Shown here piece by piece: positions 1-33,915 of a stretch of 33,915 nucleotides of DNA; the first letter of the stretch is position 1; each line of letters starts with the position of its first letter. This stretch comes from an uncultured Spirochaetales bacterium (GTDB taxonomy: Bacteria; Spirochaetota; Spirochaetia; Sphaerochaetales; Sphaerochaetaceae): contig CASDPA010000023.1 in assembly GCA_949282255.1 (NCBI GenBank), forward strand, positions 1 through 33,915. Direction: 5' to 3'. Below the pieces are notes generated by a model. It was not told the origin of the DNA and ran no database searches. It saw nothing but the letters and a program-made list of their open reading frames with translations. Position numbers and translations under genes: made by a program.

Positions 1-327
1 CTGGCTAAAATCCCCGTGAAGAATCCTTGGGAGATTTTTGCCTATCTGCCCTTTGGTGGCTGGAATGAATGTCCTAACACGCCGGAGTTAATGGCAGTTA
101 CGAAATATTGGTTTGAGCAACATGGGGCGATGCCCGCTGCTATGAGCCATGACGAATTGGAATTCCTACTTCCAGCTCCTGTTTCCGAGAAAGAGGCCAT
201 GTGGGTGGCGATGGAACTGTATGGCTTTTGCCCTGACGTGATTGACCAAGTGCAGGAGTATGGCACTGTGGGTGCTTTTGCCGATGTACTGAGGCAGTCT
301 ACTGTTTGGTATCTATGGTGGGATTAA
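1..327 (+). CDS. DUF4253-domain protein, 3' part only
   Basis: The reading frame is open from base 1 and its start lies outside the window. The visible ~108 residues look like the C-terminal part of DUF4253 proteins: a PWEIFAYLPFGGWNECP stretch, then MAVTKYWFEQHGA, then a tail ending VWYLWWD. The family is widespread in bacteria, often in accessory regions and next to polymorphic-toxin immunity genes, but its biochemical role is not established. A GTG at 16 could open a shorter frame, but the similarity continues upstream of it (LAKIPV), so I treat the gene as truncated by the window edge. The next recognisable feature is a decayed insertion sequence about 100 bases downstream. Confidence 0.75.
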   Translation: MAKIPVKNPWEIFAYLPFGGWNECPNTPELMAVTKYWFEQHGAMPAAMSHDELEFLLPAPVSEKEAMWVAMELYGFCPDVIDQVQEYGTVGAFADVLRQSTVWYLWWD

Positions 328-429
328 AGGAACTGTTAAAATGGCAATACAGTTGTATCTTCAAAGCAGAATGCAATTTCCAAGAGAGCTTGTAGAAAAA
401 AACTTGTAAAGTTTATTCGTGTAGGTGGC

Positions 430-770
430 GAGACGTGCAGCCACCGGAGCGGTGGGTTTAATACCCCGGTGCTTGCGCCGGGGAAGCCTGAACCCTAGAA
501 TTAGGGTGAAGGGCGGTGCCAGATGAAAGAAAAGAGCGGATACATACATTCAGTACACAACGTATCGAATCTCATATACCATTTCGTGTCGAGTGAGGGG
601 AAGAGCGGAAGTGAGAGCGTGATACGTCAATATGTAAAGAACCAGGGGAAGGAGAAGGAGTACAAACAGCTGTATCTCAACTTCCCCACACGAGAGGCGC
701 CGCTTTAGTAGGATACCGTGATGGCTCTGCCTCGCGGTGGTTCATTCAGGACTGAATTTCTGCTGAGGAT
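430..770 (+). mobile_element. Remnant of an IS200/IS605-type insertion sequence
   Basis: A decayed transposase frame (523-708) is flanked by small hairpins of the kind IS200/IS605 elements use as ends. On the left are CCACCG/CGGTGG at 441-455, CCCCGG/CCGGGG at 464-483 and CCCTA/TAGGG at 493-506. On the right is ATTCAG-GA-CTGAAT at 744-757, plus GAGGC (694-698) facing GCCTC (729-733). Elements of this family move as single strands, recognise such hairpins and make no target duplication, so the outer limits given are approximate. The copy cannot move on its own because the catalytic middle of the transposase is missing. It ends almost exactly where leader-repeat copy 1 begins. Confidence 0.65.
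523..708 (+). pseudogene. tnpA: Internally deleted IS200-family transposase (TnpA)
   Basis: The 61-residue frame joins two recognisable ends of an IS200 TnpA. The N-terminus (IHSVHNVSNLIYHFV) matches the family's opening strand. From about residue 30, SESVIRQYVKNQGKEKEYKQL matches the C-terminal helix, whose tyrosine is probably the nucleophile position. A full-length protein is about 140-155 residues. The missing part includes the HUH metal-binding motif, so no activity is expected. Both junction sides would read F-V-S in an intact protein, so deletion at a short internal homology is a reasonable inference. Confidence 0.7.
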
Positions 771-788
771 TTCTATGGTTTGCCAGTT

Positions 789-980
789 GGCTGGATGGTA
801 TGTCTTGGATGATAGAAGTGTCCTTTTTTTGATGCTATCCATGTCCCATAGATTGATATCACTGGTACGTTTTTGGGAAAAAATAGCTTATTCCTGACAT
901 AATATGGAAAATATGTAGAAAATAAGTACTTACAGGATAATAGGATATAAATGGGCTCAAAATGTCTTTTTGATTGCAAT
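789..980 (-). repeat. Leader repeat, copy 1 (pairs with 2269-2471)
   Basis: This stretch and 2269-2471 are direct copies of one sequence with scattered differences. Long identical blocks include a ~32-base block containing CTGACATAATATGG and ~23-base blocks around GATATCACTGGTACG and ATGGGCTCAAAATG. By analogy with copy 2, which sits just upstream of a minus-strand gene, it should be read on the minus strand. Here no gene follows: within a few bases the sequence turns into the insertion-sequence remnant. I read it as a leader whose gene was lost. A short frame in it (ending near 773) corresponds to the alternative GTG-started extension in copy 2. Confidence 0.7.
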
Positions 981-1015
981 ATAGGTGCGCTGCTTCATGC
1001 TTCGGGTGCCTCCTT

Positions 1016-1561
1016 TCACTTGATACGGTTTTGTCCGCTTTTCAGGTGTGCCTTGATGCTTTCGATTGTTTTAGGAACAGTCTGATTAGTTGTATCAATT
1101 ACATTTGCTTCGTATTTCCCTAAATCGCAGAACTGTTCCCACATGACTTCTACTAACTCGGTGTTAGTTTTCAAATCCAACTTCGACCGTTCCGCTGCGC
1201 GTCTCAGTGTTATTTCTCTGGAAGCTCGCAGCACAATGTAATGCACATCATATCCTTCGCGTGCTGCCCTCAGCCACGGCTCTAAAAACCACGGACCGAC
1301 AATCCCATCTACATACACATCGTAGCCGCCTCTGACAAATCGTTTTGCAGTCTCCAAAAACGCTTCAATCACCACACCGTTTTGTGCGTTTGACTCCGGC
1401 AAATGTGGAGGGATTGCACCTTTTTTGAGATAGTGAAAGAAATCATCTGTCCTAATACAAACGGACTTCTCCATATCCGATTCCATAGCCGTTTTATCAG
1501 CCACAGTGCTTTTACCCGTCCCGGGTGATCCGGTTATAATAGTGATTCTTCCGTGTGTCAT
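1016..1561 (-). CDS. P-loop kinase-like protein (AAA_33/zeta-like)
   Basis: This 181-residue protein has an early Walker A motif, GSPGTGKST (residues 11-19), after a hydrophobic strand. A TDDFFHYL segment near residue 38 fits a substrate-binding Asp, and an arginine-rich lid region follows (RASREITLRRAAERSK). This layout is that of small nucleotide or small-molecule kinases such as shikimate kinase, chloramphenicol phosphotransferase and zeta toxin. The substrate cannot be read from sequence. It starts with ATG at 1561, with AGAGG about 11 bases upstream. It lies 58 bases after the zinc-ribbon gene on the same strand, so the two may be cotranscribed. Leader copy 1 follows its stop. Confidence 0.7.
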   Translation of the reverse strand: MTHGRITIITGSPGTGKSTVADKTAMESDMEKSVCIRTDDFFHYLKKGAIPPHLPESNAQNGVVIEAFLETAKRFVRGGYDVYVDGIVGPWFLEPWLRAAREGYDVHYIVLRASREITLRRAAERSKLDLKTNTELVEVMWEQFCDLGKYEANVIDTTNQTVPKTIESIKAHLKSGQNRIK

Positions 1562-1619
1562 CTAATCAGCAACCTCTTGTTCCTGTTCAATCAATATTGT
1601 TCTTTACTATAATAAAGGC

Positions 1620-2249
1620 TTATTTTTTGTTTGGATTGATATTTCCTTTGGTTATAACGGTAACGGCAGTACCAACAACCATTACTGCGACGCCCAGCGT
1701 CGCTTTTCCAGCGTTTTTTATTTTCTGCGCCCGTTCGCTACGGCAGTGCTCGCAGTATTTATACTTGTACCCTTCCGGTAGCGGACGCTGACACTTTTTA
1801 TTTTTCAAAGTTTCTGGCTCATCTTTCTGTTCCTCCAAACACAGTGTAGGGCTATTGCTCGGCAACGCAAAGATTCGGTTCTCTATCTCGGGCAGCTTTT
1901 GCGTCCAATAATTTTCCGGTGACGGGTCAATCATGTCCAGCCTCTCAACGAATTCCTTTGTTTCAAGATAGGTTCTCTGGATGAACTTTGCGTAATACTC
2001 CAAACTTACCTTTGCCGCTTCGGTTTCTCCCATTTCCTGATATGCTATGGCTTCGGCAAGAGATACCATGTTTATGGCGCATAAGCTTTCTCGCAGTTCA
2101 TTCATCCGTGCATTTATCTTTTCAGGCGTTGCGCCGGATAAAATCTTGCCCCATGTAGACTCCGGCTGATTTTTAATAAACGCGGCATTTGCGCTTTGGC
2201 TCTGCATCAACAGATTGCGGCTGTTTTCGGCATCCGACACAAGCTGCAT
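1620..2249 (-). CDS. Zinc-ribbon/C-terminal membrane protein, unknown function
   Basis: The N-terminal ~140 residues are charged and probably helical (a STWGKILSGATPEKINARMNEL region). A small cysteine cluster with CEHC near the end (PEGYKYKYCEHCRSERAQK) precedes one hydrophobic segment (GVAVMVVGTAVTVI) and a short basic tail. I do not know a function. The frame extends to a GTG at 2342, but that extension lies largely within the repeated leader. An AAGGA sequence sits 9-10 bases before ATG 2249, so I take 2249 as start (209 residues); ATG 2258 is a further option. It is the first gene of a minus-strand pair with the P-loop kinase. Confidence 0.6.
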   Translation of the reverse strand: MQLVSDAENSRNLLMQSQSANAAFIKNQPESTWGKILSGATPEKINARMNELRESLCAINMVSLAEAIAYQEMGETEAAKVSLEYYAKFIQRTYLETKEFVERLDMIDPSPENYWTQKLPEIENRIFALPSNSPTLCLEEQKDEPETLKNKKCQRPLPEGYKYKYCEHCRSERAQKIKNAGKATLGVAVMVVGTAVTVITKGNINPNKK

Positions 2250-2268
2250 GAGAGCCATTTCCTTTTGA

Positions 2269-2471
2269 CTGGATGTTATGTCTTGGAAAGTGTAAATGTT
2301 CTTTTTTGATGATGATATCCATGTTCCCTCGATTGATATCACTGGTACGTTTTTGGTACGTTTTTAGAAAAAAATAGCTTATTTCTGACATAATATGGAA
2401 AATATGTAGAAAATAAATGCTTACAGAATAATAGGATAAAAATGGGCTCAAAATGTCTTTTTATGTTGCAT
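2269..2471 (-). repeat. Leader repeat, copy 2, upstream of the zinc-ribbon gene
   Basis: This is the second copy of the ~190-bp repeat at 789-980, in the same orientation. It differs from copy 1 by an 11-base tandem duplication (GGTACGTTTTT twice, about 2344-2365) and scattered substitutions. The similarity stops about 20 bases before the proposed start of the downstream gene, so the conserved unit is a 5' leader rather than coding sequence. I found no clear -35/-10 pair in it; TATTAT on the minus strand is the best -10 candidate. Confidence 0.7.
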
Positions 2472-2583
2472 TATGTTATTTTTTCTTATTGCATAGGAAT
2501 AAAAACATACAATGACAAAAATGGAACCCTGTTTCAAAATACATTAATATTGCTTTATAGTACAAGTAATTACCTTTTCTTTC

Positions 2584-2612
2584 TTGTCTATATCCATCCT
2601 TCATGATAAGAT
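2584..2612 (+). promoter_or_regulatory. Probable ppdK promoter (extended -10)
   Basis: TTGTCT (2584-2589), a 17-base spacer, then TAAGAT (2607-2612) preceded by TGA, an extended -10 pattern. Transcription would start near 2619, leaving a ~25-base leader with GAGG about 8 bases before the ATG. Confidence 0.6.
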
Positions 2613-2644
2613 GATTTGGATATAAAAGCTTTTGAGGTTTTTAA

Positions 2645-5353
2645 ATGAGTAAAACAGAAAAAAAGAAGTATGTGTATTTTTTTGGCGCTGGCAGTGCAGA
2701 AGGCAGCGCCGATATGAAAGCTCTTCTCGGAGGCAAGGGTGCCAATCTTGCCGATATGACCAGCATCGGACTTCCGGTACCTCCCGGATTCACGATCACG
2801 ACAGAGGCATGTGCATATTTTGACGCACATAACGGTGCTTACCCCGAAGGTATGCGGGACCAAGTGCTGGATAATCTTAAAAAACTTGAGAAAATGCAGG
2901 GAGCAAAACTCGGAGACAGGAAGAATCCGTTGCTTGTGTCCGTAAGAAGCGGTGCGGCCCAGAGTATGCCGGGTATGATGGATACCGTTTTGAATCTTGG
3001 TCTCAATCCAGATTCCCTTCAGGCCCTGATTGATAAGACCGGTAACGAGCGATTTGCCTGGGACAGCTATCGGAGATTCATTCAGATGTTCGGCGATGTT
3101 GTAATGGGAGTACCTCATTCAAAATTCGAATATGCGCTCCAGTCTGTAAAGGATGAGAACGGAAAACATTTTGATACCGAGCTTGATGTTGATAATCTTA
3201 AGGAAGTTATCAAGCGCTATAAGATCATCTACAAAAAGAGTACAGGCGAAGATTTCCCCACAGATCCTGAATATCAACTTTTCAAGACAATAGATGCGGT
3301 TTTCAGAAGCTGGAATAATGAAAGGGCGATCAAATACAGGCTCATGAATGACATTCGTGGGCTCCTTGGAACAGCTGTAAACGTCCAGTGCATGGTTTTT
3401 GGCAACATGGGCGATACAAGCGGAACAGGTGTTGCCTTTACCCGTGACCCCTCAACCGGTGAAAACGAGTTCTATGGTGAGTATTTGATGAATGCCCAGG
3501 GCGAGGATGTTGTTGCAGGAATCAGAACCCCTCAGACAATAGACACTCTCCGACAGGTCAATCCACAGGTCTATGAGCAGCTTTGCACAATCAGGACCAC
3601 GCTTGAGAAGCATTATAGAGATATGCAGGATCTTGAATTCACCATTCAGGAAGGCAAGCTTTACATGCTTCAGACCAGAAATGGTAAGAGGACGATTTTC
3701 AGCTGGCTCAGAAGCCAGGTCGAGATGGTGGAAGAGGGCTTGATTGATAAGAAGACCGCAGTAAGCAGGGTCCCTGCAGGCGAGTTCAATAAGCTCTTTG
3801 CCCCGATTCTTGACAACAAGGTCATCCGTGATCTCGGATGTAAGGAAGCCACGCATGGTCTCAATGCCAGTCCGGGAGGAGCCTGCGGTCAGATTTATTT
3901 CACTGCTAAGGAAGCGGAAGAAGCAGCTGCAGAAGGAAAGGATGTTCTTCTTGTTAGAGTTGAAACAAGCCCTGAGGACATCGGAGGAATGGCGGTTTCG
4001 CGAGGAATCGTCACTTGTCGCGGAGGCATGACCAGCCATGCTGCGGTTGTTGCCCGTGGAATGGGATGCCCCTGTGTCAGCGGCTGCGGTGAAATACATG
4101 TGGATGAGATAAAGAAGACTCTTGAAGTTGGAGGTATTCTTCTCAATGAAGGGGATTACATGTCCATCGACGGATTCACCGGTGCTGTATATGCTCAGAA
4201 GATTCCTGTAAAGCCAAGCGAAATCATGCAGGTTCTTGAGGGTTCGATGAGGGAATCTGAGTCCAAGCTCTTCCAGAATTATAAGAAATTCATGACATAT
4301 GTCGATGAAATAAAGACAATGGGTGTAAGGACTAATGCTGATACTCCTGCAGATGCCCGCCATGCTGTTCAGCTTGGTGCCGAAGGTGTTGGACTTTGCA
4401 GGACCGAACACATGTTCTTTGGTGGCCAGAGAATCATCTCGATGAGAAAGATGATCCTTGCAAACAACACAAAGGAACGTGAAGTTGCACTTGCAGAGCT
4501 TCTTCCGATGCAGAGAAGCGATTTTGCAGGAATATTCAAGGAACTCGGCGGCCTTCCTGTCACAATCAGGCTTCTCGATCCTCCTCTTCATGAGTTTTTG
4601 CCGAACGATCATACTTCGCGTCATGAGATGGCGCTTCAGCTTGGAATTTCTGCAGAGGAGATTGCACAGAAGATCAACAGCTTGCATGAATTCAATCCTA
4701 TGCTTGGTTTCCGAGGTTGCCGTCTTGCCATAATCTATCCTGAGATTCTGGAGATGCAGGTCAGGGCGATAATCGAGGCTGCAATCGACGTAAAGAGGCA
4801 GGGAGTGGATGTGCATCCTGAAATCATGATTCCTCTTGTAGGAATTTGGAAGGAGTTCCATTACTGCAAGGAGAAGGCTGAAGCCGTCATTGACAGGGTG
4901 TTCGAGGAACAGCATATGAAGGTAGAGTACAAGATCGGAACGATGATCGAAGTTCCTCGTGCCGCCATAACAGCTGATGAGATTGCAAGAGAAGCGGAGT
5001 TCTTCAGCTTCGGAACAAACGATCTGACACAGATGACATGCGGCTTCTCCCGCGATGACGCTGCATCTTTCTTAGGTCATTACGTGGGCGATCCCGACAA
5101 GCAGTTCTATGATTACGATCCGTTTGCGACAATAGATTTCGATGGCGTTGGAAAGCTTGTCAAGATGGCAGCCGAACTTGGCAGATCCTCCCGCCCGGAC
5201 ATTAAGCTTGGAATTTGCGGTGAGCATGGTGGAGATCCAAAGACAATTGCTTTCTGTCAGCAGGTAGGTCTCAATTACGTATCTTGTTCTCCGTTCAGAG
5301 TTCCTATCGCCCGTCTTGCTGCTGCTCAGGCAGCTATCGCGGGAGATAAGTAA
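2645..5353 (+). CDS. ppdK: Pyruvate, phosphate dikinase
   Basis: PPDK interconverts pyruvate + ATP + Pi and phosphoenolpyruvate + AMP + PPi; in anaerobes it often serves glycolysis or PEP supply. The 902 residues match the usual ~875-900. Visible in order are the N-terminal ATP-grasp domain (LLGGKGANLADM, SVRSGAAQSMPGMMDTVLNLG), the swivelling phosphohistidine domain with GGMTSHAAVVARGMGCPCVSG and catalytic His465, and the C-terminal TIM barrel with GLCRTEHMFF, FSFGTNDLTQ and GICGEHGGDP, whose Cys858 is the expected acid/base. Nothing is missing. The gene has its own promoter and a strong terminator, so it is probably monocistronic. Long open frames on the opposite strand are shadows. Confidence 0.97.
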   Translation: MSKTEKKKYVYFFGAGSAEGSADMKALLGGKGANLADMTSIGLPVPPGFTITTEACAYFDAHNGAYPEGMRDQVLDNLKKLEKMQGAKLGDRKNPLLVSVRSGAAQSMPGMMDTVLNLGLNPDSLQALIDKTGNERFAWDSYRRFIQMFGDVVMGVPHSKFEYALQSVKDENGKHFDTELDVDNLKEVIKRYKIIYKKSTGEDFPTDPEYQLFKTIDAVFRSWNNERAIKYRLMNDIRGLLGTAVNVQCMVFGNMGDTSGTGVAFTRDPSTGENEFYGEYLMNAQGEDVVAGIRTPQTIDTLRQVNPQVYEQLCTIRTTLEKHYRDMQDLEFTIQEGKLYMLQTRNGKRTIFSWLRSQVEMVEEGLIDKKTAVSRVPAGEFNKLFAPILDNKVIRDLGCKEATHGLNASPGGACGQIYFTAKEAEEAAAEGKDVLLVRVETSPEDIGGMAVSRGIVTCRGGMTSHAAVVARGMGCPCVSGCGEIHVDEIKKTLEVGGILLNEGDYMSIDGFTGAVYAQKIPVKPSEIMQVLEGSMRESESKLFQNYKKFMTYVDEIKTMGVRTNADTPADARHAVQLGAEGVGLCRTEHMFFGGQRIISMRKMILANNTKEREVALAELLPMQRSDFAGIFKELGGLPVTIRLLDPPLHEFLPNDHTSRHEMALQLGISAEEIAQKINSLHEFNPMLGFRGCRLAIIYPEILEMQVRAIIEAAIDVKRQGVDVHPEIMIPLVGIWKEFHYCKEKAEAVIDRVFEEQHMKVEYKIGTMIEVPRAAITADEIAREAEFFSFGTNDLTQMTCGFSRDDAASFLGHYVGDPDKQFYDYDPFATIDFDGVGKLVKMAAELGRSSRPDIKLGICGEHGGDPKTIAFCQQVGLNYVSCSPFRVPIARLAAAQAAIAGDK

Positions 5354-5378
5354 TCTTCAGGGTTTCTGAAAAAAAATG

Positions 5379-5411
5379 CAGCATGGTCCTAGCTGGCCAT
5401 GCTGTTTTTTT
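5379..5411 (+). terminator. Intrinsic terminator after ppdK
   Basis: CAGCATGG (5379-5386) pairs with CCATGCTG (5397-5404), followed by seven T. A run of A precedes the stem, so it could also work on the opposite strand. Confidence 0.9.
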
Positions 5412-5487
5412 GCATCTTGTTCAATCATCATTCCAAGATAATTACTAATACTTGTTGTTTATTGTTTTGGATGAATATTTATGATAC

Positions 5488-5516
5488 TTTTCAAAGCTAT
5501 TTCCATATTGTAGTAT
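5488..5516 (+). promoter_or_regulatory. Possible promoter of the DUF368 gene
   Basis: TTTTCA (5488-5493), 17 bases, TAGTAT (5511-5516). Each hexamer matches 4 of 6 consensus bases. Transcription would begin at about 5523, directly at the ATG (5524), and there is no Shine-Dalgarno sequence, so the message may be leaderless. Confidence 0.35.
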
Positions 5517-5523
5517 TTTGTTC

Positions 5524-6348
5524 ATGTTTAAAACGGTGGTAAAGGCTTTTGTTGTTGGATCTTCAATGATGGTTCCAGGTGTTTCTGGTGGATCGATGGC
5601 AATGATTTTAGGAATATACGACAGGCTGATCGATGCTGTGCCTGATTTGTTTGTAAAAAGCAAAAGAGCTGAAGCATTCAAGTTTCTTGCTGTATTCACA
5701 TTGTCAGCTCTTTTAGGAATCATTCTTGTTGCAAAACCTTTGGAGATGCTTATAACCCGCTATTCTCTGCAGATGAGTTATCTGTTTCTTGGAGCTGTGC
5801 TGGGTACAATACCGATGATGGTGAAGAAGGCAGGCAGCAAAGGATTCGATTTTATTTCACTTTTTTGGATTCTGCTGGGTGCAATAGTCGTTTTTTCAAT
5901 CGCATATATTCCTGAAGGACTTTTTCCCACAGAAGGGTCTTCGTCCATTTCAGGACTGCTTTTCCAGTTTCTTGGAGGAGTGCTTGTTTCAATAGGACTT
6001 GTACTGCCTGGAATATCCACAAGTTATCTATTGCTTGTGTTGGGGCTGTATGAGCCTATAATCAAAGCCCTCGACAGCTATGATTTCTTATTTTTGCTTC
6101 CTATTTCAATAGGTCTTATCGTCGGTATTTTAGCTCTTACAAAGCTTTTGCAGCTTGCGATGAGCAAGTATCCCAAGCCGTCATTTATGATGATTCTTGG
6201 CTTTTTGCTTGCCTCATTGAAAGAGATATATTCCGGATTTCCTTCCGGATTGATGATTTTACTCTGTCTGTTGCTGTTATCTGCAGGTTTCTATGTTGTA
6301 TACATGCTTTCAAAAGTGGAGGAGCAAGCAGATGCAAAAACACAGTAA
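5524..6348 (+). CDS. DUF368 family polytopic membrane protein
   Basis: This ~274-residue inner-membrane protein opens with the DUF368 signature: a short basic segment followed by MMVPGVSGGSMAMILGIYDRLI. A second related block near the middle (GLVLPGISTSYLLLVLGLYEPI) suggests an internal duplication of the PGxS motif, as is usual in this family. About eight hydrophobic segments are visible. DUF368 and related (DedA-like/PopT) proteins have been linked to recycling of undecaprenyl phosphate across the membrane; whether that applies here is inference. The ATG at 5524 is preferred over a TTG two codons upstream, but neither has a Shine-Dalgarno sequence. Confidence 0.88.
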   Translation: MFKTVVKAFVVGSSMMVPGVSGGSMAMILGIYDRLIDAVPDLFVKSKRAEAFKFLAVFTLSALLGIILVAKPLEMLITRYSLQMSYLFLGAVLGTIPMMVKKAGSKGFDFISLFWILLGAIVVFSIAYIPEGLFPTEGSSSISGLLFQFLGGVLVSIGLVLPGISTSYLLLVLGLYEPIIKALDSYDFLFLLPISIGLIVGILALTKLLQLAMSKYPKPSFMMILGFLLASLKEIYSGFPSGLMILLCLLLLSAGFYVVYMLSKVEEQADAKTQ

Positions 6349-6403
6349 TGGTTTTGTCCCCGTTTCCACATTATCATATAAGATAAAATCATTTTGTTCC
6401 CAC

Positions 6404-6432
6404 TAGACATTTTCCATTATTAACGGTATAAA
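6404..6432 (+). promoter_or_regulatory. Probable tRNA-Thr promoter
   Basis: TAGACA (6404-6409), 17 bases, TATAAA (6427-6432). The expected start is near 6439, about 33 bases before the tRNA. Confidence 0.6.
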
Positions 6433-6440
6433 GAATCCAT

Positions 6441-6468
6441 CCGTTATATGGTTTGAAACGGTTTTTTT
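6441..6468 (+). terminator. Weak terminator-like hairpin in the tRNA-Thr leader
   Basis: CCGTT (6441-6445) pairs with AACGG (6457-6461), then seven T. The stem is only five pairs. An alternative pairing uses AACGG at 6422-6426 with the same CCGTT. It could terminate upstream transcription or be incidental. Confidence 0.35.
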
Positions 6469-6471
6469 ATT

Positions 6472-6543
6472 GCCAAAGTAGCTCAGTGGTAGAGCAGCTC
6501 ACTCGTAATGAGCAGGTCGCGGGTTCAATTCCCATCTTTGGCT
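6472..6543 (+). tRNA. tRNA-Thr (anticodon CGT)
   Basis: The full cloverleaf is visible. The acceptor arm is GCCAAAG/CTTTGGC with discriminator T. The anticodon stem GCTCA/TGAGC encloses loop CTCGTAA, giving anticodon CGT. The T-loop is TTCAATT. CCA is not encoded and must be added afterwards. A promoter lies upstream and a terminator downstream. Confidence 0.95.
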
Positions 6544-6568
6544 TAGGTTTTTAGATTTTTATCCGGAC

Positions 6569-6593
6569 GGCCGCATTTGATTGCGGTCTTTTT
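6569..6593 (+). terminator. Terminator after tRNA-Thr
   Basis: GGCCGCA (6569-6575) pairs with TGCGGTC (6582-6588, one G-T pair), followed by five T. Confidence 0.75.
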
Positions 6594-6606
6594 GTATAAA
6601 ATAGTG

Positions 6607-6635
6607 TTGACCCGGAGCCTTTTGAATAATAATTT
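6607..6635 (+). promoter_or_regulatory. Probable promoter of the small gene-tsaD pair
   Basis: TTGACC (6607-6612), 17 bases, TAATTT (6630-6635). A perfect AGGAGG follows at 6644-6649, five bases before the GTG start at 6655. Confidence 0.5.
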
Positions 6636-6654
6636 CTTTAGATAGGAGGACGTT

Positions 6655-6897
6655 GTGAGCAAATATGATTTGAATAATATCCTTTCCCATGAGACGCCTT
6701 CCGTCGTTTTACGGATCGATTCCGGAGAAAAAGCTTCAAACAAGGCGGTTCAGGTGGGATTGTCTTGGACAAACGAGGTTTATGATTATATCTTCTCGAG
6801 CAAGATGAGTGCGGAAAACATTGAGAAATTCCTTGAGGATTCTTCGACTGCTTCCTACGAGGCCTTTGTCTTCAATCAGATGAGGAAGAGCTTATGA
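6655..6897 (+). CDS. Small conserved-looking protein of unknown function, cotranscribed with tsaD
   Basis: This 80-residue soluble protein starts with GTG at 6655, five bases after a perfect AGGAGG. I do not recognise a family. It has no membrane segment, no cysteines and a mixed charge pattern, with helices likely in the second half (SAENIEKFLEDSS). Its stop overlaps the tsaD start (ATGA at 6894-6897), so the two are probably translationally coupled. Being paired with the tRNA t6A enzyme suggests, but does not prove, a role near translation. Confidence 0.75.
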   Translation: MSKYDLNNILSHETPSVVLRIDSGEKASNKAVQVGLSWTNEVYDYIFSSKMSAENIEKFLEDSSTASYEAFVFNQMRKSL

Positions 6898-7907
6898 AAG
6901 TATTAGGTATTGAAACTAGCTGTGATGAATGCAGTGCTGCTGTCGTTGAGGACGGACATGATATTCTGAGCAATGTCATAGCCACCCAGATTGAATTGCA
7001 TAAGCCATATCAGGGGGTTGTGCCCGAGCTTGCATCCAGGCTCCATACCGAATGGATAGAACAGGTTGTGGCGGCAGCGGTGAAGCAGGCTGGCCTTGTG
7101 ATGACAGATTTGGATGCAGTCGCGTTTACAAACAGACCCGGTTTACTGGGATCTTTATTAGTGGGAACAAATTATGGTAAGGCACTGGCGGCAACGCTTG
7201 GAGTTCCATTTATCGGAATAGATCATATACGAGGACACCTCTATGCCTCCCAGATAGAAAATCCTCTTGAATATCCCTATTTGGGTATTCTTGTTTCAGG
7301 TGGGCATACTGTGATTTCCAGGGTCGAATCCTACGACAAGGTCGATGTTCTCGGAACTACGATCGACGATGCAATAGGAGAGGCTTTTGACAAGGTTGCC
7401 AAGTTTTATGATCTCGGCTATCCGGGAGGGGTTGTAATAGATCGTTTGAGTAAACAGGGAGATCCTCTGGCCTTCAATTTCCCCGGCCCGTCTATGGATA
7501 GAAAGGAACATCCATATGATATGAGCTATTCCGGTCTTAAGACTGCTGTGATAAACCAGAAGGACCGCTTTCTTGTTCCGGGAAAAACAGACAGCAAGGA
7601 AAATATTGCGGCCTCTTTCCAGAGACAGGCTGTTGGAATTTTGATGAAGAGAGTGCGTATCGCTTTAAAAGATACTGGACTGACGAGGGTAAGCGCAGGA
7701 GGAGGGGTTGCTGCAAATTCCCTTTTGAGAAGCGAGCTTAAGGAATTGGAGAAGGAAGGCTACACTGTGACTTTCCCTTCTTTGAAGTTGTGCACAGACA
7801 ACGGGGCGATGATTGCAGGGCTTGCATACAGATATCTTTCGGATGGTTATCATGATGCACTTGATGTAAGTGCATCAGCACGGGTAACCGCATTTAAGAA
7901 ATTCTGA
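6894..7907 (+). CDS. tsaD: tRNA N6-threonylcarbamoyladenosine transferase TsaD
   Basis: TsaD, with TsaB and TsaE, transfers threonylcarbamoyl from threonylcarbamoyl-AMP to A37 of ANN-decoding tRNAs. The 337-residue length is typical. The ASKHA-fold opening MKVLGIETSCDECSAAVV is clear, as are the metal-binding HxxxH (His111 and His115 in DHIRGHLYAS), VSGGHT, the family block DDAIGEAFDKVAKFYDLGYPGG and GGGVAANS. The start overlaps the preceding small gene by four bases. A strong terminator follows. Confidence 0.97.
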   Translation: MKVLGIETSCDECSAAVVEDGHDILSNVIATQIELHKPYQGVVPELASRLHTEWIEQVVAAAVKQAGLVMTDLDAVAFTNRPGLLGSLLVGTNYGKALAATLGVPFIGIDHIRGHLYASQIENPLEYPYLGILVSGGHTVISRVESYDKVDVLGTTIDDAIGEAFDKVAKFYDLGYPGGVVIDRLSKQGDPLAFNFPGPSMDRKEHPYDMSYSGLKTAVINQKDRFLVPGKTDSKENIAASFQRQAVGILMKRVRIALKDTGLTRVSAGGGVAANSLLRSELKELEKEGYTVTFPSLKLCTDNGAMIAGLAYRYLSDGYHDALDVSASARVTAFKKF

Positions 7908-7912
7908 GATGG

Positions 7913-7940
7913 GCGTCCTTATGCAAGGACGCTATTTTTT
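7913..7940 (+). terminator. Terminator after tsaD
   Basis: GCGTCCTT (7913-7920) pairs perfectly with AAGGACGC (7925-7932) around an ATGC loop, then a T-rich run. Confidence 0.92.
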
Positions 7941-7962
7941 TATATTTTTTCCCAAAACCGCA

Positions 7963-7991
7963 TTGACCTTTTGTTATATTTCCTCTAGTAT
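7963..7991 (+). promoter_or_regulatory. Promoter of the tRNA-Gln/tRNA-Glu unit
   Basis: TTGACC (7963-7968), 17 bases, TAGTAT (7986-7991), about eight bases before the expected transcript start and 14 before the first tRNA. Confidence 0.7.
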
Positions 7992-8005
7992 AGCCTAGGT
8001 GTTGA

Positions 8006-8076
8006 TGGGATGTAGTGTAATGGTAACACTGCAGATTCTGGTTCTGCCTTTGGGGGTTCGAATCCCTCCATCCCAG
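8006..8076 (+). tRNA. tRNA-Gln (anticodon CTG)
   Basis: Acceptor TGGGATG/CATCCCA with discriminator G. The anticodon stem GCAGA/TCTGC encloses TTCTGGT, giving CTG. The T-loop is TTCGAAT. The U1-A72 acceptor pair is typical of bacterial tRNA-Gln. CCA is not encoded. It is eight bases from tRNA-Glu and shares its promoter. Confidence 0.95.
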
Positions 8077-8084
8077 CTAGCTCT

Positions 8085-8156
8085 GGTCCCTTCGTCTAAT
8101 GGTTAGGACAGGAGATTCTCAGTCTCTAAATAGGGGTTCGATTCCCCTAGGGACTA
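8085..8156 (+). tRNA. tRNA-Glu (anticodon CTC)
   Basis: Acceptor GGTCCCT/AGGGACT (first pair G-T) with discriminator A. The anticodon stem GGAGA/TCTCT encloses TTCTCAG, giving CTC. The T-loop is TTCGATT. CCA is not encoded. Confidence 0.95.
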
Positions 8157-8160
8157 TAAG

Positions 8161-8187
8161 GCTTCCCCAAGCGGAAGCTTTTTTTTT
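8161..8187 (+). terminator. Terminator after tRNA-Glu
   Basis: GCTTCC (8161-8166) pairs with GGAAGC (8173-8178), then nine T. Confidence 0.9.
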
Positions 8188-8279
8188 GCCTTGCTATGCA
8201 AAAAGTGCCGCTTCTGTTATCATTACAAAGCTGGTTCCCTTTTGGAAAACAAGAAAACAAATTAAACAGGATTGGATGG

Positions 8280-9917
8280 ATGATTACAGCTTCTAATGTT
8301 TCTCTTTCATATGGTACGCAGGTTTTGTTCAAGGAAGTGAATATTAAATTCACACCTGGAAACTGCTACGGGATAATCGGTGCCAACGGTGCAGGAAAAT
8401 CGACATTTCTGAAAATTCTTTCGGGGGAAATAGAACCGGATACGGGAGAGATAATCATAACTCCTGGAGAAAGGATGACCACTTTGCGCCAGGATCACTT
8501 TGCATTCAATGAATACAGGGTTCTTGATGTTGTCATAATGGGCTTCAAAAAACTTTATCAGGTCATGAAGGAACGTGAGGAGATATACTCCAAGAGCGAA
8601 TTCAGCGAAGAGGACGGGCTTAGAGCTGCGGAACTTGAGGGGGAGTTTGCCGAATTGGGCGGTTGGGAAGCGGAGGCCGATGCGGCTCAGATGCTCGACG
8701 GTCTTGGAATTCCGACCGCGCTTCATGATAAGAGGATGGATGAGATAGAAGATAACCTCAAGGTTCGTGTTCTTCTTGCCCAGGCTCTTTTTGGAAACCC
8801 TGACATACTTCTGCTCGATGAGCCTACAAACCATTTGGATCTGGAATCCATACATTGGCTTGAGGATTATCTTGAGAATTTTAACAATACCGTTATTGTT
8901 GTCAGCCATGACAGGCATTTTTTAAACAGCGTCTGCACACACATCTGTGACATCGACTTTGGAAAGATCCAGCTTTATGTCGGCAACTACGATTTCTGGT
9001 ACATGTCCAGCCAGCTTGCACTCAAGCAGATGAAGGATGAGAAGAAGAGAAGGGATGAAAAGATTGCAGAGCTTAAGGAATTCATCCAGCGCTTCAGCTC
9101 GAATGTGGCTAAGGCAAAACAGGCGACAAGCCGCAAGAAGCTCATAGACAAGCTTACGATCGACGATATAAAACCATCCAGCAGGAGGTTCCCGTATGTC
9201 GCTTTCAAGCCAAATAGGGAAATTGGCAAGAACTGTCTTGAAATAAAAGGACTGAGCAAAATGATAGATGGTGAAAAGGTTTTAGATAATCTCACTTTGA
9301 CTATCAATCCTACCGACAAGGTAGCATTTGTAGGTCCGAACCATTTTGCAAAAACCGTACTTTTCCAAATTCTTGCAGGAGAGATGAAAGCCGATTCCGG
9401 AGAGTTTACTTGGGGAGTTACAACAAGCCTTTCATATTTTCCGAAGGATAACAGCAGGATGTTCAAGGAGGATGAGTCCATAACGGATTATCTTCAGCAG
9501 TACAGCAAGGAAGACGATGACACTTATGTCAGATCGTTTTTGGGAAGAATGCTCTTTTCCGGCGACGAGGCCTTAAAGAACTGCAAGGTTCTCTCTGGAG
9601 GCGAAAGGGTTCGGGTGGTGCTTGCAAAGATGATGCTTGAAGGTGCAAACTGCCTGATTTTTGACGAACCGACCAGCCACCTTGATCTTGAGGCTATCCA
9701 GGCTCTCAACAACGGGCTCATAGAATTCAAAGGCATGATAATGTTCAATTCCCATGATCACCAGTTTGTTGATTCGGTTGCAAATAGAATAATTGAATTC
9801 ACTCCTGACGGAATTATCGACAGAATGACCAATTTCGATTCCTATCTCGAGGATGAAGGAGTCAATGCGCTCAGGCAGAAGGCATATAAAGATTTGAAGA
9901 AGGTGGTTCTCCTCTGA
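8280..9917 (+). CDS. ABC-F family ATPase (YbiT/YkpA-type)
   Basis: This soluble ribosome-associated ABC-F protein of 545 residues has two ATPase domains and no membrane part. Domain 1 has GANGAGKST and LLLDEPTNHLDLES, with the LSGGQ signature replaced by a NLKVRVLLAQALF segment. The linker (EKKRRDEKIAELKEF...AKQATSRKKLIDKL) is the family's charged helical pair. Domain 2 has a variant Walker A (GPNHFAKT, Ala for Gly), LSGGERVRVVLAKMML and DEPTSHLDLEA. These deviations resemble what I recall of the YbiT/YkpA subfamily. Start ATG 8280 has AGGA 8 bases upstream; the longer frame would begin just after the tRNA-Glu terminator. Its stop overlaps coaX. Such proteins modulate translation; resistance is not implied. 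Confidence 0.92.
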   Translation: MITASNVSLSYGTQVLFKEVNIKFTPGNCYGIIGANGAGKSTFLKILSGEIEPDTGEIIITPGERMTTLRQDHFAFNEYRVLDVVIMGFKKLYQVMKEREEIYSKSEFSEEDGLRAAELEGEFAELGGWEAEADAAQMLDGLGIPTALHDKRMDEIEDNLKVRVLLAQALFGNPDILLLDEPTNHLDLESIHWLEDYLENFNNTVIVVSHDRHFLNSVCTHICDIDFGKIQLYVGNYDFWYMSSQLALKQMKDEKKRRDEKIAELKEFIQRFSSNVAKAKQATSRKKLIDKLTIDDIKPSSRRFPYVAFKPNREIGKNCLEIKGLSKMIDGEKVLDNLTLTINPTDKVAFVGPNHFAKTVLFQILAGEMKADSGEFTWGVTTSLSYFPKDNSRMFKEDESITDYLQQYSKEDDDTYVRSFLGRMLFSGDEALKNCKVLSGGERVRVVLAKMMLEGANCLIFDEPTSHLDLEAIQALNNGLIEFKGMIMFNSHDHQFVDSVANRIIEFTPDGIIDRMTNFDSYLEDEGVNALRQKAYKDLKKVVLL

Positions 9918-10690
9918 TGATCGTTCTTGTCGATATCGGAAATACGAATATCGTCATAAGCGTAAATGATGGTGATTATTTTCTCGATTCTTTCAGGATA
10001 TATTCCGATCAAAAGAAGACAGGGGATGAGTATTTTGTCATATTCCAGTCTTTATTAAAGCAATCCGGTCTGGATTTTTCTTCTGTCGACCGGGTTGTGC
10101 TTTCTTCTGTCGTGCCGAATTTGACGCGGGCCGTCGTAAAGATCCTTAAGCGCCTTTTCAATGCCGAGCCGCTTGTTGTCACTAATGAAGTCGAGACAGG
10201 ACTCAACAAGGCTTCCATCCCGCAGGAGCTTGGTTCGGACATTTTATGCAATCTTGCATGTGCCCATAACAAGTATCCAGATCGGTGTGTGTTGACCATG
10301 GATTTCGGCACGGCCCTCACTTTCAGCGTTGTTGATGGAAAAGGAGATGTCGTCGGGGTGGCAATTGCGCCCGGTCTCATCACCGCGGTCAATTCACTTT
10401 TCGGCAATACAGCCCAGCTTCCCCAGGTTGAATTAAAAATTCCAGACTCATCGTTGGGCAGGAACAGTTGTGATTCGATCCGTTCTGGGATAATGTATGG
10501 ATATGCCGGTCTTGCAGATGCGATGATAAGGAAGATGGAAGCTGAATTGGATGTTCATATGTTTGTCATAGCAACAGGAGGATTGTCTAAAACGATCTCC
10601 CCGCTTATTCCACGCATAGACGAGCTTGACGGGCTTCATACATTAAAGGGCCTGAAGCTGATATCAGATTTCAATCAGAAGGACTTTTAG
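9917..10690 (+). CDS. coaX: Type III pantothenate kinase
   Basis: CoaX phosphorylates pantothenate in the first step of coenzyme A synthesis. The type III enzyme is an ASKHA-fold kinase that needs a monovalent cation and is not feedback-inhibited by CoA. The 257 residues show the phosphate-binding DIGNTN (6-11), the DFGTALTF block, VAIAPGL and the C-terminal ATGGLS. The start codon overlaps the stop of the ABC-F gene (TGATG), with AGGTGG 10 bases upstream. The other CoA gene in this window, coaD, lies at 23674. Confidence 0.95.
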   Translation: MIVLVDIGNTNIVISVNDGDYFLDSFRIYSDQKKTGDEYFVIFQSLLKQSGLDFSSVDRVVLSSVVPNLTRAVVKILKRLFNAEPLVVTNEVETGLNKASIPQELGSDILCNLACAHNKYPDRCVLTMDFGTALTFSVVDGKGDVVGVAIAPGLITAVNSLFGNTAQLPQVELKIPDSSLGRNSCDSIRSGIMYGYAGLADAMIRKMEAELDVHMFVIATGGLSKTISPLIPRIDELDGLHTLKGLKLISDFNQKDF

Positions 10691-10712
10691 TTTTTAATGG
10701 AAGGGGATGATG

Positions 10713-12476
10713 ATGAAAAGAATACTGATTATCGCACTGCTCTTGTTTTTTTCTGTCTCTTTTTCTTTCTCCAACAGTCAGAGCATATACTTTTCTTCCG
10801 ATGAGGTTTTCAAACTCATCACTGATCTGTATATCCATCAAGGCCTGTCCCTTCCATCCACTTCATCCCCATATACAAGGGATGAAATAGATCTGATGCT
10901 CAGCCGTCTGGATGTTTCCGATTTCGATTATCCGTCCCAAATCCTGTATGATAGGATAATGGATATCCTTCAAATAATGGAGCCTAAGGATGTTGAGAAC
11001 AATCTTTCTTTTTCTGCAGATATAAAAGGGAATATCGAGCTCTATGCGAGAACGAATATCGCGGATTTCCCTCTTTTCAGCGACTGGGGTATCCCAAGGT
11101 ACAGGCTTCCTGAGCCGATGCTTCAGGCAAATCTTTCAATGGGAATCTCGAACTGCATCAACATGTATATAAATCCCTCAATCGGCTATGTGAGGAACAT
11201 CACCGACACTTCACTTTTTGAAAAAACCTATGTTTTTTCGAATCTGATCATAATTCCGCCTGTAACCACAAAGGATACAAGTGTGAATGTCCCTGATAAG
11301 GCTGTGTTCACTTTCGGCGGGAACGGATGGAATTTCATGCTCGGAAGAACTGCAATCAGTTGGGGGCCGGGACAGAGTGGTAACTTTATTTTCTCAGATC
11401 ATGTGCCTTACCATGACATGATCAAGTTCTCCGGTTATTCCAATTCTTTCAAGTATTCATTCATATCGAGCTTCTTAGTGCATCCAATGAATTATTTCTA
11501 TCGTGATGAAGGTGATTCCATTGTTTCTTTTCATCCGAATTTTACACAGCAGGATAAGCTTGAGGGGCTGAGCATGTATATGGCCCATAGGATCGAATGG
11601 AGGATGAGCGGGTCGCTCACTTTTGCCATAACCGAGGCTGTGCTATATCAGAATGAGGAAAACCACCTGGATTTGAGAATCTTTTCTCCTCTTCTCCTTT
11701 TTCATAACCATTACCTTAAGCAATATGCAAATTCGATACTGTCGGCAGAGCTTGATATTGCTGCTGCAAAAGGCATGAACCTATATTTTCAAATAGTAAT
11801 GGATGATCTGGCCATTCCTTTCATAGAAAGGGAATCGGGAGGTGTTGGAAGCAATAGTCCGAACGCTCTAGGATATATGGTTGGGATGAAATTGTCTTTC
11901 CCTCAGCAAAAGGGGCGTTTTTTCGGCAATATGGAGGTTGCCTACACCGATCCATATCTTTATTTAAGGGACAGAGGTATGGCCAGTGAAGAAAATGATA
12001 CCACCTATGGTAATTCGTTTATAGCAGGGTTCCGTGAATACGTTTCATCGGACAAGGGCAAATACGACCTTCTTTTCTTGGGATATCCATTCGGAGGGGA
12101 TGCAATCGTATGCGATTTGGTTTTGGGATATGAGAGCTATCGTGGTTGGAATGTTTCCACAGAACTTTTCTACATGTGCCATGGAGCCTTTGGTCCTTTG
12201 ACAAGATGGGCAGAGATGGAGGGAGATGGAATGCACACTCCAACCGACAGTACTGGCCCAGGAGGAGAGTATGGAACCAGCGGGGAAGATGCAGAAAATA
12301 AGGATTCAGCAAGCCATACGATCTATATTTCTCTCAATGGTGGCTATGATTTTACCAAGCATATTAGCCTGAAAGGCTCTTTAGGAGTCAAGACTGTGAT
12401 CAATAAGGACAACCTAAAAAGCTCAGGCACAAAAAGCGATATGCAGTTCACATTGGGGTTCGGCTTCCGGTTTTAG
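10713..12476 (+). CDS. Probable outer-membrane beta-barrel protein (capsule assembly Wzi-like)
   Basis: A signal peptide is clear: basic MKR, then a hydrophobic IALLLFFSVSFSFS, with cleavage near residue 20. The rest (~565 residues) is rich in alternating aromatic/polar strands and ends in GFGFRF, the terminal Phe of outer-membrane barrels. The middle (FMLGRTAISWGPGQSGNF, then a D-HVPYHDMIKFSGY stretch) resembles Wzi/capsule-assembly proteins, which bind surface polysaccharide; that assignment is from motif memory. A Gly-rich acidic loop (about residues 508-530) is probably surface exposed. Three ATGs are stacked at 10707-10715; GGAAGGGG ending at 10706 fits the third best. It ends in a four-base convergent overlap with the next gene. 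Confidence 0.7.
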   Translation: MKRILIIALLLFFSVSFSFSNSQSIYFSSDEVFKLITDLYIHQGLSLPSTSSPYTRDEIDLMLSRLDVSDFDYPSQILYDRIMDILQIMEPKDVENNLSFSADIKGNIELYARTNIADFPLFSDWGIPRYRLPEPMLQANLSMGISNCINMYINPSIGYVRNITDTSLFEKTYVFSNLIIIPPVTTKDTSVNVPDKAVFTFGGNGWNFMLGRTAISWGPGQSGNFIFSDHVPYHDMIKFSGYSNSFKYSFISSFLVHPMNYFYRDEGDSIVSFHPNFTQQDKLEGLSMYMAHRIEWRMSGSLTFAITEAVLYQNEENHLDLRIFSPLLLFHNHYLKQYANSILSAELDIAAAKGMNLYFQIVMDDLAIPFIERESGGVGSNSPNALGYMVGMKLSFPQQKGRFFGNMEVAYTDPYLYLRDRGMASEENDTTYGNSFIAGFREYVSSDKGKYDLLFLGYPFGGDAIVCDLVLGYESYRGWNVSTELFYMCHGAFGPLTRWAEMEGDGMHTPTDSTGPGGEYGTSGEDAENKDSASHTIYISLNGGYDFTKHISLKGSLGVKTVINKDNLKSSGTKSDMQFTLGFGFRF

Positions 12477-13648
12477 TAATTTTCTGCAATGAGCCCGTCC
12501 TCAAAAAGCACGGTTTCATCTCCATTATCATCATGCACGCGTATCTCAAGCTCATCGCATCCTATCGGAAGGCTGAGATAACATATGGATGAGGCAATGC
12601 CATCTTGATCGGCTTCTTTTTCATCCTTGTGACCAAGGCATTCGGGCTTTGGACAGCCTAATGTGATATGTGTGGTTCTCATGCGATCCCACTCGGGATA
12701 TGCAAAGTAGGGGATGCTGTTTGCATTGTTGCTCTCTTCAGCAATTGATATTTCTGCAAGAAAAGCGTTTTGAGGATCAAGAGAGAGAAAATAATTGAAA
12801 AGCTCTGCACTTTCCTCGTCAGTCTCAAAGCTGCTCACGCGTCCATTTTCAAAGAACAGTGTAAGACTTCCAATCTGCCTGCCAAAAAGCAGGAAAGGTT
12901 TTGTTACTGACACACGTCCATTTGCGCTCTTTTTTTCCACAGCCCTGAAATATGAGGAAGAAAAGATTGACGGACAGAATTTTCTACCTGCTTCTGTAGA
13001 GCTCAGATTTGATGAAAAAAGGCTGTTTTGGGCAAAATCGAATTTCAGATCGGTCATCCCGTCATAAGAGGTTACCCGTACATGACGCTTTTGACTTTCA
13101 GAGTTTAGATTATCCAAATCATAAGGATTCATTTCAAGCATCTCATCATTGAGTTTTTCCGGATTCTCCTCATCAAGTCTGAGAAGATCTGATATCACTA
13201 CAGATGAAAGCCTCTCGTCCCCTTCATATTGATCCATGGCACGTCCCCAGGAAGCGGAGGGGACGGGAACGGTCACAAACGGGATCTCAGGCTTTGGAAG
13301 AAAAAGAGGGGAAGCCAGATGTCTGAACTGCTGTATCTGTCTTGCTTCCAGCTCCTTTTCCATATCATCGATTTCTCCATAAGGAAAAAATGTCTGGAGA
13401 TAGATAAAAAGTGTGGGCTGCTTTTGTATCAGATAATCAGAGTATATTTCAGTGACATCTGTCTTCTTTCCATGATCAAGTATCATGAGATAAGAGCCGT
13501 TTCCTGTAATAATCTTGGCTTTTTGGGCGATGATGCGTGCAAGTGGAAGATTTTCCTCTTCTGTATTTATTGCTAAAATATCATCCTTGTTGATTTTCAA
13601 TGCGGAGTGTAGTATCACATCCGCGTATCTTTCTAATAATCCATTCAT
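12473..13648 (-). CDS. M29 aminopeptidase-like protein, probably lacking the metal site
   Basis: The opening (LLERYADVILHSALKINKDDILAINTEEENLPLARIIAQKA) and overall length (391 residues) are those of peptidase family M29 (AmpS/PepS, thermophilic aminopeptidases). Active members carry two metals held by Glu, His and Asp residues in the C-terminal half, with an HxDFM-like motif. Here the corresponding stretch reads SSICYLSLPIGCDELEI, without the expected histidine. A cysteine pair (CPKPEC) lies just upstream. I infer an inactive or altered homologue. ATG 13648 is chosen; a GTG lies one codon earlier. A good promoter ends eight bases before it, so the message may be leaderless. It is convergent with the outer-membrane protein gene. 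Confidence 0.65.
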   Translation of the reverse strand: MNGLLERYADVILHSALKINKDDILAINTEEENLPLARIIAQKAKIITGNGSYLMILDHGKKTDVTEIYSDYLIQKQPTLFIYLQTFFPYGEIDDMEKELEARQIQQFRHLASPLFLPKPEIPFVTVPVPSASWGRAMDQYEGDERLSSVVISDLLRLDEENPEKLNDEMLEMNPYDLDNLNSESQKRHVRVTSYDGMTDLKFDFAQNSLFSSNLSSTEAGRKFCPSIFSSSYFRAVEKKSANGRVSVTKPFLLFGRQIGSLTLFFENGRVSSFETDEESAELFNYFLSLDPQNAFLAEISIAEESNNANSIPYFAYPEWDRMRTTHITLGCPKPECLGHKDEKEADQDGIASSICYLSLPIGCDELEIRVHDDNGDETVLFEDGLIAENY

Positions 13649-13656
13649 CACCGGAT

Positions 13657-13684
13657 ATTATAGCCGTAAAGGAAAAACTTGCAA
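13657..13684 (-). promoter_or_regulatory. Promoter of the M29-like gene, right at its start codon
   Basis: On the minus strand: TTGCAA (13684-13679), 16 bases, a perfect TATAAT (13662-13657). The ATG at 13648 is eight bases beyond, so transcription should begin at or within three bases of the start codon. There is no room for a Shine-Dalgarno sequence. Confidence 0.65.
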
Positions 13685-13712
13685 TCATTGAAAAAAAAAA
13701 TATCAAAACCAC

Positions 13713-13742
13713 TTGACCGTAAAGCAACAATTTGGTTAATAT
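13713..13742 (+). promoter_or_regulatory. Promoter of tRNA-Gly
   Basis: TTGACC (13713-13718), 18 bases, TAATAT (13737-13742), about 12 bases before the tRNA. Confidence 0.65.
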
Positions 13743-13754
13743 CCTAAGCGTTGC

Positions 13755-13826
<72 letters not shown>

Positions 13827-13827
13827 T

Positions 13828-13851
13828 AAGCTCCAGAAATGGAGCTTTTTT
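13828..13851 (+). terminator. Terminator after tRNA-Gly
   Basis: AAGCTCC (13828-13834) pairs with GGAGCTT (13841-13847) around six bases, then a T run. It lies between two convergent transcription units. Confidence 0.88.
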
Positions 13852-13886
13852 ATTTGTTTTAACTTTTGCCGGCATCCCTTAGGCCC

Positions 13887-15485
13887 TTAGTCTCCGTAGT
13901 TGATAACAAGACAATCGTTTGCTTCTATCAGTGTATCCCCGGAAGGAATGATGTTCTTTCCATCTCTGATTATTATCAGCACAAGTCCTTTAGGAAGGTT
14001 TATGTCCTTCAGCATCTTTCCACACCATGGATCATCCTCATTTATAGTCTGTTCGTGCAGGTCTATGTTTGTCTTGATAGAAGGCTTTTCTATGCCGAGG
14101 ATGATCTGATCGTTCTCTTTAAGCTCGGTTGCCCCACGCGGGACAAGGGGCTGTCCATCCCTCTCGATAGCAGCTATGATCGTGCTTGGAGGAAGGGTGA
14201 TATCCTTTATTTTTCTGTTCACCCAGCTGTTTGCACCATCGAGATGCATCGGTACAAACTCGATGTTCTCAACCTCCTCGTAGTCGTTGAAGGTCTTGAG
14301 TACGTCTCCTTTCTCATCGATCATCCCGGTTCTTTTGGATATGAGCGGTAAGAACGTTCCTTGAAGCATTATAGAAAAAAGCACCACGAAGAATACGATG
14401 TTGAAGATTGAGCCTGCGGTAAATGTTTCGGAAACTGTCACAACGATCGCAAAAACAATTGATGATGCCCCTCTGAGTCCTGCCCAAGATATGACCTGCT
14501 GCTGGGCGAATTTCGAGCCGAACGGAGTCATAATGAGAAACACCACCAAAGGCCTTGCGATGAATGTCATGAACAAGGCTACCAGAAGCCCTCTTGGGGC
14601 AACCCCTGCAAGCTGACTTGGAAAGCTCAAAAGCCCTAAAAGGAAGAAAATGAGTATCTGCATCATTCCTTCGAAAGTATCAAAGAAGTTGACTAGCTCT
14701 TTCTTATGATCTATCTCCTTGTTTCCAAGTATTATTCCCGTTATGTATGTGCTCAGATACCCGTTTCCTCCAACAAGAGCGGATAAAGCATAGGAGGCAA
14801 TGGATGCAGCGAGGATCAGAAGTGGTTCAAAACCGGAAGAGAAGCTGAAATGCTTCAATATGTGGAAAATGGCATATGCCATACCGACACCTATCAGGAA
14901 GGCAAATGCAATCTGTGCGAAAATGCTGTAAACTAGGTACCAGGCAGTAACGCTTCCCGGATTCTGTTTGAGCATGATGAATATTGTGACAAGCATATAA
15001 GCGGTAGGGTCGTTGCTTCCGCTTTCAAGCTCCAAAAGGGATGAGGTGTTGTATTTCAGAGAGAGTTTTCTGCTCTTCAATATTGAGAAGACCGTAGCCG
15101 CATCGGTTGAGGATAGAACCGAGCCTATCAACAAGGAGTCCAAAAGGCTGAGCCCCAATGCCAAATTGCAGAAAAGTCCGGTGAAAAAGGCTGTCAGAAC
15201 AACGCCTACGCTGCTGAGAAGTATTGCTTTCAGGGCAACAGGCTTTGCCATCGACCATTTTGTGCCGAATCCGCCGTGGAACATTATGAATATCAGAGCG
15301 GCCGAGCAGATCTTCTCAGATATGCCATAATCGTTGAATTCTATTTTAAGGATGCCGTCCGATCCGGCAATCATGCCCAGTACGATGAATATCAGAAGGG
15401 TTGGAATTCCGGATTTTGCGGAAAAACGCGTTCCAAATACAGCCAGGGCTATCACCAACGCACAAAAAAGAAGCAGAAGATTCAT
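13887..15485 (-). CDS. CPA1-type K+/H+ or Na+/H+ antiporter with TrkA-C domains
   Basis: This 532-residue protein has an N-terminal ~390-residue transporter of about 12 hydrophobic segments, including LIGSVLSSTDAATVFSIL, which contains the ion-binding Asp region of CPA1 antiporters, and WAGLRGASSIVFAI. Two soluble TrkA-C-like domains follow (about 405-455 and 480-530), which in the NhaP2/CvrA group sense ligands and gate the channel. Such proteins expel K+ or Na+ in exchange for protons during osmotic or pH stress; which ion is carried cannot be read here. The start is ATG 15485 with AAGGG six bases upstream. Confidence 0.9.
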   Translation of the reverse strand: MNLLLLFCALVIALAVFGTRFSAKSGIPTLLIFIVLGMIAGSDGILKIEFNDYGISEKICSAALIFIMFHGGFGTKWSMAKPVALKAILLSSVGVVLTAFFTGLFCNLALGLSLLDSLLIGSVLSSTDAATVFSILKSRKLSLKYNTSSLLELESGSNDPTAYMLVTIFIMLKQNPGSVTAWYLVYSIFAQIAFAFLIGVGMAYAIFHILKHFSFSSGFEPLLILAASIASYALSALVGGNGYLSTYITGIILGNKEIDHKKELVNFFDTFEGMMQILIFFLLGLLSFPSQLAGVAPRGLLVALFMTFIARPLVVFLIMTPFGSKFAQQQVISWAGLRGASSIVFAIVVTVSETFTAGSIFNIVFFVVLFSIMLQGTFLPLISKRTGMIDEKGDVLKTFNDYEEVENIEFVPMHLDGANSWVNRKIKDITLPPSTIIAAIERDGQPLVPRGATELKENDQIILGIEKPSIKTNIDLHEQTINEDDPWCGKMLKDINLPKGLVLIIIRDGKNIIPSGDTLIEANDCLVINYGD

Positions 15486-15583
15486 TTTTATCCCTTATCA
15501 ATATCTGATACTGATTTATACATTAAAATCCATTTTATTTCTAGGAAGAAAGTTATGTAGCCATTAAATTGGAATACCCAATA

Positions 15584-15612
15584 TTGATAGCCCATCTTTT
15601 TTCTGCTATATT
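15584..15612 (+). promoter_or_regulatory. Promoter of the PUR-domain gene
   Basis: TTGATA (15584-15589), exactly 17 bases, TATATT (15607-15612) preceded by TGC, an extended -10. The expected start is near 15619. Confidence 0.8.
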
Positions 15613-15664
15613 TTCTCTGCCGGTGAAATACCTGCTATATCAGATTTATCAGGAGGAGCCTGTA

Positions 15665-15949
15665 ATGGGTGAGCGTGGAGAAGTTTTTTCGTCTAAGGTC
15701 GTAAGGGATGACAGGACCTATTTTTTCAATGTCAAGGAAAACGTATATGGGGATCTCTACCTCAATATCGTAGAATCCAGACCTACCGATACGGAGGGCA
15801 GGTTCATAAGGCAGTCGGTCCTTGTCTATCAAGAGGATCTTGGGGCTTTCGTCAAGGAACTGCAGAAGTCTCTCGATTACATAAAGATGAACGGGACGAA
15901 GAAAACTCCCAGGTTTGTCAGAAAAGATCAGGATCAGCAGGAGGATTGA
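15665..15949 (+). CDS. PUR-alpha-type (DUF3276) nucleic-acid-binding protein
   Basis: This 94-residue protein matches the single PUR domain known in spirochaetes and Bacteroidetes: KVVRDDRTYFFNVKENVYGDLYLNIVESRP, then FIRQSVLVYQEDLGAFVKELQKSLDYI, strands followed by one helix. The Borrelia homologue (BpuR) binds DNA and RNA and regulates genes. The tail after residue 80 is charged and probably disordered. ATG 15665 is chosen because AGGAGG (15651-15656) lies eight bases before it; a longer frame from 15569 would start upstream of the promoter's expected transcript. Its 3' end overlaps that of convergent rnhB by 32 bases with no terminator between them. Confidence 0.88.
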   Translation: MGERGEVFSSKVVRDDRTYFFNVKENVYGDLYLNIVESRPTDTEGRFIRQSVLVYQEDLGAFVKELQKSLDYIKMNGTKKTPRFVRKDQDQQED

Positions 15950-16550
15950 GAGCTGTCCCTTTTACATGAAAGGTTTTGCGGGCTATCGGTGATGGCCCGT
16001 ATTTTTTTATCATTTCAAGATGCTCTTTTGTAGGATAGCCTTTGTGCTTTTTAAATCCGTACTCAGGCCATTTTTCGTCATACATATCCATTATCCTGTC
16101 CCGTTCCGTCTTTGCAAGGATGCTTGCTGCCATTATCTCTGGGATTTTGGCATCTCCCTTCACCACGGCCATAGTCAGGATGTCCACATCCGGCTTTTTG
16201 TTGCCATCCACCATAAGAACATCTATCCTGAGCTTGTCTTTTATCTTCAAATAGCTTTCCTTCATTGCAAGAAGGCTGGCATTAAGGATGTTTATCTCAT
16301 CTATTTTCTTTTCATCTATTACGCTTATTGCCCATGCCTCGGCTTTCTGCTTGATTATCTTTTCGGCCGCATCCCTTTGTTCTTTTGTGAGTTTTTTTGA
16401 ATCGTTAAGCACCTCAAAGGGGAAATCCTTTGGCAGCACGACGCATGCGGCGACAACAGGACCCACAAGGGGGCCTCTTCCCGCTTCATCTGCGCCGGCT
16501 ATGACCACTTCATTTTTTTCACTGTCATCAAAAAGGTCCAGTTCTTCCAT
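15918..16550 (-). CDS. rnhB: Ribonuclease HII
   Basis: RNase HII nicks RNA-DNA hybrids, especially single ribonucleotides embedded in DNA. The 210 residues carry the hallmark GADEAGRGPLVGPVVAA (catalytic Asp21 and Glu22), then MVDGNKKPD and ASILAKTERDRIM with the remaining acidic residues, and the HKGYPTKEH block. ATG 16550 fits the family's N-terminus; a TTG farther upstream would add 18 residues overlapping the smc promoter. The gene is divergent from smc, and the smc -35 region covers the rnhB start. It overlaps the convergent PUR-domain gene at its 3' end. Confidence 0.95.
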   Translation of the reverse strand: MEELDLFDDSEKNEVVIAGADEAGRGPLVGPVVAACVVLPKDFPFEVLNDSKKLTKEQRDAAEKIIKQKAEAWAISVIDEKKIDEINILNASLLAMKESYLKIKDKLRIDVLMVDGNKKPDVDILTMAVVKGDAKIPEIMAASILAKTERDRIMDMYDEKWPEYGFKKHKGYPTKEHLEMIKKYGPSPIARKTFHVKGTALNPPADPDLF

Positions 16551-16565
16551 AATCCGATGTTTAAA

Positions 16566-16574
16566 TGCTATAAT
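16566..16574 (+). promoter_or_regulatory. Probable smc promoter (extended -10)
   Basis: A perfect TATAAT (16569-16574) preceded by TGC (16566-16568). The -35 region is weak, as is common with extended -10 promoters. The expected start near 16581 leaves AAGGAG (16593-16598) in the leader. Confidence 0.6.
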
Positions 16575-16607
16575 CAACGAGTATTTTTGTTCAAGGAGTT
16601 GCAAGCT

Positions 16608-19403
16608 TTGTTCTTAAAATGTCTTGATATGTATGGATTCAAGTCCTTTGCGGACAAGACCCATATTGATTTTGCAGAAGGCATAACGACTCTGCTGGGC
16701 CCTAATGGATGCGGGAAAAGCAACATAGTCGATGCAATAAAATGGGTATTGGGAGAGCAGGGGACGAAAACTCTCAGGGCCAGCAAGATGGAGGATGTCA
16801 TCTTCAATGGAAATGACAAGAGGAAACCCATGCCATTTGCCGAGGTTGCGCTTACCATCGACAACTCCAACGGGCAACTTAAGCATCCCGCGGCGGAAAT
16901 CGAGATAAAGAGAAGGATATTCCGCAGTGGCAGCACGGAGTACTATCTGAATAGGGAAAGGTGTCTTTTAAAGGAAATAAAAGAGCTTTTGATGGATACG
17001 GGTGTCGGTAAATCCGCTTATTCGGTGCTTGAGCAGGGAAAGATTGACCAGATCATCAGCATGAGGCCAGAGGACCGAAGATACATATTCGAGGAGGCTG
17101 CTGGAATTTCCAAGTTCAAGCAGCAGTGTGCTGAAGCCCAGAACAAGATATTGAAATCCGAGGAAAACATATCAAAAGCAGAGGATCTTGTCGCACAATA
17201 TAGAAGAACATATAACAGGACAAAGGATCAGGCGGAGAAATGCCGCAAGTATAAGGATCTTCAAAAGCGCTCGGTGATACTTGATGCACAGCTTAATGCA
17301 TGCAAGGTGAAATCTTTTATAACCGTTAAGCAGCTAAGGCAGGAAAACATAGCAAAAATGGAGCTCCAGATAGAGGAGGCGTCCAAAAAATTAGAAAATT
17401 ATGACGATGATTTGAACGAGCAGAATGAACGGTTCAGGCTTAAAAGCGAGAATGTCAACAAGCTCAGGCTTAAATCAACTGAAATCTCCGGTCAGATCAA
17501 TACCGCCTATAGCAGTGTCACCTTCCTGCAAGACAGGCTTTCTGAGGCTTCTGCAAATGAAAAGGCTTACAGGGAAAAGGCTCAGGGATTGAAAAACCAG
17601 GTGGATGTTCTAAATTCCCAGTTTGAGGAGCTGAAGGACAAGATAGAGGACGACCGGGACCGTTTGCAAGAGGTTGTTAAACAGATAAGCACCGCCAACC
17701 GCATGGTTGCAGAGGCCTCTCTTACCCTTAATTCAAATGAGGCGGAGATTTTTAAGAGAGAGGATAGGAATGCTGAGCTGGATAAGGAGCTTGAAAATCT
17801 TTCCCTTGAGCTCAAGTCTGTCATTGAAAACCTCATAAACGAGGTGGATGAGAAGACAAGTTCGGAGTTTTCGCTCAAGAGAAAAGAAAATGCCGAAAAT
17901 GACTTTTTGTCCAAGGTGAGGCTCTTGAAATCGGAAATCGATGGGGATCTGGAGGAAATCAGGAAATCTCAAGACAAGGCGAAAGCCGCGGATAAGATGC
18001 TTTCTTCCCTGCGCATCGGTTTGGACGATCTTATTGCACTTTTCAATAATTACAAGGACAGCATACCTCCTGTTGTCGATACCCTTCTTTCTCCTGAAGG
18101 GCTTATAAGCAAGAAAAGGGAAATAGAAACAGGGGAGCAGAAGGCCAGGAATGAGATAGAATCAAACAGGAATTTCATCGTGTCGGCCCGTGAAATGAAC
18201 CAGAAGCTGCGTGAGGAGATCGATTCCCTAAAGGAAACTGTTAAGAACATAAGCCTGCAGGAAGCGAATATCAGATCAAATATCTCAAGCAACGAGGCGA
18301 TGATGAATTCTCTCAGAAGCCAGGTTGAAGAGAAAAACTACGATCTTCAGGATGCGATTGACAAAGCGGATCTTGCGAGGACCAAGGTTGTAAGGGCCAG
18401 TGCGGAGCTCAAGGAAAAAGATGAGGAGATTGCAAGGCTCAAATGTGAGCTGGCGGAAGCAAACGAAAATGTCGACAGGATGGCTTCTGAATTGCAGGGG
18501 GAGGCTGTTGCCTTGCAGAAGATGCGTAACGACAAGGACAATCTCAACAGTTCGATCCTGCAGAGCCGTGGCGATCTGGAAAAGGAAAAACTGTACATCT
18601 CCAACGCTGATGAGATGATCAAGAATCTATATGAGAGCTTTTACAACAAATATAACAGAAACCTTGGCGAATATAAGGAGTATTTTGAGCAGGATCTCAA
18701 TCAGCAGCTTGTCGAGAACGAGTTGAGAGAGGTCAACAAGGAGCTTGAAAGTGCCGGGAATATCAACTATATGGCAGAAGATGAATTTGCCGATGCCAAA
18801 AACAGTCTGGATTTCTATACCAAGCACCTGGAGGATGAATACAAGGCAAAAGCGGATCTTGTGAAGGTTTTCGAAGAGATCCAGACAAAAAGCGTCGAGA
18901 TGTTTTTAAAGACCTACAAGGATATTTCTGCAAACTTCCAAAAGATGTTCACGCGTCTTTTCGGCGGGGGAACTGCTGAGGTCAGCCTTCAGGATGAGAA
19001 TGAGGTCCTGACAACCGGTATCGACATTTTTGCCCAGCCTCCTGGAAAGAAACCTACGAACATGAGCTTATTGAGCGGCGGAGAGAGAAGTATGACCGCA
19101 GTTGCGCTTCTTTTTGCCACATACATGGTCAAGCCGAGCCCGTTCTGTATTCTCGATGAGATCGATGCAGCTCTTGATGATAGGAACATCGGTTTTTTCA
19201 TAAGCGTTCTTGAGGATTTTGGAAAGAGCAGCCAGTTCATTATCATCACCCACAACAAGCATACGGTAACAGCCTCTGAAAGCCTTCTCGGTGTCACCCA
19301 GATGGAAGCAGGAGTATCGACAACCGTCAGCTACAAGATTGCATCAGTAAAGGGAGAGCCGGTTATTTTGGATGAACATGAAACGGCTGTTGAAATTGAT
19401 TGA
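16608..19403 (+). CDS. smc: SMC chromosome-organising ATPase, short form without recognisable hinge
   Basis: SMC dimers with ScpAB condense and segregate bacterial chromosomes. The N-terminal head has YGFKSFADKTHIDF, Walker A GPNGCGKSN (31-39) and KWVLGEQG. The C-terminal head has LSGGERSMTAVALLFA (from about 821) and Walker B CILDEIDAALDD (from about 846). Long coiled coil fills the rest. At 931 residues it is ~250 shorter than the usual ~1180. The exact middle (about 463-500) holds only a short segment around GLDDLIALFNNYKDSIPPVVDTL, not the ~150-residue glycine-rich hinge. TTG 16608 is the start, because AAGGAG lies nine bases before it and MFLKCLDMYGF matches the family opening. Confidence 0.93.
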   Translation: MFLKCLDMYGFKSFADKTHIDFAEGITTLLGPNGCGKSNIVDAIKWVLGEQGTKTLRASKMEDVIFNGNDKRKPMPFAEVALTIDNSNGQLKHPAAEIEIKRRIFRSGSTEYYLNRERCLLKEIKELLMDTGVGKSAYSVLEQGKIDQIISMRPEDRRYIFEEAAGISKFKQQCAEAQNKILKSEENISKAEDLVAQYRRTYNRTKDQAEKCRKYKDLQKRSVILDAQLNACKVKSFITVKQLRQENIAKMELQIEEASKKLENYDDDLNEQNERFRLKSENVNKLRLKSTEISGQINTAYSSVTFLQDRLSEASANEKAYREKAQGLKNQVDVLNSQFEELKDKIEDDRDRLQEVVKQISTANRMVAEASLTLNSNEAEIFKREDRNAELDKELENLSLELKSVIENLINEVDEKTSSEFSLKRKENAENDFLSKVRLLKSEIDGDLEEIRKSQDKAKAADKMLSSLRIGLDDLIALFNNYKDSIPPVVDTLLSPEGLISKKREIETGEQKARNEIESNRNFIVSAREMNQKLREEIDSLKETVKNISLQEANIRSNISSNEAMMNSLRSQVEEKNYDLQDAIDKADLARTKVVRASAELKEKDEEIARLKCELAEANENVDRMASELQGEAVALQKMRNDKDNLNSSILQSRGDLEKEKLYISNADEMIKNLYESFYNKYNRNLGEYKEYFEQDLNQQLVENELREVNKELESAGNINYMAEDEFADAKNSLDFYTKHLEDEYKAKADLVKVFEEIQTKSVEMFLKTYKDISANFQKMFTRLFGGGTAEVSLQDENEVLTTGIDIFAQPPGKKPTNMSLLSGGERSMTAVALLFATYMVKPSPFCILDEIDAALDDRNIGFFISVLEDFGKSSQFIIITHNKHTVTASESLLGVTQMEAGVSTTVSYKIASVKGEPVILDEHETAVEID

Positions 19404-19521
19404 TGCACTGCTTTTTCTTTTATTGGGCGCAGGAGTTGTCCTGTGCCTTTTTTTAAGTTTTCAAGGTGCTCATTTTTTCCTCGTTTTGTTGACAGTAACC
19501 ATTATTTTATGTATAAGTTAA
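19378..19521 (+). CDS. Possible 47-residue membrane protein overlapping the smc end
   Basis: An ATG inside the last codons of smc (other frame) opens a frame of 47 residues with a basic start (MKRLLKLID), then two hydrophobic segments (ALLFLLLGAGVVLCLFL and FFLVLLTVTIILCI). TTGGAT five bases upstream is a modest Shine-Dalgarno candidate. Against it, a strong terminator hairpin (19426-19454) and the ffh promoter (19489-19517) both lie inside the frame, and T-rich intergenic DNA tends to read as hydrophobic residues. It may be a real small protein or chance. Confidence 0.3.
   Translation: MKRLLKLIDALLFLLLGAGVVLCLFLSFQGAHFFLVLLTVTIILCIS
19426..19454 (+). terminator. Terminator after smc
   Basis: GGCGCAGGA (19426-19434) pairs with TCCTGTGCC (19439-19447, one G-T pair) around GTTG, then seven T. 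Confidence 0.85.
19489..19517 (+). promoter_or_regulatory. ffh operon promoter
   Basis: A perfect TTGACA (19489-19494), exactly 17 bases, TATAAG (19512-19517). This is one of the two or three best promoters in the window. It probably drives ffh and, because no terminator intervenes, rpsP to rplS. Confidence 0.85.
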
Positions 19522-19551
19522 AATGTTGTCTTAGTGACATTGGAAAAGCAG

Positions 19552-20886
19552 ATGTTTGATAGTATAAGTAACAGGTTTTCCTCGATAATGCGGACGCTTG
19601 CGGGGAAAGGCAAGATAAGTGAAAAGAATATTTCAGAGGCTGTTGAGGAAATCAAGCAGGCTCTGCTTGATGCTGATGTCAACCTGCGCGTTGTAAGACG
19701 GTTTGTGAACTCCACAATGGAGGAGGCCGTAGGAGAGAAGGTTCTCAAGGCCGTTGATCCAGGACAGATGTTCACAAAAATCGTTTACGACAAGATGGTC
19801 GCTCTTCTGGGTGATGACAAGTCCAATGCTCTCAATCTCAAGGGCAAAGACACCACAAGCGTCATTCTGATGATGGGTCTGCAGGGATCTGGTAAGACCA
19901 CGGCCTGCCATAAGCTTGCATACAGGCTTAAGAAAGAGGGCAGGAACGTAATGCTGGTTGCCGCCGACCTGGTACGGCCTGCAGCCATAACACAGCTTGA
20001 ATTGCTTGGGCAGAAGGTTGGTGTTCCCGTCTTTACGATGCCAGGGGAGAAGGATCCTGTAACAGTTGCGCGCAGGGCGGTGGAAAAGGCCAAACATGAT
20101 TTGATTGACACTGTGATAATAGATACCTCGGGACGCATGCATCTTGATGATGCTCTCATGAGGGAAATCCAGAATATCGCAAAAGCGGTCAATCCTGATG
20201 AAACGCTCTTTGTGGCGGATGCAATGACCGGACAGCAGGCTGTCGAGATTGCAAACGAGTTTGAGCAGAAGGTCGGCATTACCGGTGTCATGCTCACGAA
20301 ATTCGACTCGGACACCCGAGGTGGAGCGGCTTTAAGCCTTAAGAGTGTTGTAGGAAAGCCCATCAAATTCATAGGAACAGGGGAAAAGGCGGAGGATCTT
20401 GAAGTATTCCATCCTGAACGGATTGCCAGCCGCATTCTTGGAATGGGCGATGTTGTTTCCCTTGTTGAGAAAGCACAGGAACAGTATGATAAGCAGGAAG
20501 CTGAGAAGCTTCAGAAAAAAATTGAAAAAAACACTTATGATCTGCAGGATTATCTTGAACAACTTGAGAAGATGGACAAGATGGGTTCTGTCGACAAACT
20601 TATAGAAATGATTCCTGGCGCAAAAGGGAATATAAGCGAGGATGATATCGATCTCAAGGCTTTGGATATTGAAAAGGCGATCATCCGCAGCATGACAAAG
20701 TTTGAAAAACAGAACTATAGGATTATTGGGCCTTCGAGAAGAAAAAGAATCGCTAATGGCAGCGGCACAAGCGTAGCCGAGGTTAACAGGCTTTTGAAAA
20801 AATTTGAAAAGAGCAAGCTTCTGATGAAGAAGATGGCTACAAATAAGAAATTCCAGGCCAACATGCTTAAGAATCTTGGCATGTGA
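19552..20886 (+). CDS. ffh: Signal recognition particle GTPase Ffh
   Basis: Ffh binds signal sequences of nascent membrane proteins with 4.5S RNA and, through the FtsY receptor, delivers ribosomes to the translocon. The 444 residues contain the N domain, the G domain with GLQGSGKTT (109-117), DTSGRMHLD and TKFDSDTRGGAALS, and a methionine-rich M domain (MIPGA, the RNA-binding RRKRIANGSGTSVAEVN block, and a Met-studded tail ending NLGM). ATG 19552 gives the usual MFDSxSxRF start; a GTG 18 bases earlier is less likely. Its 3' end is 29 bases from rpsP. Confidence 0.97.
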   Translation: MFDSISNRFSSIMRTLAGKGKISEKNISEAVEEIKQALLDADVNLRVVRRFVNSTMEEAVGEKVLKAVDPGQMFTKIVYDKMVALLGDDKSNALNLKGKDTTSVILMMGLQGSGKTTACHKLAYRLKKEGRNVMLVAADLVRPAAITQLELLGQKVGVPVFTMPGEKDPVTVARRAVEKAKHDLIDTVIIDTSGRMHLDDALMREIQNIAKAVNPDETLFVADAMTGQQAVEIANEFEQKVGITGVMLTKFDSDTRGGAALSLKSVVGKPIKFIGTGEKAEDLEVFHPERIASRILGMGDVVSLVEKAQEQYDKQEAEKLQKKIEKNTYDLQDYLEQLEKMDKMGSVDKLIEMIPGAKGNISEDDIDLKALDIEKAIIRSMTKFEKQNYRIIGPSRRKRIANGSGTSVAEVNRLLKKFEKSKLLMKKMATNKKFQANMLKNLGM

Positions 20887-20915
20887 CCTTCATGTAGTAT
20901 AAGGAGAAAACTAGA

Positions 20916-21179
20916 ATGAGCACAACAATGAGACTCAAGCGTTTCGGTACAAAGAAAAGACCGTATTACAGGGTTGTCGTAATGGATAACCGCAGAGCAT
21001 CCACAAGCGTCACGATCGACGAAGTCGGAACATATCACCCGATTGAAGAAAAGGACCAGCAGATCAAGCTTGATCAGGATAAGGTTAAGAGTTGGATCGA
21101 AAAGGGCGTCGTTGTAAGCCCGACCGTTAAGAATATTCTCAATTCACAGGGAATCTCACTCAGCCGCAAGCAGGACTAA
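20916..21179 (+). CDS. rpsP: Ribosomal protein bS16
   Basis: This is the small-subunit protein bS16, needed for 30S assembly. The 87 residues begin with the diagnostic MRLKRFGTKKRPYYRVVVMD (after four extra residues, MSTT) and continue NRRASTSVTIDEVGTYHP. AAGGAG lies nine bases before the ATG. It is the first of five translation-related genes with spacings from 17 bases down to overlap, in the rpsP-khpA-rimM-trmD-rplS order common to many bacteria. Confidence 0.97.
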   Translation: MSTTMRLKRFGTKKRPYYRVVVMDNRRASTSVTIDEVGTYHPIEEKDQQIKLDQDKVKSWIEKGVVVSPTVKNILNSQGISLSRKQD

Positions 21180-21196
21180 CGTCCTAGGAGGTTGGG

Positions 21197-21430
21197 ATGG
21201 AGAAGGAACTTGTTGAATTCATGGTCAAGAGCCTTGTCGATGAGCCCGATCAGGTAAGCGTGAATGTTGTTGAGGGCGAAAAAAGCGTCGTTCTTGAACT
21301 ACACGTTTCTAAAGAGGATGTGGGCAAGGTTATCGGAAAGCAGGGGCGGATTGCAAAAGCCATCAGAACTATTCTGTCGGCTTCTGCCACCAAAGATGGC
21401 CGCCGTGCAAGTCTGGAGATACTTGACTGA
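21197..21430 (+). CDS. khpA: KH-domain RNA-binding protein KhpA
   Basis: This 77-residue single KH domain has the GxxG loop in [19 protein letters not shown], the hallmark of the YlqC/KhpA family. KhpA binds RNA, in some bacteria together with KhpB, and affects cell envelope growth and sRNA function. A perfect AGGAGG (21187-21192) lies four bases before the ATG. Its last base is the first base of rimM (TGATG), so coupling is likely. Confidence 0.94.
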
Positions 21431-21942
21431 TGGAAAATAAATCTCTTCTCGCAACCGCACTCGTCGGTAAGACACATGGTCTTAATGGTTTTTTGAAGAT
21501 CGTCTCCCTCAGTGGTGAATATGATCATCTTGCTTCTTTGGATCAGGCTGAGATCAGAACCAGGGAGGGACGGAACATAAAGGTGGAGGTCGAGGATGTG
21601 CTTTTTCATAAGGAAGATTTTCTTATGAAATTCTCATCTTTTTCCACTCCTGAAAAAGCAAGGGTGCTTTCAGGCGGTGTGATGTATATCACCCGTGACA
21701 GGGCCCCCGCTTTAGAGGACGGTGAGTACTATATTGCAGATCTCTATGGGCTGAAGGCTGAAGTTGCAGGCAAAGTTGTTGGAGAAATCTGTGATACAAG
21801 TGAAGGCAGTCAGGCGCTGCTCCTCCATATCCGCATGGCTGATGGGCAAATACGTCTTGTTCCCAACATGGAGCCGTTTGTCGGGATCCGTGATTTTGAG
21901 AAGGGTAGTATAGAGATACTGATGCCTGAAGTTTTGGAGTAA
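21430..21942 (+). CDS. rimM: 16S rRNA processing protein RimM
   Basis: RimM binds bS19/the 30S head and assists late 30S maturation. The 170 residues show the N-terminal beta-barrel opening (VGKTHGLNGFLKIVSLSG) and the PRC-barrel half (YYIADLYGLKAEVAGKVVGEICDTSEG, then VPNMEPFVGIRD). Its start overlaps the khpA stop by one base, and trmD follows after three bases. Confidence 0.93.
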   Translation: MENKSLLATALVGKTHGLNGFLKIVSLSGEYDHLASLDQAEIRTREGRNIKVEVEDVLFHKEDFLMKFSSFSTPEKARVLSGGVMYITRDRAPALEDGEYYIADLYGLKAEVAGKVVGEICDTSEGSQALLLHIRMADGQIRLVPNMEPFVGIRDFEKGSIEILMPEVLE

Positions 21943-21945
21943 AAA

Positions 21946-22707
21946 GTGAAGATCACCATCCTCAGCCTGTTTCCAATGATGATCGAACCTTTTTTCAAAT
22001 CCTCCATAATGAGGAGGGCTGTGGAAAAAGGGATCGTAAGTTATCGGATCATTGATTTCAGGGAATTTGCTGACGATGCTTATAACAGGGTCGATGACAT
22101 TCCTTATGGAGGGGGCGCGGGCATGGTGCTTATGCCGCAGCCGCTTTCTAAGGCTCTTGAATCTGTATCGGCTCGCGGGAAGAGGGTCGTTTATCCGACT
22201 CCAAGCGGAAGACTGTTCGATCAGAAAAAAGCCTATGAGCTTGCAGCGGAGGAGGAACTTGTTTTCATCTGCGGTCACTATGAAGGCTTGGATCAACGGA
22301 TAATCGATGAATATGTTGACGATGAGATATCAATCGGGGACTATGTTCTCACCAGCGGTGAGACTGCGACCTTGGTGATAATCGATGCGGTATTCCGCCT
22401 GATAGACGGAGTGATTGCAAAAGATAGCTTGGAAGAGGAAAGTTTTTCCTCTTGCTTGCTTGAATACCCACAGTATACCAGGCCAGCAAGGTATTGCTCT
22501 TCTTGCGTTCCTGATGTACTATTATCTGGTCATCATGCCCATATTACCGAATGGCGCGATGATCAGAGGCTGGCTAGAACGATGCATGTCCGGCCTGATT
22601 TGTTATCCGGGGCCTCTCTCAGCCCTCGGATGCGGAGAAAACTTATTAAGGTTATTGAAGAAAAAAGAACTGAGGACTTGGAAAATGGACATTATCAAGG
22701 CAATTGA
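21946..22707 (+). CDS. trmD: tRNA (guanine-N1-)-methyltransferase TrmD
   Basis: TrmD methylates G37 in tRNAs with G36, preventing frameshifting, and uses a trefoil-knot SAM site. The 253 residues include [41 protein letters not shown], the knot segment [13 protein letters not shown] and the C-terminal YTRPA and RPDLL motifs. The start is GTG 21946 with GGAG upstream inside the end of rimM. The last 23 bases overlap rplS in another frame. Confidence 0.96.
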
Positions 22708-23041
22708 GGCAAAGCAGGTTAAGGAGAATGCGGAGAATTTTTCCGTTGGTGATACGATTAAGGTATATTTCAAGATTGTAGAAGGCTCTACTGAAAGGAT
22801 CCAGGTGTTCGAAGGAATCGTTATTGCTAAGAACAACAGCGGAGTCAGAAGGTCTTTCACTGTTCGCAAGATCAGCTATGGTGTCGGAGTTGAGAGGATA
22901 TTCCCTCTTCACAGCCCGAGAATCGACAAGATTGAGGTCGTCCGCTATGGTAAGGTGAGAAGAGCCAAGCTCTATTATCTCAGAAGCAGAGTTGGCAAGG
23001 CTGCAAAGGTCAAGGAACTCATTCAGAAAAAGAACGCCTAA
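22685..23041 (+). CDS. rplS: Ribosomal protein bL19
   Basis: bL19 sits at the subunit interface of the 50S. The 118 residues have the expected [35 protein letters not shown] (split across the family's core strands), [23 protein letters not shown] and [24 protein letters not shown] 22685 is the true start: GAGG (22672-22675) lies nine bases before it and the N-terminus MDIIKAIEA matches the family. A longer frame from 22415 is only read-through inside trmD. A strong terminator follows. Confidence 0.96.
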
Positions 23042-23114
23042 GCGTATTTTAAAAGTATCTAGAATAGGAGCTTATGATTCATTTAAGGATTGTATGCTCT
23101 GCATTTCAATGAAG

Positions 23115-23148
23115 CCGTCTGCTAATAAAATAGTAGACGGTTTTTTTT
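23115..23148 (+). terminator. Terminator of the ffh/rpsP-rplS operon
   Basis: CCGTCTGCTA (23115-23124) pairs along ten positions with TAGTAGACGG (23131-23140), then eight T. Confidence 0.95.
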
Positions 23149-23169
23149 GCCTTCATTTATTCCAATTAC

Positions 23170-23198
23170 TTGTTTCAGTTGGATAAAACCTTTATTCT
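23170..23198 (+). promoter_or_regulatory. Possible promoter of the zinc-finger gene-coaD pair
   Basis: TTGTTT (23170-23175), 17 bases, TATTCT (23193-23198). Both hexamers are weak. The expected start is within about two bases of the ATG at 23207, and no Shine-Dalgarno sequence is seen. Confidence 0.3.
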
Positions 23199-23206
23199 GA
23201 TGACAT

Positions 23207-23677
23207 ATGAAAAAGAATCAGAAAGGGCAGAAAACCCGGGCTCAGAAGGAACCGGCTCAGGCTAAGAGGAAGAAATCCAAATCTGCAGAGTCGCCTATGC
23301 AGGGCTTTTCAACGATTAATCAGGTTGCCGGAGTTCCGAAGTCACGAGGCTTTCATTCCTCTATCCCGGTTTCAAAGCCAAAGGAGATCAGGGAACCTCG
23401 TCCTACATGTCCTAATTGCGGACAGATAGTTGAAAACATTGCATTTTCTTTCTTGAATGCAAATGACGAGTTTGTGCATTTCGACTGTGCTTTGGAGATT
23501 GCAAAAAAGGAGCTTTCCCCTTCGCCGAACCAGGTCGTCAGCTACGTTGGGTGTGGAAATTTTGCACTCTGTGAGAAGGATATGGAGGGGAAATTCAAAA
23601 TCCTGCGAACAATCAATTTCGAGGATCAGAAGAAATTTTCCAAGATGAAAGAATTTGTGGAGTCTGTAAAGGTATGA
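23207..23677 (+). CDS. Small zinc-finger protein of unknown function
   Basis: The 156 residues fall into two parts. The first ~60 are very basic, rich in Lys, Gln, Arg and Ser (MKKNQKGQKTRAQKEP), and probably disordered and nucleic-acid binding. The second carries CPNCG near residue 67 and HFDC near 87, a likely zinc site, followed by a YVGCGNFALCEKD strand pair. I do not recognise a named family. The stop overlaps the coaD start (ATGA), so the two are translationally coupled. Confidence 0.75.
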   Translation: MKKNQKGQKTRAQKEPAQAKRKKSKSAESPMQGFSTINQVAGVPKSRGFHSSIPVSKPKEIREPRPTCPNCGQIVENIAFSFLNANDEFVHFDCALEIAKKELSPSPNQVVSYVGCGNFALCEKDMEGKFKILRTINFEDQKKFSKMKEFVESVKV

Positions 23678-24168
23678 GTCGAAATTTGATTGCTATGCTT
23701 CCAGGGACATTCGACCCTCCGACGCTTGGGCATATAAACATCATAGAAAGGGCGTCAAGGCTTTTTGACAAGCTTTACGTTGTTGTTGCACACAACATCA
23801 ACAAGCAGTGTCTTTTTTCACCTGATGAGAGGGTTGCAATGCTTCGCCATTCCCTTTCCCACCTTTCCAATGTGATCGTGGATTCAGACACTGGATTGAG
23901 TGTTGATTATGCAAGACGGCATGATGTTTCTGTAATGGTGCGTGGGGTACGCAGCGAACTGGATTTTTCTTATGAGATTGAACTGGCAATGACCAATAAC
24001 ATGCTTTATCCAGAGCTTGAGATCGTGTTCATGCCCACCGACCAGAATTATCTCATCCTCCGCTCCTCGCAAATAAAGGAAATGGTTGCCTTCGGCGCCG
24101 ATATTTCCAGAATGGTGCCTCCAATCGTATTGGAGAAGCTCGAAGAGAAGAAAAAATCGGACCGATGA
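23674..24168 (+). CDS. coaD: Phosphopantetheine adenylyltransferase
   Basis: PPAT joins ATP and 4'-phosphopantetheine to make dephospho-CoA. The 164 residues show the nucleotidyltransferase motif TLGH (17-20) in PGTFDPPTLGHINII, then VMVRGVRSELDFSYE and the second signature LRSSQIKEMVAFG. Length is typical (~160). The start overlaps the preceding zinc-finger gene by four bases. Confidence 0.96.
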   Translation: MSRNLIAMLPGTFDPPTLGHINIIERASRLFDKLYVVVAHNINKQCLFSPDERVAMLRHSLSHLSNVIVDSDTGLSVDYARRHDVSVMVRGVRSELDFSYEIELAMTNNMLYPELEIVFMPTDQNYLILRSSQIKEMVAFGADISRMVPPIVLEKLEEKKKSDR

Positions 24169-24190
24169 GCTGATTTTTTTTAAAAACCTA

Positions 24191-24219
24191 TTGCATGTTT
24201 TTTCACTTTCGTGTAGAAA
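24191..24219 (+). promoter_or_regulatory. Probable tRNA-Tyr promoter
   Basis: TTGCAT (24191-24196), 17 bases, TAGAAA (24214-24219), about 16 bases before the tRNA. Confidence 0.55.
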
Positions 24220-24235
24220 TACATAGGTCAACGAT

Positions 24236-24317
24236 GGAGAGGTTCCCGAGCGGCCAAAGGGATCAGACTGTAAATCTGACGGCTCTGCCTTCGAAGGTTC
24301 GAATCCTTCTCTCTCCA
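24236..24317 (+). tRNA. tRNA-Tyr (anticodon GTA)
   Basis: This is an 82-base class II tRNA with a long variable arm. The acceptor is GGAGAGG/TCTCTCC (one G-T pair) with discriminator A. The anticodon stem TCAGA/TCTGA encloses CTGTAAA, giving GTA. The T-stem is GAAGG/CCTTC with loop TTCGAAT. CCA is not encoded. Confidence 0.95.
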
Positions 24318-24318
24318 A

Positions 24319-24342
24319 AGCCTTCTTCGGAAGGCTTTTTTT
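24319..24342 (+). terminator. Terminator after tRNA-Tyr (TTCG tetraloop)
   Basis: AGCCTTC (24319-24325) pairs with GAAGGCT (24330-24336) closed by a very stable C(TTCG)G tetraloop, then a run of T. Confidence 0.92.
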
Positions 24343-24354
24343 GTGAGGTGTGCT

Positions 24355-24783
24355 TTGGGCTTTTGCTTTTCCTGCCAAAGATGTCTTCATTGCTGCTCCG
24401 GAGAACCTGGATTTGTTTTTCTTTCCAAGGACGATATAAGGCGTGCATGCGTTTTTTTGGATATTCCTCAAGATGAGTTTATTGGAATATATTGCCGTCT
24501 CGTGGATTATGGCACGTACAGCATGGTAAGCCTTAAAGAAAGGTATGACTATTCCTGCATTTTTCTTAATAGCGATGGCTGCAGCATATATCCGGCAAGG
24601 CCGCTGCAATGCCGTACTTATCCTTTTTGGCGGGGACTTGCCGATGATGAGCAGGCAGTTAAAAGGGAGATGGAGAATTGTCCAGGATTGGGTAAAGGTA
24701 CTTTTTTTTCCGATGAGCAGATAATGGAAATGATAAAGGAAAACGATTTTAACGAGCCTTTATGCATAATGAAAAAAAACTGA
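24355..24783 (+). CDS. YkgJ-family cysteine-cluster protein
   Basis: The protein is ~142 residues with eight conserved cysteines in the YkgJ pattern: FSCQRCLHCCSGEPGFVFLS at the start, then a SCIFLNSDGCSIYPARPLQCRTYPFW block. Members are predicted to bind zinc or iron-sulfur; no reaction is firmly known. The start is uncertain. TTG 24355 has GAGG six bases upstream; a GTG at 24343 would begin immediately after the tRNA-Tyr terminator's T run. No separate promoter is visible, so read-through from the tRNA unit or a promoter inside it is needed. Confidence 0.85.
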   Translation: MGFCFSCQRCLHCCSGEPGFVFLSKDDIRRACVFLDIPQDEFIGIYCRLVDYGTYSMVSLKERYDYSCIFLNSDGCSIYPARPLQCRTYPFWRGLADDEQAVKREMENCPGLGKGTFFSDEQIMEMIKENDFNEPLCIMKKN

Positions 24784-24809
24784 AAGCCTTTTTTCCCATT
24801 TTTAAATAA

Positions 24810-24838
24810 ATTTCATTTTTTTTTAAAAAAAAAGAAAT
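24810..24838. repeat. A/T palindrome between the ykgJ-like gene and dnaG
   Basis: ATTTC, one A, nine T, nine A, then GAAAT: a nearly perfect 28-base inverted repeat made almost wholly of A-T pairs, followed by a long T-rich run to 24854. It may act as a weak terminator, as an UP-like activator for the dnaG promoter just downstream, or as an easily melted or curved site. Confidence 0.6.
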
Positions 24839-24853
24839 GTTTTTATTTTTTTT

Positions 24854-24862
24854 TGTTATATT
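24854..24862 (+). promoter_or_regulatory. Possible dnaG-rpoD promoter (extended -10)
   Basis: TGT followed by TATATT (24857-24862). The -35 region is just A/T-rich sequence. Transcription would start near 24869, at the GGAG Shine-Dalgarno sequence itself. Confidence 0.45.
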
Positions 24863-24881
24863 TAAAATGGAGTAATTTATC

Positions 24882-26699
24882 TTGGGTCATTTAGATAAGG
24901 CAATTAATCAAATTAACCAGAAGTTAAGACTTTCTGACGTTGTATCCCAATATATCAAACTTTATCCAAAAGGAAACATCATTTGGGCAAAGTGTCCTTT
25001 CCATGGAAATGGGAATGAACGTACTCCTTCTTTTAAATTGGATGATGCTACCGGAAGATATTATTGTTTTGGTTGTCATGAGAGTGGAAACATGTTCACC
25101 TTCGTCGAGAAGATGGAAAGGATGAATTTTCCACAGGCGGTTGAATATCTTGCAGAGAAGGCGGGCATACAGATCGAATACGATCCTTCCGGAGTTGTGA
25201 AGAAGAAAAGGGATGATTCTGCTTTGCTTTACGATCTTTATGAAAGGATCAATAAAACATTTGTATATATGCTTAAAAACAGCAAGGAAGGGGAGGCGGC
25301 GCTTTCTTATCTGCATAAAAGGAATGTATCTGAGCAGATGATTGAAAAGTTCAGTTTGGGCTATGCTCCTCAATCCTCATCATGGCTTTACCAGTTTCTT
25401 TCCAAGAAGGGCTACAGTGATGATATATTGCAATCGAGCGGATTATTCAGCCGTAGAAAATTCCCGTGGCCACTTTTTGCAAACCGTCTTATTTTCCCCG
25501 TCAGGGACTTCAGGGGACGTGTCATCGCTTTTTCTGGAAGGGATCTTTCTTTTTCAGATACAGCACCAAAATACATAAACAGCCCAGATACTCTGATATA
25601 CAGCAAGAAATATAATCTTTATGGATTGTATGAATCCATTTCGGATCTGAAAAAAAAGGAAAGCAACGCAATTTTATGTGAAGGGAATTTTGATGTCATA
25701 AGCATGCATCAGGCCGGGTTCGGCTCGGCCATGGCGAGTCTTGGGACATCTTTTACCGAAGAACAGGCGAATCTGATTGGAAGATATACAAATATCGTCG
25801 ATTTGATGTTTGACAGCGACAGTGCCGGCCAGCAGAGCACCGATAAAGCCATCAGAATTCTCCATGCTAAAGCTTTTGAAGTGAGGGTGCATAAATTAAG
25901 TTTAGGAAAAGATGCTTCAGAAATACTTGAAAAACATGGCCCTCAAGCGCTTGAAAAGGATTTTCAGCAGGAGTCTGGCGGGTATGAGTATCTTGTTCAA
26001 AAATACCTTAAGGAGTATAATATCAGAACGCCTAGGGGTAAGTCTGATTTTTTGAAAAGCCTTTCCCCATTTCTTTTGTCCACAGAAAGTTCCGTTGAGT
26101 TGGATTCCTATGTCCAGGATCTTGCGGTAAGGCTTTCTGTCAGCGGGGATGTCATCCTTGCCGATTTGGAGAAAAGCAGGAAGGCAGACACTGTTTATAA
26201 AGAGGTGGTGGATAAAGGAAATGAGGAAACGGCGGAATTCAATGCCGCTTCCATATCTCCGGATTTATACGCGATGCTCATACTGTCTAACAGAAGGGAC
26301 CTGTTCAGAATCTACAGGATGAGGATTGCTTTTTCCGATTTGAAGGATCCGGATGCAAGGGTGCTGTATACGGTTCTGGAAAATGCATTAAGGGATGATG
26401 TGAGTACCGATGAGCTTTTTCTTTCGCTCATAGTGGACGGAAGATTGCGTAATTACGTGTCAACATCTTTCTGCTTGGATGAATTCCGGCAGTCAGACGT
26501 TGCCGTACTGGATGAGATAGTTGATAAGATTCGTCTCAGAAGCTTGGAAGAAAGGAGATCGGTGCTCACTTCACAAATCAAACTTCTCTCTTCGGACATA
26601 TCTGGTGAGGACATGGCGGAACTGATGGAGAAGAAAAAGGAATACGACAGAGAGATAAACATGCTTAAAAGCAGTTTATTCAGTGGGAAGGAAGCATAA
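24882..26699 (+). CDS. dnaG: DNA primase
   Basis: DnaG makes RNA primers for replication. The 605 residues show an N-terminal CHC2 zinc finger (Cys38, His41, Cys62, Cys65), the primase core (a SLGYAPQ... block and PVRDFRGRVIAFSGRDL), then Toprim motifs with the catalytic Glu in CEGNFDVI and the acidic pair in MFDSDSAGQ. The C-terminal ~170 residues are helical and would bind the DnaB helicase. The start is TTG 24882, with GGAG nine bases upstream. rpoD begins three bases after its stop: a reduced macromolecular-synthesis operon without rpsU. Confidence 0.97.
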   Translation: MGHLDKAINQINQKLRLSDVVSQYIKLYPKGNIIWAKCPFHGNGNERTPSFKLDDATGRYYCFGCHESGNMFTFVEKMERMNFPQAVEYLAEKAGIQIEYDPSGVVKKKRDDSALLYDLYERINKTFVYMLKNSKEGEAALSYLHKRNVSEQMIEKFSLGYAPQSSSWLYQFLSKKGYSDDILQSSGLFSRRKFPWPLFANRLIFPVRDFRGRVIAFSGRDLSFSDTAPKYINSPDTLIYSKKYNLYGLYESISDLKKKESNAILCEGNFDVISMHQAGFGSAMASLGTSFTEEQANLIGRYTNIVDLMFDSDSAGQQSTDKAIRILHAKAFEVRVHKLSLGKDASEILEKHGPQALEKDFQQESGGYEYLVQKYLKEYNIRTPRGKSDFLKSLSPFLLSTESSVELDSYVQDLAVRLSVSGDVILADLEKSRKADTVYKEVVDKGNEETAEFNAASISPDLYAMLILSNRRDLFRIYRMRIAFSDLKDPDARVLYTVLENALRDDVSTDELFLSLIVDGRLRNYVSTSFCLDEFRQSDVAVLDEIVDKIRLRSLEERRSVLTSQIKLLSSDISGEDMAELMEKKKEYDREINMLKSSLFSGKEA

Positions 26700-26702
26700 C
26701 TG

Positions 26703-29150
26703 ATGGGACAGGAAGATTTTAAGAATCAACCATTTTACGAGAGTCTTTTGCAGATTTCTAAGGAGAACGGAGTTGTCACTTTTGATGATATCATCCAGGC
26801 CATTAAGACTTACAAGGCCACGGTGGGGGATATCGATTCCATTATCAATGCATTAAGCGATGATGGGGTTGCATACAGTGAGGAAAATGACGACGGCTTT
26901 GACATCCCCAGTCCGGAGGACATGGAATCCGATTTTTCCGAGGATGAAATTCCACCCAGCGAAGAAGAGATGGAGGATGAGGAGGAAGACGACGATGACT
27001 TTCTCTCCTCTGCTGACGACGAAGATTCCGATGAAGAGACCTCATCGCTCATGGACGAGGATGAAGATGAGGATGAAAAGGATGAGGATGAGCAAAAGAA
27101 GGGTGAGGATGAAGACGAAGATGAGGAAGAGGACCTCACCGACGAGGAAAACGAACCTGGTATAAACGAGTGGAAAGGCACCGATGACGAAGGTGATACC
27201 GGAGCTGAAAGATTCATCGACATCTCCAATTTCTCCGAGCATGGGGTTGAGCATAAGCTCCATTCCTCAAGCAGGATCGAAACAAGTGTGGATGATCCCA
27301 TCAGGCTGTATCTCAAGGAGATCGGAAATGAGAATCTTCTGACCGGTGATCAGGAAGTCGAGCTTGCGATGCAGATGGAGAGGGGGGCTGCTATTGTCAA
27401 TTCCGTAATCAGGGAAAGCGGGATCCTCATTTCTTTCTTCACCAAGGTCATCAAGCATATGAACACCAAGATCGAAGAGGATGGGGAAGATCCTCTTTCG
27501 ACAGAGGAGCTTAAGGAATTTCTTTCCGTTCAGAAAAGATATAATACAAACTACAAGGAAGCTCTTAACAAGGAGGTCCAGAGGCAGATTGCCGAATATA
27601 ACGAGCTTAAGGCTAAATTGAGCCTTGCTGGAGAGGACCTTGGGGCAAATGAGGCACTTTTATCGTTGCGCGAGGATCTTCTGAACAGGCTTGGAGGATA
27701 CCCGAATCCTGAATGCAAGGCATTCAAGGGGAAAAAGCGTTCTGATTTTCCATCACGGGAGGCTTGGATTAATTATGCCCGTGAAAGGACGAAGGCTTCC
27801 TACAAGAGCGAGTTTGAGGCTCAGCTGAAGAAGATTAAGAAAGAAGAAAACGAGCTTAATGCACAAATACAGGCAGAAGTAGAAGCGCTTGATGGACAGC
27901 TGTTAAGTGAGAATCCCGATATGAAGAAGCAGGATCTTGAGAAGGAGAAAGCCAGGCTTCATAAAAAGATAAAAGATGATTATGCACAGAAGGAGCAGAG
28001 CCTTGCCAAGCATTATCATGATGTCATGAGGGATCTTGATGCACTTAAAAACGGCCAGTACATTCCTGTTGAGGACTGGGTTACCAATATTCCATTACAG
28101 CAAGAGGAAATTGATGACCTTACCCGTATTTTCCTTGATGCGAAGACCAAAATCAATGAATGCACCATCAAAAAGGCTGCAAGCAGCAGGAAGCTGAAAA
28201 TCACTCAGCTCAAGGAATTGAGACAGCTGGGCCGTGACCTTGCTACGAGAAGCAAGGCGGGAATCATTGAAGAGAATCTTGGAATGACTGCAGACCAGAT
28301 CAAGGAAGAGATCAAGGAGCTTCAGCTGACTGAGAAGGAACTGAGAAACATCGAATATGATTTTGAGTGTTCCATAGATGACATTCTTGAGAATGTGAAG
28401 AATATCGAATATGGGCAGCGGATTCTTAAAAGTGCCAAGGACCGCCTTATCAAGGCCAACCTGAGGCTTGTCGTATCCATTGCCAAGAAATATACGAACA
28501 GGGGGCTTCAGTTCTTTGATCTGGTGCAGGAAGGCAACATCGGACTAATAAAGGCCGTTGAGAAGTTCGAGTATAAGAAAGGCTATAAATTCAGCACTTA
28601 TGCCACATGGTGGATCCGTCAGGCCATTACGAGAAGCATCAGCGACCAGGCCAGAACCATCCGTGTTCCTGTTCATATGATAGAGCAGATCAACAAGGTT
28701 GTCAGGGAATCTCGTGTGCTCATGCAACTCTATGGCCGGGAACCGACAGACAAGGAGATTGCGGAGCATCTCAACTGGCCGGAAAGCAAGGTTAAGAACG
28801 TAAAGAGTGTTGCAAGGGAACCGATCAGCCTTGAAACTCCTGTCGGAGAAGAGGAAGACAGCGTGCTTTCTGATTTCATCGAAGATAAGGATGCGGAGAA
28901 TCCTGCCAACCAGACGGCTTTTGTCCTTTTGCAGGACAAGATCAAGGAGCTGTTGTCCGAGCTTCCGGAAAGGGAACAAGAGGTCTTGAGAATGAGATTC
29001 GGTCTTGATGATGGATACGCACTCACTTTGGAGGAGGTCGGCCTGTACTTTGATGTAACAAGGGAAAGGATAAGACAGATTGAGGCGAAGGCATTGAGAA
29101 GACTCAGATTCCCGACAAGAAGCAAGAAGCTTAAAGACTGGAATGAGTAG
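26703..29150 (+). CDS. rpoD: Primary sigma factor RpoD with a long acidic N-terminal insert
   Basis: This is the housekeeping sigma-70. At 815 residues it is long. Region 1.1-like sequence (1-60) is followed by a strongly acidic low-complexity stretch (about 66-151; 46 of residues 81-150 are Asp or Glu). Region 1.2 ([18 protein letters not shown]) starts near 196, and a large non-conserved helical region follows. Region 2 has [35 protein letters not shown] and [10 protein letters not shown] for -10 recognition. Region 4 has [15 protein letters not shown] and [18 protein letters not shown] for -35 recognition. AAGGAAG lies about eight bases before the ATG, inside the end of dnaG. Confidence 0.97.
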
Positions 29151-29204
29151 AAAAAAATTAACAAAGTGGTTATTATCAGATAGTCCAAGGAGAATTGTCG
29201 TTTT

Positions 29205-30083
29205 ATGTCAAAGAATGAGAAACTTGAGTGTTTGAAAAAATTGCAGGTTGTTCTTCAGAAGAAGTTCGTACTTGAGGACCGCATCGAGTCCATCCCTGCA
29301 GATCTGAAAGCTGAAGAAGCCAATCTTGCCGCTTCTGTGAAGAAGTATCAGGAACTTAAGGATCTTTATGAGAATCTTGTAAGCGAGCAGAAGAGTCTTG
29401 CAATCAGATATGATGATGCTTTCAACCAGAGGATCGAGTATGAAAAGCAAATGGAATTCATAAACACCCAAAGGGAATTCGAGGCTCTTACCAAGCAGCT
29501 TGATGAGGCACGCATAAGCGAACAGTCCCTTCTTAAGCAACGCAACAGCAAGGCAGGTGAACTTGAGAAAGTCAAGGCTGAACTTGATGCCCAGGAGGCG
29601 GATGTAAATGCAAAGCAGGCCAAGGTTGATGAAGAGAAAGGCAAGGTTGATGCTGAGCTTGAGAGCATCAGAGGAGAGATATCCGTACTTGATGAACAGT
29701 GCCTTGCGTTGAAGGGTGATTTGATCAGTGACGACCTTTACAGCAAATTCTCCAATATCGTAAAGAAGAAGGATGGCTATGGAATCGTGCCTGTTTATGG
29801 ACAGGTATGCACAGGCTGTGATCTCATTCTTCCAATGCAGTTTGTAATCGATCTTGAGCTGAAGAACGAAGCTGGAGAAATCGAGTACTGCCCATATTGC
29901 TCCAGGATAATATATAAGGAGCATCTTGAGGAGGATGCTGAGAGAAGTTATATTTTCGAGCAACTTGAACCTACAAAGAGCGAAGGAAAGGGTCCGTCTT
30001 CCGAAGATAGCCAGACAGCTGGAGCCGAGGGTGACAGCTACGATGAATCCATGGGCATGGGAGAGGACTTCGAAGAGTTCTGA
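29205..30083 (+). CDS. Coiled-coil protein with C4 zinc ribbon (DUF164/FlgZ-like)
   Basis: Residues 1-175 are continuous heptad-rich coiled coil (for example EKVKAELDAQEADVNAKQAKVDEEK). A zinc ribbon follows with CTGC near residue 202 and CPYC near 229. The tail is acidic and Gly/Ser-rich. This is the architecture of the family that includes Helicobacter HP0958 (FlgZ), an RNA- and sigma-54-associated chaperone, and Chlamydia CT398. A role in flagellar or transcription control is known only for those relatives. AAGGAG lies 12 bases before ATG 29205, slightly far. It ends 12 bases before the first paired base of rnpB. Confidence 0.87.
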   Translation: MSKNEKLECLKKLQVVLQKKFVLEDRIESIPADLKAEEANLAASVKKYQELKDLYENLVSEQKSLAIRYDDAFNQRIEYEKQMEFINTQREFEALTKQLDEARISEQSLLKQRNSKAGELEKVKAELDAQEADVNAKQAKVDEEKGKVDAELESIRGEISVLDEQCLALKGDLISDDLYSKFSNIVKKKDGYGIVPVYGQVCTGCDLILPMQFVIDLELKNEAGEIEYCPYCSRIIYKEHLEEDAERSYIFEQLEPTKSEGKGPSSEDSQTAGAEGDSYDESMGMGEDFEEF

Positions 30084-30095
30084 TCTAGTTTTTTT

Positions 30096-30416
30096 CCAGG
30101 TTCCAGAAGTAATCGCTGAGTAGTCAGAGGAAAGTCCGGGCACCGTAGGACATGACGCCGGCTAACGGCCGGGAGCAGCAATGCTACAGACAGTGCAACA
30201 GAAAGCATACCGCCTCAGGGTAAGGGTGAAAAGGTGGGGTAAGAGCCCACCGCGCATCCGGTAACGGGTGTGGCAGGGTAAACCTCGTCAGGTGCAAAGC
30301 CAAGCAGCAACAGGGCTGTCCGTCCTAAATTGCGGGTAGGCTGCTGGAGGCTGCGGGTAACCGCAGTCCTAGATAGATGATTACATAAACAGAACCCGGC
30401 TTATCGGGAACCTGGT
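30096..30416 (+). ncRNA. rnpB: RNase P RNA (class A)
   Basis: This is the catalytic RNA that trims tRNA 5' ends. The terminal helix P1 is CCAGGTTCC (30096-30104) with GGAACCTGG (30407-30415). The conserved block GAGGAAAGTCCGGGC begins at 30127, and its partner ACAGAACCCGGCTTA lies at 30389-30403. The GGTAAGGGTGAAAAGGTG segment of the specificity domain lies between them. The RNA has only 12 bases to the upstream stop and about 20 to the downstream start. I see no convincing own promoter and no T-run terminator, so processing from a longer transcript is possible. Confidence 0.96.
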
Positions 30417-30436
30417 TTATATATGGGAGGAGCATG

Positions 30437-31219
30437 ATGAAAAGGATAAGTTTTGTTTTTTTCGTCCTGTTCCTTTTTCTTTTATCTTCCTGCTCAAAAA
30501 ATACGTTCGATTATGCTGGGGCTTTCAAGCAGGCAAAATATGAAAGCATTCTTGAAAATGCTGAAATCGAATTAAAGAATGATATCAAAGGAGAAGCCCT
30601 TTATTACAGGGGAGCTGCGTATTATCAGCTTGGAAATTACACAGAGTCCTTCAGATCTGCCTATCTATATTATCTTCTCAATGATTCCTCATCCGAAAAT
30701 TATTACGATTCTTTACGTATAATTCTTCATACATCTCCTTATAATGAGATTGCTCTTGAGGCTGGAAGTTTGCTTAAGGATGAGAATATGCTTTTGAAGC
30801 AGAATGCTATAAAGTATTACCAGGAGCTTGTCATTTCCGGAGATGTTAATGCAGCAGAAGAATTCTTCCAGACAATATCAGGTAGTCTGAGCGCAAGCGA
30901 GATTGCAATGATGAATATCGTCTCCGAGGCTCCAAGTGGTAAAATCCTTTCATCTTTGGAAAGCCTTTATTCCTCTGAGGGTCTTTCATCCGGCTTTATT
31001 GAAGCAATGAAGCTGGCAATTCCGCTGTTTATCAACAGGCATGACGGGATAATGCTTTGTGAGCTTGCCGGATACGGAGACGCATCCGATCCTGCCTATG
31101 CCCTGAGTCTTGGAGATCTCATGTATTCGATCAATGACATGGAAATGGCCCGCAGGTTCTGGCTTGATGCAAGTGAGGCTTTCCCGATGCAGACAGACTT
31201 CAGATTGAGGGAGCTTTGA
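30437..31219 (+). CDS. Lipoprotein with TPR-like repeats
   Basis: The first 19 residues are a lipoprotein signal: MKR, a Phe/Leu-rich core and lipobox LSSC (Cys19). The mature part is helical. The first helices (ALYYRGAAYYQLGNYTESFRSAYLYYL) read as tetratricopeptide repeats, and a second such helix pair near the end (YALSLGDLMYSINDMEMARRFW) suggests a TPR array over most of the 260 residues. It is probably a periplasm-facing scaffold; the partner is unknown. GGAGG at 30426-30430 fits ATG 30437 better than ATG 30434. The 3' end overlaps convergent mazG by 20 bases. Confidence 0.78.
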   Translation: MKRISFVFFVLFLFLLSSCSKNTFDYAGAFKQAKYESILENAEIELKNDIKGEALYYRGAAYYQLGNYTESFRSAYLYYLLNDSSSENYYDSLRIILHTSPYNEIALEAGSLLKDENMLLKQNAIKYYQELVISGDVNAAEEFFQTISGSLSASEIAMMNIVSEAPSGKILSSLESLYSSEGLSSGFIEAMKLAIPLFINRHDGIMLCELAGYGDASDPAYALSLGDLMYSINDMEMARRFWLDASEAFPMQTDFRLREL

Positions 31220-32036
31220 TCTTATTCTCCTTTCTTTTGATTTCCTCCCATAGCTCGTCCATCTGCTCAAAATGCTCTTTATCAAGAGGGATTTCCCTCT
31301 GCTTGGCAATATCGAACAGATTCTGGAACCTATTTTTAACTTTTTCATTACACCTGTGGAGTGCGGAATTTGGGCGTACCTTCAAAAATCTTGCCAGGTT
31401 CACAACGCTGAATAAAAGATCACCGATTTCTTCCTCTATATGATCTTGATCGTTTTCCTTCAATGCATCCTCAACTTCATTAAGCTCTTCTTTGACCTTA
31501 TCGATAACGCCGGATGCATCCTGCCAGTCAAATCCGACTTTTTTAAGCTTTTTCTGTATTTCATAGCTTGCTTCAAGCGGAGGAAGAACTGAAGGTATAT
31601 GACAAAAGAAATCCTCCTGCTTGGTTTTATGGCCCTCAACATTTTCCTTGACGCTGTTCCATAAGCTCAAAGCCTCGACTTCATTTTCAGTCTTCATATC
31701 AGCAAAAACATGAGGATGCCTTCTTATAAGCTTTTCACAAACCTCGTTCAAGGCCTCAACCGGAGTAAAATCCCCATGCTCTTCATTTATGTAAAGATTC
31801 ATGAAAACATTGATCATCACATCGCCGATTTCCTCTCGCATGCTTTCAACCGAACCTTTTACGGCTCCATCCATATATTCATATGCCTCATCGATGAGAG
31901 ATTCAGTGATGCTCTTGTTTGTTTGCTTCCTATCCCAGGGACAGCCCTCAGGACTTCGAAGAAACGAAACTATTTCATAAAGATTATCAACTCCCTCGCT
32001 GAGAGTGCTTGCTTTCTTTAGTTCGTATTTGATCAT
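31200..32036 (-). CDS. mazG: Nucleoside triphosphate pyrophosphohydrolase MazG
   Basis: MazG hydrolyses NTPs and dNTPs to monophosphates and PPi, removing abnormal nucleotides and affecting the stringent response. The 278 residues contain the expected two MazG domains. The first has CPWDRKQTNKSITESLIDEAYEYMD and EEIGDVMINVFMN; the second has EELNEVEDAL and EEEIGDLLFSVVNLARFL. Their EExxD metal-binding sets are both intact. The start ATG 32036 is preceded by a perfect TATAAT exactly seven bases away and no Shine-Dalgarno sequence, so the message is probably leaderless. Confidence 0.95.
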   Translation of the reverse strand: MIKYELKKASTLSEGVDNLYEIVSFLRSPEGCPWDRKQTNKSITESLIDEAYEYMDGAVKGSVESMREEIGDVMINVFMNLYINEEHGDFTPVEALNEVCEKLIRRHPHVFADMKTENEVEALSLWNSVKENVEGHKTKQEDFFCHIPSVLPPLEASYEIQKKLKKVGFDWQDASGVIDKVKEELNEVEDALKENDQDHIEEEIGDLLFSVVNLARFLKVRPNSALHRCNEKVKNRFQNLFDIAKQREIPLDKEHFEQMDELWEEIKRKENKIKAPSI

Positions 32037-32042
32037 GGACTG

Positions 32043-32048
32043 ATTATA
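32043..32048 (-). promoter_or_regulatory. -10 box of mazG, giving a start at the A of ATG
   Basis: TATAAT on the minus strand with six bases (CAGTCC) between it and the ATG. The -35 region is poor (TGGAAT-like at a spacing of about 18). Confidence 0.55.
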
Positions 32049-32173
32049 ATTCTCTTAACAAGCATTATTCCACACCAAATCGAAAAAAAATAATAACAAA
32101 GAAAAAGTTATTACAGAAAATGAAAATGAATAAATATACAGTTACTATTTATAAGTACAAAATCGTGTGGCAA

Positions 32174-32208
32174 TAGGGGACTTTAATTATGAAATCAGGG
32201 TAGGGGAC
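32174..32208 (+). repeat. Two TAGGGGAC direct repeats upstream of the phosphatase gene
   Basis: TAGGGGAC occurs at 32174-32181 and 32201-32208. The second overlaps a palindrome, GGACATGTCC (32205-32214), that touches the -35 box of the next gene. It could be an operator. Apart from the mazG -10, this and the promoter below, I see nothing else in 32037-32250. Confidence 0.4.
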
Positions 32209-32214
32209 ATGTCC

Positions 32215-32243
32215 TTGAAATAAAAAAACTCTTAATACATACT
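32215..32243 (+). promoter_or_regulatory. Possible promoter of the phosphatase gene
   Basis: TTGAAA (32215-32220), 17 bases, CATACT (32238-32243). Transcription would begin at about 32250, one base before the ATG, and there is no Shine-Dalgarno sequence. Confidence 0.4.
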
Positions 32244-32250
32244 TAAAAAT

Positions 32251-32682
32251 ATGAAGAAAATTCTTTTTGTCTGCCATGGAAACATCTGCCGCTCAGCAAT
32301 GGCTGAATGCATGTTTTCACATAGGATCACACTATTGGGAAAAAAAGATTCTTATGAAGTTGACAGCGCGGCGACAAGCTGCGAAGAGATTGGAAACCCC
32401 ATATACCCTCCTGCACGACGTATGCTTGAGAAAATGGGCATTCCTGTGCTCAATCATCGTGCAAGAAGAATTACGGCTGAGGACATGGCTTATTATGATC
32501 TGATTGTATATATGGACCAGAATAATCTTAGAAACCTAAAAAGTATGTTCAAAATCAACCTAGAAAAACTTCGGCCAATGCTTTTTGAGTGTGATGTTGC
32601 CGATCCTTGGTATACAGGGAATTTTGATAAAACCTACCAGGATTTGGATAAAGGAATTTCACTGCTGCTTTCGATCATCTAG
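32251..32682 (+). CDS. Low-molecular-weight protein tyrosine phosphatase
   Basis: The 143 residues open with the phosphatase loop CHGNICRS (nucleophile Cys8, Arg14) and carry the general-acid Asp118 in DPW, followed by the conserved YTGNFDKTYQDL. In bacteria this family acts on tyrosine kinases that control polysaccharide export, or on phosphoarginine (YwlE type); the subtype cannot be settled here. The start lacks a Shine-Dalgarno sequence. It is the last chromosomal gene before the A+T-rich element, which begins about 25 bases after its stop. Confidence 0.92.
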   Translation: MKKILFVCHGNICRSAMAECMFSHRITLLGKKDSYEVDSAATSCEEIGNPIYPPARRMLEKMGIPVLNHRARRITAEDMAYYDLIVYMDQNNLRNLKSMFKINLEKLRPMLFECDVADPWYTGNFDKTYQDLDKGISLLLSII

Positions 32683-32708
32683 CCAAGCGGTTTAAAGGAA
32701 TTAATATT

Positions 32709-33344
32709 CTAATTGACAGAATATACATTATATCCATTTTCATCATCAGACCTAAACAACCGCTTATACTCATCAATTTTGTCATAATTCCCAGATACAG
32801 AAGTTTCATTGAGCAAAGCATTAATCAAAGGGATATATCTTTGGATAACACTACCAAAACGCATATAAAAAGCAGATATAGAACGACAGTTATCAAAAAG
32901 AATATATTCCAATATACGATTATCAGAAAAAGACTCAAACTGTAAACCTTTATCACCAAGCCAACTACGAATCGCATCAATATTATTACTCTGAATTAAA
33001 CTAGAATCATACTGTTTTTTCCCAGCCTTAATAGCAGATGCAGTAGCATGAAGGAGATAAGCAGTACAGTTAGAAAGAACATGAGCAGTTTCAACGTGAG
33101 CACCCCTAAAAGCCTTAGTTACAGACGTAAAAGTCCGAGCATTTTCAAAAGCCAACACAATATGATAATGCCACCCCTTACTAAGACCATCATCACCTTC
33201 AACAATTTCAGGTTCATGCTGAATATAACCATAAGTACAATTAGTTAAAGATTCACAAATAGAAGATACCGAAGGATAACATTCCGCACCCTCATTAACA
33301 CACAAAAACCAATTTCTTGAACGAGTATTATAATCTATTGCCAT
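32709..33344 (-). CDS. Rolling-circle replication initiator (HUH Rep, Rep_2/pMV158-like)
   Basis: This 211-residue HUH endonuclease nicks the plus-strand origin and stays bound to the 5' end through a tyrosine. Motif order fits Rep_2: NWFLCVNE at the start (about 11), the metal-binding HYH (His59, His61) in GWHYHIVLAFENARTF, and AYLLH (Tyr96, the probable nucleophile, and His99) followed by KKQYDSSLIQSNN, which closely resembles the YLTH...KxxY...NN pattern of plasmid Rep proteins. ATG 33344 is chosen because the longer start at 33395 adds only a Phe-rich stretch; neither has a Shine-Dalgarno sequence. The C-terminus (GYNVYSVN) is encoded by the dif-like sequence. Confidence 0.8.
   Translation of the reverse strand: MAIDYNTRSRNWFLCVNEGAECYPSVSSICESLTNCTYGYIQHEPEIVEGDDGLSKGWHYHIVLAFENARTFTSVTKAFRGAHVETAHVLSNCTAYLLHATASAIKAGKKQYDSSLIQSNNIDAIRSWLGDKGLQFESFSDNRILEYILFDNCRSISAFYMRFGSVIQRYIPLINALLNETSVSGNYDKIDEYKRLFRSDDENGYNVYSVN
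32711..32738 (-). other. dif-like (Xer recombination) sequence at the element edge
   Basis: Read on the minus strand, this 28-mer matches the E. coli dif site, as I remember it, at 20 of 28 positions. The match includes the whole TGTATA centre and a 12-base run, ATAATGTATATT. XerC/XerD-exploiting plasmids and filamentous phages integrate at such sites. Overlap with the last codons of rep and the local A+T richness weaken the case. Confidence 0.4.
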
Positions 33345-33388
33345 AAAAAAAATTTTAACACAAAAACAAAAAAAATTAAAATAAAAAA

Positions 33389-33453
33389 GTGTCATGAAAA
33401 AAAATCAAAATTGACACAAAAAACATGACACACCCTGTAACACTAGGGTGTGT
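33389..33453 (-). other. Candidate replication origin/terminator region before rep
   Basis: The gap between the two genes holds a strong hairpin, ACACACCCT (33428-33436) with AGGGTGTGT (33445-33453). It also holds TGACAC at 33412-33417 and 33426-33431, plus its inverse GTGTCA at 33389-33394. Iteron-like repeats next to a hairpin beside rep are typical of rolling-circle origins. On the minus strand the hairpin is followed within three bases by TTTTTT, so it could equally be a terminator for the upstream gene. I do not recognise a known nick site. Confidence 0.5.
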
Positions 33454-33460
33454 AAAATTT

Positions 33461-33703
33461 TCATTTACAAACCGGACGCCCACGTTTACCAATACGCCTT
33501 AATATAAAATCAGCAAAAAAAGAATCAATCAAATAAAAACGCCCATCATCCAAAAAGTAAACATCATCATGAAAATCAGGATATCGCCGAACATAAGCTT
33601 TTATAGCCTTTTCAGAAACACCAGCAAGACGAGCAAGACCACCTACAGTATAGTAACAACCATCCGGAAATACAGTACCATCAAAAGAATCAACTACTAA
33701 CAT
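33461..33703 (-). CDS. Small helix-turn-helix DNA-binding protein
   Basis: This 80-residue protein has a MerR/excisionase-like helix-turn-helix (YTVGGLARLAGVSEKAIKAYVRRYP, about residues 18-42) and a basic tail RIGKRGRPVCK whose RGRP resembles an AT-hook core. It is probably a transcriptional regulator, copy-number control protein or excisionase of the element. ATG 33703 has GGGGTGG about five bases upstream; a longer frame would overlap the previous gene. It is followed by the hairpin before rep. Confidence 0.7.
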   Translation of the reverse strand: MLVVDSFDGTVFPDGCYYTVGGLARLAGVSEKAIKAYVRRYPDFHDDVYFLDDGRFYLIDSFFADFILRRIGKRGRPVCK

Positions 33704-33716
33704 AATACCACCCCAA

Positions 33717-33914
33717 CTATTCAATAGAAACAATATAACCCAAATCATCAAATACAGCATTACGAGAAAAAACACCAATCAGAATATAACGCAAAAAACT
33801 AAGATTATTTTCACGAACACCAACAGCAACAACATCATCAGGACTATGCTCAAGAACATTCCTATAAGAACTAACCTCAGAATTATAATAAGCTATAAAT
33901 TCTTTTTTTTCTTT
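33717..33914 (-). CDS. 3' end of an unknown gene of the same element
   Basis: An open frame enters from beyond the window and stops at 33717, giving 65 residues: KEKKEFIAYYNSEVSSYRNV, then a VVAVGVRENNLSFLRYILIGVF segment, ending GYIVSIE. I do not recognise a family. In a 39-codon stretch, 34 codons end in T, a bias typical of ssDNA phage genes. The stop lies 13 bases before the start of the helix-turn-helix gene, so they are probably one operon. Confidence 0.65.
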   Translation of the reverse strand, partial: KEKKEFIAYYNSEVSSYRNVLEHSPDDVVAVGVRENNLSFLRYILIGVFSRNAVFDDLGYIVSIE

Positions 33915-33915
33915 A

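What the first reader, a model, noticed from the sequence alone, without database searches (positions are those of the whole stretch)
32690..33915. Rolling-circle replicon joined to a spirochaete-like chromosome
A Rep_2-like HUH initiator (His59/His61, Tyr96), a helix-turn-helix protein and a third gene form a minus-strand operon in A+T-rich DNA starting about 25 bases after a chromosomal phosphatase gene. Integrated rolling-circle elements are little described in this group of bacteria, and the rest of the element (coat, assembly or mobilisation genes) would decide whether it is phage or plasmid.
Basis: partly seen in the sequence, partly recalled or inferred. Interest (0 to 1): 0.72.

Follow-up and report, generated by a model that had tools for sequence, protein, structure and literature searches.

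The report
Rolling-circle element in the dif site
A small foreign replicon that copies itself by rolling circle appears to have slipped into the site this bacterium uses to separate its daughter chromosomes, using the host's own recombination enzymes; only its first 1.2 kb survive in the assembly, so plasmid or phage cannot be told.

Summary
A 211-aa HUH initiator (His59/His61, Tyr96; Pfam PF01719 above cut-off), a small HTH gene and an incomplete third ORF lie on the minus strand at the contig's end. The key point was missed: the boundary is the chromosomal dif site (32711-32738), the 28-bp target of XerC/XerD. This motif occurs once in each of 40 of 48 genomes of the genus (none for the reversed control), its variation sits mainly in the central hexamer, and GC skew changes sign around it. 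The closest relative, G044, has the empty site: phosphatase-dif-lipoprotein-rpsA. In this genome the two halves are on two contigs, C23 (the window) and C41, so a foreign insertion lies between them. No other of 395 genomes of the class has a PF01719 match. Best reading: an integrative mobile element exploiting Xer (IMEX) with a pE194/pMV158-like Rep, inserted at dif by host XerCD; the last nine Rep codons and stop overlap dif. Most of the element and its second junction are unassembled, so plasmid versus filamentous phage stays open. In a sister genome a microvirus replication gene sits beside the same dif, an independent second case. New member of a known kind.

The parts
32251..32682 (+). 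host low-molecular-weight phosphatase gene, left chromosomal flank
   Evidence: PF01451 E 6.7e-29; 91% identical and collinear in G044
32711..32738 (+). dif site = left attachment junction: XerD arm 32711-32721, central hexamer 32722-32727, XerC arm 32728-32738 (arms assigned by likeness to E. coli dif)
   Evidence: one copy in each of 40 of 48 genomes, none for the reversed control; conservation profile over 30 sites; GC skew changes sign around it
32709..33344 (-). rep: HUH rolling-circle initiator, 211 aa, nuclease domain only; last nine codons and stop overlap dif
   Evidence: PF01719 above cut-off; invariant H59, H61, Y96, K109; 38% identity to the pRGF00066 Rep over residues 2-131, E 1e-19; codons at the 3' end
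33428..33453 (.). 9-bp perfect hairpin ACACACCCT-8-AGGGTGTGT: candidate replication origin, also terminator-like for the HTH gene
   Evidence: fold z about -4; same stem word in plasmid pRGF00066, 0 of 300 shuffles; terminator-like scan hit
33389..33431 (.). 8-bp perfect inverted repeat GTGTCATG/CATGACAC beside the hairpin, possible Rep or regulator binding site
33461..33703 (-). small HTH protein (80 aa), probable regulator of rep
   Evidence: weak MerR_1 match E 0.017; no relative in plasmids, phages, viral contigs or the genus
33717..33914 (-). incomplete third ORF of the element, cut by the contig end
   Evidence: the ORF listing with open ends; no Pfam or PHROGs match

Best explanation
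The feature is the left end of an integrative mobile element exploiting Xer (IMEX): a small rolling-circle replicon with a pE194/pMV158-like Rep, inserted in the host's dif site. Inferred cycle: the free circle carries a dif-like site at the 3' end of rep; host XerC/XerD recombine it with chromosomal dif; the junction keeps the XerD arm and centre from the chromosome and the XerC arm from the element, so a full dif remains and Rep keeps its stop codon. When excised or copied out, Rep nicks the origin, perhaps at the hairpin 33428-33453, with Tyr96 and starts rolling-circle replication; the HTH protein probably represses or tunes rep. Shown: the Rep family and catalytic residues, the dif site, the empty site in a relative, foreign DNA beginning at dif, Xer genes in the genome. 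Inferred: recombination by XerCD, the circular form, the role of the hairpin and of the HTH protein.
For: Collinearity with G044 runs through the phosphatase gene and stops at 32733, inside the XerC arm of dif. The motif occurs once per genome in 40 of 48 genomes, none for the reversed control. Of the core 32713-32733 only 32725-32726, in the central hexamer, vary. GC skew is positive left of dif and negative right of it in most of nine other genomes with both flanks; C23 has the positive side and C41 the negative. G044's right flank (lipoprotein, TPR, rpsA, cmk) is C41 in this genome, ending about 82 bases short of dif. Two Xer-type recombinases are encoded on C12, near ftsZ and hslU. PF01719 matches in 1 of 395 genomes of the class. 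In G001 a microvirus replication gene lies on the same side of the same dif. The Rep has the YLxH signature and no helicase domain, as described for pE194/pMV158-like Reps (PMC6668415).
Against: The second attachment site and the rest of the element are not in the assembly, and no reads were available, so integration is seen from one side only. A free plasmid that carries dif could in principle be joined to the chromosome at the shared 28 bp by an assembler. The two Xer proteins score just under the NCBIfam equivalog cut-offs.
Confidence: 0.85

Rival explanations
1. The element is specifically a small pE194/pMV158-like plasmid that carries a dif site and integrates passively (a narrower form of the best explanation).
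For: Best Rep match is a 2,003-bp circular plasmid from a rat caecum (38% over 130 aa, E 1e-19), which shares the hairpin stem. A small gene upstream of rep also occurs in the related plasmids pLA106 and pNY13320-5.
Against: Chromosomal dif integration is best known for ssDNA phages; the rest of the gene content is unseen.
Confidence: 0.5
2. The element is a filamentous phage (inovirus) prophage at dif, as CTXphi is in Vibrio (the other narrower form of the best explanation).
For: Inovirus genomes from rodent, lemur and pig gut carry PF01719-type Reps related to pRGF00066 (44 phage records), one of them weakly to this Rep (E 5e-3). Filamentous phages often use XerCD/dif (PMC7307601). Inovirus rep modules are exchanged with plasmids (PMC6668415).
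Against: Rep is much closer to the plasmid Rep than to any inovirus Rep; no Zot, coat or assembly gene is seen in the 1.2 kb available.
Confidence: 0.35
3. Assembly or binning chimera: an unrelated plasmid or phage fragment joined to the chromosome contig by error.
For: The contig ends inside the element, the continuation C41 is a separate contig, and only one junction is seen.
Against: The join falls inside a Xer site, the one place where such elements insert; an independent element sits at dif in G001.
Confidence: 0.1
4. The hairpin 33428-33453 is a transcription terminator of the HTH gene and not an origin.
For: It lies 7 bases after the HTH stop codon and is followed by T-rich sequence on the minus strand; the pRGF00066 hairpin also follows a gene and is followed by a T run (sequence).
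Against: The stem sequence itself is shared with pRGF00066 (0 of 300 shuffles), which a terminator would not need.
Confidence: 0.4

Closest known systems
IMEX / dif-integrating filamentous phages such as CTXphi and UPphi
   Same: no integrase gene seen so far, insertion at chromosomal dif, rolling-circle replication
   Different: PF01719-type Rep instead of their Reps (from memory); no phage gene seen; different host group
Gokushovirus prophages at dif in enterobacteria (PMC7062461)
   Same: small rolling-circle replicon inserted on one side of an intact host dif
   Different: microvirus Rep is a different HUH family; dif lies mostly in non-coding DNA there, at the 3' end of rep here
pE194/pMV158-like rolling-circle plasmids; nearest sequence pRGF00066 (HG796802)
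   Same: nuclease-only Rep of about 210 aa with HUH and YLxH motifs; shared hairpin stem
   Different: those compared are free circular plasmids; this one is joined to a chromosome at dif, and its small HTH gene has no relative in the plasmid collection

Membership tests
PF01719 / pE194/pMV158-like Rep | family profile above curated cut-off | tested here: met
   34.7 bits against 24.6
PF01719 / pE194/pMV158-like Rep | HUH motif and catalytic Tyr in YLxH | tested here: met
   H59-Y-H61 and Y96-L-L-H99 in alignment A1; signature described in PMC6668415
PF01719 / pE194/pMV158-like Rep | nuclease domain only, no superfamily 3 helicase | tested here: met
   211 aa, no helicase match, whereas the bajarodino virus 75 and Lactococcus Reps show one
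PF01719 / pE194/pMV158-like Rep | origin hairpin with nick site | tested here: inconclusive
   hairpin shared with pRGF00066, but also terminator-like; nick site not tested
IMEX (Xer-exploiting element) | junction lies in the chromosomal dif | tested here: met
IMEX (Xer-exploiting element) | host encodes XerC/XerD | tested here: met
   two Xer-type recombinases on C12; top models XerD and XerC, scores slightly under equivalog cut-offs
IMEX (Xer-exploiting element) | empty site known in a relative | tested here: met
   G044 has phosphatase-dif-lipoprotein; the halves are C23 and C41 here
IMEX (Xer-exploiting element) | second dif-like site at the other end; circular form | not testable with these tools
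   contig ends inside the element; no reads
Inoviridae | Zot/pI morphogenesis ATPase and small coat genes | not testable with these tools
   only 1.2 kb of the element is assembled; none in that part nor apparent among the larger ORFs of the ten smallest contigs

The most novel reading that the evidence does not exclude
This is the end of a filamentous or other ssDNA phage that lysogenises spirochaete-like bacteria through dif. Together with the microvirus gene at the same site in G001, it would make dif a general landing site for ssDNA phages in this group, where earlier surveys (PMC6813254, PMC9239249) had only contigs without host flanks or single contigs in fragmented metagenomic genomes.
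Probability: 0.35. Interest if true: 0.65.

Novelty: new member of a known kind. Interest (0 to 1): 0.5.

Why it matters
Surveys of inoviruses and microviruses could not link either group firmly to spirochaetes, for want of host-flanked contigs (PMC6813254, PMC9239249). Here two different rolling-circle replication genes lie directly beside a mapped dif on chromosomal contigs of one genus. The genus-wide dif sequence found here is a ready probe for finding such elements and their circular forms, and could help to build laboratory integration vectors for bacteria with few genetic tools.

Tried and rejected
Closer Rep relatives in viral contigs and in one genome per species: none by peptide patterns, from the protein or from an alignment; the nine-member alignment was too diverse to search with. 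Structure prediction from the single sequence failed (pLDDT 39) and was not used. No PDB chain matches the Rep by sequence. Exact dif pattern in viral contigs: none. Rest of the element in the ten smallest contigs: not found; large ORFs read by eye only. Second dif in this genome with up to 3 mismatches: none, as expected if that end is unassembled. The G039 match at E 7.8e-5 covers only the C-terminal half inside a 579-aa frame and has no PF01719 match; set aside as probably chance. The third ORF does not resemble the second gene of pRGF00066. Considered and dropped: ordinary chromosomal genes, because G044 lacks them and the family is otherwise absent from the class.

Full report
Observation. 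The minus-strand genes are present. rep runs 33344 to 32709 (211 aa), matches PF01719 Rep_OBD above its cut-off, and its HUH histidines and tyrosine are invariant in an alignment with eight plasmid and phage Reps. The next gene upstream is a small HTH protein (33461-33703), then an ORF cut by the contig end. The contig is exactly the window: C23, 33,915 bases.

The junction. Comparison with the closest relative, G044, shows 86% DNA identity through two chromosomal genes and the phosphatase gene, continuing 51 bases past its stop codon to 32733. The last part is a motif that occurs once in each of 40 of 48 genomes of the genus and never in the reversed-sequence control. Over 30 other sites, 32713-32733 is invariant except two positions in the central hexamer. 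It resembles E. coli dif read on the other strand (from memory). In ten genomes with enough flank, and in this one, GC skew falls from positive to about zero or negative around the site, as expected for the terminus; the cumulative maximum lies 1-4 kb left of it. So 32711-32738 is taken as the chromosomal dif.

The empty site. In G044 dif is followed by a lipoprotein gene, a TPR gene, rpsA and cmk (gene names read from the translations). In this genome those genes are on contig C41, which ends about 82 bases short of dif. The insertion therefore lies between C23 and C41; its far end is missing from the assembly, and none of the ten smallest contigs appears to carry it. No second dif is found.

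The element is foreign. PF01719 matches in only 1 of 395 genomes of the class, and the element is A+T-rich. Its nearest relative by Rep is pRGF00066, a 2-kb circular plasmid, by its name one of the rat caecum metamobilome set (PMC3913684; from memory). Both have a hairpin with the stem word ACACACC, which may be the replication origin or a terminator.

Mechanism. Two Xer-type recombinases are encoded on C12, in contexts with ftsZ and hslU. XerC-first recombination at dif would leave a junction with the XerD arm and centre from the chromosome and the XerC arm from the element, which fits the sequence: G044 has TTATATATATA where the window has TTATATCCATT. The last codons of rep (GGA TAT AAT GTA TAT TCT GTC AAT TAG) overlap dif. 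dif inside phage ORFs has precedent in Vibrio and Xanthomonas (PMC3025954).

A second element at the same site. In G001 a gene matching the microvirus replication initiator family (phrog_942, E 1.4e-84; gokushovirus-type VP4) lies about 490 bases from dif on the same side, on a 60-kb chromosomal contig that also breaks inside the element.

Limits. The host's taxonomy was not tested separately. Without reads, a chimera cannot be fully excluded. Plasmid or phage is open. The literature searches covered only the open-access library held here and gave no report of dif-integrated elements in spirochaetes; this is absence of evidence in that library only.

Noticed in passing
L082 (G001:C15) 4304-5835: Microvirus (gokushovirus-type) replication initiator gene beside the dif of another genome of the genus, on a chromosomal contig that ends inside the element.
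   Followed up: partly
L092 (G000:C51) 1-4401: Several type I restriction specificity (HsdS-like) gene segments in opposite orientations sharing the start SSSNGLEKRPKLRFPGFDEPW, which looks like a phase-variable locus.
   Followed up: no
L070 (G024:C99), about 0.3-1.5 kb right of dif: Two minus-strand ORFs right of dif, the first (201 aa) recalling RloB-like proteins by eye; possible defence genes at the terminus.
   Followed up: no
L083 (G000:C42) 1967-2509: A tyrosine recombinase match interrupted by one TAG codon, so a possible pseudogene or recoded integrase.
   Followed up: no
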